Assembly (NCBI GenBank): GCA_958295905.1
Contig: OY282382.1
Coordinates: forward strand, 434,001-498,000
DNA: 64,000 bases
Source: an uncultured Vicinamibacterales bacterium
GTDB lineage: Bacteria > Acidobacteriota > Vicinamibacteria > Vicinamibacterales > UBA8438
Reading direction: 5' to 3'
Each line of letters opens with the position of its first letter. Within the stretch, counting starts at the first letter, position 1. This document shows positions 1-64,000 of the stretch, in pieces. The notes under the pieces were generated by a model. The model did no database searches. It saw only the letters and a program-made list of their open reading frames with translations, and was not told the DNA's origin. The position numbers were made by a program, and so were the translations under genes.

Positions 1-2
1 TC

Positions 3-578
3 GCCGACGTCGTCGCCGGCGGCCGCATCGTCGAGGTCCACACCGGCAGCTTCCGGCCCCTCAAGCGCAAACTGCCGCGGCTGCTCGAGCGGTACCCGGT
101 CACGCTGGTGCATCCCGTCGCCAGGGACCGTTACATCGTCAAGATGGCGGCCGACCCGAACGCGCCTCCGACCCGGCGCAAGTCGCCGAAGCGCGGCTCC
201 GTCTTCGAGGTCTTCCCGGCCCTCGCCAGCATCCCGACCCTGCTCGCGCATCCCAACCTGACGCTCGAGGTCGTGATGACGGTCGATGAAGAAGTCCGTG
301 CGAAGAACGGGCGCGGCAGTTGGCGACGCCGCGGCTGGGCCATCCTCGACCGCCGGCTCGTGGAGGTCGTCGAGACCCACACCATCGCGTCGATGGCCGA
401 CCTGTTCGCCCTGCTCGACGCCGACCTGCCCGAGCGGTTCACGACCCGCGACCTCGCGGCGGCCATGAGGTCGCCGCGGCGCCTCGGTGAACTGGCCGCG
501 TTCTGCTTCCGCAAGGGCGGCGTCAGCGAGACCTGCGGCAAGAACGGCAACGCCCTGGTGTACCGGCGGGTTGATTGA
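3..578 (+). CDS. Hypothetical protein, C-terminal part (5' end outside window)
   Basis: Reading frame 3 is open from the window edge to a TGA at 576-578, so the gene starts upstream; a GTG at 108 is internal to the conserved-looking stretch. About 191 residues are visible. The first part (IVEVHTGSF..LKRKLPRLLE..) has the look of a PD-(D/E)XK-like core strand with an acidic residue, followed by a basic linker (RRKSPKRG) and a helical, Arg-rich C-terminal half that could be a winged helix (FTTRDLAAAM). I do not recognise a named family; a DNA-binding or nuclease-like role is only a guess from these features. The last roughly 35 bases of the gene are repeated twice downstream. Confidence 0.6.
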   Translation, partial: ADVVAGGRIVEVHTGSFRPLKRKLPRLLERYPVTLVHPVARDRYIVKMAADPNAPPTRRKSPKRGSVFEVFPALASIPTLLAHPNLTLEVVMTVDEEVRAKNGRGSWRRRGWAILDRRLVEVVETHTIASMADLFALLDADLPERFTTRDLAAAMRSPRRLGELAAFCFRKGGVSETCGKNGNALVYRRVD

Positions 579-770
579 ACCTCGCATCGACGCCCGGCCG
601 CCCCGGCCGGCCGCGAGATCTGCGGCAAGAACAGCAACGCTTCGTGTGCCGGCGCGGCACTCTAGCAAGCATTGGATAGTTGGCTGGGCGACGGCTGCGG
701 CAAGAACAGCAACGCTTCGTGTGCCGGCGCAGCGCCTGATCGAGCCGCGCATCGACGCCCGGCCGTCCCC
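533..770 (+). repeat. Three partial copies of the 3' end of the preceding gene
   Basis: The motif CTGCGGCAAGAACRGCAACG begins at 533 (inside the gene), 620 and 695. The sequence after the stop (cctcgcatcgacgcccggccg, near 580) also recurs near 749-769. The spacings are 87 and 75 bases. This is a duplicated gene end, not a coding extension. Confidence 0.8.
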
Positions 771-803
771 ACCCCGCTTGATGGCGCGTGATGCGGCGGC
801 CGG

Positions 804-1811
804 TCAGCGATGGCGATCGAGGTAGGCCCGGAGGCGCGCCGCCTCGTCGGCCGCCGAGCCGTCGCGTTCGACCTGGTAGAACCGGGTCCGGACCACGAAC
901 AGGTCCCACTCGCCCGGCGGCGTGTCGCGCTCGATGAGCGCCTGCACCTTGCGCGGGAAGAAACTGCCCCAGTCGGGTCGGCGGCCGTCCACGTCGGTGA
1001 AGCCGTATTCCTTGGCCAGGCCCCAGCTCGAGAAGAGGCCGCCGCTCTTGACCCCGACGTTCGGGTCGGCGGCCAGCGCCGCCACCGCCCGCCCGACGTA
1101 GCCCGGCGTCTCCGACTCGGCGAAGTACGGGTCCTCCGCGATGGCGTCCCGCCAGTTCGCCTCGGTCACCCCGCAGGCGTCGAGCACCGCCTCGGACCGC
1201 AGCATACCCGGCGTGAGGGCCAGGACCGTCACCCGGTGCGCGTGCAGATCGGCGGCCATCGCGTAGGCGAGCCGGCTGACCGCGTTCTTCGCCAAGTCGT
1301 AGAAGAGATTGCCGCGATACCCGAGCGTGTCGCCGTCGGTGACCTCGACGACGAGCCCCGCATTCCGCTCGACCATCAGGGGGACGCCGTGCCGGCTCGT
1401 GATGATGTGGCTGTGGACCGCGCGCTCCAGCAGCGCCAGTCCCCGCGCCGTGGAGAGCTCCCAGAAGGGCTTGACCCACTCGGTCAGCGCATCGCCGCCC
1501 CAGACGTCGTTGACGAGCACGTCGAGCCGGCCCTGTTCCGCGCGGACGCGGGCGAACAGCCGCTCGACCTCGGCCTCGACGGTGTGGTCGGTCCGCACCG
1601 CAACGCCGCGGCCCCCCGCCGCGGTCACCAGCGCCGCCGTCTCCTCGATCGTCTCGGGCCGCCCCTCGGTGGCGGGGCGCCCGCGCACGCTGCGGCCGGT
1701 GCAGTAGACGGTGGCCCCCGCCGCCCCCAGCATCCGGGCGATGCCCCGCCCGGCGCCGCGGGTGGCCCCGGCGACGACGGCGACCTGATTCAGGAGAGGC
1801 GGGTCGGGCAT
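804..1811 (-). CDS. SDR family NAD(P)-dependent oxidoreductase
   Basis: The 335-residue protein is a short-chain dehydrogenase/reductase. It has the N-terminal Rossmann glycine motif AGATRGAGRG (residues about 14-23), a CTGRS dinucleotide-site segment, the NDVWGG equivalent of the NNAG motif, and the active-site pair in FYDLAK (YxxxK, about residue 180). It is longer than the classic 250-residue SDRs because of a C-terminal extension of about 80 residues, resembling the DHRS1-like group. Substrate cannot be told. It runs alone on the minus strand towards the end of the first gene, and its 3' end lies next to the duplicated repeats. The family is clear; the substrate is unknown. Confidence 0.9.
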   Translation of the reverse strand: MPDPPLLNQVAVVAGATRGAGRGIARMLGAAGATVYCTGRSVRGRPATEGRPETIEETAALVTAAGGRGVAVRTDHTVEAEVERLFARVRAEQGRLDVLVNDVWGGDALTEWVKPFWELSTARGLALLERAVHSHIITSRHGVPLMVERNAGLVVEVTDGDTLGYRGNLFYDLAKNAVSRLAYAMAADLHAHRVTVLALTPGMLRSEAVLDACGVTEANWRDAIAEDPYFAESETPGYVGRAVAALAADPNVGVKSGGLFSSWGLAKEYGFTDVDGRRPDWGSFFPRKVQALIERDTPPGEWDLFVVRTRFYQVERDGSAADEAARLRAYLDRHR

Positions 1812-1882
1812 CGGGCTCCTTCGGGTTCGGCGCGTTCAGTCCCACGATTCTACGGCGAAGGCGCCTGCTCCCGTCGAACTCG

Positions 1883-2017
1883 ATGACCTCGGTTGCGCAA
1901 GCAATCGCAGGGATCTTGATCGATCACGACGAGGTGTTCCCGCCGCCCGACCCCGGCCGTCGCCCCCCGGAGCTGTCGCTACGGCGCGAGGAGCTCTACG
2001 ACGACAGAGACCGCTGA
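1883..2017 (+). CDS. Short antitoxin-like protein (VapB-type candidate)
   Basis: This 44-codon open frame starts at ATG 1883 and ends TGA 2015-2017, eight bases before the PIN-like start. Its last residues (LRREELYDDR) resemble the C-terminal tail of antitoxins paired with PIN-domain toxins. The N-terminal part shows no clear DNA-binding fold, so it may be only a remnant. The call rests on the tail and on the position directly in front of a MFIDTN start. Confidence 0.35.
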   Translation: MTSVAQAIAGILIDHDEVFPPPDPGRRPPELSLRREELYDDRDR

Positions 2018-2025
2018 GCTGCTGG

Positions 2026-2166
2026 ATGTTCATCGACACGAACCTCCTCATCCGCGCGCGTTTCGGGAGCCGCCGTGCGGTCGAGTTCACTGTCTCGCAG
2101 ACTGTCAAAAACGCTGCCATAAAACATGGGCAAAAACAGATAAACAATTTATTTTCAGTGCTTTAA
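2026..2166 (+). pseudogene. Truncated PIN-domain (VapC-like) toxin start
   Basis: The frame from ATG 2026 begins MFIDTNLLIRARF, the typical first beta strand of a PIN ribonuclease with the first catalytic Asp. Similarity stops after about 20 residues; the frame then enters an AT-rich stretch and ends at TAA 2164-2166. The other acidic residues of the PIN active site are missing, so the toxin is broken. Together with the short frame just upstream it looks like a decayed vapBC pair. Confidence 0.45.
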
Positions 2167-2709
2167 ATGAACTTGAACGGCGTCAAAAAACATGTCAAGC
2201 TAGACGCCATGGATTGGCGGCAGTTCAGTTTCGAGTACCGGCTCAGCATCGACGATCTGATTTCCGATCTGATCCGGATCGAAGCCTACCGGGAAGCGGC
2301 GCTCAACTTGGTTCTGCCGCCGGACTGGAAAACGCAGCTGGACCAGTTGAACCGCGTGCGCGCCGTTCACGGAACGACCGCGCCGGCGCACGGTTCGAAG
2401 CGCGGGTTCCTCAAGGAGGCGGCAGGCCCTCACGAGGTCGTCGAGCTTGGCGGTCGGATCGTCAGCCGAGGCGTCCAGGAGCGCCGGCAGCTTCGAACCG
2501 GCACGGGTCTCGACGAGTCGGGCGGCGTCCGCCCGTACCGCTTCGCCCTCCCAACGGCCGGCGATCCGGTTTCAGACCCCGGCGATCACGAACGGGACGA
2601 CGGGATGGGCCGCGTGACCGTCGTCGATGACGTCGAACGAGAGACGCACGTCATGCACCGGAGGCTGTCAAGGTTGAAGCCTCCGGGATCGAAGGCTGTT
2701 CGGGCTTAG
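2167..2709 (+). pseudogene. Fic family protein, N-terminal fragment
   Basis: The frame begins directly after the AT-rich patch. Residues about 15-77 (a YRLS segment, then IRIEAYREAALNLVLPPDW, then LNRVRAVHGTTA) match the helical N-terminal region I know from Fic/DOC family AMP-transferases. In intact proteins the next part continues into IEGNPLSE and the HPFxxGNGR motif; here it breaks at about base 2397 and the rest of the frame is unrelated, including a duplicated piece of the pyrE end read on the wrong strand. No Fic catalytic motif is present. It is best read as a dead fragment. Confidence 0.5.
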
Positions 2710-2830
2710 CCGCCACGAACGGGACAACGGGATGGGCCGCGTGACCGTCGTCGATGACGTCGAACGAGAGACGCGCGTCATGCGCCGGAGGCTGTCAAGG
2801 TTGAAGCCTCCGGGATCGAAGGCTGCTCGG
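2585..2830. repeat. Two copies, 127 bases apart, covering the pyrE 3' end
   Basis: The block around GGGATGGGCCGCGTGACCG at 2602 recurs at 2729, with about 110 near-identical bases running into CAAGGTTGAAGCCTCCGGGA. The second copy contains the true 3' end of pyrE and the first is a displaced copy of that end plus downstream sequence. Confidence 0.85.
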
Positions 2831-3431
2831 GCTTCGCCACGGTGCGACCTGTATCCGTCGCATCGGCGATGCGTGGAAAATCGCTCCGTCTGTAGAGGGG
2901 GATGTAGGTATCCACTACCCTGCGGATATTGGCTTCGCCGTCCTGTTCCCCGCGATCGACGAGAGCCATCGCGCCGACGACCTCGCATCCGGCCTCCCGC
3001 GCCTCCTGCACGGCCTGCAGCAGCGAACCTCCGGTCGTGACGACGTCGTCGACGATGACCACCTTGGCGCCCGATTCCGGCGGATTCTCGATGCGACGCT
3101 TCGTGCCGTGGCGCTTCGCTTCCTTACGGACGTAGAAGCCCTGGATCGGACGCTTTCGCACGTGTGACAGCACCACCATTGCGCTGACGATGGGATCCGC
3201 GCCATGCGTCAACCCGCCGACGGCTTCCGGGCGCCCCGGAAGCTTGTCGAGCGCGTCGAGGAAGGCCGTCCCGACCAGGTAGGAGCCATCCGCACTCAGC
3301 GTCACCGGCTTGCAGTCGAAGTAGAAGTTCGATTTCGCGCCGGTGCTGAGCGTGATCTCACCTGTCCGCGCCGCCCGCGTATCCAATAGATCTCGAAGCT
3401 CCCGCCGTGTTTCAGCTTGGATGTCGGTCAT
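2778..3431 (-). CDS. pyrE: Orotate phosphoribosyltransferase
   Basis: The 217-residue protein transfers a phosphoribosyl group from PRPP to orotate, forming OMP in pyrimidine synthesis in the cytoplasm. It carries the PRPP-binding motif VVIVDDVVTTGG (about residues 123-134), the upstream YVRKEAKRHGT loop that closes over the active site, and SNFYFDCK near the N terminus. The length is normal for the family, with a 15-20-residue tail (PEQPSIPEASTLTASGA) that looks extra. The start at 3431 has no clear Shine-Dalgarno, but a good TATAAT lies about 36 bases upstream. No other pyrimidine gene is in the window. Confidence 0.93.
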   Translation of the reverse strand: MTDIQAETRRELRDLLDTRAARTGEITLSTGAKSNFYFDCKPVTLSADGSYLVGTAFLDALDKLPGRPEAVGGLTHGADPIVSAMVVLSHVRKRPIQGFYVRKEAKRHGTKRRIENPPESGAKVVIVDDVVTTGGSLLQAVQEAREAGCEVVGAMALVDRGEQDGEANIRRVVDTYIPLYRRSDFPRIADATDTGRTVAKPEQPSIPEASTLTASGA

Positions 3432-3466
3432 GGCTTGATAGCGGCTAAACCTTTCAGATTGTGTGG

Positions 3467-3472
3467 ATTATA
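3467..3472 (-). promoter_or_regulatory. Candidate -10 box for pyrE
   Basis: On the minus strand TATAAT occurs at 3472-3467, about 36 bases before the pyrE start. A TTGACA lies only seven bases further upstream, too close to be the matching -35 element, so only the -10 box is called. Confidence 0.45.
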
Positions 3473-3561
3473 CCGGTTCTGTCAAGCCGAGCCGATCTGC
3501 GCCCGCCGGCGGCGCGCGTCCTCGAAAGCCCCGCGCCGCCGGATGTGGATCAGGCCGCAAA

Positions 3562-4488
3562 TCAGCGGCATGTCGTCGAAGACGCCGCCGGCATCGAGCG
3601 CCGCTGCTGGAGGATTTCGGGAATACGCCGTTCCGCGTGCTGAACGATGGTGGCCGCGATCTGCCGAACGTCCCGAAAGTCCTGCTCGGTAGTCTCCCCG
3701 CCCCAGCCGGGATACTGGGCTTCTCCCCCGTAGTCCGACAGAAGATGCAGCTTCCGCCGATCCAGCGGAGGCAGGTTTTCGCCGGCGCGCTGCGCCTGCT
3801 CGGCCAACCTCCCCAGCTTGTGGGTGAACTCCACGGCAACGCCATGCGCGGTGATGATGCCTTTCAAGGCCCGCTCCGCCGCCGCCTGGAGATTGATGCA
3901 GCGGCTGTCGAGCTCCACTTCCGGATCCGGGTTGCGGCTCTGCGCCAGCTCGCTCCGCGCCTTGCGAAGCCAATCGAGCGCTTCCTCCGGCTTGTAGAGG
4001 CGTTTCTGCACCATGTCCGCCGCCTTCGCGCACCTGTTGGCGGCGCTTCCGCGCCGCACCGCATCCGAAATCTCGACGGCCGTGGTCCTGTCGTAGACGG
4101 TGATGCCCTCGCGGAGAGCCGGCGCCAGGACCAGACTCAGACTGTCCCTGTGCTTCTCGGCATGCTCGGGGGTGGCCGCGATGACGTCGACCGGGGGCCC
4201 TTCCGTGGAAAGACTGCACTGCGCCCGAGCCGCAAGTTCGCGGCGGTTGCAGCCCGCCTTGACGATGAGGAGATCGAGATCGCTCCCGGCCTTCATCATC
4301 CCGCGGGCACCAGACCCGAACAGCACGATCCGATCCGGGTCGACCGTCCGGACGATGCGCTGGACGACGTCGGCGAGGATGCGGCCGTTCGGGAATCCGT
4401 CCTCGTTGACCCACCCGCGCCGCGACTCGAACGAACCGTTCCCGTCGCGCGCCGACCGCGCAGGCGTCGTCACCGTCGATGCACTCAT
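3562..4488 (-). CDS. Fused MNT nucleotidyltransferase-HEPN protein
   Basis: The 308-residue protein joins two domains usually encoded as a toxin-antitoxin pair. The N-terminal half (about residues 35-130) is a minimal nucleotidyltransferase with GSGARG and SDLDLLIV, the GSx10DxD signature, and a later acidic VDVI strand. The C-terminal half (about 170-300) is a helical HEPN domain (ALDWLRKARSELAQS, NLQAAAERALKGIITAHG, SDYGGEAQYPGW). In separate MNT/HEPN systems the MNT protein AMPylates and silences the HEPN RNase. A clear RxxxxH RNase motif is not obvious. I chose ATG 4488, which has GAGG seven bases upstream, over a longer open frame to 4605. Confidence 0.8.
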   Translation of the reverse strand: MSASTVTTPARSARDGNGSFESRRGWVNEDGFPNGRILADVVQRIVRTVDPDRIVLFGSGARGMMKAGSDLDLLIVKAGCNRRELAARAQCSLSTEGPPVDVIAATPEHAEKHRDSLSLVLAPALREGITVYDRTTAVEISDAVRRGSAANRCAKAADMVQKRLYKPEEALDWLRKARSELAQSRNPDPEVELDSRCINLQAAAERALKGIITAHGVAVEFTHKLGRLAEQAQRAGENLPPLDRRKLHLLSDYGGEAQYPGWGGETTEQDFRDVRQIAATIVQHAERRIPEILQQRRSMPAASSTTCR

Positions 4489-4745
4489 GAAGACCTCGGA
4501 ATCACCCCCATCGACAGGGTACACCGCCGGCGATCCGCGGCAAACACCCCCCTTGGAACGGCTGCTTCCTGGGCATGTCAGGCCGCGGATCATCGGCACG
4601 TTCAAGAGTCCGAGGTCGATGAAGCTCTCGTGTCATCGCCGCCTCGCTGTCAGCCCGTGGCGAAACCCCGCGCCGCACCGAGAGCGGCGAGGGCGCCCGC
4701 GGGCTGAGAACGTCCTGCCCGAGCAAGGCGTGAGGAGGGCTTCGT

Positions 4746-5387
4746 CTACGGCGCGGGCGGCCGGCTCCCGGCCTCGTCGAACAGCGCCGTGACGTCGACG
4801 GCGACCCCGTCCAGCCGGGGCGAGGTCGCCGTGTCTCCACGAGCGAACACGCCGCGCTCGACATAGGCGTTTCCCGCGAGCATGAGCACGGTCACCGTTT
4901 CGCTGTCGGGATCGACGATCCAGTACTCGGGGACCGACGCCTCCGCGTAGTCGACGCGCTTGACCACGAAGTCGCGGGCGGGGTCGTCCGGGCCGACGAT
5001 CTCCGCCACCAAGTCGGCTCCGAGCCAGAAGCGGTCCCGACGGCGGGAATCGGACCGGTCGCGGAGCAGCAGGAGATCGGGCCCGCGGAACTTGCCCGCG
5101 CGCACCCGCATCCGCAGCCCCGAGGTCACGACGACGCCGTCATGAGGCGGCTCCCGCAGGTGGGCGTAGAACCGCCGATAGAGGAACAGCAGGATGATCT
5201 GGTGCCTTTCGGTCGGCATGGGCAGCACTTCGACGCGGCCGTCGGTGAGTTCGACGAGGCGGCGGGTGCGGTCCGTGAGCCACAGGTAGTGCTCGTCGCT
5301 CCAGCCGCCCTGAGACGGCATGGCGTCGCCCAGGATGGCGTTCAGCACGTCCTGAGACGTGGCTGCCGCGGTCGTTGCCTGCGTCAT
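4746..5387 (-). CDS. Uma2 family endonuclease-like protein
   Basis: The 213-residue protein belongs to the Uma2 (formerly DUF820) family, which has a PD-(D/E)XK restriction-endonuclease fold. Visible signatures are RLVELTDGRVEVLPMPTERHQ near the N terminus, GPDLLLLRD (catalytic Asp region), LVAEIVGPD and the following Lys pair, and EYWIVDP near the end. Members are very abundant in cyanobacteria and some environmental phyla and their role is unsettled. The start at 5387 gives the usual family length; the longer frame to 5801 reads through a dispersed repeat. Confidence 0.85.
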   Translation of the reverse strand: MTQATTAAATSQDVLNAILGDAMPSQGGWSDEHYLWLTDRTRRLVELTDGRVEVLPMPTERHQIILLFLYRRFYAHLREPPHDGVVVTSGLRMRVRAGKFRGPDLLLLRDRSDSRRRDRFWLGADLVAEIVGPDDPARDFVVKRVDYAEASVPEYWIVDPDSETVTVLMLAGNAYVERGVFARGDTATSPRLDGVAVDVTALFDEAGSRPPAP

Positions 5388-5550
5388 CACGTTACCCGGC
5401 GGGTGGCGGATCCTGCTGGAAGCATACGCGTATTCCGGGCGCCGGCCGACGCGGCGTAGCCCGGCGGCCGACCCGCCGGCCGACGCGCTCCGCGCCGGAC
5501 CCGCGGGCAGCCGCGCGGGATGCGCTGTGGACTTCGGTGCTCCACTACGG

Positions 5551-5620
5551 TATCCGGAGCCCCAGGACCCGCCACGATTCCGCCTGCGCACGGCGGTGAC
5601 GGAGCGTGGGATGGTCCTGG
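5551..5620 (+). repeat. Dispersed palindromic repeat, family 1, copy 1
   Basis: The unit reads GGAGCCCCAGGACCCGCCAC..., with CCACG..TTCCG facing CGGAG..CGTGG around the core CCTGCGCACGGCGG. Related copies lie at 31075-31146 (+), 42436-42500 (-) and 51240-51292 (-). Apart from this repeat I see nothing in the 5388-5829 gap. Confidence 0.75.
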
Positions 5621-5829
5621 GCACGGTCGCCGGGCGGCTACAGATCGCCCGATCGATGTGCGCCTCATCCAGTTGGCCGCGGGCCCCCGCGGAGCACGGT
5701 CGCCAAGCCTCCGGCATCACGCGCATCCAGTCTCTCGGGGCAACGGCTCCTGTGGTACGCTCGCCGCATGCCCTTCGACACGCCCGCGGCCGTGAAGACA
5801 TTGCCGGCGGCCGTCGCCCGCCGGCGCCG

Positions 5830-6753
5830 ATGAAGCCCCCGCCGAAGCGGTGGTCGGCGTGGCGTCACCTTCGGGACAACATGATGGCGATTCTCGGCCG
5901 GTCGCCCCTCGTGGTGTTTCTCCTGCTCGGCGCGGGCGTGTTCGCCGTCGATCGCGGGCTGGACGGCACGGGGGCGGGGCGCGTCATCACGGTGACCGAC
6001 GAGCAGATCGAGGCTGTCCGCGGGCGGTGGGCGGCGCAGTGGGGGCGGCCGCCGACGGGGCGGGAGATCGAAGGGCTGATCGACGAGGCGGTGCGCGAGG
6101 AGATCCTCTACCGCGAGGCGCTGCGCCGGGGCCTCGACCGGGGCGACCCCATCATCCGCCGCCGGCTCGCGCAGAAGATGACGTTCCTGCTGGAGGACCG
6201 GGCGGAGGCGCCGGCGGCGGAGCACGCGGACATCGAGGCGTACCATGCGGCCCACGCCGAGCGCTACCGCGAGCCGCGCCGCACCACGTTCCGGCACGTC
6301 TTCCTGAGCCGCGACCGCAGAGCCGACCCCGAGCGCGACGCGTCCGCCCTGCTGCGCGAGGTCCGCGCCGGCGGCGACGATCGGTGGCGGCAGCTCGGCG
6401 ATCCGTTCACGCTGCTCCGCGAGTACGCCGACCGGACCGACCAGGAGATCGCGGAGCTGTTCGGCGGACGGTTCGCGGCGGCCCTGCCCGCGGTCGCGGC
6501 GGGCGCGTGGCAGGGGCCGATCGAGTCGGCGCACGGCACCCATCTCGTCCAGGTGCTCAGCCGCACCGAACCGCGGCGGCCCGCCCTCCACGAGGTCCGG
6601 AACCGGGTCGCGGAGGACTTGCTGGAGAGCCGGCGGCGCGGGCGGAACCGGGCCGCGCTGCAGGCGTTGCGCGAACGCTACGAGATCCGGATGCCCGAGC
6701 CGTCGGCGGGCGGTGGACAGGAGCCGCATGATGCGGCCGGTCAAGGGCCGTGA
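5830..6753 (+). CDS. Membrane-anchored peptidyl-prolyl isomerase (PpiC type)
   Basis: The 307-residue protein has one N-terminal transmembrane anchor (SPLVVFLLLGAGVFAV) followed by a SurA-like helical region (ITVTDEQIEAVRGRW..IEGLIDEAVREEILYREA) and a parvulin domain near residues 150-240 (RYREPRRTTFRHVF..ELFGGRFAAAL..GPIESAHGTHLVQV). Such proteins help fold exported polypeptides on the periplasmic side. ATG 5830 places the anchor at the N terminus; the open frame continues upstream without sense. It is followed by the HupE/UreJ and DUF3604 genes, an arrangement I recall from other marine bacteria. Confidence 0.85.
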   Translation: MKPPPKRWSAWRHLRDNMMAILGRSPLVVFLLLGAGVFAVDRGLDGTGAGRVITVTDEQIEAVRGRWAAQWGRPPTGREIEGLIDEAVREEILYREALRRGLDRGDPIIRRRLAQKMTFLLEDRAEAPAAEHADIEAYHAAHAERYREPRRTTFRHVFLSRDRRADPERDASALLREVRAGGDDRWRQLGDPFTLLREYADRTDQEIAELFGGRFAAALPAVAAGAWQGPIESAHGTHLVQVLSRTEPRRPALHEVRNRVAEDLLESRRRGRNRAALQALRERYEIRMPEPSAGGGQEPHDAAGQGP

Positions 6754-6891
6754 CCTATGGACGACACCGACTCCCCCGGCGGATTCCAATCCTCGACGGC
6801 GGCCGAGATCGTCGACGCCGGGCTGACAAGGACGACACCGACCCCCGGGCGGGTTCTGGCGGACCGTCGCGGCCTGCTCCGGTTCCGGGAG

Positions 6892-7000
6892 CCGCGACAA
6901 ACGATGAAGACCAATCCGCGGCGGCGGCCCGGCGCGCCGCCGTCGTCACGCCGTCGTGCGGCAGGCCGCGACAGACGATGAAGACCGATCCGCGGCGGGA
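6892..7000 (+). repeat. Duplicated start region of the HupE gene
   Basis: CGACAAACGATGAAGACC with the following CCGCGGCGG at about 6896-6925 is repeated at about 6970-6999, 74 bases apart, so the translation start of the following gene is present twice. Only the second copy is in frame with the gene. Confidence 0.8.
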
Positions 7001-8072
7001 ACGCCGCGCGCGGGGCTGGATGCTGGCGCCGCTGGCGGCGGTCGCGATGCCGGCGGTGCTCGCGGCCCACGAGGTGCGGCCGGCCTACCTCGAACTGACC
7101 GAGATGTCGGCCGGACGCTTCGAGGTGCTCTGGAAGCAGCCGGTGCTGGCCGACGCCGAGCCCGGGCTGATCCGCCGCCTGCCCCTCCGGCCGGCGTTTC
7201 CCGCCCACTGCCGCGAAGCGGGGCGGGCCCTGCCCGAGGTGACCGCGTCGGCGCTGATCGAGCGCTGGACGATCGACTGCGGCGCCGGGGGGCTCGGGGA
7301 CGCGCCGATCGAGATCGCGGGCCTCCCCCGCACCCTCACCGACGTCCTGCTCCGGGTGCGCTTCCGCGACGGCGCGTCCCTCGATCATCTCCTGCGGCCG
7401 GAAGCCCCGCGTGTCGCGGTGTCGCCCGAAACCAACGGAGGGATGGCGGTGCCCGCGTATCTCCGCCTCGGGGTCGAGCATCTGCTCTTCGGGTTCGACC
7501 ACATCCTGTTCGTCGTGGGCCTGATGTTCCTGGTGCGCCGGCCCCTGCAACTCGTGCAGGTGGTGACTGCGTTCACGGCCGCCCACAGCATCACCCTCGC
7601 CCTCTCGACCCTCGGGGTGGTGACCCTGTCGCAGCGGCCGGTCGAGGCGGTGATCGCGCTGAGCATCCTCTATCTCGCGGTCGAGCTGACCCGTGGCGCC
7701 GGCCGCGCGGGCGGCGCTGACGGCGCGGGCGGGGCCGGTGGGCCCGGCGACGAGCGCTGGTCCCCCGCCCGGTCGCCGTGGGCGATCGCCTTCGGGTTCG
7801 GCCTGCTGCACGGGTTCGGTTTCGCGGGAGCGCTGGCCGACATCGGACTGCCCGAGCAAGCCCGCGCGATGGCCCTGCTGCTCTTCAACGTCGGGGTCGA
7901 GATCGGCCAACTCATGATCGTCGGCGTCCTGCTCGCGCTGCTGTACGGACTCCGCGTCCGGCGGGCGCCCCTGCCCGCCGTCGCCGTGCAGGCACCGATA
8001 TACGTCATGGGCACCGTCGCCGCCTACTGGTTCCTGGAGAGGGTGCTGTCGATGGCGCCGCCGATCCGCTAA
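6978..8072 (+). CDS. HupE/UreJ family membrane protein
   Basis: The 364-residue protein has a signal peptide (MLAPLAAVAMPAVLA) followed by an AHEVRPAYLEL start of an exported N-terminal domain of about 130 residues. The second half is a membrane domain with about six segments, including the family signature GVEHLLFGFDHILFVVGL, TAFTAAHSITLALS and GFGLLHGFGFAGAL. The His-rich motifs fit the nickel/cobalt-type HupE/UreJ group, though in this two-domain version (HupE/UreJ_2) the transported substrate is not established. A Gly/Ala-rich linker near residue 240 is low complexity. It sits between the PpiC-type isomerase and DUF3604, all on the same strand. Confidence 0.87.
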   Translation: MKTDPRRERRARGWMLAPLAAVAMPAVLAAHEVRPAYLELTEMSAGRFEVLWKQPVLADAEPGLIRRLPLRPAFPAHCREAGRALPEVTASALIERWTIDCGAGGLGDAPIEIAGLPRTLTDVLLRVRFRDGASLDHLLRPEAPRVAVSPETNGGMAVPAYLRLGVEHLLFGFDHILFVVGLMFLVRRPLQLVQVVTAFTAAHSITLALSTLGVVTLSQRPVEAVIALSILYLAVELTRGAGRAGGADGAGGAGGPGDERWSPARSPWAIAFGFGLLHGFGFAGALADIGLPEQARAMALLLFNVGVEIGQLMIVGVLLALLYGLRVRRAPLPAVAVQAPIYVMGTVAAYWFLERVLSMAPPIR

Positions 8073-8347
8073 GCCCGGAGAGATTCCTGGCCGCCGGTGG
8101 GCGAACCCCGCGTCACACCGGCGCCGGCGGGGCGCCGGGGCTCAAGACGCCGGGGGCGAACGCAGGGACGAGGGAGCATCTTCACGATATGTGACCGTGG
8201 AGCAGCGCCGCTCGGCGGAACAACGCCGTCGGGGGGATGCCCCGCCGGCCAGCTCCCACGGCGTAGGAGCGGCAAGGTCGGCATTCGGACGTCGGGCGGG
8301 ATGCGCCGCCGGCCGGTGGAACGAGCGGGGTTCTTTGCCGCGTCCCC

Positions 8348-8420
8348 CTGGGAACGGCGCGGACTGCTGTAGGATGGGTCGGGCGGGCAGCGAAGCCGCG
8401 GGGCGACGATGCCCGGGCCA
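8348..8420 (+). repeat. Dispersed repeat, family 2, copy 1 (upstream of DUF3604)
   Basis: GAACGGCGCGGACTGCTGTAGGATGGGTCGGGCGGGCAGCGAAGCCGCGGGGCGACGATGCCCGGGCC-like sequence matches the second half of the family-2 element seen best at 12114-12200. It ends eleven bases before the start codon of the next gene. The rest of 8073-8347 holds no gene I can support. Confidence 0.65.
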
Positions 8421-8430
8421 GGGAGGTGTC

Positions 8431-10350
8431 ATGCTACGTCACACCGGTCGTTCCGGAAATTCCTTCATGCCCCTGTCCCGCGCCGCCGCGGCGATCGGAG
8501 CCGCCGCGCTCCTCGGCCTCACGGCCGCGGGATGCGCCGGCGACGGCGGCACGGCGGTGGAAGCCGCGCAGGACGCCGGCACCACCCGGGAAGCGGCCAC
8601 GGCAGAGCCGAACCCCCTGCGCAACGCCTACTTCGGCGACCTCCACGTGCACACCAACTTCTCCTACGACGCCTTCCTCAACGGCACCCGGGCCACGCCC
8701 CACGACGCCTACCGCTATGCGAAGGGCGAGGCCCTGACCCACCCCGCGGGGTTCGAGATCCAGCTCGACGCGCCGTTGGACTTCTACGCGGTGACCGACC
8801 ACGCCAGCTTTCTCGGCATGCTGCCGGCGCTGATGGACCCCGCGCGGGACATCTCGCACCCCGCGGGCGCGCTCGTGGCCGACTTCGTGTCCGGCGCCGT
8901 GACGGGGGACGCCCGAGCGGAGGCGCGGCGGGACATCCGGGCCTACACCCTCGGCCAGAGCGAGCCGCCGCACGACCCCGACGTGGTGCGCTCGGCCTGG
9001 CGCGAAACCGTTGCGGCGGCCGAGAACCACTACGAGCCCGGCCGCTTCACGACCTTCGTCGGCTACGAGTTCACCGGCAGCCCCGAGAACCAGAACCTGC
9101 ACCGCAACGTGATCTTCCGGGGCAGCGCGGTGCCCGAGCTGCCGTTCAGCCGCCTCGACTCGTTCAACCCCGAGGCGCTGTGGGCGTGGATGGACCGCAA
9201 CCGCGAGGCGGGCATGGAGGCCCTGGCCATCCCCCACAACTCGAACGGCTCGAACGGCTTGATGTTCCGGCTCGCGACCTACGCCGGCGAGCCCCTCGAC
9301 GCCGCCTACGCGGAGATCCGCAACCGCAACGAGCCGCTGGTCGAGATCACCCAGACCAAGGGCACCTCCGATACGCATCCCGCCCTCTCGCCCAACGACG
9401 AGTGGGCCGACTTCGAGATCTGGTCCTACCGGATCGGCGGCGGAACCACCCCGAGCCAGCCGAACGGCAGCTACGTGCGCGAGGCGTACCTGAACGGTCT
9501 GCGCCTGGAGGAGGAGCGGGGCATCAACCCGTTCCGCTTCGGCCTCGTCGGGGCCACCGACAACCACGCCGGCGCCGGCCCGGGCCGCGAGTCCGACTTC
9601 TTCACGGCCGGCGGCGCCCCCCAGGTGGGGTCCTCGATACCGTTCGACCCGCCGCGGCCGGACGGCCGGCTCTACAGCGCCTCGCCGCTCGGAGCCCTGC
9701 GCGGCGCGTCGGGGCTGACCGGGGTGTGGGCGGAGGAGAACACCCGCGAGGCGATCTACGACGCGTTCCGCCGCAAGGAGACCTTCGCCACCACCGGGCC
9801 GCGCATGCGGGTGCGGTTCTTCGCCGGCTATGACTACCCGGACGATCTCGCGGACGACCCCGATCTGCTCGCCCGGGCGTACGCGGGCGGCGTCGCCATG
9901 GGCGGCGAGCTCGCGGCCCCCGGAAGCCGGGCGCCCCGCTTCCTGGCCTGGGCGAGCCGCGACCCGTCGAGCGCGCCGCTGGCGCGGCTCCAGGTCGTCA
10001 AGGGCTGGATCGACGGCGGCGAGGCGCACGAGCGGATCTACGACGTCGCCTGCTCGGACGGCCTCACGGTCGACGAGACGACGCACCGATGCCCCGACAA
10101 CGGCGCCCGCGTGAACCTCGACGACTGCAGCATCAGCGCAGACGCCGGGGCGGCCGAGCTCCGCACCCTGTGGACCGACCCGGACTTCGACGCCGCGCAG
10201 CGCGCCATCTACTACGTGCGCGTGCTCGAGAACCCGTCGTGCCGCTGGTCCACGTGGGACGCGGTCCGCGCCGGCGTGGAGCCGCGGCCCGATCTGCCCG
10301 CCACCCTCCAGGAGCGGGCCTGGTCATCGCCGATCTGGGTCGCGCCCTGA
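8431..10350 (+). CDS. DUF3604 domain lipoprotein (PHP-like)
   Basis: The 639-residue protein has an N-terminal lipoprotein signal with lipobox LTAAGC (Cys about residue 36), then a DUF3604 domain. That domain begins YFGDLHVHTNFSYDAF, a PHP-type metal-binding DLHxHT motif, and continues with FYAVTDHASFLG, AIPHNSN and GATDNHAGAGPG, all His/Asp metal-site segments. The fold suggests a metal-dependent phosphoesterase-like active site, but no reaction has been settled for the family that I know of. The start has GGGAGG seven bases upstream. It follows the HupE gene and precedes a permease. Confidence 0.9.
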   Translation: MLRHTGRSGNSFMPLSRAAAAIGAAALLGLTAAGCAGDGGTAVEAAQDAGTTREAATAEPNPLRNAYFGDLHVHTNFSYDAFLNGTRATPHDAYRYAKGEALTHPAGFEIQLDAPLDFYAVTDHASFLGMLPALMDPARDISHPAGALVADFVSGAVTGDARAEARRDIRAYTLGQSEPPHDPDVVRSAWRETVAAAENHYEPGRFTTFVGYEFTGSPENQNLHRNVIFRGSAVPELPFSRLDSFNPEALWAWMDRNREAGMEALAIPHNSNGSNGLMFRLATYAGEPLDAAYAEIRNRNEPLVEITQTKGTSDTHPALSPNDEWADFEIWSYRIGGGTTPSQPNGSYVREAYLNGLRLEEERGINPFRFGLVGATDNHAGAGPGRESDFFTAGGAPQVGSSIPFDPPRPDGRLYSASPLGALRGASGLTGVWAEENTREAIYDAFRRKETFATTGPRMRVRFFAGYDYPDDLADDPDLLARAYAGGVAMGGELAAPGSRAPRFLAWASRDPSSAPLARLQVVKGWIDGGEAHERIYDVACSDGLTVDETTHRCPDNGARVNLDDCSISADAGAAELRTLWTDPDFDAAQRAIYYVRVLENPSCRWSTWDAVRAGVEPRPDLPATLQERAWSSPIWVAP

Positions 10351-10430
10351 CCGAAACGACACCCCACATCGGGGCCGGCCGGCGCCCGGAGACGGCGCCG
10401 GCCGGCCGCACGCAGCAAATCGCGGGGGCG

Positions 10431-11711
10431 GTGATTGCCGGCATGCTCGTGCTGGCCATCGCCGGCGCGCTCTGGCCCGCCGTGCCCGCGCTGGCCCCGG
10501 CGGCGCCGGCGTGGGCCGCGCTGGCCCTGCTGTGGCGCGGCATCGAACGCCGGCAGCGCCGGCAGGCGCTGGTCTTCATGACGGCGGGGCTGGCCGCGCT
10601 GCTCTGGGGCGCGAGCCGCGGGGCGGCGCCGCGCCTCGACAGCGTCCTAGGGCAGAACCAGCCGATCCTGTCGATGCTGGCCGCGATCACCCTGCTGCGG
10701 TTGCTGAACGGGCCGGCGCGCCCGGACGAGCCCGCGCTGCCGAGCGGCCTCGGCGCCTACCTGCGCAGCCTGCTGGGGATACACGCGTTCGGGTCGGTCA
10801 TCAACGTCTCGGCCGTGATCATCATGTCCGACCGGCTGGCCCGCGTGCGGCCGCTCGATTTCAACCAGGCGCAGCTCTTCAGCCGGGCGTTCAGCAGCAT
10901 CGCCTTCTACTCGCCGTTCATCGGCGGCGTCGCCCTCGCGCTCTCCTACACCCCGGGGTCGAGCCCGCTGGTGATGATGTTGTTCGGCGCGCCCCTGGCC
11001 GCAGCCGCCTGCCTGCTGCTGTACTGGCACGCCGGCAGCGGCCGCGCCGGCGACCTGCGGAAGTTCCGCGGGTACCCGCTGCATCCGGAGGACCTGAAGG
11101 TGCCGCTGGCCCTCGGCGGCGCCGTCCTCATCGGCGCGGTGGTGGCGCCCGGCTACTCGGTGCTGACCCTCATCACCATGCTCGCGCCGGTCGTGGCCGT
11201 GGTGACCCTGGCCGCGCGGGGCGGCGGGCGCGCCCTGCGCCGCGCGGGCGCCGAGTACGTGCGCACGCGCGCCCCGCAGATGGCCGGTGAGCTGGCGCTG
11301 TTCCTCGGCGCCGGGGTCCTCGCGGCCGGCGTCGTCGCCGCCGCCGCGGGGGCCGGCGACTGGGTGCTCTTCCCGCGCCTGGACGCCTTCCACGCGAGCC
11401 TGCTGGTGCTGGCCTTCGTGGCGGCGTCGCTGGTCTGCATCCACCCCGCGGTGCTCGTCGGCGTCACCGCGGCGCTGGTCGAGACCATGCCGTTCGACCC
11501 GACGCTGCTCGCCACCGCGTTCGCGATGGGGTGGGGCCTGGGCTGCGCGGTGAACCCGATGTCCGGCGTCAACGTGGTCCTCGCCACCCGCTACGGCGCC
11601 GACAACTGGCGCATCGCGCGCAACAACATCGCCTTCAGCGCCACCCTCTACGTCGCGGCGGTGGGCCTGCTCTACCTGTACCAGGTCACCCGCCTGCCGG
11701 CGGGGCCGTAG
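10431..11711 (+). CDS. Multi-pass membrane permease of unknown substrate
   Basis: The protein (about 426 residues from GTG 10431) has some ten to twelve hydrophobic segments, among them MLVLAIAGALWPAVPALAP, LITMLAPVVAVVTLAA and a C-terminal FSATLYVAAVGLLYLY. Conserved-looking polar pieces are GSVINVSAVIIMSDRL, FSSIAFYSPFIGG and GCAVNPMSGVN, the sort of re-entrant loop motifs found in anion permeases and TRAP/ion-transporter superfamily members. I cannot name the family. The frame stays open upstream into the DUF3604 gene, so the start is uncertain; a start nearer 10317 would give a small overlap. Confidence 0.7.
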   Translation: MIAGMLVLAIAGALWPAVPALAPAAPAWAALALLWRGIERRQRRQALVFMTAGLAALLWGASRGAAPRLDSVLGQNQPILSMLAAITLLRLLNGPARPDEPALPSGLGAYLRSLLGIHAFGSVINVSAVIIMSDRLARVRPLDFNQAQLFSRAFSSIAFYSPFIGGVALALSYTPGSSPLVMMLFGAPLAAAACLLLYWHAGSGRAGDLRKFRGYPLHPEDLKVPLALGGAVLIGAVVAPGYSVLTLITMLAPVVAVVTLAARGGGRALRRAGAEYVRTRAPQMAGELALFLGAGVLAAGVVAAAAGAGDWVLFPRLDAFHASLLVLAFVAASLVCIHPAVLVGVTAALVETMPFDPTLLATAFAMGWGLGCAVNPMSGVNVVLATRYGADNWRIARNNIAFSATLYVAAVGLLYLYQVTRLPAGP

Positions 11712-12113
11712 CAAGCGGCGGGTTCCCCCGGCGCGGCGTCCCGGAAGCACGCCGACCCGGCCTGCTCGTCAACCGGCGCCACTTCTTCAGCTTCCGGGTG
11801 CGCGGAGAGGACGCCGCTCCGGCGGAGGTAGTCCAGGCGGGCGTCCACGACGCCATCATCAATTTGGATCCGGCGGGCCCGTCGTCGTCGGAGGAGCCCG
11901 GTTGCCGTCGGGACTGGTCCGTGAGCCGGAATCGTCCATTGGATCCGGTGGTGCCACCGTCGCGGAGCGGCCGCGTCACCGGGCTCCCCGGCGAATCGAA
12001 CCGCGGCGGCCTCAAGCGGTTCACGGCACCGGTCGGGCCGACGGCCTCACCGCCGCCGTAACCGTGTCGAAGGCCGTGTCCTGGAGGAGGCGACCATGGG
12101 TGCTGGGATGCCA
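11712..12113. other. Intergenic stretch without a supported gene
   Basis: No open frame here has convincing composition. A minus-strand stretch near 11750-11870 reads IDDGVVDARLDYLRRSGVLSAHPEAEEV, which looks protein-like, but it has no start and no clean stop and may be a gene scrap. Confidence 0.4.
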
Positions 12114-12200
12114 GGAGTCTGCGCCATAGAACGGCGCGGACTCCTGGAGGGGTTGGTTGGGCGGCAATCGGAGCCGCAGGCGACGATTTCCAGACCAAGC
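12114..12200 (+). repeat. Dispersed palindromic repeat, family 2, copy 2
   Basis: A hairpin at 12114-12144 (GGAGTCTGCGCC, loop, GGCGCGGACTCC) is followed by a GGTTGGTTGGGCGGCAATCG block and GCCGCAGGCGACGATTTCC. The same arrangement recurs at 38030-38166 (twice in tandem), 51105-51190 (inverted) and partly at 8348-8420. Confidence 0.85.
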
Positions 12201-12281
12201 GCTGGAGGTTGCCGGGGCGGGCCACCGCGTCTCGTGCTATCTTTAACGAGGCACTCGATTCTCGATCTTGGAGGTCATGCA

Positions 12282-13268
12282 ATGAGAGGTGGACGTTCGA
12301 TAACGGCGGTGTTGATGGTGGCATTGGCCGGGCTGGTGGCGTTGCCGTCGGCGGGCTTGGCGCAGGATGCGCCGAAGACCGCGTGGGGGACACCGGACCT
12401 GCAGGGGGTCTGGGATTTCCGGACCATTACCCCGCTCCAGCGTCCGGAGGACCTGGGCGACAAGGCGTTCCTGACGGAAGAGGAAGCGGTGGAGCGCGAG
12501 CAGGCCGCCGTCGAGCGGGACATCCGCCTCTGGAACCAGGAGGCCCGGCGCACCGAGGCCGGCGGAAACGTCGGCGGGTACAACAACTTCTGGATGGACC
12601 GGGGCACCCGGGTCGTCGGCACGCGGCGCACGTCGCTCATCATCGACCCCCCGAACGGCCGGATGCCGGAATCGACCGAGGCGGGGCGGGCGCGGGCCGC
12701 GGCCGGCCGCGGCTCGTTCAGCGATCAGCTCCCCGCGTCGTACACGGACCTGAGCAACGCCGACCGCTGCCTCATGGGCTTCAATGCCGGCCCCCCGATC
12801 ACCCCGGGCGGCTACAACCAGAACGTGCAGATCTTCCAGACCCCCGACCACCTCGTGCTGATGACCGAGATGGTCCACACGGTGCGGAGCATACCTCTCG
12901 ATGGCCGTCCCGAGATCGATGACGAACGCCTCGCGCAGTGGTCGGGCAACTCGCGCGGGCACTGGGAGGGAGACACCTTGGTCGTCGAGACCACCAACTT
13001 CGACACGGACCGGAACTGGCGGGGATCGAGCACCGGCATGCGCCTGGTGGAGCGGTTCACCCGCGTCGACGAGACCACCCTCGAGTACGAGTACACGGTG
13101 GACGATCCGGGCACATGGACGGAGCCGTGGACCGTCAACCTGCCGATGACGCGGAACGAGCTGCCGATGTTCGAGTACGCGTGCCACGAGGGGAACTACT
13201 CGATGGACGCGATGCTCGGCGGGGCGCGCGCCGACGAGCGCGCGGCGGCGGAAGAAGGCGGCCAGTAG
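12282..13268 (+). CDS. Secreted protein of unknown function (paralogue of 41244-42284)
   Basis: The 328-residue protein has a signal peptide cleaved after about SAGLAQ and then the motif TPDLQGVWDFRTITPLQRP, followed by DKAFLTEEEA. Later conserved blocks are YNNFWMDRG, RRTSLIIDPPNGRMP, DRCLMGFNAGPP, GGYNQNVQIFQTPDH, GHWEGDTLVVETTNF, LVERFTRVD and EYACHEGNYSM. All recur in the second copy at 41244-42284. I know this type as frequent in acidobacterial genomes without assigned function; it is probably periplasmic. GGAGG lies seven bases before ATG 12282, and a family-2 repeat ends 80 bases upstream. Confidence 0.82.
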   Translation: MRGGRSITAVLMVALAGLVALPSAGLAQDAPKTAWGTPDLQGVWDFRTITPLQRPEDLGDKAFLTEEEAVEREQAAVERDIRLWNQEARRTEAGGNVGGYNNFWMDRGTRVVGTRRTSLIIDPPNGRMPESTEAGRARAAAGRGSFSDQLPASYTDLSNADRCLMGFNAGPPITPGGYNQNVQIFQTPDHLVLMTEMVHTVRSIPLDGRPEIDDERLAQWSGNSRGHWEGDTLVVETTNFDTDRNWRGSSTGMRLVERFTRVDETTLEYEYTVDDPGTWTEPWTVNLPMTRNELPMFEYACHEGNYSMDAMLGGARADERAAAEEGGQ

Positions 13269-13289
13269 CTCCACAAGCTAGGCGGCTAG

Positions 13290-13320
13290 GCGGGGAATCG
13301 GCCTACTGCCGATTCCCCGC
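13290..13320. terminator. Perfect stem-loop after the secreted-protein gene
   Basis: GCGGGGAATCGGC (13290-13302) pairs fully with GCCGATTCCCCGC (13308-13320) around a CTACT loop, 22 bases after the stop codon. There is no T-run on either side, so it may stabilise the mRNA end or act as a bidirectional Rho-type boundary. Confidence 0.6.
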
Positions 13321-13780
13321 AACACACAACAGGAACGAGCCCAAGTCATTCACACGCCGAGGGGCTGTGTACTTGGACAAGCTCCTCCGCTCCCAAAGCC
13401 CGCACCTCAGTGATTGTTCGCGGCAGGAATCACTGACCGCGGTCAGGCGTTCTCTACCCATGATCGGCGCAGATAGCGGCCGCTCCCTAAGTGAGTCGCC
13501 CTTGGCAACTCGCATAACAGTCCGTAGCAGAAGTTGTGTTGCATCCGGCCGGGACCGTATTCGGCCCAAGAGCGTGTCGTACAGCGGTCGAAATCGCCGA
13601 AATCTGGCCGATCCGAGCCGTTTCCGCGCCAGCGCCGGCCAGTTCTGGCGCGCCGCGGAGTTTGCCACGGGCTGATAAGGTTCGCAACTGGTCGCTTCGT
13701 TCGTCCCCGTGGACAATACCTCCGTGGAGCTTGAGATGGCCCTGCGCCGAGCACGCCGCAAGTTGACAGCCCCTGTTGAG
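13321..13780. other. Gene-free left flank of the defence island
   Basis: The composition changes here from about 70% GC to visibly lower GC. A minus-strand open frame (13303-13761) has an Arg/Ser-rich, shadow-like product. I see no integrase, tRNA or attachment repeat. Confidence 0.45.
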
Positions 13781-15844
13781 TCACAGTTGTCGGGGGTATC
13801 CGGCGTCCCGTAGCTTGCCGAGTACGTCCATCACCTTGACGGACTGGGCTTCTGAGGGTATCCGCGTCGGAATCTGTGTGGCACTGGCGACAATACCGAT
13901 TTCCTTGGCTGTCAGCAGTTCTTGTTCCCGACCCCATGCGAGCGCCTCTGTCCAAAAGGACGAACCGGCCTTCACCACAGCCATCTGAGCTTGAATTCCG
14001 TTGAGCATCTTCTGCCCTCGCCGCCCGTGGCTGTGGGCAGATCGCTTCTCCTCGGCCGACATGAGACCGTCCGCCAGCTCAATGGGCCAAGTGACGGAAA
14101 GCGCACGTACTCGCTCCCAGCAGGCCTGCTTCTTCGCCCACTCGGTGATGTTACTGATTCCCTCCGGTGGACTGGTCAGTATCTCGTGCACCATGCCGCC
14201 GGCAAGGGTGATGGCAGCCTCGATTCCAGAACTCGCGGACTGGCACTTCCAGACGGCCTCGAAGTTGACTGAGCCTCCCGACTTCCCGATGTCATGGCCC
14301 ATCTTGGCGATTGCGTATGCGACCACGTTGGCGCGGAAACCACCCTGGTACCACGCCTGGTTGGAGACGATGCGCTCCGCCGCCCTGAAGATGATCGCCT
14401 TCGCCACTGCCTCGCGGTACCAGGTCTCGCTGAAACGGTCCGCATCCTTCTCCCACTCCCTGCCGATGGCGGAGGCAAAATCCGCGAAGTTCTTCTGCGC
14501 ACCCAAGCTAACCGTGTGTGGCTTTCCCTGCCACACGTTCACGTACTTGGCGATGTCGGTCTTGGAGAAAAGCTGTGAACGCGGATACTCAAGGTCGAAC
14601 TTCTTCCGTGCGGCCTGGGTTAATAATGCCCGTGCGTCGGCATACTGTCCGCGGGCCCGCTCGTAGAACCACTTTGACTCCCGAAACGTGCCGTCCGGCG
14701 ACGGGGCGAAGATACGGCGCGAGAACTCCTCGATGCGGACGTGGAACGGGTGGTTGGCGAAGAAGTCAGCCGCGCTGACGCGATTCTGAGTGTTGGCAAA
14801 CTCCGAGATGCTGGGCACGATCTCGGCCGCCCGCTCCGCGTCGACCACCGAGAGCTTCATCTGCACGAAGACCTCGCTCATGTCCTTTTTCCCACGGTGA
14901 GCGGCGTGAATGGACGCCATCGTCTGACCGCCGTTGACGACCTGGAAGTTCTTGATGCGTCGCAGGAGCAGGGAACCGTCGGATCGCGCTAGAGAGACGG
15001 ACTCCGCCGTCGTGGTCAAGCCGTTGTTGTAGGCGAAGAACATCGCCGGTTCCGTCTCGATGGTCTTCCTGATGCCTCTGTTCACCTTGCCCCGCGCCTG
15101 CAGGAACACGCGGACGTTCTGCTCAAGAAGGCGTGCGCCCCAACGATCGTATATTTCCGCCAGCACGATACCCGGCACCGTGACGAGATAGGATTCGTGC
15201 CTGCCCTTCGACTGGTGCGCGGGGAGGACTGGCAACGGTGCCCCGAAATCCTTCTCCAGATCGATTTCAATGTCCTCCCGACCATGCCCCATAGTGGCGA
15301 ACCGGTGCAGGCGCCGGATGTCCCAGACACTGTAGCTGACCGTCCGCCCGTCGAATGCGTCGGCCACTCGACCGTCGATCCGGCTGCTGAGTTCGCGGTT
15401 GCTGATGAGAAAGAGACGAACCCTGTTTGTCTCCGCCCAGCGCTGGCAGACGAGGTCGGCGAGTCCGAACGCTGGGCTCGTCTCCTCCAGCGCGTTCCTC
15501 CACTGCGAATCGAAGACCTTCCGGAGAAACCGCGAGGGACGTTCGAGAATCCTGTCCATCTCCGTCCCGGACAACCGAGAGATATCGGGACTCTGATGGA
15601 AGTCCGAGACGATGAGGCTCAGACATCCCGAGTCAGGCTCGCCGCCGTACCCGTCGACCCGGATGCCCTGTCGTGGTGGGCTCTGGTAGGCCGCGCGGTC
15701 CGCGCTGTCGATCTCGCCAGCGGCCATCAGGTGGTCGCAGAACTTCTCGAAGAAGATGTCCTCCGTAAACTCGCCCCTCGCATCCGAGTCTGAGATGATC
15801 TCCTGAAAAAACTCCTGCGCGAACTCACCGATGTCTGTGGTCAT
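13781..15844 (-). CDS. AIPR family phage-resistance protein
   Basis: The 687-residue protein belongs to the AIPR (abortive infection phage resistance) family. The middle carries typical blocks: VRVFLQARGKVNRGIRKTI, EPAMFFAYNNGLTTTAE, FQVVNGGQTMASIH and EFANTQNRVSAADFFAN, then FYERARGQY in the second half. The N-terminal part (about residues 90-200, LSLIVSDFHQ..RVRLFLISN) resembles a restriction-endonuclease-like domain found in such proteins. It is the last gene of the four-gene operon, one base after the stop of the PD-(D/E)XK gene. In Mza-type systems AIPR, Z1, DUF4420 and a GHKL ATPase act together against phage; what AIPR does is not certain. Confidence 0.9.
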   Translation of the reverse strand: MTTDIGEFAQEFFQEIISDSDARGEFTEDIFFEKFCDHLMAAGEIDSADRAAYQSPPRQGIRVDGYGGEPDSGCLSLIVSDFHQSPDISRLSGTEMDRILERPSRFLRKVFDSQWRNALEETSPAFGLADLVCQRWAETNRVRLFLISNRELSSRIDGRVADAFDGRTVSYSVWDIRRLHRFATMGHGREDIEIDLEKDFGAPLPVLPAHQSKGRHESYLVTVPGIVLAEIYDRWGARLLEQNVRVFLQARGKVNRGIRKTIETEPAMFFAYNNGLTTTAESVSLARSDGSLLLRRIKNFQVVNGGQTMASIHAAHRGKKDMSEVFVQMKLSVVDAERAAEIVPSISEFANTQNRVSAADFFANHPFHVRIEEFSRRIFAPSPDGTFRESKWFYERARGQYADARALLTQAARKKFDLEYPRSQLFSKTDIAKYVNVWQGKPHTVSLGAQKNFADFASAIGREWEKDADRFSETWYREAVAKAIIFRAAERIVSNQAWYQGGFRANVVAYAIAKMGHDIGKSGGSVNFEAVWKCQSASSGIEAAITLAGGMVHEILTSPPEGISNITEWAKKQACWERVRALSVTWPIELADGLMSAEEKRSAHSHGRRGQKMLNGIQAQMAVVKAGSSFWTEALAWGREQELLTAKEIGIVASATQIPTRIPSEAQSVKVMDVLGKLRDAGYPRQL

Positions 15845-15845
15845 T

Positions 15846-16913
15846 TCACCTCGATCTGATCAGCTCCGTCAGTTCGTCCACATCCGCTCGGAATGGTTCA
15901 CAGTCGGGCAACGAAATCGAATAGCGCACGTTCACCACACCGGCAGGAAGGACCCAAGGCGTGATTCGTGGAAACCCATCGCGAACATTGAAGAAATGCT
16001 CGCAGCCTCTGATCCACCGCCGGTCCGAATAGTCGTCCGCCCAGTCGAAACCGGTGGCGAACAGTCGCGCATCGAAGAGATCGATCGTGATCGCGTCGCG
16101 AGCGCCGATTGACGATCGAATACGCCCCGCCATCTCCGTAATCGTAAGGGCATCTGCCACTCCGTCCATGGCCTCTGCGATCTCCACAACATGGAGAAAC
16201 AGGCCGTCGATCCCCCTCGAATCCATCTGGTGCTCAGACGATATGGCCACGCGAGGAGACCGGGCACCGCTGCGAGCCTTCACCTCGACACAGATTCGGC
16301 CGATCTCGAAGTCCTTGGGCGCACCCACTGGCCCGGTCCAGCTCCGAACGGCTCCCGAAATCCCGAGGACGGGAAACAAGTGCATCTCGAGCAACCCGAG
16401 CTCGCCGAACAGTCCCTTCTGTTCCTCATCGCTGAGCCTGCCGTCCCGTCCGCCCCGCAACAACCGATGCCAGCGCCACGTGCGAGCGAGAAACCGCGAG
16501 ACCGCCTTCGCCTCAGTTTCCGCGCCGGCGGTCGCGTCGATGATATCGAGGCAGAGTCGATGGAATATGTCGCGCTGCTCCCCCTCCAGAAGTCGGAGGA
16601 TGAGCAGATCATCGGGATCCGAGTCCGCTGACCGTCGCTCGACCCTCAGGCCTCGAAGTCTCGGAAGTTGCTGCGGCACCTGAGCATCTCGTCGAAGTTG
16701 AAGCATCAACAAGCAGTTCCGCTTCGTGTCTACACCCCAGAAGACGTTCCACGGCGACGCCGGGCCCACCCGACGCGCACTGACGCGGTCGAGCCGGTCA
16801 GGAGGCGTGATGCCTCTCCACGGATCAAGGGATTCGCTCGTGATCGCCCCCGCCGTCGCCTCCCCTGCGCCACCCGCCGGACGACCGGCTTGTTCGGGTG
16901 GCTCATTCGCCAT
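15846..16913 (-). CDS. PD-(D/E)XK motif protein (DUF4420-like)
   Basis: The 355-residue protein has the signature of the putative PD-(D/E)XK family PF14390: LFGELGLLE (acidic helix), then a WTGP..GAPKDFEIG segment giving the catalytic Asp region and CVEVKA giving ExK, around residues 175-225. The N-terminal domain (DRVSARRV..VFWGVDTKRNCLLMLQL) is the usual leading beta-rich part. It is predicted to be the nuclease of the system. ATG 16913 overlaps the stop of the Z1 gene by 11 bases; an upstream ATG at 16949 would lengthen the overlap. Confidence 0.87.
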   Translation of the reverse strand: MANEPPEQAGRPAGGAGEATAGAITSESLDPWRGITPPDRLDRVSARRVGPASPWNVFWGVDTKRNCLLMLQLRRDAQVPQQLPRLRGLRVERRSADSDPDDLLILRLLEGEQRDIFHRLCLDIIDATAGAETEAKAVSRFLARTWRWHRLLRGGRDGRLSDEEQKGLFGELGLLEMHLFPVLGISGAVRSWTGPVGAPKDFEIGRICVEVKARSGARSPRVAISSEHQMDSRGIDGLFLHVVEIAEAMDGVADALTITEMAGRIRSSIGARDAITIDLFDARLFATGFDWADDYSDRRWIRGCEHFFNVRDGFPRITPWVLPAGVVNVRYSISLPDCEPFRADVDELTELIRSR

Positions 16914-19632
16914 CGCGGTCGTCCTCCTCGTCGCTTCCGTAGTGCTCACGGAACCAAGTTGGGTTGACCACGTACTCCACTGTCTTTTCTTCGTATTGCG
17001 TCTCTGGAAAGCTCATGCCCCACGCTACCACTGGTCTGCTCCCGCTCAGGTCGTCATCTTCTCCACCGATCGCGAGCAGATGCACCATTAGTAGTGGTCT
17101 CGTACGAACTCTTCGGTAGATCCTATCTGGGTAGTTCACCCGCCTGCTGTCGGCAGAGCCGGCAGACGTCTCTATCGTCTTTTCTTTTCTGTAGTTTGCT
17201 TCGGCCTGCCGAATCTGACTGTCGCTCAGTCCGACCTTCTCCATCCCCCGGGAGGCTACGCGCTGCTTATTGGTGATGAGAAGCGTTTGACCGTCGCTCC
17301 GCCGGCCGGGACTACGTCGCTGGCAGGCGATTTCGAAACCGAGACTACGGTCTTTGAGCGCCCCCGCCGGTTGTCGCGCTGTCCCAGTGAAGAGCACATC
17401 CCACAGTACCAGCTCGTCATCGCTCCGTTCTTCGATGTAGCGCCTGACCGGTTGCGGATCCGTCAACAGAGATCCAGGATGATTCCGAAAGGCAACCAGA
17501 AAATCGACGATTGCCTGTACCGGTACGTCCCGCACCAGCCGTCCGCCATCGACCCGCTCGCCGTCCTCCGGCGCCCTGCTGAGCTCGCGAAGACGCCTGC
17601 TGAAAGCCACAACCGCCCTGCGATTCGCCTCAAGGTTCTCCCCGTCACGACGGAGCACGGCTGTCTCTATATACTCGTTCGAAAGACCGATGGAGATCGG
17701 TATGCGCTCACCGGCACCGATCTTGTTGCGGGCCGTCACAATCAGCGTGTCCGGATGACTGCGCACACGAAGGCCAAACTCCCTCGGTGTAGCGTTGACC
17801 TGCTCCATGCGCCGCAGATCATCCCGTAACTCCTCTATCGAATTCGCGATGTGGTCGTACCAACCCTCGGCCTCCTCTGGCATCCACACGCGGCACAGAT
17901 CCTCGTAGCCCGGCCGGTAACCGAACCACCGCCCCATCTGCATAAGGGTATCGTACATCATGGAGTTCCGGAGAAAATAGCTCACCGTCAGCCCCTCGAG
18001 TGTCAGCCCTCGGGAGAGAGAAAAACCGCCGACTGCGATCACGTTGAACCCCGACGGATAATCCGCATAGACGAGAGAGCCAGGGGAGTGGCGGTTCACC
18101 GCCACTACCTCCACGGGACTGATGCTGTCCCACAGACGTTGCTGTACGGTCGCCCACGGCAGACCGCACGACGTTGCGTACTCCCTGCCGAAGATGTCGT
18201 GCAGTGCCGCGATCTCCGAATCGCGCAGCGCATCGTCCTCAGGCTTGGCGCCGTTGACGCGCACGCTGTCGCGGATCCGTCCCACCAGACACTGAATCTC
18301 GTTCCTTATCTGACGCTGCACGCGCGTGAACCGCGACACATTCACGAGCATCGAGTTGTGTTCGCCCGTCTGGCCACGAGCCAAGCGAATGGCGCGACCG
18401 ATCACAAAGGCGCGGACCGCGGTGCGCAGGCTCTCCGGCAGGCCAGTGACAGGATGATCAATCGGGTGCCGGATGGGAAGCAGGTCCTCGTGATCGTCGA
18501 CATGACGAACAACGTCTGAGGACCCGTCAACGAACACTCTGGCAGGACCGAAGTAGTTATCGGGCGGGTCCAGACCGACGATGAAGTGACGCGGGAAGAG
18601 ATCCTGTCCGAACATGTCGTCCTCGGTGTCAGGATCGATGAAGATGTTGGCGAAGGGTGTTGCCGTGTAGCCGACGTAGCAACTGCGCTCGAACAGCGCG
18701 AGGAGTTCACGTATCTGGCCGTTGATTCTTGACACGTCCTCCGGGCTGTGGCTTATGTTGATCGATGCGTTGTCTGCCTCGTCGTCGATGAGCAGCATCG
18801 GGGAGTCGACGGAACCGGCCGAGCGACCGGCGTTGTGGGTGCGCAGCCACTCGATGAGATTTCGAAGCGTGTTGGTGTTCTTTTTGATCACGAACACCGC
18901 CGGCTGCGTCAGGTTGTCCAGTGGGAGACCCACCGCGGTGGCAGTGGCTCTGTTGAAGTCGCGCCGCGTATTCGTCAGCGTGATAGGCCTCCGGACGGAG
19001 TTGAAGCGTCCAACCCCCACGATGTGAAAGCGGTTGTCGCTCGCGGAACTCGCCAGCAACCTGGCGCTGTCAAAGCCGATGAATCCTTCGTCGATGCGCC
19101 TCTGCGTCTGGTTGCGCAGGTTGTTATGGATACCAGCGATCACGATAAGCACCTTGTAGCCTGCGTCAGCCGCCTTGCAGATCAGGCCGATGTAGTTGGC
19201 GGTCTTTCCGGACTGGACCTGTCCGACCACCATGCCTCGACGATCCCATGTCCCGGCCTTTGTCGGGTTCTCCAAGAGGCCGAGCACCCGATCGGTGACG
19301 TTCTCCATAGTGGCCAGCACCTGGCCGGAGAAGTCCTTTTCCGCGAGCAGTCTCTTGTACCGGTCCCAGAAATACGGCTCGATCCGCCCCCTCGCATCCT
19401 CCAGCCACTTCTCGAAGTCCCTCTCCTGGAGCGTGGGACCGATGTTCATCGTGACGCCGTGGACGGTCTCGAAGCGCCGGGCCAGTTCCTCCGCCTGCGC
19501 GTCGGTCACGGCACTGCAGACGACGCGGAGACTGTCGATGAGTTCCCGAATCCGCTGCGGGGACGGTAGGCTCTCGGACGCGAGCTGCGCCCCGACCATT
19601 CGCTCGAGTTGATCAAGGTCCAGTGCCATCAC
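16903..19632 (-). CDS. Z1 domain helicase-like ATPase
   Basis: The 909-residue protein carries the Z1 domain of the superfamily II-like ATPases linked to restriction systems. Walker A is at residues 137-145 (GQVQSGKTA) and Walker B at 281-287 (LIDDEAD). Other helicase-like blocks follow: RSCYVGYTATPFANIFID near 310, and GFSLSRGLTLEGLTVSYFLR..QMGRWFGYR near 565-605, which carries an arginine-finger region. Length and domain order match the family. The gene overlaps the ATPase gene by 20 bases upstream and the nuclease gene by 11 bases downstream, so the four proteins are probably made together. Expected role: ATP-driven DNA remodelling or translocation in phage defence. Confidence 0.93.
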   Translation of the reverse strand: MMALDLDQLERMVGAQLASESLPSPQRIRELIDSLRVVCSAVTDAQAEELARRFETVHGVTMNIGPTLQERDFEKWLEDARGRIEPYFWDRYKRLLAEKDFSGQVLATMENVTDRVLGLLENPTKAGTWDRRGMVVGQVQSGKTANYIGLICKAADAGYKVLIVIAGIHNNLRNQTQRRIDEGFIGFDSARLLASSASDNRFHIVGVGRFNSVRRPITLTNTRRDFNRATATAVGLPLDNLTQPAVFVIKKNTNTLRNLIEWLRTHNAGRSAGSVDSPMLLIDDEADNASINISHSPEDVSRINGQIRELLALFERSCYVGYTATPFANIFIDPDTEDDMFGQDLFPRHFIVGLDPPDNYFGPARVFVDGSSDVVRHVDDHEDLLPIRHPIDHPVTGLPESLRTAVRAFVIGRAIRLARGQTGEHNSMLVNVSRFTRVQRQIRNEIQCLVGRIRDSVRVNGAKPEDDALRDSEIAALHDIFGREYATSCGLPWATVQQRLWDSISPVEVVAVNRHSPGSLVYADYPSGFNVIAVGGFSLSRGLTLEGLTVSYFLRNSMMYDTLMQMGRWFGYRPGYEDLCRVWMPEEAEGWYDHIANSIEELRDDLRRMEQVNATPREFGLRVRSHPDTLIVTARNKIGAGERIPISIGLSNEYIETAVLRRDGENLEANRRAVVAFSRRLRELSRAPEDGERVDGGRLVRDVPVQAIVDFLVAFRNHPGSLLTDPQPVRRYIEERSDDELVLWDVLFTGTARQPAGALKDRSLGFEIACQRRSPGRRSDGQTLLITNKQRVASRGMEKVGLSDSQIRQAEANYRKEKTIETSAGSADSRRVNYPDRIYRRVRTRPLLMVHLLAIGGEDDDLSGSRPVVAWGMSFPETQYEEKTVEYVVNPTWFREHYGSDEEDDRDGE

Positions 19633-21109
19633 AAGTCTCCGTACGTTCGAGGTTCCTGATCACGTTCTCAACCTCCGTCCATCGGGAGCGAAAGGGCTCT
19701 GCAGCGGACATCATGCGCTCGATCTGATCACGTGGATGTCCGTTGCGCATGAGAACGAGACACAGGGACATCGCGGTCTCCGTAAAGTCTCCGGAGTCCA
19801 ACGAAGAAGTCACCACGTCGCCGGGATGCCCGCTGATGTCGGCGAACAGTGCATCGATGGGAAGCGTGGATTCAACGAGGTTGATAAGTTTTCGCAGTCT
19901 GTGCCAAGCCTTCGCATCCAGACTCGTCCGGAAATCCGCGAACAGCGGGTGGTCGAGATTCAGACCGTATGAGATCCGGTTCTTGTTCTGCGTGCGTACC
20001 CAGACCGGCAGTGGATTGCCATCGACCAATCGCGCGCCGCGCTGGACGTAAGTTCGTCTCGACGGAGTGACGATTCTGTCGATGATGCGCCGCAGCCTCG
20101 CCCGAACCGGCCCCGGAGGCTGCGCCGAGGCTTTCTTGACGTCGATCTTCCATGCCGCGTCCAGAGCGTTCGGGATGTCGATGCGGACGCGGCTCAACTT
20201 GGTGAGCTCCGTCTGTTTCACCAAGCCGAACCACGTGCCGTGCACAATGAGGCGTCGGTTCCGGTACAGATAGAACCCCTGGTTTCGCAGATACCCGTCC
20301 GGCCCACCGTTTCTCTTCCACTCGGCGGCGGACACTTTGTCATGGTGGGGCAGAGTCACCGGCCTGATGTGGATCTCGTGTCCGTCGAGCAGAAATGTCT
20401 CTTCGGCACCATACTGTGTGGCTGCATGCTGCGAACAAAAGGGGTCCAAGGGCTGAAGTGACCGATCGTTTATGACGATATCCACGCGCCTACGACCCGC
20501 TTGACCGGACAGGAATCGGTGAAAGACGAACTCCACGTGTTCGGCGGCGGAGGCGAGCTGGCGCACGAGGTTCCGTCGTTCGCCGCTCTCGGGGCCGAGC
20601 AGCCGATCGAGTTTCTGCCAGACCACGAGTGTTCCGTCCCTCGCGAGACGGTCGAACCAAGGTACATCCTCGTGAACTTCCGGGAGCTCGATGAGCCAGT
20701 CGTCAGCAGCGGCTACTTTGTCGAGGTCCCAGACTGCGGCGGAAGCCTCCCCGTTCCTCCGGCTGACCACGGTGAGCCGCCGACACTGGGAGAAAGACGC
20801 GGTCTTCAAGCCAAGACCGAAGCGGCCGAGATCCGTTGTGCTCCGAAGTTCTAGAGGATTCCTGGTTCCCGGGCGCATCGCCTCAAGCAGCTCGTCCCGG
20901 GACATGCCCGCGCCGTCATCGAGGATGCCAATCGCTGGAACGTCGGAATCGGTGTCAGTGAGAAGCTCGATCCGTTGGGCTCCGGCGGTCAGAGAGTTGT
21001 CGATTACGTCGGCCACAGCGGTGTGAAGGGAGTAGCCGATGTCGCGCATGCTCTCGATCAGGATAGATGCGCGGGGAGCGACTCTCTTCGTTCGTGGAGC
21101 GTCCATCAT
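19613..21109 (-). CDS. GHKL ATPase, MutL/MORC-like defence protein
   Basis: The 498-residue protein opens with an Hsp90/MutL-type ATP-binding fold: ADVIDNSLTAGA (N box, residues 33-44), GILDDGAGMS (61-70) and LGRFGLGLKTASFSQ (94-108). The acidic residue that acts as general base is Asp34 where MutL and MORC proteins usually have Glu. The C-terminal half has VRIDIPNALDAAWKIDVKKASAQPP, a transducer-like segment with the Lys expected to touch ATP. I start it at ATG 21109, because the longer open frame to 21751 overlaps vsr on the other strand. It is the first gene of the operon; the 142 bases to vsr must hold the divergent promoters. Confidence 0.9.
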   Translation of the reverse strand: MMDAPRTKRVAPRASILIESMRDIGYSLHTAVADVIDNSLTAGAQRIELLTDTDSDVPAIGILDDGAGMSRDELLEAMRPGTRNPLELRSTTDLGRFGLGLKTASFSQCRRLTVVSRRNGEASAAVWDLDKVAAADDWLIELPEVHEDVPWFDRLARDGTLVVWQKLDRLLGPESGERRNLVRQLASAAEHVEFVFHRFLSGQAGRRRVDIVINDRSLQPLDPFCSQHAATQYGAEETFLLDGHEIHIRPVTLPHHDKVSAAEWKRNGGPDGYLRNQGFYLYRNRRLIVHGTWFGLVKQTELTKLSRVRIDIPNALDAAWKIDVKKASAQPPGPVRARLRRIIDRIVTPSRRTYVQRGARLVDGNPLPVWVRTQNKNRISYGLNLDHPLFADFRTSLDAKAWHRLRKLINLVESTLPIDALFADISGHPGDVVTSSLDSGDFTETAMSLCLVLMRNGHPRDQIERMMSAAEPFRSRWTEVENVIRNLERTETCDGTGP

Positions 21110-21251
21110 GACAAGGGATTGTCCTTCGTTTTGCCCGACCGCCCGGCAGGAGTTCCAATCTTCGATGATGAAACGGCGCGGAGCGAAATTGGATCTGTGC
21201 TGGATGATCAATGCATGGTCGACTTGGTCACCGGACGTGTACACTCCGCCC

Positions 21252-21694
21252 ATGACCGGGAAAACCCATCGTACGCCACCCGCATCCAGCGAGGTCGTGA
21301 GCCGGTTCATGAAACGCCTGCGACGTGCGGATACCGGTCCGGAGGTTGCACTGCGACGTGAGCTCCACCGACGGGGGGTCCGATTCCGGTTGCATCGTGG
21401 CGATCTTCCGGGTCGTCCCGACATCGTCGTCGTCAGGTTGCGAAGGTTGCGAATGGCTGTCTTTGTGGACGGTTGTTTCTGGCACGGCTGTCCGGAACAT
21501 GCCGTTGCACCCAAGGCCAACGCAGCGTGGTGGACCGACAAGATCGCCACGAACCGCGAACGCGACGCGAGAAAGATCGCGAACTCCGCGCCATCGGGTG
21601 GGAATCCCTGCACGTCTGGGAGCATGAGGATGCGTCGGTCGTTGCGGAGAGCATTGCTCGGCAATGGAGGCGGGAGGACCGATCTCACGACTGA
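21252..21694 (+). pseudogene. vsr: Very short patch repair endonuclease, frameshifted
   Basis: Read from ATG 21252, the product has the Vsr core: FMKRLRRADTGPEVALRRELHRRG, then FRLHRGDLPGRPDIV (catalytic Asp) and MAVFVDGCFWHGCPEH (zinc/active-site His and Cys), ending TNRERDARK. The frame then changes; the expected rest, RELRAIGWESLHVWEHED, is found in the -1 frame from about base 21575 to the TGA at 21694. One missing base in GCGAGAAAGATC explains it: real mutation, assembly error or slippage on AAAG. Vsr nicks T:G mismatches left when 5-methylcytosine deaminates, so it fits the adjacent cytosine methyltransferase, whose 3' end it overlaps by ten bases in convergent orientation. Confidence 0.85.
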
Positions 21695-23739
21695 TGGTTC
21701 GACGGGAATGACCTGCACAGCTGCAGCTTCTGCAGATGGCAGTCTGCGCATAGTGGATCGGAAGCGGTACAGACGAGCGTTCCCAGCGTCGTCAGTGCGC
21801 CGTTAAGTGTCGGGACGTCGGGCCCGTTTCCGACCAGTTCGCCGAGGTGCAGTCTCCCGCTACTCCGATTCAGGATGTTCTCACTCACGCCCAGCACCCG
21901 CTTCACGACGCGGAGCGCCTGCGTCGATGAGAGGAGCGCATTCTCACCGAACGCCAAAGTGCGCAGGCGCATCTTCTGCGTGCGGGAGAGTCCACATTTT
22001 TCAACCCAGGAGCCAGTATCGGCTGCCGACCTCGACAGATGCCCGGCGACCGTTACGAGCGTCGGCAGTTCGGCAGCCATCCGCTTCCCGGCGGTACGCC
22101 CGAGGGTAGCGAGACGATACTCGTCCACTTCACTCGGCGATGGGCAGCTCCTCAGAAGGCACTCCACGAACCGCTCATCGCTGAGACTTCTGGGTGCGAG
22201 CACGGCGCCGACCGTAGCCGGCCACAACTCGCCGGCGTGGTACCAGGGCCTCTCTCTGCGGTCGTGCTCGGCCCAGTCGACAAGCGCTCTGCGAATCTGC
22301 GCCAATCGGTGACTGCGCCGCTCCACCGACAACGTCCGCTGCCGTCTCGCCGCTGCCAGCACCCGACACCCGATGGCTTCCGCCAGCGCGGGCGGAACGG
22401 CGTTGCCAATCTGGGTGAACGCATTGGTCCGCGTCCCGGCGAATCGGAAGCGGTCCGGGAACGTCTGTATCCGGGCCGCCTCCCGCACCGTGAGGGTCCG
22501 ATGCTCCTCGGGGTGGATGTACCAATACCCGTCCTTGGCGATGTGGGCGGTGATCGATCGGCTCAGGCCATCCCAAGGCAGACGGTTGTACTTGTCATCG
22601 AAGATATCCGACCTGTAGCGCCGATGTTTGGCCGGCAGATCGGCGTAGCGGGTGCCCGGTGTCATGAGACGGAACGCCTCACGGTCGTCATCTCGGACAG
22701 GCCGGGTCACGTGATCCCACACAAGTTGCTGGTCCACCATGCCGTGGCGAGCTCTCTTCTGGAACGGGTGTGCCGGAGCCCGCGCGGGCAGCTCCGAGCA
22801 CCCGGTCGTGCTGCCGAGCTGCGGCAGATCACCGATGGCCTCACGGAGGGTCACCTGCTCTTCACAGCCCTCGGGCCACTCGAACGCTCGCCCCTCTCGC
22901 AACGCGACGAGCATGAACCGCTGCCGGTGCTGCGGTACCCCGAACCTCCAAGCATCGACGAAACGGGTGTGAACGTCGTAGCCGGCATCCGTCAGATTAG
23001 CGGTGATTTCTCTCACGATCGCGAAGTCGTCGCCGAGAGCCATGTCGGGGACGTTCTCCATCAGCGCCGCCGTCGGCCGGATCTCTCGAACGACTCTGAT
23101 GAACGACTCCCAGAGGTGGGCTCGGGCGTCCGTCGGATCACGATGTCCCTCGTTGACCAGTGAGCGTATCTTCGAGCGACCAGCTCGGCTGAACGGCTGG
23201 CAGGGCGGCCCTCCCGCAACGAGATCGACCGGAACGCCCTGCAGGAGGGCGATCAGTTGAGACACGTGTTCCTCGTCACCCAGATCGAGATTCTGAACAG
23301 TGCCCGGTATGTTGTGTTGATGGGTCTCGATTGCCCACGGATCCTGGTCGACTGCCAGCGCGACGCAGTAGCCGGCTTGTTCGAGGCCGAGGCTGAGACC
23401 CCCGCATCCTGCGAAGAGGTCAACGGCCAGCGGCTTCTGCTGGCAGAGGGCCCAGCTCCGCCAGTCACTTGGCGCGGAACCAGGATGGGGAGGCAACCGC
23501 AACGGCTTGGAGCGGATCAATTTGACTTGGGGGCGTCCGGTCTTCGTCCCTCCGCCGCCAGCGTCCGGAACCGCGCGCTCCGCGGCGGCGACCGGCTCTA
23601 TCGGGTCACCAAGTGGCGGATACGTCGACAGCGATGGCGAGGCTTGGCAGTGATGGCGAAGTGGGGGCGCGCTGTCGCCGTCCGGCACACTGATAACGTT
23701 GACGGGACCAGCTGGACGCCTCTCTTTGCTGGAGCTCAT
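21685..23739 (-). CDS. DNA cytosine-5 methyltransferase fused to an endonuclease III-like domain
   Basis: The 684-residue protein has two parts. Residues about 100-465 are a complete C5 methyltransferase: motif I DLFAGCGGLSLGLE (108-120), motif IV GGPPCQPFS with catalytic Cys180, ENV motif VI (228-230), QHRQRF motif VIII (270-275) and motif X NAFTQIGNAVPP (439-450). Residues about 480-684 look like an EndoIII/MutY-type HhH-GPD domain: RRERPWY at 494-500, AFGENALLSSTQALRVVKRVLG at 596-617 and an iron-sulphur-like Cys pattern 657-664-667-675 (C-x6-C-x2-C-x7-C). The catalytic Lys and Asp of EndoIII align to Thr587 and Ser605, so glycosylase activity is unlikely. Residues 1-100 are low complexity. 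It modifies host DNA in the defence island. Confidence 0.9.
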   Translation of the reverse strand: MSSSKERRPAGPVNVISVPDGDSAPPLRHHCQASPSLSTYPPLGDPIEPVAAAERAVPDAGGGGTKTGRPQVKLIRSKPLRLPPHPGSAPSDWRSWALCQQKPLAVDLFAGCGGLSLGLEQAGYCVALAVDQDPWAIETHQHNIPGTVQNLDLGDEEHVSQLIALLQGVPVDLVAGGPPCQPFSRAGRSKIRSLVNEGHRDPTDARAHLWESFIRVVREIRPTAALMENVPDMALGDDFAIVREITANLTDAGYDVHTRFVDAWRFGVPQHRQRFMLVALREGRAFEWPEGCEEQVTLREAIGDLPQLGSTTGCSELPARAPAHPFQKRARHGMVDQQLVWDHVTRPVRDDDREAFRLMTPGTRYADLPAKHRRYRSDIFDDKYNRLPWDGLSRSITAHIAKDGYWYIHPEEHRTLTVREAARIQTFPDRFRFAGTRTNAFTQIGNAVPPALAEAIGCRVLAAARRQRTLSVERRSHRLAQIRRALVDWAEHDRRERPWYHAGELWPATVGAVLAPRSLSDERFVECLLRSCPSPSEVDEYRLATLGRTAGKRMAAELPTLVTVAGHLSRSAADTGSWVEKCGLSRTQKMRLRTLAFGENALLSSTQALRVVKRVLGVSENILNRSSGRLHLGELVGNGPDVPTLNGALTTLGTLVCTASDPLCADCHLQKLQLCRSFPSNHQS

Positions 23740-24015
23740 CGGCGTCGATCTCCAAAAGAGACAGATTGCCCGACCCGGACGGCCGGTACGCCACGGCGTC
23801 CCTGTCGACCTTCGCCTACGTGTCGGATGTCCACTCCCTCCCTTCCGCCGGGTTCACGAATCGGACACATTGTAACCCGGAATCGCCTCTTACAGCGCCC
23901 CGCGAGCGTTCGAGCACCCATAGCGACATGAGCAAACAACCGGTCCTGAATGGCCGGCCAAGCAGCGTGTCCTTGACTGACCGCGTCCTGACTCGCCAAC
24001 CGCCGCCAGCGGAAG

Positions 24016-25707
24016 TCACCCGACGGTCGGCCGGAAACGCGGTACGAGCCTCGCCTGCGTCGCCTGCTCGAAGCCATAGACGATGCGGACGAGAGTCGGT
24101 TCGCTCCAGGCGCGGCCGAAGAACGACAAGCCCACCGGCAAGCCGTGCACGGCACCGGCCGGCACCGTGATGTTGGGATAGCCGGCCGCCGCCGGATAGG
24201 CGGAGCTGCTGCCGCCGAAGTGATCCCCGTTCACCAGATCCGTCACCCAGGCGGGGCCCCCGGTGGGGCCGACGATGGCGTCGAGCCGGTGCTCGTCCAT
24301 CGTCCGGTCGATGCCGTCCGTCCTTGACAGGCGGCGGGCGGTCGCCAATGCCATCAGGTACGCCGGCTCCGACAGCGGCCCCTTCGCCTCGGCCGCGATC
24401 AGCCGTTCCTGCCCGAAGTACGGCATCTCGGTCTCGGCATTGCGCTCGTTGAAGGCGATCAGGTCGGCCAGCGAGCGCACCTCCGTGCCGGAGCCGCGGC
24501 GGTCGAGATAGCCGTTCAGCCCCGCCTTGAACTCGTAGAGCAGCACGTCGGTCTCCGCCATCTGCAGGCGCCGGCCCGCGCCGGAACCCAGCACCACCGG
24601 GTCGACGATGGCCGCTCCGGCCGCCCGCATCGCGTCGAGGGCGTCCTCGACGACGCGGTCGACCCCTTCGTGGAATCCGAGGAACTGCCGCGCCACGCCG
24701 ATGCGCGCATCCCGCAGCCCGGCGGGGTCGAGGAACGGCGTGTAATCGGCGAGGCCGCGCGCGTCAGCGGCGGCCGTGGCGGGGTCGCGCGGATCCGGAC
24801 CGGCGAGGACGCCCAGCACCACGGCCGCGTCGCGCACCGTCCGGGTCATCGGGCCGGCGGTGTCCTGGGTGTGGGAGATCGGGATGACCCCGGCCCGGCT
24901 GACCAGCCCCACCGTCGGCTTGATGCCCACGATGCCGTTGGCCGACGACGGACAGACGATGGAGCCGTCGGTCTCGGTGCCGACGGCCGCCGCGGCGAGG
25001 TTCGCGGACACCGCCGCCCCGGAACCGGAGCTCGACCCGCACGGATTCCGGTCGAGGACATAGGGGTTCCGGCACTGGCCGCCCCGGCCGCTCCAACCGC
25101 TCGATGACCGCGTCGACCGGAAGTTGGCCCACTCGCTGAGATTGGTCTTCCCGAGCAGCAGCGCCCCCGCCTGCCGCAGCCGGACCGCAACGCCGGAGTC
25201 CTCCGGCGGGATCCAGCCGGCGAGGGCCAGCGAGCCCGCCGTCGTGGTCATGCGGTCGGCGGTGTCGATGTTGTCCTTCAGCAGCACGGGGACCCCGTGC
25301 AGCGGGCCGCGGAGCCGCCCGTCCCGCCGCTCGCGGTCGAGCCGGTCCGCGATGGCGAGAGCGTCGGGGTTGGTTTCGAGCACGGACCGCAGCGCCGGCC
25401 CGCTCCCGTCGATCTCCTCGATGCGGCTCAAGCAGGCCTCGGCGATGGAGCGCGTCGTCCACGCGCCGCGCGCGAGGCCCTCCTGCAGGTCCGCGATCGT
25501 CGTTTCCGCGAGCGGGAAGTCGTCCGTCGCCGCCGAGATCAATTGGCGCGCCGTAACGGGAACGGCCATCCCCCCGGCGCCAGACGATTCGGTGGCGGCC
25601 AGCGCACCGGCGACCCCGGACACGCGCAGGAAGTCCCGCCGGGACAAGCCGTCGCCCGCGTTCGCGGGACGCGGCGTTCGTTCGCCGAACCGGGTGCCGT
25701 CGGTCAT
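24016..25707 (-). CDS. Amidase signature family protein, Tat-exported
   Basis: The 563-residue enzyme is a Ser-Ser-Lys amidase. The Lys of the triad is in GVPVLLKDNIDT, the signature serines lie in GSSSGSGAAVSANL and GTETDGSIVCPSSANG, and the family tail GLPVGLSFFGRAWSE is near the C terminus. A twin-arginine signal (SRRDFLRVSG) precedes the mature protein, so it acts outside the cytoplasm. ATG 25707 was chosen because it sits closest before the Tat motif. Substrate is unknown; GatA is unlikely because of export and the lack of gatB/gatC. It lies at the right edge of the defence island. Confidence 0.92.
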   Translation of the reverse strand: MTDGTRFGERTPRPANAGDGLSRRDFLRVSGVAGALAATESSGAGGMAVPVTARQLISAATDDFPLAETTIADLQEGLARGAWTTRSIAEACLSRIEEIDGSGPALRSVLETNPDALAIADRLDRERRDGRLRGPLHGVPVLLKDNIDTADRMTTTAGSLALAGWIPPEDSGVAVRLRQAGALLLGKTNLSEWANFRSTRSSSGWSGRGGQCRNPYVLDRNPCGSSSGSGAAVSANLAAAAVGTETDGSIVCPSSANGIVGIKPTVGLVSRAGVIPISHTQDTAGPMTRTVRDAAVVLGVLAGPDPRDPATAAADARGLADYTPFLDPAGLRDARIGVARQFLGFHEGVDRVVEDALDAMRAAGAAIVDPVVLGSGAGRRLQMAETDVLLYEFKAGLNGYLDRRGSGTEVRSLADLIAFNERNAETEMPYFGQERLIAAEAKGPLSEPAYLMALATARRLSRTDGIDRTMDEHRLDAIVGPTGGPAWVTDLVNGDHFGGSSSAYPAAAGYPNITVPAGAVHGLPVGLSFFGRAWSEPTLVRIVYGFEQATQARLVPRFRPTVG

Positions 25708-25924
25708 GGGTCGCTTCCGGTCACTGTCTCCGAGTCCGGCACGGCGTCCGCCAGGCTGCATTCAACCACGTTACCCCACGGCGCATTGCCGTAACTCCCG
25801 CCCCGCTCCGCCAATCGTTTCGCGAGGCGCCGTCGGCCGTCCCGCGAGTGGCGGTCCGAAGACATGGTTCCGGCACCGGACGCGGTGGGCCCGTTCGACG
25901 AGGCCGCGCCGCCGGCCGGTATCG

Positions 25925-26185
25925 TCACGCCAGCAAACGCAGCATCGCGAGCACGCCGCCGAGGATTGCCAGTGTCTGCGCGGGCATCGCACCGGCGAAG
26001 CGCCACGTGAGGCGGGCCTCCAAGCTGGCAAGCTCGGCGCGCAACGTCTCCGGTGTCACCTGTCCGCCGTACTCGGCGGTCTGTCGGAGGGCATCGGTGA
26101 TCACATCGGCCTGCCGAGCCGAAAGGCCGGCATCCGTCACTGACGGGCGATCGCGTGGGTGTCGAGCACCAAGCCATGCTACCAC
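25925..26185 (-). CDS. Small coiled-coil protein (DUF1640-like), probably frameshifted start
   Basis: The 86-residue frame reads TDAGLSARQADVITDALRQTAEYGG..LRAELASLEARLTWRF and ends with one hydrophobic helix (AQTLAILGGVLAMLRLLA). This is the pattern of small DUF1640/CCDC90-type proteins: helix, coiled coil, C-terminal membrane anchor. The usual beginning, VLDTHAIARQL, is visible in another frame from GTG 26169, and adding one base near 26142 would join the two. So the natural start is either lost by a one-base deletion or misassembled. The 121-residue coiled-coil protein at 32185 is of similar type with the anchor at the other end. Confidence 0.55.
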   Translation of the reverse strand: MVAWLGARHPRDRPSVTDAGLSARQADVITDALRQTAEYGGQVTPETLRAELASLEARLTWRFAGAMPAQTLAILGGVLAMLRLLA

Positions 26186-26233
26186 GCAGACGTCGGCGGC
26201 CTGATGCGACGCGTCTGAGTGCGCTTCCGGGCA

Positions 26234-27478
26234 TTACTTCGGTACTGGCGCCACGGCGGCGGGGGCGGCCGGGCGCCGCAACGCGGCGGCGGCCGCCGCA
26301 CCCAGGAGGCCGAGCACGAGCAGGCCGATGAACGGTATCGCATAGCTGCCGGTCGCGTCGAACGCCACCCCCGCCAGCCAGGGCCCGAGACCCCCGAAGA
26401 TGCCGGTGCAGGTGGTCCGGATGCCGCTCGTCACCGCGAACGCGCGGCGGCCGAAGAAGTGGGAGAAGACGACGGGAATGCACACGAAGGCCATCCCGAA
26501 GCCGATGCCGATCAGGGTGACGGCGACGAAGGCGAGAACGGTGCTGCCGGCCAAGACCAGCGCCCCGGCCCCGAGCCCCTCCAGCACGAGGGCCGCGGCC
26601 AGCGCGCGCTGCGGGGCGATCCAGTCGCCCACCGCCCCCGTCAGCCGCCCCGCGATGCTGACGAGGGCCATCGTCCCCACGAACCCGATGGCCGCCGTCT
26701 CCGCGTGCCCGCTGTCGATCAGGTGCAGGGTGAGATGGGCCACGGCGGTGTTCCAGGGCACGGCGTAGGCGACGCCGCAGACCAGCATCAGGCAGAACTG
26801 CGGCGTCCGTACCGCCTGCCGGGCCGTCCAGCGATCCGCCGCCTGTCCCCCCCCCGCCCCGCTCCCCGGCGCCGCCGCGCCGTCGAGGTGCTGGCCGACC
26901 GCCTCGGGGCCCTCCCGCACGAGCGACGCCGCAACGAGCGCGAGCCCCACCGAGAGCGCGGCGATCAGGACCCAGCCGATCCGCCAGTCGTAGCGCTCGA
27001 GGACCCACGCATCCGCCGGCGCGACGAGCCACCCCACGAGACCGCCCACCGTGAAGATCGCGCCGATGACCCGCGCCCGGCGCCGGAGGAACCAGTTCTG
27101 TCCCAGCGTCTGCGCCGGCACCGTGGTCGAGAAACCGATGCCGATGCCCCCCAGCACCGAGAAGCCGACGTAGCAGTCCCGCGCGGTATCGGCCCCGGCC
27201 AGCAGCAGGAGGCCCGCGGCGGTGATGCAGAACCCCGCCGGCATCACCCGCCGCAGCCCGAAGCGGGCGATGGCCAGCCCCACGAGCAGGCCCACGCACT
27301 GGTGCAGGGTGTTGAACAGCCCGAAGACCCCGCCGACGGCGGCGCGGTCGATGCCCAGCTCGGCGGTGATGCGGGGCGCGAAGATGCTCCAACTGTAGTA
27401 CACCGGCGGCATCCCGAACCCGTAGCACAGGCCCGCCACGAGCAGGATGACCCAGCCGTAGAAGAAGCGGGACGTCAC
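26234..27478 (-). CDS. MFS transporter (oxalate/monocarboxylate-like group)
   Basis: The 414-residue protein has twelve predicted membrane helices in two halves. It begins TSRFFYGWVILLVAGLCYG, typical for the OFA/monocarboxylate-type MFS members, with ARFGLRRV after helix 2 and GGIGIGFSTTVPAQTLGQNWF in helix 4. The central loop is Gly/Ala-rich. The GTG start at 27478 is chosen because the TM1 block follows at once; the upstream frame is made of duplicated sequence. Substrate is likely a small carboxylate, by family only. Confidence 0.85.
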   Translation of the reverse strand: MTSRFFYGWVILLVAGLCYGFGMPPVYYSWSIFAPRITAELGIDRAAVGGVFGLFNTLHQCVGLLVGLAIARFGLRRVMPAGFCITAAGLLLLAGADTARDCYVGFSVLGGIGIGFSTTVPAQTLGQNWFLRRRARVIGAIFTVGGLVGWLVAPADAWVLERYDWRIGWVLIAALSVGLALVAASLVREGPEAVGQHLDGAAAPGSGAGGGQAADRWTARQAVRTPQFCLMLVCGVAYAVPWNTAVAHLTLHLIDSGHAETAAIGFVGTMALVSIAGRLTGAVGDWIAPQRALAAALVLEGLGAGALVLAGSTVLAFVAVTLIGIGFGMAFVCIPVVFSHFFGRRAFAVTSGIRTTCTGIFGGLGPWLAGVAFDATGSYAIPFIGLLVLGLLGAAAAAALRRPAAPAAVAPVPK

Positions 27479-27735
27479 GGCGCACCCGACGGCGGCATCG
27501 CGTATCGCCTCCCTCTCGTCACGCTCGGCCGTAGAAAGAAGCGGGACGTCACGGCGCACCCGACGGCGGGGAGGTGGAAGCCATGCGTCGCAGGTCGCCC
27601 TCCGCTCCGCCGGCGCCGCGGGGGGCGGCTTGCGGAGCAGACGCCGGGGGATGGACGTCATGCGGCGCAGGTCGCCTCCCCCCGGCCGTCACCGCCGCGG
27701 GCGCGGGAGCGGCTTGCGGGGAAGACGCTCGTCGA
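27459..27735. repeat. Duplicated gene ends between MFS and M28 genes
   Basis: The start of the MFS gene (GCGGGACGTCACGGCGCACC at 27467) recurs at 27541, 74 bases away. The M28 gene end (CGGCTTGCGG at 27710) recurs at 27626, and ATGCGKCGCAGGTCGCC occurs at 27583 and 27660. The whole 210-base gap is therefore built from copies of both neighbours. Confidence 0.85.
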
Positions 27736-29536
27736 GCATCGCGGTGTTGTAGGCGAACACGGCCGCGACCACCGCCATCTGCCGGGCGTCGTCGGGCTGC
27801 ACGCGGTCGACGACGTCCATGTTCGAGTGGTGCGTGCGCGAGTTGTACTCCAGGCGGTCCTGGATGAACTGGAACCCCGGCAGCCCCACCCGCTCGAAGG
27901 CCACGTGGTCGGTGCCGCCGACCGACCGCGGCGACAGCGTGGTGAACCCGAGGTCGGCGAGGGGCGCGGCCCACGGCTCGAAGACCGCCGCCGCCGCCGC
28001 GTTTCCCTGCAGCCAGATGCCGCGCAGCCGCCCCGTCCCGTTGTCGATGTTGTAGTAGGCAGAGAGCTTCGCATGGGCCGGCTCGAGCGCCATCGTCACG
28101 GCGTCCCCGAAGTGCCGGCGCACGTACTCCCGCGACCCCAGCAGGCCCTGCTCCTCGGCGCCCCACAGGGCGAGGCGGATCGTCCGCCGCGGGCGGACGC
28201 CGACCGTCTTCAGAATCCGCATCGCCTCCATCATCGCGGCCACCCCGACCGCGTTGTCGGTCGCCCCCGTCGAGGCGTGGGTCGTGTCGAAGTGGGCGCC
28301 GAGCATGACGACCCCGCCGTCGAAGCCGCGGCCCGGAATCTCGGCGAGGATGTTGAAGGCATTCAGCCCCTCGTCGGCCTCGGCCTCGGGATGGAAGCGG
28401 GTCTCGACGTGCAGCTCCATGCGCACCGGCAGCCCCAGGTCGAGCAGCCGGACCATCCGGTTGTAGTGCTCGACCGCGAACGTGAGCGAAGGCACCCACG
28501 TCCCCGCCGTCTCCTCGTTCCACGGCGCGCCGCGGCCCACGAATATCGTGCCTCCGTCGGTGCGCTGGGTCCGGTGGGGCAGCCCGCTGCCGCCGCCGAC
28601 GTGGACGGCGTCGCTGCCGCGGTCGACGGCCGCCACGACCCCCTCGTCCAGGTAGAACTGCTGGAGCTGCCGCGCGAACGCCGGACCGCCGCGGGCCGGC
28701 GGGCGCCGCCGCGGGCCGGCCGGGGGAGGCGCGACGGGCCGCGCCGCCGCGGCGAGCTGCTCGTCGTCCATCCGCAGCACGACGTCGCCGGTCAGCATCG
28801 GCACCCCGCGCACCGGCTGAGTCAGCACGATCTTGCCCCGCAGCCGGCCGCGGTAGCGCTCGAAGTCGGCCTCGGACGCCAGATCGACCCGGACGACCTC
28901 GGCCGTCACCGTGCCGCCGGTGCCCGCCGACCACGACTTCGGATAGCCGATGATGGGCATCACCTGCGGCTCGACGAGATGGGCGTGGAACCGCTCCAGC
29001 GTCCACCCCGCCCCGAACGCGAACCGCTCGGCGCGCACGTTCGAGAGCCCCCACCCGCGCAGCGTGTCCATGGCCCACGCCCCCGCCTCCTCGATGGCCG
29101 GGGTGCCGGTGAGGCGGGGCCCGTAGACGTCGCTCAGCCAGCCGACGTGCCGCATCACCTGCGAGCGCTGCAGCCCCTCCTCGCGGATGGCCGCCAGCAG
29201 CGCCTCGTCGGCCGGCTGGGCCGCCGCGGGGAGCGCCGCGGCGGCCAGGACCGCGGCCAGACACCGCAGCCGGAGGCTCAGGGGCCTGACCCCCGCATCC
29301 GGATACGCGGAACCCGGTCCGCGGCTGCCGTGCCGGCCGCGCGGCCTGACGCCCAGGCCCGGGTACGCGCCCCGATCATCCGGGCGGGGCGCCCGCGGCG
29401 CAGGCCTGCCCCCCTTGCCCGGGTACGCGTGCGCCGGACCACCATCCGGGCGCTCCCCGTGAGCCCCGACACGCGCCCCCGGGCGCGTCACCGGAGCCCG
29501 CCCGCGGCGGGCCGCAACGGTGTCCTGGAAAGGCAT
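27689..29536 (-). CDS. M28 family zinc peptidase
   Basis: The 615-residue protein is an exported aminopeptidase-type M28 enzyme. Zinc ligands sit in LGAHFDTTHASTGATDNAVG (His, Asp), ALWGAEEQGLLGS (Glu-Glu) and, further on, GGTDHVAFE and RTHHSNMD. A PA-like inserted domain precedes the catalytic part. The start codon ATG 29536 overlaps the stop of the preceding gene as TGATG, suggesting coupled translation. That leaves about 80 residues before the signal peptide (LRLRCLAAVLAAAALPAAA), and this stretch consists of three copies of an AYPxxGxRP motif, so the real start may be later. Confidence 0.88.
   Translation of the reverse strand: MPFQDTVAARRGRAPVTRPGARVGAHGERPDGGPAHAYPGKGGRPAPRAPRPDDRGAYPGLGVRPRGRHGSRGPGSAYPDAGVRPLSLRLRCLAAVLAAAALPAAAQPADEALLAAIREEGLQRSQVMRHVGWLSDVYGPRLTGTPAIEEAGAWAMDTLRGWGLSNVRAERFAFGAGWTLERFHAHLVEPQVMPIIGYPKSWSAGTGGTVTAEVVRVDLASEADFERYRGRLRGKIVLTQPVRGVPMLTGDVVLRMDDEQLAAAARPVAPPPAGPRRRPPARGGPAFARQLQQFYLDEGVVAAVDRGSDAVHVGGGSGLPHRTQRTDGGTIFVGRGAPWNEETAGTWVPSLTFAVEHYNRMVRLLDLGLPVRMELHVETRFHPEAEADEGLNAFNILAEIPGRGFDGGVVMLGAHFDTTHASTGATDNAVGVAAMMEAMRILKTVGVRPRRTIRLALWGAEEQGLLGSREYVRRHFGDAVTMALEPAHAKLSAYYNIDNGTGRLRGIWLQGNAAAAAVFEPWAAPLADLGFTTLSPRSVGGTDHVAFERVGLPGFQFIQDRLEYNSRTHHSNMDVVDRVQPDDARQMAVVAAVFAYNTAMLDERLPRKPLPRPRR
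29284..29440 (-). repeat. Three AYPxxGxRP-coding repeats before the M28 signal peptide
   Basis: Blocks ending GGGTACGCG or GGATACGCG recur at about 29301, 29358 and 29420 (+ strand), each next to a GGCCTGaC-type block. They encode AYPDAGVRP, AYPGLGVRP and AYPGKGGRP. Confidence 0.65.
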
Positions 29537-30867
29537 CACAGACGCCATCCCGCGCGGTAGGGCTCGTCGAGAAAGGCGTTGGCCTCGGGCGCGTTGGTCG
29601 CCTGCATCTTCTCGGCGTCCCAGTCGATGGCCTTCCCGGTCCGCACCGCGAGATTGCCGAGCAGGACGACCTCGGTCAGCGGGCCGGCATGCTCCGCGAA
29701 GCCCGACCCGGTGCGGCCGTTCCCCTTGCACGCCTCGATCCACTCGCGGTACACACCCGGCGACCGCGGGTACTTCCGGGGGGGCGGGCTCGCCGTCACG
29801 TCCTCGTGCCGCGCGGTCGGAAACACCCGGGGCCCGCGGGCGTACATGTCGGCCCCGATTACGCCGTCGTCGCCCACGAAGAGCTGGCCGCTCCTGCCGC
29901 CCGGCAGTTGCTCGCCGGGGGCGAGCTGCGGCGGCCGGGGCGGGGACAGATCGCCGTCGCGCCACACGAAGCGCACCGGCGGCCGGGCCCCCCGCGCCGG
30001 GAAGTCGTACGTGATGCGCGACACCGCCGGCGCCGTCTCCGCGAAGCGGGGGGTCGTCTCGGCCACGATGCGGGTCGGCTGGTCGAGCTGGAGGGCCCAG
30101 AACGCGGCGTCCATCGAGTGGCAGGCGATGTCGCCGAGGGCGCCGGTGCCGTAGTCCCACCACCCGCGCCAGCGGAACGGGTGATACGCGGGATGGTACG
30201 GCCGCTCGGGGGCCGGCCCCAGGAACAGGTCCCAGTCGAGCCCCGCCGGAGCGTGATGGGCCTCGGTGGGCCGATCGATCGCCTGCGGCCAGATGGGGCG
30301 GTTGGTCCAGTAGTGCACCTCGCGCACGGTCCCGACGACCCCCGCCTCGATCCACTCGCGAATCAGCCGGGTGCCGTCGCCGGCGTGGCCCTGGTTGCCC
30401 ATCTGGGTGGCGACGCCCCGCCCGCGCGCCATCGCCGCCAGCGCCCGCGCCTCGGCCACGGTGCGGGTGAGCGGCTTCTCGCAGTACACGTGCTTGCCCC
30501 GCCGCATCGCCTCCATCGCGATGACCGCGTGGGTGTGGTCGGGGGTGGCGATGATCACGGCGTCGAGGTCGGGCTCGTGGTCGAGCATGCGCCGGTAGTC
30601 GGCGTAGGTGCGCGCCTGGGGATAGAGGTCGAACGTGCGCGCGGCGTGCCCCGCGTCGACGTCGCACAGCGCCGTGATGTTCTCGCTGTCGCATCCCTGC
30701 ACGTCGGCCCGGCCACGTCCCCCCACGCCGATGCCGGCGATGTTGAGGGTGTCGCTCGGCGCCTGGAACCCGCGCCCGCCGAGCACGCGGCGCGGCACGA
30801 TCAGGAGGGACGCCGCGGCCGAGAGCCCGCCGAGGAAGCGGCGCCGCGAGAGGGGATGGCGACTCAT
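29536..30867 (-). CDS. Gfo/Idh/MocA family oxidoreductase, Tat-exported
   Basis: The 443-residue protein has a twin-arginine signal (LSRRRFLGG) and then a Rossmann domain with GIGVGGRGR, CDVD and the family signature CEKPLTRT near residue 145. The C-terminal dehydrogenase domain has GDIACHSMDAAFWAL, where the conserved His lies. Such periplasmic NAD(P)-linked sugar oxidoreductases are common in acidobacteria and planctomycetes. ATG 30867 has GGAGGAG about nine bases upstream. Its stop overlaps the M28 start. Substrate is unknown. Confidence 0.92.
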   Translation of the reverse strand: MSRHPLSRRRFLGGLSAAASLLIVPRRVLGGRGFQAPSDTLNIAGIGVGGRGRADVQGCDSENITALCDVDAGHAARTFDLYPQARTYADYRRMLDHEPDLDAVIIATPDHTHAVIAMEAMRRGKHVYCEKPLTRTVAEARALAAMARGRGVATQMGNQGHAGDGTRLIREWIEAGVVGTVREVHYWTNRPIWPQAIDRPTEAHHAPAGLDWDLFLGPAPERPYHPAYHPFRWRGWWDYGTGALGDIACHSMDAAFWALQLDQPTRIVAETTPRFAETAPAVSRITYDFPARGARPPVRFVWRDGDLSPPRPPQLAPGEQLPGGRSGQLFVGDDGVIGADMYARGPRVFPTARHEDVTASPPPRKYPRSPGVYREWIEACKGNGRTGSGFAEHAGPLTEVVLLGNLAVRTGKAIDWDAEKMQATNAPEANAFLDEPYRAGWRL

Positions 30868-30984
30868 GCCGGGACTCCTCCTGGAAGGCCGGCCGCAGAC
30901 GGCCGGCGGGGACCGGCCCATCATATCGTGCCCGCTCCGCAACGGGGTCACGACCCGTCACGGCCGGACGCTCAGGGGCAACCC

Positions 30985-31146
30985 ACGCTGAACTGCGCGC
31001 GACGGTTCGCCCCCGATTCGAGGGGCCGCCACCGTCTTGCCGACCGGCCGGCGCCGCGGGAACCCACGATGCCGCACGTCCGGAGCGCCAAAACCCGCCA
31101 CGATGCTGCCTGCGCACGGCGGTGGCGGAGCGTGGGATGGTCCTGC
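30985..31146 (+). repeat. Dispersed repeat, family 1, long copy 2
   Basis: This 160-base copy starts GGTTCGCCCCCGATTCGAGG and ends GCGTGGGATGGTCC. The 42436-42600 region matches it in the inverted direction along most of its length. It fills most of the gap between the oxidoreductase and thioesterase genes. Confidence 0.8.
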
Positions 31147-31184
31147 CCGGCCGCCGCCGCGACGCGCCGGCCCGGCGCGCGACC

Positions 31185-31970
31185 TCACCCGCGGGCGGCG
31201 ACGACCAGGCTCTGGGCGCCGCGCCCCGCCACGCCGTCCGCGTCCCACAGGCGGGTCCGGCAGAGCCCGATGCCCGACGGCTCGGCCACGCTGCGGGACT
31301 CGAGGCCCACCCACTCGCCGCGCAGCGGGCGCACCAGATGCACCGACAGGTCGGCGTTGATGAAGGTGTACTCCGCGAGGGGGGCCGGCACCGCGACCCC
31401 GTGGCCGGCATCGGCCGCGACGAGGGCACGCTGCCACGGGGTCGGCGCCTCGCCGGGCAGGAGCGGACACCGCTGCCGCATCCAGCAGGTCACGTCGGAC
31501 TGCCCCCACGCGCCCCGGACGTACCGCACGTCCATCGCCGCCTGGTAGCCGACGGGGTCGGGGAAGAACGGGAACGTGTACGGCTCGGCCGCCTCCGGCG
31601 GCGGGGGCGGCACGGACCTTGCTTCTGTCGGAGGCAGGGCCACTTGCCTCCGATGCAGACACAGGGCCACCGCGGTCAGCACCAGATCGCCGCCGGACCA
31701 GAGCCGCGCCGCGTGCCGCTCGACCAGTCGGCCGCGCTTCAACGCCTCGGTCTCGACCCGCAACCGCCCGATCGGGACCGGCCGCAGGAACTCGACCGTG
31801 AAGCGGACGATGGCGCGGCCGCGGTCTGACAACGCCGCCTCGACGGCGCGCGCGAGCAGCGCCGCCGGGGGGCCGCCGTGCTGGTGGTCCCGGTTCCACG
31901 GACCGCGGGTCCAGGCGGTGGCGCGAAAGCCGGCGGGGCCGTCAGGTTCGTAGAAGGAGGTCGGCGGCAT
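31185..31970 (-). CDS. Acyl-CoA thioesterase family protein (double hot-dog)
   Basis: The 261-residue protein fits the TesB-like/YbgC-type thioesterase superfamily with two hot-dog repeats. The first ends GPWNRDHQHGGPPAALLARAVE, which carries the active-site-like helix start, followed by FTVEFLRPVPIGRLRVE. The second contains YTFINADLSVHLVRPLRGEWVGLESR and LWDADGVAGRGAQSLVV near the end, the classic closing motif. It probably hydrolyses acyl-CoA esters in the cytoplasm. It stands alone on the minus strand. Confidence 0.88.
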   Translation of the reverse strand: MPPTSFYEPDGPAGFRATAWTRGPWNRDHQHGGPPAALLARAVEAALSDRGRAIVRFTVEFLRPVPIGRLRVETEALKRGRLVERHAARLWSGGDLVLTAVALCLHRRQVALPPTEARSVPPPPPEAAEPYTFPFFPDPVGYQAAMDVRYVRGAWGQSDVTCWMRQRCPLLPGEAPTPWQRALVAADAGHGVAVPAPLAEYTFINADLSVHLVRPLRGEWVGLESRSVAEPSGIGLCRTRLWDADGVAGRGAQSLVVAARG

Positions 31971-32184
31971 TGCAGTATCGGCGATCTAGAGGTGGGCACG
32001 ACCCTTGCCCCCGGGCAAACTCCGAGGGCACCCGAGGGTGCTCCGGCGCCGGCGCGGCGGCCGGCGGCGCGACACCTCGGCCGGGTCGGCCGGGGGAGGG
32101 CATGTCCGTTCCGAAGTACCATGGGCGTACGGTCGCCCGGTCGAGGCGCCGGCTTCCGTTGGCGCGGCTCGGCGGGAGGGAGCG

Positions 32185-32550
32185 ATGACGAGGGCGCAGA
32201 TCGTGTGGACGGTAGTCGGCTCGGCGTTGGCGTTGATGGCCACGTCGAGCAGCGCGGCGTGGATCGTGAGTCGGACGATCGCGGAGTCCGAAGCCCGGTT
32301 GCGCACCGAGATTCAGACCGTGAACCGGCGCATCGACGCCTTGGACGACAGGATGCACCAACGCATCGACGCCTTGGACGATACGGTGCACCAGCGCATC
32401 GACGCCTTGGACGACAGGATGAACCAGCGCCTCGACGCCTTGGACAATACGATGAACCAGCGCCTCGACGCCTTGAACGATACGGTGAACCAGCGCATCC
32501 ACTCGGTGAACCAGCGCCTCGACACCGTGCTGCTCGACGGCGGACGCTGA
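32185..32550 (+). CDS. Membrane-anchored coiled-coil protein with 11-residue repeats
   Basis: The 121-residue protein has one N-terminal membrane helix (IVWTVVGSALALMATSSSAAWIV) and then a coiled coil made of at least five 11-residue units of type R-I/L-D-A-L-D-D-x-M/V-x-Q, from about residue 49 to 105. At the DNA level this is a 33-base tandem repeat from about 32329. Eleven-residue repeats form right-handed or nearly straight coils. Similar short proteins accompany DUF1640-type genes; no function is known to me. GGGAGGGA precedes ATG 32185. Repeat number could vary between strains. Confidence 0.75.
   Translation: MTRAQIVWTVVGSALALMATSSSAAWIVSRTIAESEARLRTEIQTVNRRIDALDDRMHQRIDALDDTVHQRIDALDDRMNQRLDALDNTMNQRLDALNDTVNQRIHSVNQRLDTVLLDGGR
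32329..32500 (+). repeat. 33-base in-frame tandem repeats
   Basis: Units of the form CGCMTCGACGCCTTGGACGA, with alternating AGGATG and TACGGTG variants, recur five times with a 33-base period, plus a degenerate sixth unit. Confidence 0.9.
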
Positions 32551-32562
32551 GCCGTCCCGGCG

Positions 32563-33555
32563 TCAGACCCGAAGATGCGGCTCGAGGGCCGCGAACCGAT
32601 GCTCGATCTCGTCGATCTGGGCTCGGGTGAAGCTGTACTCGCCGCGCCGCGACTTCGTCGTCTTGAACAGCCCGCGCTTCTGCAGCACGTGGAGCCGCAC
32701 TCCGGGTATCAGCGGGTCGAGATTCAGCATCAGCAGGAGCTTGCCGTAGAGATCGCGCATCTCGTCCGGCCGGCCCTGCTGATGCAGGTCCCACAACCCG
32801 GCATAGATGTCGGCATACATCACGCCCCCGGTCATCACCCCGTCGGTGCCGAGGCGCATCTCGAAGGCCCAGGCCCGGCCGAAGTTGGCGCCGAGGATGC
32901 TTCTGATCGGATCCGGGCGGTGCTCCATCAGCGCGAGCATCCGCTCCTGCACCGGCGGATGCTCCTCCTTGACGTAGCCGCACTGCGGGAACTCCCCCGC
33001 CAGCGACACCAGGAAGTCGACCGTCGGCTCGATGTCGGGCGCCCCGCCGCTCGTCTGCACGAAGACCGGCCGGTCGGTGACGTCGCACAACGCGGCGTAG
33101 TAGTCGCGGAAGTCCGCCAGGGACGTCGCGGTGCGGGGCGGGATCGCGATCATCGCATCGGGCTCGAGGGCCTCGGCGTAGCGGGCGTATTCGAGCATGC
33201 CGGGGGTGTCGTCGGCCTGCACCCCGAGCACCAGCGCCGGGGCCCGGCCGTGGTTCGCCTCGGCCAGCACGTCGAACCCGCGCAGGCGCTCGGCCCGGCT
33301 CAAGTAGCGCTGCTCGCTGGAGTTCTGCGGCCACACCAAGGCCTCGATGCCGCAGCGGCCGCAGAAGTCGACCTCGCCGGCGAGGTCCTCGTAGTCGACC
33401 TCGTTCGCGGCGGTGTACGGCGTGCTCAGAATCATGAAGGCGCCGCGCATCGGCTTGCTCTCGGCCGCCCCCGCGCGCACGGCCGGGAACATCGCGGTCG
33501 CCGCGAACGCGCCCAGGCACTCGCGCCGGGTCATCGTGAACCTTGCGTCCGCCAT
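32563..33555 (-). CDS. DapA/NanA family aldolase-like protein with export signal
   Basis: The 330-residue protein matches the dihydrodipicolinate synthase superfamily: GAFMILSTPYT near residue 37, ALVWPQNSSEQRYLS at the GTTGE position, and CGYVKEEH, where the Lys would form the Schiff base. The N terminus carries a possible twin-arginine signal (MTRRECLGAFAATAMF), unusual for this cytoplasmic family but shared by acidobacterial and planctomycete relatives. ATG 33555 was chosen for the Tat-type start. Substrate unknown; it is not the lysine-pathway enzyme on context. Confidence 0.85.
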   Translation of the reverse strand: MADARFTMTRRECLGAFAATAMFPAVRAGAAESKPMRGAFMILSTPYTAANEVDYEDLAGEVDFCGRCGIEALVWPQNSSEQRYLSRAERLRGFDVLAEANHGRAPALVLGVQADDTPGMLEYARYAEALEPDAMIAIPPRTATSLADFRDYYAALCDVTDRPVFVQTSGGAPDIEPTVDFLVSLAGEFPQCGYVKEEHPPVQERMLALMEHRPDPIRSILGANFGRAWAFEMRLGTDGVMTGGVMYADIYAGLWDLHQQGRPDEMRDLYGKLLLMLNLDPLIPGVRLHVLQKRGLFKTTKSRRGEYSFTRAQIDEIEHRFAALEPHLRV

Positions 33556-33687
33556 TGCCGTTCTCCCTTCGCGGTTCCAGCGGCCGGCAGCCCCGCCGGG
33601 CATCCCGGGCACCGCATCCGGCGCCGCAGAGGCCGGCCGCGGCCGGCCTCTGCGGCGCGTCCGTTCAGTGCTACTCTACATCGAATC

Positions 33688-34809
33688 ATGAAGACGACAA
33701 CCCTCGTCCCCGCAGCGTTTGTCGTGGCTGCCGTGGCCGCGTCGGCTCTCAGCGCCCGCGCCCAGCCCGAACGCCGGCAGGTCGGCACGGAGCCGTGGGC
33801 GGGTCCCGACTCCGCCCCGTGGCGGACCGCGGACGCCGCCGCCTCGGGCTTCGACCCCGCCGGCCTCGACCGGCTCGCCGCGCTCGCGGAGACGACGCAC
33901 GCCGACGCCCTCGTGGTCATCCGGCACGGCCGCCTCGTCTTCGAGCGGTACTGGAACGGCCGCGGTCCCGACGACGTGCAGCAGACCTACTCGTCGACGA
34001 AGGGGGCGTTCGCCCTCCTCGTGGGCCGCGTGCTGGCCCGCGGCGGCATCTCGTCGCTCGACCAGCCGATCGTCGACTTCGTGCCCGAGCAGACCCGCGA
34101 CCTGCTCACGTTCCGCAACGTGATGGCGATGGCGTCGGGGCTCGCCCAGTGGCCGGCCCTCGATCGGGCGGACGGCGAGGCCGGGCGCAGCCAGCTCGAG
34201 GCGGTGCTCGCCCGGGGCATGACCCACGCGCCGTACGACTACTTCATCTACCACAACGCCGCCTACCGCGTGCTGTTCACCGCCCTCGAACGCGCCACCG
34301 GCCTCAGCCTGCCCGACCTCACCCGGGCCGAGCTGTTCGAGCCCCTCGGCATGACCGGCGCCTACTGGGTGGAGATCCACGCCGACGAAGGACGGCTCGG
34401 GTATCAGAGCATCCGCATGCGCCCGCGCGACCTCGCCAAAATCGGACAGGTGCTGCTGAACGACGGCGCGTGGAACGGCCGGCAGTATCTGCCCGCCGAC
34501 TACATCGCGCGGCTCACAACGGCGCCGGCCCCGAAGGCGAACCCCTCCTACGGCCTGTTCTGGCACCTCAACGCCGGCGACCACTACCTGAGCTACCGGG
34601 AATCGGACTTCGTGCGCAGCCGGCTGCTGCCCGGAACGCCGCCCGACGCCATCGCCAACTTCGGGAACCGCGGCCAGATCGTGGTCATCGTCCCGAGCCT
34701 GGATCTCGTGTGGGTGCGCACCGGGCGGCGGATTCCGTCCAACATCTGGACCCCCAACGGAACGGTGGCGCAGCTCTCGGCCGCCGTCGTCGCCGCCGTG
34801 GAACCGTGA
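33688..34809 (+). CDS. Serine hydrolase, class C beta-lactamase fold
   Basis: The 373-residue exported protein has a signal peptide ending near ALSARAQ and the beta-lactamase/penicillin-binding fold: SxxK in YSSTKGAF (about residue 102), YxN in FIYHNAAYR (about 191), and a C-terminal GNRGQIVVIVP at the KTG position (here NRG). Family members are esterases or peptidases more often than true lactamases. ATG 33688 lies divergent from the DapA-like gene, 132 bases away. Substrate is unknown. Confidence 0.9.
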   Translation: MKTTTLVPAAFVVAAVAASALSARAQPERRQVGTEPWAGPDSAPWRTADAAASGFDPAGLDRLAALAETTHADALVVIRHGRLVFERYWNGRGPDDVQQTYSSTKGAFALLVGRVLARGGISSLDQPIVDFVPEQTRDLLTFRNVMAMASGLAQWPALDRADGEAGRSQLEAVLARGMTHAPYDYFIYHNAAYRVLFTALERATGLSLPDLTRAELFEPLGMTGAYWVEIHADEGRLGYQSIRMRPRDLAKIGQVLLNDGAWNGRQYLPADYIARLTTAPAPKANPSYGLFWHLNAGDHYLSYRESDFVRSRLLPGTPPDAIANFGNRGQIVVIVPSLDLVWVRTGRRIPSNIWTPNGTVAQLSAAVVAAVEP

Positions 34810-35325
34810 AGGCGGTTCCGCATGCGAGCGATACCGGTTTTGCCACCGCCGTCACCGCCGTCACCGGCCGCGATGCCCGGGACGGCTAGCTAGATAGGCG
34901 CCACCCGCGGACGCGCCGATGTCTCCCGGCCAGAGTCACCCACGGGTCTTCCAGTCCGTGCCGTCCGCAAACACCCTGGTGCGGTGGGTGGACGAGAGCG
35001 CCTTCGCCTCCATACTGCACTTGCAGGCTCGACCTTGCCCCACCTTGGCCGGCCGGTTCGTCATCGGGCCGCCCTCTCGACTACGGCCCGGGTATCGCTC
35101 CGCAAATCCTTCGGACCCCACCCCGCGCTGGCCGCCCTGCCCTCCGCAGCTTCGTCGCGGCGGCTCCAGGTGCACCTTGGCCGTGTCCGGCTTTCGCCGG
35201 CGTGCCCTTCTCAGGGGAGGCCGGGCAGCCGCGGCTCGGCGGGCCGAGGGTGCGCGTATGATCCCGCGATTCGTGTTCCGACGCTCGGGTCGAGACCACG
35301 GCGGAGGAGCGCGGGGAGGCCTGCG
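34810..35325. other. Intergenic stretch, no supported gene
   Basis: Open frames here on both strands are Arg/Pro-rich and have no family signature. The part at 34960-35120 (CTGCACTTGCAGGCTCGACC) is less repetitive and could be a gene scrap. Confidence 0.4.
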
Positions 35326-36309
35326 ATGAGGAACATCGTCGTCTGCTGCGACGGCACCGGGAACGAGTACGGGAAGAACAACACCAACGTCGTCGAGACC
35401 TACGCCCTTGCGCGGAAGACGGCCACGCAGATCGCGTACTACGACCCGGGCGTCGGAACCGGAGGGTGGGCCTACGACGAAGAGAGCGGCAGGCTGCGGG
35501 CGCTGACCGATCAGGGGACCGGCGCCGGGCTGCAGAAGAACGTCAACGACGCCTACCGGTACTTGATGGAGGTGTACCAGGGGCCGGAGGCGGACCGCAT
35601 CTTCCTGTTCGGGTTCAGCCGCGGCGCGTTCACCGTGCGTTCGCTCGCGGGCATGCTGCACAAGGTGGGGCTGCTGGAGCGGAACGCCGACAACCACCTG
35701 GAGTACGCGGCCAAGACCTACAACCGGCAGCGGAACGCCCGCGTCGCCGCCGGCTTCAAGGCGACGTTCAGCCGGCCCGCTCCGGTGCACTTCATCGGCG
35801 TCTGGGACACGGTCGAGACGCTGGTGCTGAACGAGGGCAGGCGCTGGGCCGATGCCCGGCTCAACCCCGACATCGCGTTCGCGTACCACGCGCTCGCCAT
35901 CGACGAGCGGCGCAAGGACTTCCGGCCCTGCCTGTGGGACGAAGCGAAGAAGCGGCCGGAGCAGACGATGGAGCAGGTGTGGTTCGCCGGCGTGCACTCT
36001 GACGTCGGCGGCTACCACCCGAAACGCGGCCTCGCGAACATCTCGCTGCACTGGATGCTCGGCAAGGCCGAGGCGGCGGGCATGGAGGTGGACCGCCGGC
36101 GCCTGCGGGGCGCGCGCTACCGCCCCGACCCCCACGGCGACTCTCAGGAATCGTACACCGGGTTCTGGCGGTTCCGCGACAAGCACGTCCGGAACCTTCC
36201 CGACGGCTCCAAGGTCCACGACAGCGTCTGGACCCGCCGGTCGGAGCGCGCGAACGGCTACCGGCCGCCGAACCTCCCCGACCGGAAGCAGGTGGAGACG
36301 GTCGACTAG
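35326..36309 (+). CDS. DUF2235 / Tle1-like alpha-beta hydrolase
   Basis: The 327-residue protein starts RNIVVCCDGTGNEYG and has the nucleophile elbow GFSRGAF (Ser about residue 98), then FIGVWDTVE with the acidic residue and GVHSDVGGYHP with the His of the triad. This is the T6SS_Tle1-like (DUF2235) family, which includes phospholipases sent through type VI secretion. No T6SS gene or signal peptide is visible, so it may be a housekeeping hydrolase. GGGGAGG precedes ATG 35326. The stop codon lies inside a 9-base direct repeat (ACTAGGACT, 36305-36313). Confidence 0.9.
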   Translation: MRNIVVCCDGTGNEYGKNNTNVVETYALARKTATQIAYYDPGVGTGGWAYDEESGRLRALTDQGTGAGLQKNVNDAYRYLMEVYQGPEADRIFLFGFSRGAFTVRSLAGMLHKVGLLERNADNHLEYAAKTYNRQRNARVAAGFKATFSRPAPVHFIGVWDTVETLVLNEGRRWADARLNPDIAFAYHALAIDERRKDFRPCLWDEAKKRPEQTMEQVWFAGVHSDVGGYHPKRGLANISLHWMLGKAEAAGMEVDRRRLRGARYRPDPHGDSQESYTGFWRFRDKHVRNLPDGSKVHDSVWTRRSERANGYRPPNLPDRKQVETVD

Positions 36310-36447
36310 GACTAGTGCATCGCCACCACTAAAGATAGGATCTTCGGGGCATTCACCTCGAACCGCAAGAGTCCTATGCAGAAGAAATACGTCGTTCGAC
36401 TCAAGTCCGCCTGTCCGAAACTTATGGCGTGACGGACCACTAGGACT
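36305..36447 (+). mobile_element. Possible IS630-like remnant flanked by 9-base direct repeats
   Basis: ACTAGGACT occurs at 36305-36313 and 36439-36447. Between them a 18-residue frame from ATG 36376 reads MQKKYVVRLKSACPKLMA, like the first residues of IS630-type transposases (KKYVVRL), then stops. The sequence is also poorer in GC than its surroundings. Terminal inverted repeats are not clear. Confidence 0.35.
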
Positions 36448-36454
36448 TAAGGTA

Positions 36455-36525
36455 ACGACGAACAACACAGTCAGGCAGGATGCATCGCCGCTCGAATGCC
36501 GCGGGGACTTTCGCCGCGGGCTGCC
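36455..36525 (+). repeat. Dispersed repeat, family 3, copy 1
   Basis: CGACGAACAACRCAGTCRGG followed by a GGATGCRTCGCCGCTCGAAT block and GGGGRCTTTCGCCGC. Inverted copies lie at 44366-44432 and, more diverged, at 48408-48470. Confidence 0.75.
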
Positions 36526-36817
36526 GGGAAGCGGATCGGTCCCAGGACGGGGACCCGCACGCTCGATCGGCGTCGAAGCGACAAGCGGCGTTCGGTCATC
36601 GAGCGGCATCGAGAGTCCGGCGCGCAGCGGGAATCGTCCCACCAAGCGCGCCTTGAACCGGCCCACGGGAGCGGTTTCCCGCGTTCCTGCCGGCGCGACA
36701 CGCCGGCAACGGTCCGGGATCTCCGAACGGACCTCGAAATCGTCGCTCCCGTGGCGGGGTATCATCCCTTCGGACCCGGTAACGTGGGATGGACCCGCGG
36801 CCGGAGGAGAACAGACA

Positions 36818-38020
36818 ATGGCGTACAGAAACAGGCTTCCCCTCGTCGCCGGCCTGCTCGCGTGCCTGATGCCGGGCGTCGCGGCGGCGCAAGTGGACTA
36901 CATCGATCCCATGGGCGGCTTCACGCAGGTCGTCACCACGACCCATGAGGGCGTCAAGACCATCTTCGTGTCCGGACAGGTCGGCCGGGGCGACACGCTG
37001 CGGGAGCACGTCGAATCGGCGTTCGCGGGGGTCGTGCGGCGTCTCGAGCAGGCGGGGGCCACGCCCGAGGACGTCGTGAAGGTCCGCATCTTCGTGAAGG
37101 ATTTCGAGCCGGCGCAGTACCCGGTGGTCGCCGAGGTGCGGCGGGCGACGTTCCCCGAGGGGCACTGGCCGACGAGCACGATGATCGGCGTCCGGGCGCT
37201 GTTCGCCGAGTCGTTGCGGGTCGAGATCGAGGCGATTGCGGTCGTGGCCGAGCCGGGAGCCGATCTCGAGATCGAGCGTTTCAACCCCGCGAACGGCTTC
37301 AGCGGGGCGGTCGCGGTGACCGCGCACGGCGTGAAGACGGTCTACGTGGCGGGACAGGTGGGCGGCGGCGATGGTCTTGCGGATCAGACCGCGGCGGTGT
37401 GGGGGCGCGTCGGCCGGCAGCTCGAGGCGGCGGGGGCGTCCTTCGCGGATCTGGTCAAGGCCACCACCTATATCGTCGACTTCGATCCGGAGACGGATCT
37501 GGCCTCGTACCGCACCGGCCGCGGGCAGGCGCTGTCCCTCCCGGACATGCCGGCGAGCACGCTGCTCGGAATCCCGGCCCTCGCGGCCGAACAGTTCCGC
37601 ATAGAAATCGACGGCATCGCCGTCGTCGGCACGGACGGCCAGTCCGTCGACCGGGCGTTCATCGATCCGGCCACCGGCTTCACACAGGTCGTGACGGCGC
37701 GCGGCTCGGGGCCGACCGTGGTCCAGGTCTCCGGCCAAGTGGGTCAGCCCGGCGACCCCCTCGACAGCCAAGCCGACCAAGTGTACGCCAACCTCAGACG
37801 GCGTCTCGAGGCGGCCGGCGCGGCGCCGGAGGACCTGCTGAAGATCGTCATCTACATGCCGGAGTACACCCAGGGCGACTTCGCGGCGCTCGACGCGGCC
37901 CGCAAGGCGCACGGCTTCCCGGACGAGGCGGTCCCGGCCGCGACCCTGCTCGGCATTCAGTCGCTCTTCGCGGCCGGCGCGCTGCTGGAGATCGAAGGGA
38001 TCGCGGTCGTCGCTCCCTGA
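36818..38020 (+). CDS. Secreted protein with three Rid (YjgF/UK114) domains
   Basis: The 400-residue protein has a signal peptide (LVAGLLACLMPGVAAAQ) and three tandem RidA-fold domains of about 120-125 residues, each ending with an IEIxxIAVV-type strand near residues 144, 270 and 397. Cytoplasmic RidA deaminates enamines and needs an Arg just before the last helix-strand; here the corresponding positions read PTSTM, PASTL and PAATL, so the Arg is absent in all three. A binding or structural role is therefore more likely than deamination. Three domains in one chain could mimic the RidA homotrimer. GGAGGAG precedes ATG 36818. Confidence 0.88.
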   Translation: MAYRNRLPLVAGLLACLMPGVAAAQVDYIDPMGGFTQVVTTTHEGVKTIFVSGQVGRGDTLREHVESAFAGVVRRLEQAGATPEDVVKVRIFVKDFEPAQYPVVAEVRRATFPEGHWPTSTMIGVRALFAESLRVEIEAIAVVAEPGADLEIERFNPANGFSGAVAVTAHGVKTVYVAGQVGGGDGLADQTAAVWGRVGRQLEAAGASFADLVKATTYIVDFDPETDLASYRTGRGQALSLPDMPASTLLGIPALAAEQFRIEIDGIAVVGTDGQSVDRAFIDPATGFTQVVTARGSGPTVVQVSGQVGQPGDPLDSQADQVYANLRRRLEAAGAAPEDLLKIVIYMPEYTQGDFAALDAARKAHGFPDEAVPAATLLGIQSLFAAGALLEIEGIAVVAP

Positions 38021-38029
38021 CCGGGTTGC

Positions 38030-38166
38030 CGGAGGGTTGGTTGGGCGGCAAGCGGAGCCGCAGGCGGCGGTTTCCGGGCCAGGAGTCGGCGCCGTGGAAC
38101 GGCGCGGATTCCTGGAGGGTTGGTTGGGCGGCAAGCGGAGCCGCAGGCGACGATTTCCGGGCTAGA
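38030..38166 (+). repeat. Dispersed repeat, family 2, tandem copies 3 and 4
   Basis: GGAGGGTTGGTTGGGCGGCA begins at 38031 and again at 38114, each followed by AGCGGAGCCGCAGGCG. The hairpin arm GGAGTCGGCGCCGTGGAACGGCGCGGATTCC lies between. The second copy ends in TAGAAT (38163-38168), a possible -10 box for the next gene. Confidence 0.85.
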
Positions 38167-38205
38167 ATGAAGCGCGACATCGTGCCAGTGACAAGGAGGC
38201 GGGGC

Positions 38206-39402
38206 ATGAGGCGATGGATGCAGACGGCGGTGGCGCTGGCGTGGGCCGCGTTCCTCCCGGCCGGGGTGCCGGCCGCGCAAGCCGGCCAGCTTCCCGACGA
38301 CGTGAATCCGGAGTCCCGCAGCCGCCTCCCGCCCATCGATCGGGAGGAGCTCGATCCCGCGCGCCGCGAAGCGTACGACGCGGCGGTCGCGAGCCCGGCC
38401 GGCGCCCCCACGGGCACCGCGGCCCTGCGGCTGCACGGGTCGGGCGCGAGCCTGCGGTTCGAGGCGCCGATGGGCCGCCAACTGACCGAGCTGACGGTGC
38501 TGACCACGGCCCGCGAGTACGACCAGCCGTACGAATGGGCGCTGCACGAGCTGGAGGCGCTCGCGGTCGGGCTCGACGACGGCATCATCGACATCGTGCG
38601 GCACCGGAAGCCGCTGACGGGGCTGAGCGACCGCGAGGCGGTCATCATCGAGGTGGGCCGCGAGCTGTTCGGCACGCGGAGCCTGAGCGCCGACACCTAC
38701 GCGCGGGCCCTGGCCCTGCTGGGCAAGACCAATCTCGTGGACGTCATCGACGTGATGGGCCGCTACGCGAGCACCGCGGCGACCCTCACCGCGTTCAACC
38801 AGCGGATGCCGGCCGGCTGGAGACAGTCGCTGCCGCTGCCGTTCACCCACCCGAACGACATCCACCCCGATTCGAGGAGCCGCCTGGCGCTCCGGAGCCC
38901 CGCGAGCCAGACGTCGGTGGCGGAGCTCTACGGCCGCATGCTGTCGCCCTCGGGGATCGGTCCGGGGGTCATCCGCGGCTACGGCGCCGGACAGGCGACC
39001 CTGGAAGCCCGGGTGGGGCGGCGCCTGATGCAGCTCGCGATACTCGTGACGGCCCGAGCGCACGATTCGCAGTACGACTGGACCCTGAACGAGCCGAAGG
39101 CGCTGGAGGCCGGCGTCGAGGCGGCGCTGATCGACGTCGTTCGCCACGGCGGACCACTGACCGGGGTCGACGAACGCGACGCCGCCCTGATTGCGTTCGG
39201 CCGCGAGCTCTTCGGCGATCACAACGTCAGCGCCGAGACCTATGCGCGCACCGTGCAGGCGTTCGGCGAGCAGGATCTGGTGGACATCACCGGCCTGATG
39301 GGGGCCCATGCGGCGGACGCGGCGGTGCTGGCCGCCTTCGACCAGCATCTGCCGGAAGGGGTGGAGCCGCTCCTTCCGCTACCCGGGAAGTCTGCGCCGT
39401 AA
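38206..39402 (+). CDS. Exported protein with two carboxymuconolactone decarboxylase domains
   Basis: The 398-residue protein has a signal peptide (TAVALAWAAFLPAGVPAAQA) and two AhpD/CMD-like domains of about 180 residues. Each has the motif E(L/A)xxLTTAREYDQPYEWALHE or its second version RAHDSQYDWTLNEPKA, then DIVRHxxPLTGLxxRxAxxIxxGRELF. The redox CxxC of AhpD is missing from both, so a decarboxylase-like or unknown role is more likely than peroxidase support. ATG 38206 has AAGGAGG ten bases before it and is preferred over ATG 38167. A tandem family-2 repeat ends 40 bases upstream. Confidence 0.85.
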   Translation: MRRWMQTAVALAWAAFLPAGVPAAQAGQLPDDVNPESRSRLPPIDREELDPARREAYDAAVASPAGAPTGTAALRLHGSGASLRFEAPMGRQLTELTVLTTAREYDQPYEWALHELEALAVGLDDGIIDIVRHRKPLTGLSDREAVIIEVGRELFGTRSLSADTYARALALLGKTNLVDVIDVMGRYASTAATLTAFNQRMPAGWRQSLPLPFTHPNDIHPDSRSRLALRSPASQTSVAELYGRMLSPSGIGPGVIRGYGAGQATLEARVGRRLMQLAILVTARAHDSQYDWTLNEPKALEAGVEAALIDVVRHGGPLTGVDERDAALIAFGRELFGDHNVSAETYARTVQAFGEQDLVDITGLMGAHAADAAVLAAFDQHLPEGVEPLLPLPGKSAP

Positions 39403-39539
39403 GCCGGCGCGGACGGCTGCCCGTGGATTGGGCGGGCATCGACGCGATGCCCGGGCCGGGAGGTGGTCCGGGCGGCAAGCGGCCGGGGCCCGGGTAGCGG
39501 GGCCGCGAGGCGGCCGGTCCGGGACGGATGAGTAGGGTT

Positions 39540-39735
39540 GCAGTGCACGTGAGACTTGCGAGACAACTGCCCCTGGAACGATCAGAGTTGGTGATTCCGG
39601 ACCCGTTTTCGGCTTTGATGCCCTCCGAACGGGCCTTCGGGACTTTGGCGCGCCAAGGGGCGGCTCGGGCCGGCCGAGCCGGATACCTCCGGCGGCGGCG
39701 TCTCACTTTCCTGACGCGCACCCTGCAAGTGCCGG
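39540..39735 (+). repeat. Dispersed repeat, family 4, copy 1
   Basis: About 195 bases share a pattern with 47480-47655: a TGCCCCTGG-type start, CCTTCCGAACGGGgC-type centre, CGGCGGCGTCTCACTTTCCT and TGACGCGCACCC end. Both copies precede a gene with a signal peptide. Confidence 0.7.
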
Positions 39736-39781
39736 CGGCATTGACTTGGCGGGCCGGGTTCGGCTCGCGCGGGAGGTAGGC

Positions 39782-40999
39782 ATGAAGATCGGCAGTTCCG
39801 TTCTCCTGACGGCGTCCTTGCTTCTCTGCCTGACGACGATCGGCTACGCGCAAGAGGAAGAGCCGATCGGCGTCCCGGTGCCGCCGCTCGGCGAGGGCCC
39901 TTGGGTCATCGACACCGCCGAACAGCACCCGGTCCACGTCACCGCGGTCGTCAGAGGACTGTCGCATCCCTGGGCCATCGCGTTCCTGCCCGGCGGCGGG
40001 ATGCTCATCACCGAGCGCGACGGCCGCCTTCGCGTCGTGCGCGACGGCGCGCTCGACCCGGACCCGGTCTCCGGCGTGCCGGAGGTGCGGACCGACGGCA
40101 ACGGCGGGCTGATGGACGTGGCCGTGCATCCCGACTTCGCGGACAACGGCCTCGTCTATCTCACCTACACCAAGGGGCACGACGACGGCCGCGGCTCGCC
40201 GGCCCTCGCGCGGGGACGGCTGGAGGGAGGCGCGCTCCACGACGTGGAGGACCTGGTGGTCACCGAGCCCTTCCACACCAACTCGGGGCTCAACGGACGG
40301 GTCGCCTTCGGCCGCGACGGCAAGGTCTACATGTCCACCGGCGGGCGGATCCGGTCTCTGGACGGAGAACTCCTCGACGCCCCGCAGGATCCCCGGAGCC
40401 TGCGGGGCAAGGTCCTGCGCCTCAACGACGACGGCTCGGTGCCCGCCGACAACCCCTTCGTGGACGAACCGGGCCATCGGCCGGAGATCTACACGATCGG
40501 ACACCGCAACACCCTCGGCCTCATGCTGCACCCCGAGACCGGGGACATCTGGCAGCACGAGAACGGTCCCAACGGCGGCGACGAGCTCAACGTGCTGCTG
40601 CCGGGGCGCAACTACGGCTGGCCGCTGATGAGCTTCGGGCGCCTTTATCCCGGCGAGCGGGTCTCCCCGCACCCGACGCGCGACGGATACGAGTCGCCGG
40701 TCGTGGTGTGGCTGCCCGCCATCGCCGCCGCCGGCCTGGCCGTCTACACCGGCGACCAGTTCCCGGCGTGGAAGGGCAACGTCTTCGTCGGCTCCCTGCA
40801 GGAGGGAGGAATACCGGGCACCGGCCACCTGCAGCGCATCGTGCTCAACGACCTGCTGGAAGAGCTCCGGCGGGAATCGATGCTGCAGGAGCTCCGCCAG
40901 CGCATCCGGGAGGTGCGCCAGGGGCCCGACGGGCTCCTCTACGTGCTGACGGACCACATCGACGACGGCGCGCTGCTGCGCATCGCGCCGTCCCCGTGA
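39782..40999 (+). CDS. PQQ-dependent sugar dehydrogenase family protein
   Basis: The 405-residue exported protein (signal peptide ending TIGYAQ) is a soluble aldose sugar dehydrogenase-type beta propeller. Signature blocks are LSHPWAIAFLPGGGMLITER, GNGGLMDVAVHPDF (the site of the catalytic His), GKVLRLNDDGSVPADNPF, IGHRNTLGLMLHPETGDIW and HENGPNGGDELNVLLPGRNYGWP. It should oxidise a sugar in the periplasm if PQQ is available; no pqq gene lies in the window. AGG precedes ATG 39782. Confidence 0.92.
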   Translation: MKIGSSVLLTASLLLCLTTIGYAQEEEPIGVPVPPLGEGPWVIDTAEQHPVHVTAVVRGLSHPWAIAFLPGGGMLITERDGRLRVVRDGALDPDPVSGVPEVRTDGNGGLMDVAVHPDFADNGLVYLTYTKGHDDGRGSPALARGRLEGGALHDVEDLVVTEPFHTNSGLNGRVAFGRDGKVYMSTGGRIRSLDGELLDAPQDPRSLRGKVLRLNDDGSVPADNPFVDEPGHRPEIYTIGHRNTLGLMLHPETGDIWQHENGPNGGDELNVLLPGRNYGWPLMSFGRLYPGERVSPHPTRDGYESPVVVWLPAIAAAGLAVYTGDQFPAWKGNVFVGSLQEGGIPGTGHLQRIVLNDLLEELRRESMLQELRQRIREVRQGPDGLLYVLTDHIDDGALLRIAPSP

Positions 41000-41021
41000 C
41001 CGCCTGAATGAGCTGATCCGG

Positions 41022-41150
41022 GTGGCGGCCGACGTGAAGGGATTCTGCGGGAGCCCGCGCCGGCGCTTCTGCTTCATCGGCGGCCTGGCCCTGCAGCGCT
41101 GGGGCGAGCCGCGGGAGACCGCCGACGTCGCCTTGACGCTCCTGACCGGA
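41022..41150 (+). pseudogene. AbiEii-type nucleotidyltransferase fragment
   Basis: The frame through GTG 41022 reads RRFCFIGGLALQRWGEPRET then ADVALTLLTG, the start of the AbiEii/MNT-like toxin family (usual form ..TxDVDLTLLTGFG). Similarity ends at once after this, and the second Asp of the DxD metal motif is Ala. It is a decayed remnant between two full genes. Confidence 0.6.
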
Positions 41151-41243
41151 TGCCCCCGCCGAATCGCCGCGCCGCTTCGGCCCGGCGCCCCGTCGATCGC
41201 TCGGGGGCGACGCAGCGCCGGAGCCGACGCGGGAAGCTCGACG

Positions 41244-42284
41244 CTATCGCGACTCCGCGGCGGCCGCCGCTTCCTGCACGCGCGAGCCGGCGAGGATGCC
41301 CTCCATCCCGTAGTTGCCTTCGTGGCAGGCGAACTCGTACAGCAGGTCCGGGTTCCGCTTCATCGGGTGCTGGGCGGTCCAGGCGCTCGTCCAGATCGAG
41401 GAATCGGTGACCGTGTACTCGTACATCAGGTTGTCCGGGTCCATCAGCGTGAACCGCTCGATGAGCGACAGGTTCTCGCCCGAGCTCAGGAGCGGCCGCC
41501 CGATCTGGTCGTGCTTCCCGTTGAAATGCACCGTCTCGACGACGAGCGTATCGCCGTCCCAATAGCCGCGCGAGTCGCCCATCCACTGCGCGACGCGGGG
41601 CGATACGTGCGGGCGCCCGTCCAGCGGGACGATGCGGGCGTCGTGATTCTGCTCGGCCAGGATCACGACGTGGTCGGGCGTCTGGAAGACCTGGATGTTG
41701 TTGTTGTAGCCGCCGGTGCTGATGGGCGGGCCGGCTTTCGCGTGCTGGATGCACCGGTCTCCCGCGTCGAGGTCCTCGTAGGTGGCGGCGGGCAGCCCCC
41801 CCCGGCGCACGGCGGCGATGCGCTCCGCCTCGGCCGACTCCGCGCGGCGCCGCGCCGGCCCCGTCAGGGCCGGCAGCCGCCCGTCGGGCGGATCCACGAC
41901 CAGCGACGTACGCCGCGTCGAGATCGGGGTGGTCCCCCGGTCGAGCCAGAAGTTGTTGTAGAAGCCGGGCGTCCCGTCCTCCCGCCGGTCGACCTGATCG
42001 CTGGCCGACGTCGTCTGAGGAGGCCGGTTCAGCAGGAGCTCGTTGCGGGCGAGGGTCTCCCGCTCGATGCCCGCCGCTTCCTCCTCGGTCAGGAACGCCT
42101 TTTCTCCCAGCTCTTCGGGCCGCTCGAGGGGCGTGAGGGTGCGGTAGTCCCAGACCCCCTGAATGTCGGGATGCCCCCACGGCGTTCGGGGGGTCGCGGC
42201 CGTCGGCTGGGCCGCCGCCAACATCGGCATCAGCACCACGCCCGCGGCCATTGCAAACGCCGCCGCCTGATTGCGATGACTCAT
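41244..42284 (-). CDS. Secreted protein of unknown function (paralogue of 12282-13268)
   Basis: The 346-residue protein has a signal peptide (AMAAGVVLMPMLAAAQ) and the blocks HPDIQGVWDYRTLTPLERP, EKAFLTEEEA, YNNFWLDRG, RRTSLVVDPPDGRLP, DRCIQHAKAGPP, GYNNNIQVFQTPDH, GYWDGDTLVVETVHF and EFACHEGNYGM. These match the protein at 12282-13268 block by block, with the single Cys pair in DRCxxG and ACHEGNY also kept. AGGAGG lies eight bases before ATG 42284. The two genes are not close neighbours, so the family is probably expanded in this genome. No reaction is known to me. Confidence 0.82.
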   Translation of the reverse strand: MSHRNQAAAFAMAAGVVLMPMLAAAQPTAATPRTPWGHPDIQGVWDYRTLTPLERPEELGEKAFLTEEEAAGIERETLARNELLLNRPPQTTSASDQVDRREDGTPGFYNNFWLDRGTTPISTRRTSLVVDPPDGRLPALTGPARRRAESAEAERIAAVRRGGLPAATYEDLDAGDRCIQHAKAGPPISTGGYNNNIQVFQTPDHVVILAEQNHDARIVPLDGRPHVSPRVAQWMGDSRGYWDGDTLVVETVHFNGKHDQIGRPLLSSGENLSLIERFTLMDPDNLMYEYTVTDSSIWTSAWTAQHPMKRNPDLLYEFACHEGNYGMEGILAGSRVQEAAAAAESR

Positions 42285-42435
42285 CTTCCGTTCCTCCTGG
42301 CGCCTACTTCGTCGGACAAGCGCACGTGGCCGCGCCGGACGGGGCGCCTCACCGGTCGAATGCAGCGGGCCCGGCCGCCGCGGGCTCACGGGCCCATGAT
42401 GGACCAGATGCCTGCTCCCGTCCACCCCGGCACCC

Positions 42436-42610
42436 CGCGGGGACAGGACCATCCCACGCGCCGCCGCCGCCGGGCGCAGGCGGAATCGTGGCGGGTCCTG
42501 GGGCTCCGGCCGTGCGGCATCGTGGGTCTCACGCGGCGCCGGCCGGTCGGCAAGACGGTGGCGACCCCTCGAATCGGGAGCGGGCCGTCACGCGCCGTCA
42601 GCGTGGGATG
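42436..42610 (-). repeat. Dispersed repeat, family 1, long copy 3 (inverted)
   Basis: GGACCATCCCACGC...GCAGGCGGAATCGTGGCGGGTCC and GGTCGGCAAGACGGTGGCGACCCCTCGAATCGG are the reverse of 30985-31146. The remaining gap to 42927 holds two copies of a CGCGGAGACCGC..GAGGGCCGAACGCGC block (near 42737 and 42805) but no supported gene. Confidence 0.8.
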
Positions 42611-42927
42611 CCCCCGCCCGCGGGGAGCCCGCGGCGTGAACCGGCGCCGTCGACTCGCGCCCGCCTGGGCCGACCGCGACTGCACCCTCTTCGAGTCGGC
42701 CGGCGGACGCCGCCCAGGACGTCGCAGTCGCGGAGACCGCCGTCGCGAGGGCCGAACGCGCGCCGATGCCGGGGGACACCGACCAAGTTATCGACGCGTC
42801 GCGGAGACCGCGGCCGCGAGGGCCGAACGCGCGGGTCTGGGCGTCCTTCTGACCTTGGTGCAGAACCCGTGACGCACCTGTCCCGACCGGCGGGGCCGCG
42901 GCGGCGCGAACTGGCTGGAGCGCGAAG

Positions 42928-44238
42928 ATGACCTTGGCCCCCCGCGGCATCTCCCACGACACCCGGGCGCCGGGGAGAGCCGCGTCCCGTTTTCGGCTCC
43001 CGGCCTCCTTCGGCCCCGGCCTGCTGTGGGCGGCCACCGCGATCGGCGTCTCGCACCTCGTGCAGTCGACCCGCGCCGGCGCGTCGGCCGGTTTCGGCCT
43101 CGCCGGGGTCATCCTGATCGCGCTCGTCCTGAAGTACCCGTTCTTCGAGTACGGGCCGCGGTACGCCGCCGCGACCGGCGAGAGCCTGATCGAGGGCTAC
43201 TCCCGAATCGGCCGCTGGGCGCTCTGGCTCTACTTGGTCATCACGGTGTCGACGACGGCCTCGGTGCCACCGGCGGTGGTGATGTTCACGGCCTATCTCC
43301 TGGGCTTCGGCTTCGGCCTGGACTGGTCGCTGCCGGCGCTCGCGGCGGGGGTGATGGCGCCGGTCGCCGCCCTCCTCTGGTGGGGCCGGTTCCGGGGCCT
43401 GGACCTCTCCGTCAAGGTCATCGTGCTGCTGCTGGCGCTGTCGACGCTGCTGGCGGCGGCGGTCAGTCTCCCCCGCGCCGACCTGTCGACGCTGACGGTG
43501 TGGCCGGGCGGCCTCGTCGGCTCGACGGTCCCGTTCGTCTTCTTGCTCGCCCTGGCGGGGTGGATGCCGTCGGGGGTCGACAGTGCGGTCTGGAGCTCGC
43601 TGTGGACCCTGGCCAAGAACGACGCCTCCGGCCGGCCCTGCACCGTGGAGACGGCGCGGAAGGACTTCCTCGTCGGCTACGTGGGCACGGCGGTGCTCGC
43701 GTTCGCGTTCCTGACCCTGGGGGCGGGGGTGATGTTCGGGTCGGGCCGGACGTTCGCGCCGGAGGGCACGCGATTCTCCACCCAGCTCGTCGAGCTGTAC
43801 AGCGCGACCCTCGGGGCCTGGACCCGGCCGGTGGTCCTCGCCGCGGTGGTGACCACCATGCTGTCGACGGCGCTGACGGTTCTCGACGGCGGACCGCGTT
43901 CCATCGAGCGCACCGTCGCGGTCCTGCGCGCCGGGCGGCGCGCCGCGCCCCCGGCGCCGGGCGGCCCCATCTACTGGTGGAGTCTCGCCGTCGTGATGCT
44001 GCTGACCCTCGTGATCCTGGCCCTGTTCATCGGCAACCTCACCACGATGATCGACTTCGCCACCACCCTCACGTTCCTGACCAGCCCGGTCCTCGGCTAC
44101 CTGAACCTGCGCGCGGCCGGCTCGCGCGAGATGCCGGCCGAGCACCGGCCGGGCCCGGCGATGCGGATCCTGTCCTGGGTGGGCATCGTCCTGCTCGGCG
44201 GTACGGGGCTGTTCTACCTGCTCACGTTCGCGCTCTGA
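42928..44238 (+). CDS. Nramp-like membrane transporter with altered metal motifs
   Basis: The 436-residue protein has about eleven membrane helices and the Nramp-type beginning FGPGLLWAATAIGVSHLVQSTRAGA. In true Mn/Fe transporters helix 1 carries DPGN and helix 6 carries MPH; here those places read AIGVSH and WMPSGVDSA. The metal-binding Asp-Asn pair is therefore missing. Related divergent Nramp groups carry Mg or other substrates, so a Mn/Fe function should not be assumed. The start ATG 42928 follows a GCGCGAAG stretch with only a weak ribosome site. Confidence 0.82.
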   Translation: MTLAPRGISHDTRAPGRAASRFRLPASFGPGLLWAATAIGVSHLVQSTRAGASAGFGLAGVILIALVLKYPFFEYGPRYAAATGESLIEGYSRIGRWALWLYLVITVSTTASVPPAVVMFTAYLLGFGFGLDWSLPALAAGVMAPVAALLWWGRFRGLDLSVKVIVLLLALSTLLAAAVSLPRADLSTLTVWPGGLVGSTVPFVFLLALAGWMPSGVDSAVWSSLWTLAKNDASGRPCTVETARKDFLVGYVGTAVLAFAFLTLGAGVMFGSGRTFAPEGTRFSTQLVELYSATLGAWTRPVVLAAVVTTMLSTALTVLDGGPRSIERTVAVLRAGRRAAPPAPGGPIYWWSLAVVMLLTLVILALFIGNLTTMIDFATTLTFLTSPVLGYLNLRAAGSREMPAEHRPGPAMRILSWVGIVLLGGTGLFYLLTFAL

Positions 44239-44365
44239 GCGGCTCGGGCGGGCTCGTCGACGGGTTCTTCGAAAAGCGCGCCGGTGGTGCGCTGCACGAT
44301 GAGAAGGGCTCAATCGCCGCCCGCGTCCCACGATCGACTCGAGGAAAACGCCCGAGGCCCAGCCG

Positions 44366-44432
44366 GCGGCGGCGAAAGCCCCCGCTGCATTCGAGCGGCG
44401 ACGCATCCCGCCCGACTGCGTTGTTCGTCGGT
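44366..44432 (-). repeat. Dispersed repeat, family 3, copy 2 (inverted)
   Basis: GGCGAAAGCCCCCGCTGCAT then TCGAGCGGCGACGCATCCCG and CGACTGCGTTGTTCGT are the reverse of 36455-36525. Confidence 0.75.
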
Positions 44433-44512
44433 TTGGAGACCGCTCTTCAAGCCGATCACCGGGGTGACGTCACCGTGATATGTTGGATTTGCGACGGATA
44501 GAGCTGCGCCCA

Positions 44513-44724
44513 TGGATACCGCCATTCGCATGACCGGCGTCACCAAGACGTTCGGACCGTTGACCGCGGTCGACCATCTGGACCTCGAGGTGCCGCGGGG
44601 CGGGCTGTACGGGTTCATCGGGCCCAACGGCGCCGGGAAGACGACAGCCATCCGGATGATCATGTCGATTCTCTTCCCGGACACCGCCGCCGTCAGGGTC
44701 GAGTGCTCCTGCTCTTCTGCGTAA
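44513..44724 (+). pseudogene. ABC transporter ATPase, N-terminal fragment
   Basis: The frame from ATG 44513 reads as a normal ABC ATPase start (IRMTGVTKTFGPLTAVDHLDLEVPRG) with Walker A GPNGAGKTT at residues about 42-50. After about residue 58 it runs into a copy of the 3' end of the next (minus-strand) gene and stops at 44724. The signature motif and Walker B are absent, so the gene is broken by a duplication or deletion at its fusion point near 44685. Confidence 0.85.
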
Positions 44725-44930
44725 CCGCCCTCCACCTCCATCGCGATGATGGCGGCGTGCTCGTAGGACTGGTCGAATGCTCCCGGACAAAAGAAAACCC
44801 CGCGCGGCGATGCTCTGCTGCGCGGGGTCTCGCTTCCCGCCGCCGTCAGGGTCGAGTGCTCCTATTCTTCTGCGTAACCGCCCTCCACCTCCATCGCGAT
44901 GATGGCGGCGTGCTCGTAGGACTGGTCGAA
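44685..44930. repeat. 93-base duplication of the 3' end of the five-repeat gene
   Basis: CGCCGCCGTCAGGGTCGAGT through GTAGGACTGGTCGAA is at 44685-44777 and again from 44838 to 44930, 153 bases apart. The second copy is the true gene end. Confidence 0.9.
44790..44831 (-). terminator. Rho-independent terminator of the five-repeat protein gene
   Basis: On the minus strand CCCCGCGC pairs with GCGCGGGG and is followed by TTTTCTTTTG, the normal intrinsic-terminator shape. It lies about 30-70 bases beyond the stop of the gene at 44862. Confidence 0.8.
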
Positions 44931-47105
44931 CAACGAGGTCGCGTTGATCCAGACGCCCGGCTCCGCGTCCGAGAGCGCCCCCAGGGCGCGCGCCGGAATC
45001 GGGGTGGTGAAGGTGATGCGCCGGCGGTCTTCGTCGGCCGACAGGAACTTCACCGGGAGCACGAAGCCGTGCTTCAGTATCGACTGCGCCCGCAGCTCGA
45101 GATAGCGGATGGCCCGAACGCCGTCTCCGTCGCCCGGCGTCCAGATCAGCACCACCTCGTCATCCTTGCTGAAGCGATCGACGTACCGGAACACGTGCTC
45201 CTCGACCGGCGCCGATACGGTGACGGCGGCGGCGGCCTCGTCGAGGTCCACCAACGCGCCGTTCCACACGTAGCGGCGGGCGCGGCGGGCGGGATCGTAG
45301 GCGTCCACCATGGTCACCGCCCCGACCCCGGAGTCGGGTCGATGGGGCGAGGTCCCGATGGCCCAGGCGCCGGGGACGAGCCCCTGCATCATCGGGGCGC
45401 TGTCGGCCGGCGGCTCCACCGTGAAGGTCAGATACCGCCCCTCGACCGCGGCGAACTCCGCCTGCAGCAGGAAGCGGTCGCTGCCCCACAGCCCCGAGCC
45501 GTCGTCCCGCTTCACGGCGCGGATGCCGTCGGCCCGGTCGTCGAACCCGGACCAGGTGATGACGATTGGGTCGCCGGCGTCCAGGTCGGCCGCCACCGTC
45601 CCCGACGGCGAGACGAGGCGGGAACGGACGGTGAGGGTGCCGGCCTCCTCGTCGCGGGACACCAGTTCGCCGCGCCACTTGTAGGCGTCGTCGGCGGCCG
45701 GAGCCATCCCCGCCAACCGCGGAGCCATGGACGGCGCATAGGCGTCGACCGTCAGCACCGGCGTCGCGCCGGCGGCGGGACGATGATGCGACGCGAGCGT
45801 CGCCCAGCTCCCCCGGGTCATGGCGCGCAGGGCCGGCACGCTGTCGGCCGGGGGCTCGACCGAGAACGTCAGGTACCGCCGCGACGGGTCCGTCTCGACG
45901 AACGTGGCCTGCAGCAGGAAGCCGCCGTCACCCCACAGCCCGGCGTCGCGCTCGACGGCGCGGATGCCGTCGGCCCGGTTCTCGAAGCCCGACCAGGTGA
46001 TGACGATCGCGTCGCCCGCCTCGAGACCCGCCGCCGATGCCGCGGCCGCGTCGGACACGAGGCGCGACTGGACGGTCAGGGTGTCTCCGGCGTCATTGAG
46101 CGACACCAGTTCGCCGTGCCAGCGGTAGGCCGCGTCCGCGGTCAGCGGAACGTCGGCCGGCGACGCCGCGTAGGCGGTGACCCCCTCGACCGCGGCGGCC
46201 GCGGGCTGGTGCGGCGATGTCGCGGTGGCCCAGGCGCCGGGCGTCAGGGCACGCAGCGCGTCGATGCCGTCCGCCGGGGGCTCGACGGAGAACGTCACGT
46301 ACCGCGAATCCACGGCGACGAGCTTCGCATCCAGCAGGAACCGCTCGCTGCCCCACAGCCCCGAGTCGTCGGCGGGGACCACGGCGCGAACGCCGGCCGC
46401 GCGGTCACGGTAGCCCGACCACGTGATTCGGATCGCGTCGCCCGGCTCGAGCCCCGCCGCGGCCGCGTTCGGAGACACGAGGCGCGACCTGATCGTCAGC
46501 GACCGGCCGGCGTTGTCGAGCGACACCAGCTCGCCGTGCCAGTCGTAGGTGTCGCCGGCCGCGGGGCCGCGTCCGTCCCCGGCCCCGTAGGCGTCCACCG
46601 CCACCACCGCGGCCGGCCCGTGCGCGGGCCGATGCGGCGACGTCACGGTCGCCCAGGTGCCCTGCGTGGCCGCCCGCAACGGGGCCAGCGCGCTGGAGGG
46701 CCCGCTGACCGAGAACGTCAGCGAGCTTCGCGCCGCATCGGCGGCCACGAACCGCGCCCGGAGCCGGAACCGGTCGCCCGGCGACAGGCCCGATCCGTCG
46801 TCGGGCGCGACCGCGCTGATGGCCTGGGCGCCGTGGTCCGACCCCGACCACGTGATCAGGATGGGATCGCCCGGCTCCAGCCCGGCGACGGCCAGCCCGG
46901 CGGGCGCCACCACCCTCGAAGTGACGGTCAGCGCGCGCGCGCCCTCGTCGAGCGCGACCAGCTCACCGAGCCACCGATACGAATCCACCCCAGCTCCGAA
47001 CGTAACCGCGGGCTGCGCCACCGCCAGCGCACCCGTCAGCACGACCCCGCGCCACACCCGCGGCGACGCGGTCAGACCCGCCCGCACTCCGGTCCGGTTC
47101 AACAT
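44862..47105 (-). CDS. Secreted protein with repeated beta-rich modules
   Basis: The 747-residue protein has a signal peptide (GVVLTGALAVAQPAVTFGA) and four full modules of about 150 residues plus a shorter fifth. Each module runs Y-x-WHGELVSLD, LTVxSRLVS, AGLExGDxIxITWSG, RAxGIRAV, SGLWGSxxFLLxA, YLTFSVEPPADS and ending TPGxWATxTSPHRP..VDAY. The last module keeps only the YVWNGALVDLDE and ITWS-like parts. I do not recognise the family; the even spacing and all-beta look suggest a surface or periplasmic binding or adhesin-like protein. GAGGAGG precedes ATG 47105. A strong terminator follows. Confidence 0.85.
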   Translation of the reverse strand: MLNRTGVRAGLTASPRVWRGVVLTGALAVAQPAVTFGAGVDSYRWLGELVALDEGARALTVTSRVVAPAGLAVAGLEPGDPILITWSGSDHGAQAISAVAPDDGSGLSPGDRFRLRARFVAADAARSSLTFSVSGPSSALAPLRAATQGTWATVTSPHRPAHGPAAVVAVDAYGAGDGRGPAAGDTYDWHGELVSLDNAGRSLTIRSRLVSPNAAAAGLEPGDAIRITWSGYRDRAAGVRAVVPADDSGLWGSERFLLDAKLVAVDSRYVTFSVEPPADGIDALRALTPGAWATATSPHQPAAAAVEGVTAYAASPADVPLTADAAYRWHGELVSLNDAGDTLTVQSRLVSDAAAASAAGLEAGDAIVITWSGFENRADGIRAVERDAGLWGDGGFLLQATFVETDPSRRYLTFSVEPPADSVPALRAMTRGSWATLASHHRPAAGATPVLTVDAYAPSMAPRLAGMAPAADDAYKWRGELVSRDEEAGTLTVRSRLVSPSGTVAADLDAGDPIVITWSGFDDRADGIRAVKRDDGSGLWGSDRFLLQAEFAAVEGRYLTFTVEPPADSAPMMQGLVPGAWAIGTSPHRPDSGVGAVTMVDAYDPARRARRYVWNGALVDLDEAAAAVTVSAPVEEHVFRYVDRFSKDDEVVLIWTPGDGDGVRAIRYLELRAQSILKHGFVLPVKFLSADEDRRRITFTTPIPARALGALSDAEPGVWINATSLFDQSYEHAAIIAMEVEGGYAEE

Positions 47106-47480
47106 GCTTCCCTCCTCGACGGTTCCCATGACTGTTCCCGAAGACCCCACCGGGCTGGTCCGAGCCGCGCTTCCGCAGAACGACCTGTTCTCCGGCGACG
47201 CTGCGATTCAGCGAAGCCACGCCGCGCCGCCGCCACCGATGGCGGCAACGGGCTCCGTCGACAGGACCGGTGACCCGCCGTTGTCAGGCGGCCACCGCAA
47301 GACGCTCTCTTCGGACTGCCCCATGAAGCACTGTCCCGCCGCGAACGACGGACAACGCACGCTTACTTCTCATATCGGCCCTGGGATAGCCGACGCCTGG
47401 AGGGATGGGCTTGACCTCGTACCCGTCATGATTATGGGATGCGCCACACCGGACTGTCAAGGCGAAAGTGGCGCCGGGTG
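47106..47480. other. Intergenic stretch between divergent genes
   Basis: I find no gene here. TTGACC at about 47411 followed 17 bases later by ATGGGA is a weak + promoter candidate. Confidence 0.35.
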
Positions 47481-47655
47481 CACGTCAAATTCGTGACCTG
47501 ACCGCCCCTGGCGCCGTCGGGCTGGCGATTTCCGTACCGTTCTCGGCCCCGAAGCCCTTCCGAACGGGGCTTTCTTGGGCTTTGGCGCCTGGGATCCATC
47601 GGGGGACCGGTTCCAGCGGCGGCGCCTCACTTTCTTGACGCGCACCCGTGGCCGC
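47480..47655 (+). repeat. Dispersed repeat, family 4, copy 2
   Basis: The sequence matches 39540-39735 in its ends (CCCCTGGcgcc; CGGCGGCGCCTCACTTTCTT; GACGCGCACCC) with a diverged middle. Confidence 0.7.
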
Positions 47656-47819
47656 CAACGCCGCCGGGACGAATCCGGGGGCGGGGAATAAAGCGCCCGC
47701 CCTCGGGGTCCACACCACTGCACGCCCGGAATCGGACCGGCTCGGCGGTCGACCGCCGGACCGGTTCGACGCCGAAGACCGCGTGCGACGGAATGACGAT
47801 CAACTTCAGGGAGACCACG

Positions 47820-48368
47820 ATGACGAAACTGCGCATTGCATCCGCCACTCTCGCTCTGCTCGCGCTGGCGGCCCCCGCGGCGCCGGCCGCGGCCCAGGGC
47901 ACCGATTTCTCGGGCACCTGGAGCCTCGATGCGGACGCCAGCGAGCTCCCCGATTTCGGGGGCGGGGGGCGGCTATTCGGCGGCGGTCGCCGGCAGGGCG
48001 GCGGAGGCGGGCGGGGGGCGCTCGGACCGGGCGGCGGCGCCCGGACGCTGGTCATCGTCCAGACCCCGGCGATGTTGATCGTCGAGCAGCAGTCCGACCG
48101 CGGCAGCCGGGCCGTGACCTACCGCCTCGACGGCGGGGAGAGCACCAATTCGGGACCGAGAGGCGAGCAGACGACCCGATCGCGCTGGGACGGCGCCGCC
48201 CTCGTCACCGAGGGCACGCAGGCGGTGAGCACCCCGCGCGGCGACTTCTCGCTGCAGTTCACCGAGCGGCGCACGCTGAGCGCCGATGGGCGGACGCAGA
48301 CCGTCGAGGCGACCCGGTCGACCCCGCGCGGCGACGTGAACACCACCCTGGTCTACCGGCGCGAGTAG
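47820..48368 (+). CDS. Small exported protein with glycine-rich linker
   Basis: The 182-residue protein has a signal peptide (IASATLALLALAAPAAPAAAQ), then DFSGTWSLDADASELP, the first strand of a lipocalin-like or beta-barrel domain seen in many acidobacterial secreted proteins. A Gly/Arg-rich loop (GGGGRLFGGGRRQGGGGG) follows, and then repeating strands RGSRAVTYRLDGG and TPRGDFSLQFTERRTLSADG. Function is unknown. ATG 47820 has a GGGAG ten bases upstream; an upstream ATG 47793 is possible. A family-4 repeat ends about 165 bases before it. Confidence 0.75.
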   Translation: MTKLRIASATLALLALAAPAAPAAAQGTDFSGTWSLDADASELPDFGGGGRLFGGGRRQGGGGGRGALGPGGGARTLVIVQTPAMLIVEQQSDRGSRAVTYRLDGGESTNSGPRGEQTTRSRWDGAALVTEGTQAVSTPRGDFSLQFTERRTLSADGRTQTVEATRSTPRGDVNTTLVYRRE

Positions 48369-48407
48369 CCACCGACCCAGACCGCGGGACGGGCTGACCG
48401 ACCGCCG

Positions 48408-48470
48408 CGGAGTCCCCGCTGCATGCCGGCGGCGATGCATCCCCCGCCGCCGCTCTCGGGCAATGCGGGG
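48408..48470 (-). repeat. Dispersed repeat, family 3, diverged copy 3
   Basis: GGAGTCCCCGCTGCATGCCG and GGCGATGCATCCCCCGCC resemble the inverted form seen at 44366-44432. It lies at the 3' end of the + strand gene, like the 44366 copy. Confidence 0.5.
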
Positions 48471-48498
48471 TTCCGCCGCGGGCGGCCGGCCCCAGGGG

Positions 48499-51045
48499 TC
48501 ACAGGGCGGCCAGCGCGTCCCGTTGCCGGGCGAGGCGCGCGTCGCGCTCCTCGGCGAACCGCACGACCCCCGCGATGACGGACGGCTGATCGAGATGCGC
48601 CTCGGCGATCACGTCGGGCTCCAGGCCGCCGGTCAGCCAGCGGTCGTGCCAGTCGGACACCAGCGAGTAATCGGCCGTCAGCGGCCCCGTGTCGCGGAGC
48701 GGCCACAGGCGCCGCGTCCCCGTCGTCACCACCATCAGGTCGTAGCGCGCTTCGGGCGGCAGCACCGCGTCGCGGTAGGCGGACGGCTGGCGGTCGAAGA
48801 GCTCCTCGCTGATGGCCGCAACAACCTTCACGTTGACGCCCCGGTCTTCAAGCGCGGGCAGCGCCCGCACCAGATTGAAGGTCGAGCTGGCCCCTTGGGC
48901 GACCACGTAACCGTGCCTCGGCCGGCCGGGGTCGAAGTCGCGCACCACGTAGAACCCCTTGGCGGCGGCCCGCAGGTCGGAGTCGGCGAAGGTCGAGCGG
49001 TCGGCCACGGGGAGGTCCGGCCGCGCCACCTCGAGCACGATCACCCCCACCCGGGGGTCGCGGGCCGCAATCTCCGCCGCCGCGAAGTAGCCCGGGGCCA
49101 CGTCGTTGTAGTCCCAGAAATTGAGGGTGATCACCTGACCGCGCGGGAACAGCTTCCACACCTGCGGCGAGAAGATGCCGAAATGGGTGCGCGCGTCGGC
49201 CGCCGTCTCCGGCCCGGAGTGCCCGGCGAGGATGTTGAGCACCCCGACCCGGAACGGGCTGTCCTGGTTCTGCTGGCTCCAGATGCGCGCGGGCAGGTAC
49301 ATGAGCGGCGTGAACGCCCCGTAGCTGCCGCTCAGGGCCCAGACGCCGCTGTGGACGGCCGGGTCGAGGGACGCGCTCTGGCCGACGAGCCCCACCGCGG
49401 TGGAGGCGTTGCCCGCCTCCTGGATGGCCGCCTTGAGCCGCGTGCCGGCCGGGTTGGTCCGCGGATCGTAGTGGCCGGTCAGCGACCCCTTCTCGACGTT
49501 GATCGAGCTGGAGAGATCGGCCGACAGGGTGAGGAAGCGGTTGCCGGTGACGTGGTTCATCCACTTGATGACCTCGGAGATCGCGCGCCGGGTCCCGGCC
49601 GTGCGGCCCGGCGGCTTGAACAGCTCGATGCCGATCTCCTGCGCCCCGCCGTTCAGGCGGGCGGTCACCGTCTGCGGCTCGACCGGCAACCGGTCGACGC
49701 GCAGGCGGTCGTCGCAGAACGGGTCCCGCGTCACGTCGAAACGCAGCCTGACACCGTCGCGCACGCGGTCGCCGATGTCGACCATCCGGTCGGTCAGCCA
49801 GTCGCCGAGGCCGTTCTGATCGAGCACCGACATCACCACGTCGACGTTGGTCTTGAACTGCCGCAGCCGCTCGGCCGTATCGGTCACCGCACCGTCGCGG
49901 ATGCCCTGGAACGCGACGCCGTAGCGTCGCTCGAAGGTCTCGGCGAGGGCCACGAAGTACGCGTCGTTCATCTTCATCGCGTAGGGATGGCTGGGGTGCC
50001 CCACCACCTGCGGCCCGAAGCCCGGGATGGCGCCGTCCCGCGCCGCCGGCCACCAGCCCTTCGTGGTGCGGCCGACGACGATCATCGGCCGACGGTCGTC
50101 GGGGTCCCAGTCCTCCATCGTCCGCAGCGCCGCCAGCACGTGATCGTAGTCGTTGCCGTCCTCCACCGACAGCACGTTCCACCCGTAGGCGGACCACTGG
50201 TCGGCGACCTCGTAGCCGTCCATCGACTCGGACACCACGCCGCCGACAAGCGCGTCGTCGATGCCCGCGTTGTTGTACGAGAGCAGGATGCGCAGCCGTT
50301 TGCCGACCTGCTGCGCGACGGCCTGAGTCTTCAGCTCCTGTGAGTGCCCGGAGGTCATGGCGAACTCGCCCTCCAGGGCCATGACCTTGGGGGACGCCCC
50401 CGCCCCCATGAAGTCCCAGAAGGCGGCCTTGCCGGCCGCGGTGGCGATGCCGATGCCCGACGGACCGCCGTTGACGTCGTTGATGAGATCGGTCGTCTCG
50501 GAATGCCCGGCCAGCGAGCGGATGCCGCGCAGCCCGGCCTGGCCGAACAGCGGATCGCCGTCGAGGCCGGCGTCGGCGAGCAGGGTCCGCAACGCCCCCG
50601 CCCCGCGGCGGAAGCCGAGGCAGTCGATGGACAACATCGCGATGTTCGGGTCGACGTGGAAGCGATCGTCGCCGGTCGCGGCGTGGCGCCGGGCCATCGC
50701 CTCGCCCACGATGATCCACAGGGCGTACAGGGTCGGGATGTTGTGGCCGCCGGCGAGCAGCAGCTTGTCGCCGTACGGGTGCTTCGGGCGGCGGTAGTCG
50801 TAGCGCAGGCCGCCGTTCTCGGGTCCCGCCAGATGCAGGGCGACGTTGTACGGCGTATACGCCAGCGGCCCGCCGAAATGCCCCGTCTGCTGGTAGTTGC
50901 CGAGCAGGGTCAGGGTCATCGCGGTCAGGAAGCCGACGTCCTCGAGCCGCTGGCGCTCGTAGGCCGGAACCTCGACGCGGACGTCGGTGGATGCGCCGCG
51001 AGCCGCGGCGGTACGAATCTGGACCGGCGTGCCATTGGAACCCAT
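48499..51045 (-). CDS. Transketolase-like TPP-dependent enzyme
   Basis: The 848-residue protein shows the three-part transketolase order: N-terminal TPP domain (GGPLAYTPYNVALHLAGPENGG, GGHNIPTLYALWII, GHSETTDLINDVNGG, then EGEFAMTSGHSQELK..NNAGIDD at the GDGE..NN position), a middle pyrimidine-binding domain (SSINVEKGSLTGH, SGSYGAFTPLMY) and a C-terminal domain (VAAISEELFDRQ). The usual GDGE of the thiamine fold is ALEGE here, and it is nearly 200 residues longer than standard transketolase. It may be a divergent transketolase or phosphoketolase relative; the substrate is open. ATG 51045 was chosen as the first start in frame with a compact N terminus. Confidence 0.8.
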   Translation of the reverse strand: MGSNGTPVQIRTAAARGASTDVRVEVPAYERQRLEDVGFLTAMTLTLLGNYQQTGHFGGPLAYTPYNVALHLAGPENGGLRYDYRRPKHPYGDKLLLAGGHNIPTLYALWIIVGEAMARRHAATGDDRFHVDPNIAMLSIDCLGFRRGAGALRTLLADAGLDGDPLFGQAGLRGIRSLAGHSETTDLINDVNGGPSGIGIATAAGKAAFWDFMGAGASPKVMALEGEFAMTSGHSQELKTQAVAQQVGKRLRILLSYNNAGIDDALVGGVVSESMDGYEVADQWSAYGWNVLSVEDGNDYDHVLAALRTMEDWDPDDRRPMIVVGRTTKGWWPAARDGAIPGFGPQVVGHPSHPYAMKMNDAYFVALAETFERRYGVAFQGIRDGAVTDTAERLRQFKTNVDVVMSVLDQNGLGDWLTDRMVDIGDRVRDGVRLRFDVTRDPFCDDRLRVDRLPVEPQTVTARLNGGAQEIGIELFKPPGRTAGTRRAISEVIKWMNHVTGNRFLTLSADLSSSINVEKGSLTGHYDPRTNPAGTRLKAAIQEAGNASTAVGLVGQSASLDPAVHSGVWALSGSYGAFTPLMYLPARIWSQQNQDSPFRVGVLNILAGHSGPETAADARTHFGIFSPQVWKLFPRGQVITLNFWDYNDVAPGYFAAAEIAARDPRVGVIVLEVARPDLPVADRSTFADSDLRAAAKGFYVVRDFDPGRPRHGYVVAQGASSTFNLVRALPALEDRGVNVKVVAAISEELFDRQPSAYRDAVLPPEARYDLMVVTTGTRRLWPLRDTGPLTADYSLVSDWHDRWLTGGLEPDVIAEAHLDQPSVIAGVVRFAEERDARLARQRDALAAL

Positions 51046-51104
51046 GCGGTCGCTCTCTTGTTGGTGAACGTCGATCCACGTGGAGCCGCGGGGGGAATCG
51101 GAAA

Positions 51105-51190
51105 CGCCCTGCCGCCTTGCCGCTCCGCTGCCGCCCCGGACAACCCTGCAGGAGTCCCCGCGCCGTTCTGCGGCGCAGACTCCCCGGATG
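51105..51190 (-). repeat. Dispersed repeat, family 2, copy 5 (inverted)
   Basis: The inverse reads GGAGTCTGCGCCGCAGAACG then GCGCGGGGACTCCTGCAGGG, followed by a GGGCGGCAGCGGAGCGGCAAGGCG-type tail. It ends about 60 bases before the minus-strand transketolase-like gene, in that gene's orientation. Confidence 0.75.
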
Positions 51191-51239
51191 AGCGTACCGC
51201 ACGCGGCGTACGGCTGTCATCCTCCAGGAGCCCGCGGGG

Positions 51240-51292
51240 AGGACCATCCCCCGCTCCGCCGCCGTGCGCAGGCGGAATCGTGGCGCGGCGAG
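51240..51292 (-). repeat. Dispersed repeat, family 1, copy 4 (inverted)
   Basis: GGACCATCCCCCGCTCCGCC then GTGCGCAGGCGGAATCGTGG, the short form of the 5551-5620 unit. Confidence 0.7.
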
Positions 51293-51408
51293 CCGGCGAA
51301 CTGCCGCGGGCCGGGGTTCACCACCTGGTTGATCCCGCTGGGGGCGCCGTGGGATAGTGGGTCCACACTCGTCGCACGGCGGCGCGCGCATTAGAGAAGG
51401 ATTGCACC

Positions 51409-52080
51409 ATGGGACGACGGTACATCGCGCTGTCGATCGTCTTGTTGGCGGCGTGCGCGGTTGCGACGGCGGCGGATTTCTGGGAAGAGAAGGCGCTCAC
51501 GGACTGGTCCGACCGGGACGTCCGGCGCATGATGTCCAACTCGCCGTGGGCCAAGCGGATCACGGTGGTGTTCCCGCGGGCGCCGCGCACGGCGATCGAC
51601 GACTCGGTACGGGGCGCGCAGCGCGGACGCGGCGGCTTCGGCGGCGGCGGCTTCGGCGCCAGCCCGCAGAGCCGCCTCATCGTCCAGTGGCGCAGCGCGC
51701 TGCCGATGCGGCAGGCCCTCGTCCGCGGGCGGATTGGACAGGATGGTGCCCTCGACTCCGCGGGACGACAGCTCCTCGCCCTGAGTCCCGACGCCTACTT
51801 CATCGTCGTTTCCGGCCTGCCCCGCCCGTTCACGCGCACCCCCGCCCGGTTGAGGGCCTTCGGCCGCCTCGAGCGGCGCGGGAAACCACCGATCCTGTCG
51901 CTCCAGGCCGGCCCCCAACCGGAAGGCGACGGAGTGGCCCTCCTGTACCTGTTCCCCCGCAACGACGCCATCATCCTCGAGGACGAGGAAGTCGAGTTCG
52001 TGACCGAGGTCGCCGGGACGAGCATCAAGCGGAAGTTCAAGCTCGACGACATGGTCGTCAACGGCCGGCTCGAGCTGTGA
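51409..52080 (+). CDS. Exported protein of unknown function
   Basis: The 223-residue protein has a signal peptide (ALSIVLLAACAVATAA) and then FWEEKALTDWSDRDVRRMMSNSPWAKRITV, a start I associate with uncharacterised acidobacterial proteins. A low-complexity Gly/Arg insert (GRGGFGGGGFG) is followed by LIVQWRSALPMRQAL and a C-terminal domain rich in beta strands ending KRKFKLDDMVVNGRLEL. The Cys in LLAAC could be a lipobox. No function is known to me. ATG 51409 follows AGAAGGA seven bases earlier. Confidence 0.75.
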   Translation: MGRRYIALSIVLLAACAVATAADFWEEKALTDWSDRDVRRMMSNSPWAKRITVVFPRAPRTAIDDSVRGAQRGRGGFGGGGFGASPQSRLIVQWRSALPMRQALVRGRIGQDGALDSAGRQLLALSPDAYFIVVSGLPRPFTRTPARLRAFGRLERRGKPPILSLQAGPQPEGDGVALLYLFPRNDAIILEDEEVEFVTEVAGTSIKRKFKLDDMVVNGRLEL

Positions 52081-52089
52081 ACCGCGGGC

Positions 52090-52527
52090 TCAGTCTCTGC
52101 CGCCGACCGGCTGCTCTCCTTCGTCGTCGTCGACCAGCGGCGCGTCCGACGGGGCGCGGGGGTCGCCCGCCGATACCGTGAACGGGATGTCGCCGGCCGA
52201 GGTCGCGCCGCCGGCGCCGACCGCCGTCCACGTGAGCGTGTAGTCGCCCGCGGGCGTCGCGCCGCTCACGGCCGCCATCAGGTCGCCCTCGCCCATCGAA
52301 TGGATCCCGACCAGCGGAACGCCGCCGTCGGGGCCCTCGAGCGCGAGCCCGCTCCGGCCGAGATCGGTCGCCTCGTTGAACCAGACGCGCACCGAGGTGA
52401 ACGGTACGGTCACGACCCCGCCGGCCCCGGGGTGGCTCTCGACCACCGCCGGCGGCTCCGCGGCGCACGCCGCCACGACGCCGACGGTCATGAACGCCGG
52501 GGCGAATCTCGCCATTGGTCCCGTCAT
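52090..52527 (-). CDS. CopC-like domain protein
   Basis: The 145-residue protein has a lipoprotein-type signal (TVGVVAACA) and then a single CopC fold: VVESHPGAGGVVTVPFTSVRVWFNEATD, GVPLVGI and AGDYTLTWTAVGAGGATSAGDIPFTV. Typical copper-binding CopC begins with a mature N-terminal His, which is not visible, so copper binding is doubtful. A Cys at the lipobox suggests anchoring in the envelope. The short acidic tail (DDDEGEQPVGGRD) is unusual. ATG 52527 has GAGGGG about eight bases upstream. Confidence 0.78.
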   Translation of the reverse strand: MTGPMARFAPAFMTVGVVAACAAEPPAVVESHPGAGGVVTVPFTSVRVWFNEATDLGRSGLALEGPDGGVPLVGIHSMGEGDLMAAVSGATPAGDYTLTWTAVGAGGATSAGDIPFTVSAGDPRAPSDAPLVDDDEGEQPVGGRD

Positions 52528-52802
52528 CGATCCCCTCTCGCTCCGCACCGGCATTGTAGGCCATGACCGTCCGTCGACAGCTCGACGGCGCCGCGCCCGG
52601 CGGCGTTCGACGGAAACCGCGCCGCAGAGCCGGCTACGGCTGGCGACGAGGGCGCATCCGCCCGAACCCCCCGGACCCGGGGTGCTCCGATGGGCACGCG
52701 CATGTCCTGGGACGGCACCGGATGACCGTGCCGGTACGCACGGAAACCCGTCTGCGTCCCGCGGTTGTTCCCGCCGGTTCCGCGGTATAACATCGTCGAC
52801 AA
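52528..52802. other. Intergenic stretch, no supported gene
   Basis: Only Arg-rich shadow frames are open here. Confidence 0.4.
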
Positions 52803-53084
52803 TCAACGGCGCAGAACCTGGGGCACGTGCGACAGCATCGACGTGTCGTTAGCGGCGGCGGCGTTCGCCGCGCTCTCGCTACGGCACGCCAGCTCGTCGA
52901 ACGCCCGCGCGCGGGCCGTCAGCATCGTCTCGGCCTCGGCGCGGCTCAGCTCGGGGCAGACCTCGCCTTCGCCGGTCACGCACTGCCGCCCGACGGTGAT
53001 CGTCCGGTAGTAGCCGACGGTGGAACCCGCGCTGCACCCAGAGCGTCCGCACGGGACTGCCGCCGCAGCCGGGGTCTGCGGCAC
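52803..53084 (-). CDS. Possible small Cys-containing protein or gene fragment
   Basis: From GTG 53084 the 93-residue frame reads GYYRTITVGRQCVTGEGEVCPE, then SRAEAETMLTARARAFDELAC, with four Cys placed like an exported disulphide protein. There is no signal peptide and no known family, so it may be the C-terminal piece of a lost gene. Codon use looks coding-like compared with its shadow frames. Confidence 0.3.
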   Translation of the reverse strand: MPQTPAAAAVPCGRSGCSAGSTVGYYRTITVGRQCVTGEGEVCPELSRAEAETMLTARARAFDELACRSESAANAAAANDTSMLSHVPQVLRR

Positions 53085-53166
53085 GGGAGCGTGGGGTGAC
53101 AGTTTCCGGGCCGCGAGCCGGACGGGTCATTCCGCGGGAGCCCGCGGACCCGAACACCCGGGACCG

Positions 53167-54081
53167 TCAGGGCAGCGAGGTCTCCCCGTCCGACTCCGGC
53201 ACCGGGGGCTCGATCCACTCATTCCGGATGCGGCGCCGTATCGTCTTCAGGCCGAAGAACACGCCCATCTCGATCTCCACGAGCGCCCGATCGGGAATCC
53301 AGAGGTTCGGTTCGACCCGGCGGAAATCGATCTGGCCCGTCGCGCGGCGGAGGGTGCCGGCGATTCCCCAGAGCCAGCGGAAGGGACGCTGCATCTCAAA
53401 CACGGCCCGCCTCACCCCGTAGTCGTGCTGCGCAATCCACAGGCGGCCCGCCGAGCGGTTCATCGCCTTGTCGAGGCGACGGCTGTCGGGCAGCCGCCCT
53501 TCGCGAGGCTCGAACCGGATTACCCAGCAGACCCGGCCGGCCACGACGTCGGTTCCGACGAGGGTCGTGACGTAACGGTCCATCAACTCGTGGTCGAAGT
53601 CGACGCGCATCTCGTCCGGGGCATACCGCTCGCCGCGGGCGGCGTGCCGTCTCGCCTCGCGGACGAAGTCGGCCTTCCTCCCCCGTTCGTCCCGGGCCGC
53701 GTCCTCGTCGAGGGGGCGGCCGTTGCGCGCGATGAGCTCCGAATAGAAATGGCCATCGAGGGGATAGTGCCGGTTTCGGGTCGTCTCGACGCGGGTCACG
53801 CGCCCGTCGCTGTCCAGCGATTCGACCCAGCCGTCGGTGAAGTACTCGAAATCGAGCTCGAAAGCCGCCGCCCGTTGCCGCGCGGCCTGTTCGAGGGCGC
53901 GGTCGATGATCACGCGCGCCTCGACGGGGGCGTCGCCGGCGGCGTCTTCGAGGCCGCGGTCGATGATCGCGGTCGCCTCGACAGCGTCGCCGCCGGCGTC
54001 GTCACCCAGCGGCTGAGCCGTCGCGAGGAGAGGAAGACCGACCAGTCCGAGGCACCACGCGAGCGTCGAGTGTCGACTCAT
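53167..54081 (-). CDS. LolA-like outer-membrane-type exported protein
   Basis: The 304-residue protein has a signal peptide (LAWCLGLVGLPLLATAQ), a duplicated acidic helix (ATAIIDRGLEDAAGDAP and ARVIIDRALEQAARQ) and then a beta-rich domain of the type found in outer-membrane lipoprotein-sorting (LolA/LolB-like) proteins: GTDVVAGRVCWVIRFEPREG, FRWLWGIAGTLRRATGQIDF and PNLWIPDRALVEIEMGVFF. Function is unassigned. A short-peptide frame and a perfect terminator lie directly upstream on the same strand, which could control it by attenuation. Confidence 0.72.
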   Translation of the reverse strand: MSRHSTLAWCLGLVGLPLLATAQPLGDDAGGDAVEATAIIDRGLEDAAGDAPVEARVIIDRALEQAARQRAAAFELDFEYFTDGWVESLDSDGRVTRVETTRNRHYPLDGHFYSELIARNGRPLDEDAARDERGRKADFVREARRHAARGERYAPDEMRVDFDHELMDRYVTTLVGTDVVAGRVCWVIRFEPREGRLPDSRRLDKAMNRSAGRLWIAQHDYGVRRAVFEMQRPFRWLWGIAGTLRRATGQIDFRRVEPNLWIPDRALVEIEMGVFFGLKTIRRRIRNEWIEPPVPESDGETSLP

Positions 54082-54189
54082 CAGCAGCCATGCCTCCACT
54101 GCTTCCGTTTCTCGGCAGGATCGACCGCGAGCGATAGCCTCCGTTTCCGGAAAGACCGGGCCGCAGCGGCGGCGCGCTTCGCGGACCGA

Positions 54190-54222
54190 CAAAAAAAGCC
54201 CCGGTTCCCGAGGGAACCGGGG
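54190..54222 (-). terminator. Perfect intrinsic terminator between short peptide and LolA-like gene
   Basis: On the minus strand GCCCCGGTTCCC (54222-54211) pairs without mismatch with GGGAACCGGGGC (54208-54197) over a two-base gap and is followed by seven Ts (54196-54190). It stands about 110 bases before the gene start at 54081. Confidence 0.9.
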
Positions 54223-54296
54223 CCCGGTACGGTCTGCGTCAGCGACGTTGGGTTACCCCGTGCGGGGTCCCGGCGCCGCGTGCGCGCTGGAGGTCC

Positions 54297-54341
54297 CTAC
54301 GAGGACGCCACCTCCGCAGAGCCGTTGCCATAGTCGTCCAC
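54297..54341 (-). CDS. Short peptide frame with ideal ribosome site
   Basis: GTG 54341 starts a 14-residue frame (MDDYGNGSAEVASS) ending TAG at 54297. AAGGAGGT lies at 54355-54348, six bases before the start, a full match to the anti-Shine-Dalgarno sequence and stronger than any other site I saw in the window. An in-frame ATG at 54377 would give 26 residues. The perfect terminator follows 75 bases downstream. It could be a leader peptide for the LolA-like gene or a separate small peptide gene. A TTGACA at about 54504 with a plausible GACGAT 17 bases on may be its promoter. Confidence 0.5.
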   Translation of the reverse strand: MDDYGNGSAEVASS

Positions 54342-54554
54342 GGGATCACCTCCTTCGTGGGGGCGGGCCATCGTCATGTCGGGTCCCAACCCGCCGGCCG
54401 CCGATCCGCCCCACCTCGATCGGAGACCGCCGCGCCGTCGCGCGGGCCCATGCGGCAGTCCGCAGACCGCCGATCCGATCGTCGGACAAGCGGCGTTTCC
54501 TGTCAAATCGTCGCCGGCGGCCGGCCGCCGGCCGATCGCGCGTAGAATGGCACT

Positions 54555-54863
54555 GTGATCTATCGAGACGAGCGCGGTGTCGAGTACGTCCCGGTGCCGC
54601 TTCCCACCCACGAGGTGACGGACGCCGTCGCCGTGGACGCGCGCCGGGTGACGCGCTCGACCGTGCGCAAGCCGGCGCCGGTGTACACCGGCGCCGACGG
54701 GGCGGAGCTGGCCGCGCAGCCGCGGAACCACCGGCGGCACTGGACCGACCGGCAGTGGCTCGCCTTCGAGGAGCATCTGCGCCTCGAGGTCGATCTTGCC
54801 AAGGGCGACGCCCCGGCCGCCGCCGTGTGGGTCGTCAGGCCGCATGACCGCGGCTCGGCCTGA
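54555..54863 (+). CDS. Small hypothetical protein
   Basis: The 102-residue protein from GTG 54555 reads MIYRDERGVEYVPVPLPTHEV and ends VDLAKGDAPAAAVWVVRPHDRG. There is no signal peptide, helix or motif I recognise. It lies 33 bases before the symporter on the same strand, so the two could be cotranscribed. A start codon is the main uncertainty. Confidence 0.5.
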   Translation: MIYRDERGVEYVPVPLPTHEVTDAVAVDARRVTRSTVRKPAPVYTGADGAELAAQPRNHRRHWTDRQWLAFEEHLRLEVDLAKGDAPAAAVWVVRPHDRGSA

Positions 54864-54896
54864 CCGGTTGCGAGCCGGCCCGGGCAGGATGGACGC

Positions 54897-56828
54897 GTGC
54901 ATCCGGTCGACGCCCTCATCGTGCTGGCCTTCGTCGCCTACGCGGTCAGCGCCGGGGTCCGTCACCGCCGACAGGCGTCGAAGAACCTCGACGAGTACTT
55001 TCTCGCGGGCCGGTCCCTGCCCGGGTGGAAAGCCGGCCTCAGCATGGCGGCGACGCAGTTCGCGGCGGATACGCCGCTGCTCGTCACCGGCCTCATCGCC
55101 ACCGCGGGAATCTTCGGGCTGTGGCAGCTCTGGATCTTCGGCGTCACCTTCCTGCTCCTCGGCTTCGTGCTCGCGGGGGCGTGGCGGCGGGCGGGCGTGG
55201 TCACCGACGCCGAGCTGACCGAGGTGCGCTACGGCGGCCGGCCGGCGGCGGTGCTGCGCTGCGTCAAGGCGCTCTACTTCGGCGCCGTCATCAACTGCAT
55301 CGCCCTCGCCTGGGTGCTCTTCGCGGCCGCGAAGATCGCCGAACCCTTCCTGCTGTGGAACGCGTGGCTCCCGGCTGGGCTGTTCCAGCCCGTCGCCGCC
55401 GCGGTCGAGGCGGTCGGCACGCCGCTCGCGATCGGAGGCGTCGACGACCCCGAGGTCTGGATCAGGACCGCGAACAACTTCCTGTCGCTGATCCTGATCC
55501 TGGCGGTCGTGGCGTTCTACTCGGCGACCGGGGGGTTGCGGGGGGTGGTCGCCACCGACATCGGCCAGATCGTCGTCATGGGCGCCGGCACCGCCGCGTT
55601 CACCGCGTTCGTCGTCGCGGAGGCGGGCGGTCTGGGGGCGTTGCCGGGGCGGGTTCAGGAGACGTTCGCGGCGGGCGGGCCGGGCGGCATCCGGCCCGAC
55701 GAGATTCTCGCCTTCACGCCCGGACACGGCAAGGACGTCACCATGACGGTCCTGTCGCTGCTCGGGCTGCTGTGGCTCATCAACTCGGTGTCCGACGGCA
55801 GCGGCTATCTCGCCCAGCGGTCGATGGCGTGCCGCAGCGACCGCGACGCGAAGACCGCCGCGGTGGTGTTCACCTACGCCCAGGTGCTGGTGCGCAGCCT
55901 GCTGTGGCTGCCCCTGGGGGTCGGGCTGCTGGTGCTGTTCCCCCCCGATCCGGGGCTGGCCCCCGAGCTCGTCCAGGCCGACCGGGAAGCCTCCTACGTG
56001 CGCGGCATGGCGGCCCTGCTGCCGGTCGGGGTGCGCGGCCTGATGCTGACGGGGATGCTCGCCGCTCTGGCGTCGACCGTCGACACGCATCTCAACTGGG
56101 GCGCCTCGTACTGGACCAACGACATCTACAAGCGGTTCATCTGTCAGGGGTGGCTCGGGACCGAGCCGAGCGGCCGCGCCCTGGTGTGGGTGGCGCGGGC
56201 CGCGGGCGTGCTGACCCTGGTGATCGCCCTCGGCATCATGACCCGGCTCACCTCCATCAACCAGGCGTGGCAGATCAACCTGCTGTTCGGGGCCGGCCTC
56301 GGCGTGGTTCTGGTTCTCCGCTGGGTCTGGTGGCGCATGAACGCCTGGGCGGAGATCGCCGCGATGGTGGTATCGTGCGGTGTCGCTCCGTTGCTCATCT
56401 TTTTCTTCGACGACGCCCAGCAACCGTTGCGGCTGCTGCTGGCGGCGGCGGCGGCGACGGCGGCGGCGCTGGCCGCCGTCCGGCTCACCGCCGCCGAGGA
56501 GCGGTCACGGCTCGTGACCTTCTACCGGCGCGTGCGGCCGGTGGGCTTCTGGGGGCCGGTTGCCCGCGCCGGCGGCGACGGCGGGGAGGACGGCGCGCGG
56601 CGGCTGGGACGCGCCGCCGCGGCCATGGTGTCGTGCGCGGCGACCCTGTTCTGCCTGCTCGTCGGCCTCGGCACTTGGCTGGTCGGCAGCCCGGCCCCGG
56701 ATTGGGTTCCCGCCCGCCCGCTCTGGATCGGCGGGCTGCTCGCCGCGGGGCTCGCGCTGTGCCCGGTCTGGTATCGGTTGGGGTACGGAACGCGCTCCGA
56801 AGCGGGGCCGGCCCGGCCGGCGCCGTGA
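54897..56828 (+). CDS. Sodium:solute symporter family transporter
   Basis: The 643-residue protein has about thirteen to fifteen membrane helices with the SSS pattern: LDEYFLAGRSLPGWKAGLSMAATQFAADTPL at helix 2, the ATGGLRGVVATDIGQ loop, SDGSGYLAQRSMACRSDRDAK and LMLTGMLAALASTVDTHLNWGASYWTNDIYKRF at the region of the sodium-site helix 8. The C-terminal third is longer than in classic 500-residue members. Substrate unknown, likely an organic solute taken up with Na+. GTG 54897 was chosen; the fit is strong. Confidence 0.9.
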   Translation: MHPVDALIVLAFVAYAVSAGVRHRRQASKNLDEYFLAGRSLPGWKAGLSMAATQFAADTPLLVTGLIATAGIFGLWQLWIFGVTFLLLGFVLAGAWRRAGVVTDAELTEVRYGGRPAAVLRCVKALYFGAVINCIALAWVLFAAAKIAEPFLLWNAWLPAGLFQPVAAAVEAVGTPLAIGGVDDPEVWIRTANNFLSLILILAVVAFYSATGGLRGVVATDIGQIVVMGAGTAAFTAFVVAEAGGLGALPGRVQETFAAGGPGGIRPDEILAFTPGHGKDVTMTVLSLLGLLWLINSVSDGSGYLAQRSMACRSDRDAKTAAVVFTYAQVLVRSLLWLPLGVGLLVLFPPDPGLAPELVQADREASYVRGMAALLPVGVRGLMLTGMLAALASTVDTHLNWGASYWTNDIYKRFICQGWLGTEPSGRALVWVARAAGVLTLVIALGIMTRLTSINQAWQINLLFGAGLGVVLVLRWVWWRMNAWAEIAAMVVSCGVAPLLIFFFDDAQQPLRLLLAAAAATAAALAAVRLTAAEERSRLVTFYRRVRPVGFWGPVARAGGDGGEDGARRLGRAAAAMVSCAATLFCLLVGLGTWLVGSPAPDWVPARPLWIGGLLAAGLALCPVWYRLGYGTRSEAGPARPAP

Positions 56829-56926
56829 TCCCCGGGTGCCGGTGACGAGACCGCGGAACTCCCCCGCCTGCTCCGGGCGACGGCGCCCGCGATCCCGGCG
56901 GCCGGGTGACGGCAGGAGACGACGAT

Positions 56927-58147
56927 ATGGCTCGACGGTGGCTGTTGGCCGGTCTGTGCGCGGCGTTCGGCGCTCCGGGCGCCGCACAGTCGCTGACCGA
57001 GGCCGAGGCGGTGGCGAAAATGCGGGCGGAGTATCCGCAGGTGATCGCCCTGCGGCTCGGCGTGCGCGAGCTGGAAGCGGACGCCCGCGAGCGGACCCTG
57101 CCGGCCAACCCGGCCGTTGCCTATACGCGGGAAGACGCCGGCGCGGCGGTCGACGACTTCCTGCTCGTGAGCCAGCAGATGCCCCTGTGGGGCCGCCGGC
57201 GGCTGATGGGCGAGGCGGCCCGGCACGCGGTCTCGGCCCGGGCGGCCGACGTCGACGCCCGGCTGTTGGCGGTCGAGGCCGAGCTGCGCCACGTGTTCAC
57301 CGATCTCCTGCTGGCGCAGGACCGGGTGCGGTCGCTCGAAGCCGGCTTGGACCGGCTCGACGAGCTGATCGCGGTGCTCCGCACGCGCGAAGAGCAGGGC
57401 GAGGGCTCTCGGTTCGATCGGCTGCGCGCCGAGCGCGAAGGGGCCGAGGTCGACGCCGACCTCGCGCTGGCCCGCATCGACCGCCGGCGGGCCCAGGCGC
57501 GGCTTGCCGCCTTCCTTGCCGAGGGCACCGACCCCGACGGGTTGACGGCAGCGGGCGGTCTCGACGACTACGCGGTTCCTCCGATCCCGGCGCCCGCGGC
57601 GGCGCAGCTTCCCAAGGGCCGCCAGGAATATCGCGCGCTGGGCCTCGAGGCCCAGCGGTGGGGGGCCGAGGAGCGCGCCGCGCGCCGCCTGCGGCTGCCC
57701 ACCGCCCAGGTGACGGGAGGCATGAAGCGGAGCCGCGTGCTCGGGCCGATGGACACCGGGTTCGTCCTTGGCGCCTCGGTGTCGTTGCCCCTGTTCAACC
57801 GCGGGCAGGCGCAGGCGGCGCGGGCCGCGGCGGCCCGCGCGCGCCTCGAGGCCGAGCGCCGGACCCTCGCGGCCCGCATCGCGGCCGAGGTCCACGCCGC
57901 GTCGGCCGCCGCGGTCGGCGCGCGCGCGCTGGCCGATCGCTACCGGGCCGACTCGGTGTCCCGCGCCGACGAGCTCGTGGCCATCGCGACCGCGGCCTAC
58001 GAGGAAGGCGAGTTCGGCATCCTGGAGCTGCTCGACGCCCATCGGGTCAGCCTGAGCGCGAACCTGCGGTCGCTCGATCTGTCGGCGGCGGCGCGCCGGG
58101 GCGCCGTCGCGCTCGACCGCGCGGCCGGCCGGGGGATGACGCCATGA
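56927..58147 (+). CDS. TolC family outer-membrane efflux protein (CzcC-like)
   Basis: The 406-residue protein has a signal peptide (LLAGLCAAFGAPGAAQ) and two OEP repeats of helix pairs: LTEAEAVAKMRAEYPQV, QQMPLWGRRRLMGEAARH, then SLPLFNRGQAQAARAAAARARLEAE and EEGEFGILELLDAHR. It forms the outer channel of the metal efflux complex built with the next two genes. ATG 56927 has AGGAG nine bases upstream. Its final stop overlaps the start of the first repeat unit as CCATGAGG, i.e. ATGA coupling. The last 25 residues are themselves copied in the array that follows. Confidence 0.9.
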   Translation: MARRWLLAGLCAAFGAPGAAQSLTEAEAVAKMRAEYPQVIALRLGVRELEADARERTLPANPAVAYTREDAGAAVDDFLLVSQQMPLWGRRRLMGEAARHAVSARAADVDARLLAVEAELRHVFTDLLLAQDRVRSLEAGLDRLDELIAVLRTREEQGEGSRFDRLRAEREGAEVDADLALARIDRRRAQARLAAFLAEGTDPDGLTAAGGLDDYAVPPIPAPAAAQLPKGRQEYRALGLEAQRWGAEERAARRLRLPTAQVTGGMKRSRVLGPMDTGFVLGASVSLPLFNRGQAQAARAAAARARLEAERRTLAARIAAEVHAASAAAVGARALADRYRADSVSRADELVAIATAAYEEGEFGILELLDAHRVSLSANLRSLDLSAAARRGAVALDRAAGRGMTP

Positions 58148-58640
58148 GGAACACCATGCCCGCGGCGGGCAGGCTGTCGGCGGCGGCGTTGCCGTATCTG
58201 TCGGCGGCGGCGCGCCGGGGCGCCGTCGCGCTCGACCGCGCGGCCGGCCGGGGGATGACGCCATGAGGAACACCATGCCCGCGGCGGCGTTGTTGTCGGC
58301 GGCGGCGTTGCCGTATCTGTCAGCGCCGTCGCGCCGGGGCGCCGTCGCGCTCGACCGCGCGGCCGGCCGGGGGATGACACCATGAGGAACACCATGCAAC
58401 GCGGCGGGCAGGCTGTCGGCGGCGGCGTTGCCGTATCTGTCGGCGGCGGCGCGCCGGGGCGCCGTCGCGCTCGACCGCACGGCCGGCCGGGGGATGACAC
58501 CATGAGGAACACCATGCAACGCGGCGGGCCGGCTGTCGGCGGCGGCATTGCTGTATCTGTCGGCGGCCGACCCGCCGGGGCGCCGTTGCGCTCGACCGCG
58601 CGGCCGGCCGGGGGATGACGCCATGAGGAACACCATGCCC
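58079..58640 (+). repeat. Tandem array of about 120-base units at the tolC-adaptor junction
   Basis: CCATGAGGAACACCATGC occurs at ATG positions 58144, 58263, 58382, 58502 and 58623 (spacings 119, 119, 120, 121). Each unit contains the tolC tail coding sequence and the adaptor start. The first unit encodes a 40-residue peptide ending TGA that overlaps the next ATG; the second does the same. Confidence 0.95.
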
Positions 58641-60167
58641 GCGGCGGCGTTGTTGTCGGCGGCGGCGTTGCTGTCGGCGTGCGGGTCGGCGCCGCCGCCG
58701 GAGGAGGCCCCGCAAGAGGAGCCGGCGCCGGTCGTCGTGAGCCGGTGGACCGACCGCAGCGAGCTGTTCGTCGAGTTCCCGCCGCTCGTCGCGGGGGCCA
58801 CGAGCCGGTTCGCGATCCACTTCACCGACCTCGCAACCTTCGAGCCGTTGCGGGAGGGCCGGGCGACGGTGCGCCTGACCGGCGTGCGCGCGCGCGCGGA
58901 GGAGTTCGTGGTCGACGGCCCCGGCCGCCCCGGCATTTTCGGGGTCGACGTCACCCCGGCCGCCGCGGGCCGCGCGCGGCTCGAGCTGCTGCTGGACGCG
59001 GCGGCGGTGCGCGACCGCCACGACCTCGGCGAGGTCACGGTGCTGACGGCGGCGCAGGCGGTGACGTTGCCGCCCGCGGCCGAGGAGGAGGACGGCACGG
59101 TCCCGTTCCTCAAGGAGCAGCAATGGTCGCTCGACTTCGCGACCGCGGTGGCCCGCCGGCGATCGATGGCCGCCGGCCTCGACATCCCCGCCCAGATCCA
59201 GCCGCGCACCGGCGGGCAGGCCGAGGTGACGACCCCGGTGGCGGGCCGGCTCGCCGCCGACCTGCCGGCCCGGCCCGTCGGGTCCGTCGTGGGCCGAGGC
59301 GACACCCTGGCCCAGATCGTCCCCCGCAGCGGGCACGCCGACGACCGCCCCGCCCTCGAGCTGGCGGTGGCCGAGGCGCGCGACGCGCTGGAGCTGGCGC
59401 GGGCGGAGCACGCGCGGGTCGAGCGGCTGGTCGAAGTCGGCGCGCTTCCGGCGCGCCGCCGGCTCGAGGCGCGGCTCGCGGCGCAGACGGCCGGGGCCCG
59501 GTTGACGGCGGCCGAGGCGCATCTCGCCCAGCTCGACTCGACGCGGCGGGGCGAGGGGGACGGCACCGAGGATACGCGGTTCGTGCTGCGCGCGCCGATG
59601 CGCGGCGTGGTCGCAGAGTCGGCGGCCACCCCCGGGGCCAGCGTCGACGAGGGCGCGAGGCTGTTCACGCTCATCGCGATCGACCGCGTCCACGTCGTCG
59701 GCGCGTTGCCCGAGGCGGCCCTGCCGCGTCTCGCCGAGATCGCGCGGGCCGAGCTCGAGGTGCCGGGGGCGGGGGCGCCGGCGCCCCTCGAGCGCCTGGT
59801 GACGGTGGGACGCGTGGTCGACGGCGACACCCGGACCGTCCCCATCATCTACGAGCTGCCCAACCCGGGGCGCGGGCTCGCCATCGGCCAGGCCGTCACC
59901 CTCCGCGTCTTCGGCGCTTCGAGGGAGGATGCGGTCACCGTGCCCGCGGGCGCGATCGTCGACGACGGCGGCCAGCCGGTGGTCTTCGTCCAGGTCGGCG
60001 GCGAGAGCTTCGAGCGGCGCCCGGTCAGGATCGGTCATCGCGAGGGCGGGGACGTCCAGGTGATCGGGGACGTCGCGGCGGGCGACCGGGTGGTCACGGT
60101 GGGGGCGCCGTTGATCCGCCTCGCGGCGCTCTCGCCGCAGGCGCCGGCTCACGGACATACGCACTGA
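58623..60167 (+). CDS. RND efflux periplasmic adaptor (CzcB/CusB-like)
   Basis: The 514-residue protein has a lipobox (LLSAC, Cys about residue 20), an extra N-terminal beta domain (about 30-150) and then the adaptor core: AEVTTPVAGRLAADLPARPVGSVVGRGDTL (barrel-sandwich), ALELAVAEARDALELARAEHARVERLVE (coiled coil), LRAPMRGVVAES and VPAGAIVDDGGQPVVFVQ. The tail HGHTH is His-rich and could bind metal. It links the inner RND pump to TolC. The last of five repeated ATG copies is its start. Confidence 0.9.
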   Translation: MRNTMPAAALLSAAALLSACGSAPPPEEAPQEEPAPVVVSRWTDRSELFVEFPPLVAGATSRFAIHFTDLATFEPLREGRATVRLTGVRARAEEFVVDGPGRPGIFGVDVTPAAAGRARLELLLDAAAVRDRHDLGEVTVLTAAQAVTLPPAAEEEDGTVPFLKEQQWSLDFATAVARRRSMAAGLDIPAQIQPRTGGQAEVTTPVAGRLAADLPARPVGSVVGRGDTLAQIVPRSGHADDRPALELAVAEARDALELARAEHARVERLVEVGALPARRRLEARLAAQTAGARLTAAEAHLAQLDSTRRGEGDGTEDTRFVLRAPMRGVVAESAATPGASVDEGARLFTLIAIDRVHVVGALPEAALPRLAEIARAELEVPGAGAPAPLERLVTVGRVVDGDTRTVPIIYELPNPGRGLAIGQAVTLRVFGASREDAVTVPAGAIVDDGGQPVVFVQVGGESFERRPVRIGHREGGDVQVIGDVAAGDRVVTVGAPLIRLAALSPQAPAHGHTH

Positions 60168-60237
60168 TGCCGGATGCGCTGATGCGCCGGCGGCCGCCCG
60201 GTGCGCACCTTGTCGGGTCCCGGCGTGGACGGAACTG
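60168..60237 (+). other. Spacer with a duplicated start-like block
   Basis: TGATGCCGGATGCGCTGATG just after the adaptor stop resembles TGATGTTGGATGCGCTCATT, the true start of the next gene (60237-60256). Another boundary duplication, about 71 bases apart. Confidence 0.55.
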
Positions 60238-63200
60238 ATGTTGGATGCGCTCATTCGTTGGTCGTTGCGCAACCGCTTGGCGGTGCTCGCGGGCGCCGGC
60301 GCGTTCCTCGTGTGGGGCGGCGTCGTCCTGCGGCAGATGCCGGTCGACGTGCTGCCGGACCTGACCGCGCCGACGGTGACGGTGCTCGTCGATGGGCAGG
60401 GCATGGCCCCCACCGACATGGAGGCGCTCGTCACCCTGCCCATCGAGGCGGTGATGAACGGCGCGTCGGGGGTGCGCCGGGTGCGCTCGGCCACCGCCGT
60501 CGGGCTCGCGGTGGTCTGGGTCGACTTCGACTGGGGGGAGGACATCTACCGGGCCCGCCAGACCGTGGCCGAGAAGTTGTCGTCGGCCGTCCCCGCCCTG
60601 CCCGACGCGATCGCGCCGCCGGTCCTCGCGCCGGTGTCCTCGATCATGGGCGAGATCATGTTCGTGGCGCTGGAGTCGTCGGCGCATTCGCCCATCGACC
60701 TGCGCACCACCGCCGACGTGGTCGTCCGGCGGCGGCTCCTGGCCGCCCCCGGCGTCGCCCAGGTGACGGTGATCGGCGGCGATCGCCGCCAGTTCGAGGT
60801 GCTCGTCGAATCCGATCGGCTGTCCGACTACGGGCTGTCGCTCACCGCGGTCGAAGACGCGCTGCGGCGCGCCAACCGGAACACGTCGGCCGGGTTCAGG
60901 CAGGCGGGGGGCCAGGAGTACCTGATTCAGGGGGTGGGCCGGCTGACCGACGTCGAAGCCATCGCCGCGACGGTCATCGGGGCGCGCGGCACCCGCCCCA
61001 TCCGGGTCGCAGACGTGGCCGCGGTCGAGATGGGAGCCGCACTCCGCCGCGGAGATGGATCGCGCAACGGGCGGCCCGCCGTCATTCTCGGCATCCACCG
61101 GCAGCCCGACGTCAACACGCTGGCGCTGACGCGCGAGCTCGACCGCGTGCTCGACGACGTTCAGGCCGGTCTGCCGGCCGGCATGCAGCTCGACACGCGG
61201 CTGTTCCGGCAGGCCGACTTCATCGAGCTCTCGATGCGCAACCTGACCCGCGCCCTGCGGGACGGCACCCTGCTCGTGGTCGCGGTGACCCTGCTCTTCC
61301 TCGCCAGCGTGCGGGCCGGGGCCATCACCCTGCTCGCCATCCCCCTGTCGCTCCTGGCCGCGGTGGTCGGGCTCCGCGCCCTGGGGCTGTCCATCAACAG
61401 CATGACCCTCGGGGGCATGGCCATCGCGGTCGGGGCCCTCGTCGACGACGCCATCATCGACGTCGAGAACGTCGGCCGGCGCCTGCGCGAGAACGCGCGC
61501 CGGCCGGCCGCGCGGCAGCGGCCGCGGCTGCGCGTCGTATACGAGGCGAGCCGCGAGATCCGCACGTCCATCGTCTTCGCCACCCTGATCGTGGGGCTGG
61601 TGATGCTGCCGATCTTCTTTCTCTCCGGCGTCGAGGGGCGCCTGCTGCAGCCCTTGGGGCTCGCGTACCTCATCGCGCTGGCCGCGTCGCTGGTGGTGGC
61701 CCTGACCCTGACGCCGGTGCTCTGCTTCTATCTGCTGCCGGGCAGCAGCGCGTCGGCCGCCCACGAGCCGGGTCTGGCCGCCGCGGTGCGGCGCCGCTAC
61801 TCGCGGCTGCTGCCCCACGCCCTGCGGCGCCCGCGCACGGTGCTGGTGGCGGCGGGCGCCCTGTCGGCGGCGGCGGCGGCGGCGACGCCGTTCCTGGGGC
61901 GGGCGTTCCTGCCCGCGTTCAACGAGGGCGCCCTCGTGATCAGCGCGGTCACCCTGCCGGGGACGAGCCTGGCCGAGTCGAGCGCGCTCGGGAGCGCCAT
62001 CGAGCGGCTTCTGCTCGAGGTGCCCGAGGTGGCCGCCACCGGCCGGCGGACCGGTCGGGCCGAGCTCGACGAGCATGTGCAGGGGGTCGAGTCGGCCGAG
62101 ATCGATGTGCGGCTGGAAGAGGGGGGGCGGCCCCGCGAAGCCGTGCTCGACGAGATCCGGGAACGGCTGTCGCTGGTGCCGGGCACGAACGTCACCATCG
62201 GCCAGCCGATCTCGCACCGCATCGACCACATGCTCTCCGGCTCGCGGGCCAACGTGGCGGTCAAGATCTTCGGGGACGACCTCGCGGTGCTGCGCGGCCT
62301 CGGCGATCAGGCGGTCGCCGCGATGCAGGACATTCCCGGCGTCGTCGATCTGGCCATCGAGCCGCAGGCGGACATCCCCACCGTGCGGGTGGGGTTCGAC
62401 CGCGCCGCGCTCGCCCGGCACGGCTTGCCGGCCGGCGAGGCGGCCCTGACCCTGGAGACCGCGCTGCACGGCCGCGAGGTCGGGCAGGTGCTCGACGGCC
62501 AGGTCGCGGTGCCGCTGGTGGTGCGCTACCGCCGGGCGGACATGGCCGACCTCGACGCGCTGTGGGACACGCGCATCGACACCCCCGCGGGTCCCCGCGT
62601 TCCGCTGGGCAGCCTGGCCGCCATCGTCGAGGACCGCGGCCCGAACTTCATCGGGCGCGAGAACGTCCAGCGCCGGCTGGTGGTGACCTGCAACGTCGCG
62701 GGGCGCGACCTCGGCGGCACGGTGGCCGACATCCGGGAACGCGTGGAGACCGCGGTCGCGTTGCCGGCGGGCTATCGCGTGGAGCTCGGGGGGCAGTTCG
62801 AGGCCCAGGCCACGGCGGCGCGCGCCCTCCTGGGCCTCGGGCTGGCCGCGGTGGTCGGCATCTTCCTGCTGCTGGTCAGCGCGCTGCGGTCGCCCCGCGA
62901 CGCCGCCATCGTCATGATCAACCTGCCTCTGGCCCTCATCGGGGGGGTGGTCGGGGTCGCGCTCGGGGGCGGCACGCTGTCGATCGCGGCCCTCATCGGC
63001 TTCATCTCGCTCTTCGGCATCGCCACCCGCAACGGCATCATGGTGGTGACCCGCATCCGCCGGCTCCAGGACATCCAGGGCAGCGACGTCAGGGCGGCGG
63101 TGGTGCGGGGGGCGGTGGACCGGGTGGTCCCCGTTCTGATGACCGCGCTCTCGACCGGCCTCGCCCTGCTGCCGGTGGCGCTGGCGGCCGGCCGGCCGGG

Positions 63201-63324
63201 CAGCGAGATTCAGGCCCCGCTCGCCCTCGTCATCGTGTGCGGGCTCGTCTCGGCGACGGTCCTCAACATGTTCGTGGTGCCGACGGCCTACTTGGCCGCG
63301 GCCACCGCGCGGCAATCCGGCTGA
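60238..63324 (+). CDS. RND efflux permease, CzcA/CusA type (HME)
   Basis: The 1028-residue protein has the twelve-helix RND layout. RMPVDVLPDLTAPTVTV-like N-terminal loop, GMAIAVGALVDDAIIDVENV in TM4 with the paired Asp of the proton relay, FLSGVEGRLLQPLGLAYLIALAASL and, in the second half, PLALIGGVVGVALGGGTLSIAALIGFISLFGIATRNGIM mark the heavy-metal efflux (HME) branch. With the adaptor and TolC genes it forms a CzcCBA-like pump. Which cation it exports cannot be fixed from sequence alone; the conserved methionines typical of CusA Cu/Ag binding were not seen. Confidence 0.93.
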   Translation: MLDALIRWSLRNRLAVLAGAGAFLVWGGVVLRQMPVDVLPDLTAPTVTVLVDGQGMAPTDMEALVTLPIEAVMNGASGVRRVRSATAVGLAVVWVDFDWGEDIYRARQTVAEKLSSAVPALPDAIAPPVLAPVSSIMGEIMFVALESSAHSPIDLRTTADVVVRRRLLAAPGVAQVTVIGGDRRQFEVLVESDRLSDYGLSLTAVEDALRRANRNTSAGFRQAGGQEYLIQGVGRLTDVEAIAATVIGARGTRPIRVADVAAVEMGAALRRGDGSRNGRPAVILGIHRQPDVNTLALTRELDRVLDDVQAGLPAGMQLDTRLFRQADFIELSMRNLTRALRDGTLLVVAVTLLFLASVRAGAITLLAIPLSLLAAVVGLRALGLSINSMTLGGMAIAVGALVDDAIIDVENVGRRLRENARRPAARQRPRLRVVYEASREIRTSIVFATLIVGLVMLPIFFLSGVEGRLLQPLGLAYLIALAASLVVALTLTPVLCFYLLPGSSASAAHEPGLAAAVRRRYSRLLPHALRRPRTVLVAAGALSAAAAAATPFLGRAFLPAFNEGALVISAVTLPGTSLAESSALGSAIERLLLEVPEVAATGRRTGRAELDEHVQGVESAEIDVRLEEGGRPREAVLDEIRERLSLVPGTNVTIGQPISHRIDHMLSGSRANVAVKIFGDDLAVLRGLGDQAVAAMQDIPGVVDLAIEPQADIPTVRVGFDRAALARHGLPAGEAALTLETALHGREVGQVLDGQVAVPLVVRYRRADMADLDALWDTRIDTPAGPRVPLGSLAAIVEDRGPNFIGRENVQRRLVVTCNVAGRDLGGTVADIRERVETAVALPAGYRVELGGQFEAQATAARALLGLGLAAVVGIFLLLVSALRSPRDAAIVMINLPLALIGGVVGVALGGGTLSIAALIGFISLFGIATRNGIMVVTRIRRLQDIQGSDVRAAVVRGAVDRVVPVLMTALSTGLALLPVALAAGRPGSEIQAPLALVIVCGLVSATVLNMFVVPTAYLAAATARQSG

Positions 63325-63489
63325 TGAGGGTCCGGATTCCCGTGACGCCGACGGGGTACCGTTCGGCGTCCAGTCGGCTTGGATCCGGCGCCGGCCGGCC
63401 GCGTGGCGCCGCCGCGCCCGATCAAGGCTCCGGCGCGGGCGCGGCGCCTACGCCGGGTCCATCTTCAGCGGCTCGGCGGACCCAGTGAT

Positions 63490-63589
63490 GATCGGGTCTT
63501 CGTTCCGGGGCGCGCCGCTTTTTGCGGGGCGGGGCGAGGCGGTTAAATCGTTGCAGTGACGATCGGGTCTTCGTTCCGGGGCGCGCCGC
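63490..63589 (+). repeat. Two 29-base perfect direct repeats
   Basis: GATCGGGTCTTCGTTCCGGG with GCGCGCCGC after it lies at 63490-63518 and 63561-63589, 71 bases apart, in the gap after the RND gene. I see no gene in 63325-63717. Confidence 0.9.
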
Positions 63590-63717
63590 GCTTTCTCTTG
63601 TCACGGTTCGCCTTGAGCCACCCGCGACCCGCACGCGACGCCGACGACCGACGCGGCCGGTGATGTCCCGAGTGGTCGCGCGGGAGCCCGCGGCGTCACG
63701 GGCTCCCGGCGTAGAGG

Positions 63718-64000
63718 CTACGCGCTCAGATGCCGGCGGAAGAAGCCCACGGTCCGGTTCCACGCCAGCGCGGCGGCCGCCTCGTTGTAGCGCGGCGTCG
63801 AGTTGTTGTGGAAGCCGTGCAGGGTCCCCTCGAACATGTGCATCTCGTAGTCGACGTTGTTGGCCTGCAGGGCCGCCTCGTACTCGGGCCACATCGCGTT
63901 GATGCGCGGGTCGGTGTCGGCGTAGATGATCATCATGGCGGCCTCGATGCTCGGCACGCCCTCGGCCGGGGCGGCGGCGCCGTAGAACGGGACGCCGGCA
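63718..64000 (-). CDS. Dienelactone hydrolase family protein, C-terminal part
   Basis: The frame is open to the window edge, so the start is outside. The last 94 residues read FYGAAAPAEGVPSIEAAMMIIYADTDPRIN with the catalytic Asp, then YEMHMFEGTLHGFHNN with the catalytic His, as in carboxymethylenebutenolidases. The end FFRRHLSA is the normal family end. Substrate cannot be judged. Confidence 0.85.
   Translation of the reverse strand, partial: AGVPFYGAAAPAEGVPSIEAAMMIIYADTDPRINAMWPEYEAALQANNVDYEMHMFEGTLHGFHNNSTPRYNEAAAALAWNRTVGFFRRHLSA

Follow-up and report, generated by a model that had tools for sequence, protein, structure and literature searches.

A five-copy tandem array at the tolC-adaptor junction of an RND efflux operon, probably tolerated because each unit carries its own stop-start overlap

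Mycobacterial interspersed repetitive units (MIRUs), such as those at senX3-regX3 (Supply et al. 1997, in the review PMC12548453), are short units between co-directional genes, each with an ORF whose ends overlap its neighbors, and coupling therefore largely survives MIRU insertion. Tandem repeats that vary in copy number have been reported in promoters of Mycobacterium tuberculosis (PMC12817950). It has also been established in E. coli and Haloferax that gene pairs with -4 overlaps are translationally coupled, and that this coupling is nearly lost once the gap between the genes is approximately 20-40 nt (PMC10666635). Here we describe a tandem array located within an operon that has features of all three.

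The array was found in a window of 64,000 nt from a Vicinamibacteria (Acidobacteriota) genome, which is the whole stretch of DNA that was analyzed, in an operon on the plus strand. The first gene encodes a tolC-like outer-membrane efflux protein (56927-58147; Pfam OEP PF02321, E 1e-24) and is intact, with its TGA at 58145-58147 and a C-terminus, LSAAARRGAVALDRAAGRGMTP, that is alignable to those of relatives. The next, also intact, encodes the adaptor, a CusB/HlyD-type periplasmic lipoprotein with the lipobox LSAC (58623-60167; HlyD_D23, E 8e-16; HlyD_3, E 3e-14), whose own start is the ATG at 58623. The third encodes an RND transporter of the AcrB/CusA type (60238-63324; ACR_tran, E 2e-248). 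Between the two complete genes tolC and the adaptor gene, Tandem Repeats Finder detected an array on the plus strand at 58077-58671 with 5.0 copies, a period of 119, 92% matches and a score of 995, which was also recovered as direct-repeat families, and its five copies are arranged head to tail as in variable-number tandem repeats. The motif CCATGAGGAACACCATGC matched exactly at 58142, 58261, 58380, 58500 and 58621, with spacings of 119, 119, 120 and 121; it was absent from the rest of the window, and no match was obtained in 100 shuffles. Each unit of approximately 119 nt joins 67 nt from the 3' end of tolC to ~50 nt from the 5' end of the adaptor gene, opening in the tolC tail (ATCTGTCGGCGG...) and closing in the adaptor head (...GGCGTTGC). 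A preliminary description had already reported five copies with these spacings, each a tolC tail followed by an adaptor start, and both observations are borne out: the tolC-adaptor junction has indeed been duplicated. In a DNA search of the whole 6.3-Mb genome, the array was confined to one locus, apart from a single weakly significant match elsewhere (42 nt, 83%, E 6.7e-4), and the unit was not found in the viral contigs searched. The units are 89-97.5% identical in pairwise comparisons, and every one of them has private substitutions and indels. The sequence itself shows that the array originated when the stop-start junction of the tolC-adaptor-RND operon was duplicated locally in tandem.

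As an ATGA is present in every unit, a chain of mini-ORFs of 40, 40 and 78 aa spans the spacer on the plus strand. The first (58144-58266) opens within the ATGA at the tolC stop and ends in the next ATGA; there the second (58263-58385) starts, and its end lies in turn in the ATGA that contains the start of the third, at 58382. The third (58382-58618) extends across units 3 and 4, which it joins in a shifted frame, running in frame through the ATG of the fourth unit, and its TGA (58616-58618) falls 4 nt short of the adaptor ATG, so that the chain stays closed despite the one-base insertions of the later units. That the chain is unbroken across the 120- and 121-nt steps was missed in the preliminary description, which had correctly noted the two 40-aa ORFs with a TGA overlapping the next ATG, and its suggestion that ribosomes could re-start along the chain is plausible given the stop-start overlaps across the array. 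All stop-start links in the window lie within -4 to +4 nt, inside the range of about -8 to +10 nt used for coupled pairs (PMC10666635). When the four extra units were removed in silico in every combination, the adaptor start could still be reached in all 16 subsets, by a -4 overlap, at +4 nt, or, with unit 3 last, by in-frame read-in that gives the adaptor a 40-aa extension.

Comparison with relatives suggested how the junction looked before it was expanded. One 4-nt overlap (ATGA) forms the usual junction in family members and distant phyla alike. The stop-start distance was -4, with ATG, in 18 of the 19 related loci with a resolvable (long) upstream ORF, which came from family members, other Acidobacteriota, Nitrosomonas, Methylobacter and an Escarpia endosymbiont, and therefore the single overlap is considered ancestral; one of the 18 belongs to the sister species G001, and the upstream ORF there is the mini-ORF that spans the spacer. 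Judged from this sequence pattern, a single -4 overlap at the tolC-adaptor junction is probably useful. The junction was expanded only in the genus of the window, in all three species compared: the copies are fresh in the window's own species and decayed in the sister species G001 and G002. The spacers of G001 (211 nt) and G002 (303 nt) have sequence in common, and both contain decayed copies of the tolC tail, of which the clearest is a near-identical 39-nt stretch in G001. The G001 spacer is bridged by a 72-codon ORF running from GTGA to ATGA, and that of G002 by ORFs of 13 and 86 codons with spacings of 0 and +4. The most divergent units in the window (89%) differ from each other approximately as much as the adaptor genes of the species do (89%). 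Furthermore, the units are mosaic: the head of unit 2 is that of the real adaptor gene, units 1, 3 and 4 have another type of head, and the tails of units 1 and 2 are identical. Such a mosaic fits duplication or conversion that took place repeatedly, acting either on an array ancestral to the genus or anew.

Tandem duplication is not limited to this junction. Arrays with a period of at least 60 nt numbered 60 in 1.26 Mb of the window's own genome, G000 (4.7 per 100 kb), 6 in 93 kb of G001 (6.4 per 100 kb) and 6 in 96 kb of G002 (6.2 per 100 kb), compared with 5 in 0.80 Mb from five genomes belonging to other genera in the order (~0.6 per 100 kb); several of the relatives were assembled from short reads, a procedure that can collapse repeats, and the contrast in density may therefore be overstated, but the two single-contig genomes are also poor in arrays (0 and 1 in 200 kb each), which lessens this concern. 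The densities show that the junction array is one case of a tandem-duplication process common in the genus. With periods of 60-500 nt, the genus has about 5-6 tandem arrays per 100 kb, approximately eight times the density in these five genomes. That the arrays stem from a lost recA or mutS was rejected, both genes being present in 7 of the 7 genomes tested, and no report of tandem repeats in Vicinamibacter was found in a literature search.

Several other repeats were observed. A second duplicated junction, head to tail with a period of 119 x 2, is located at G000:C1:2207975-2208208 (L153), and its unit combines the end of an SDR-like gene (GGLEM*) with ~33 codons from the start of an XRE-type regulator, both names being based on translation only. 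A unit of 170 bp is repeated 3.5 times with 97% identity at G000:C1:2080278-2080870 (L147) and reaches the start of a predicted gene. In the window, a 127-bp unit is present twice (96%) at 2587-2838 between two predicted convergent genes, and a 33-bp unit is repeated ~5.4 times at 32321-32499 within a predicted minus-strand gene. A dispersed GC-rich repeat of ~50 bp (CCCGGAAATCGTCGCCGGCGGCGCCGATGG...) had 57 matches genome-wide, for example at G000:C1:157662-157990, and in places it is tandem with an 83-bp spacing.

The explanation that we favor, with a probability of roughly 0.7, is that the junction array arose by local tandem duplication through the genus-wide process, is tolerated as the unit itself supplies the coupling signal, and is no on/off switch. 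The array would be tolerated because each unit reaches from the tail of tolC into the head of the adaptor gene, leaving both genes whole and re-supplying the ATGA; the anatomy is what was shown, and the tolerance is what we infer. The duplication process would have struck the stop-start junction, and ribosomes leaving tolC would, as expected from established termination-reinitiation, re-initiate at each ATGA, translate the throw-away ORFs of 40, 40 and 78 aa, and then reach the adaptor ATG. As the mosaic variants show, the units themselves were re-copied or converted among one another. The array is probably neutral, or it slightly lowers translation of the adaptor through cumulative loss at re-initiation, and most likely it is tolerated sequence rather than an on/off switch.

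Alternatively, the array could tune adaptor dose. A graded effect of copy number on the amount of adaptor is possible. It is unlikely, in our view, that selection keeps the array as a variable rheostat in which copy number shifts the adaptor:TolC ratio through ribosome loss at each re-initiation, and we would likewise put little weight on the locally grown overlap chain being a translational rheostat in which each unit lowers this ratio stepwise and recombination between units sets their number. The -4 overlap at the junction is conserved over phyla, and thus stoichiometry may matter; re-initiation is generally distance-dependent and below 100% (PMC10666635), and the junction is expanded in all three species of the genus compared. 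However, copy-number polymorphism was not seen with one genome compared per species, the junction copies are decayed in the sister species, tandem arrays are common throughout these genomes, and closure of the chain is expected without selection. Under the strictest rule, in which only overlaps of -4 to -1 were accepted, spacers with shuffled interiors still closed the chain in 65% (window), 95% (G001) and 61% (G002) of cases, and a perfect array given two random indels closed it in 98%; the real G002 chain, which depends on spacings of 0 and +4, fails this rule. The sequence here is 70% GC, and stops are rare. Chain bridging therefore requires no selection, and an unbroken chain is by itself no evidence for it. 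Selection for an unbroken chain thus found no support, as shuffled spacers commonly close too. Extra conservation of the stop-start core found none either: the difference seen by columns (Fisher P 0.019) was gone after clustered changes were merged, when the core was not significantly more conserved than other stretches (P 0.90, any window of that length).

It is quite improbable that the units act on transcription or RNA structure by duplicating a promoter, a terminator or a hairpin, as promoter tandem repeats that alter expression in M. tuberculosis (PMC12817950) might suggest; neither a sigma-70-like promoter nor a terminator was found in 57900-58800, and the predicted folding of the units was no better than that of shuffles (z -0.68 to 0.86). 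An origin of the array in the assembly itself is very improbable: the window does stem from one assembly, but the private substitutions and indels of the units make assembly stutter unlikely, and the junction is also expanded in two sister species that were assembled independently. Least credible of all is the phase-variable switch that the preliminary description had read from the 120- and 121-nt steps, in which gain or loss of units would turn adaptor expression on or off, since, even with unit lengths that differ modulo 3, the adaptor has its start downstream of the array and a ribosome is brought to it whichever subset of units is present, so that frame-based on/off phase variation is contradicted.

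As in the promoter repeats of M. tuberculosis, one of which is near the efflux gene efpA, the units lie head to tail beside genes, but those repeats are located in promoters and act on transcription (PMC12817950), whereas this array is an intra-operon series of stop-start overlaps with no sigma-70-like promoter. The ancestral junction, a plain -4 overlap, resembles that of ATGA termination-reinitiation gene pairs, but the array contains this overlap in multiple copies, which form a chain of four stop-to-start handovers (PMC6728339, PMC10666635). This indicates that an operon junction can grow by hundreds of bases with the stop-start contacts for translational coupling uncut, because the duplicated unit itself holds the coupling signal. 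An Acidobacteriota genus in which short tandem duplications are approximately eight times as dense as in related genera offers a natural system for their origin and tolerance. There is also a likeness to MIRUs, which likewise are short units between co-directional genes with an ORF per unit and -4 coupling to the neighbor (PMC12548453), and here the unit ORFs overlap through ATGA with tolC and with each other, while the last stop lies 4 nt from the adaptor ATG. In contrast to MIRUs, which are dispersed, apparently mobile and inserted at start codons (PMC12548453), the array unit was copied from the ends of the two flanking genes themselves and occurs at one locus genome-wide. By analogy, therefore, the array works like a MIRU yet is not one, and it may be regarded as a home-grown counterpart of the mycobacterial MIRUs.
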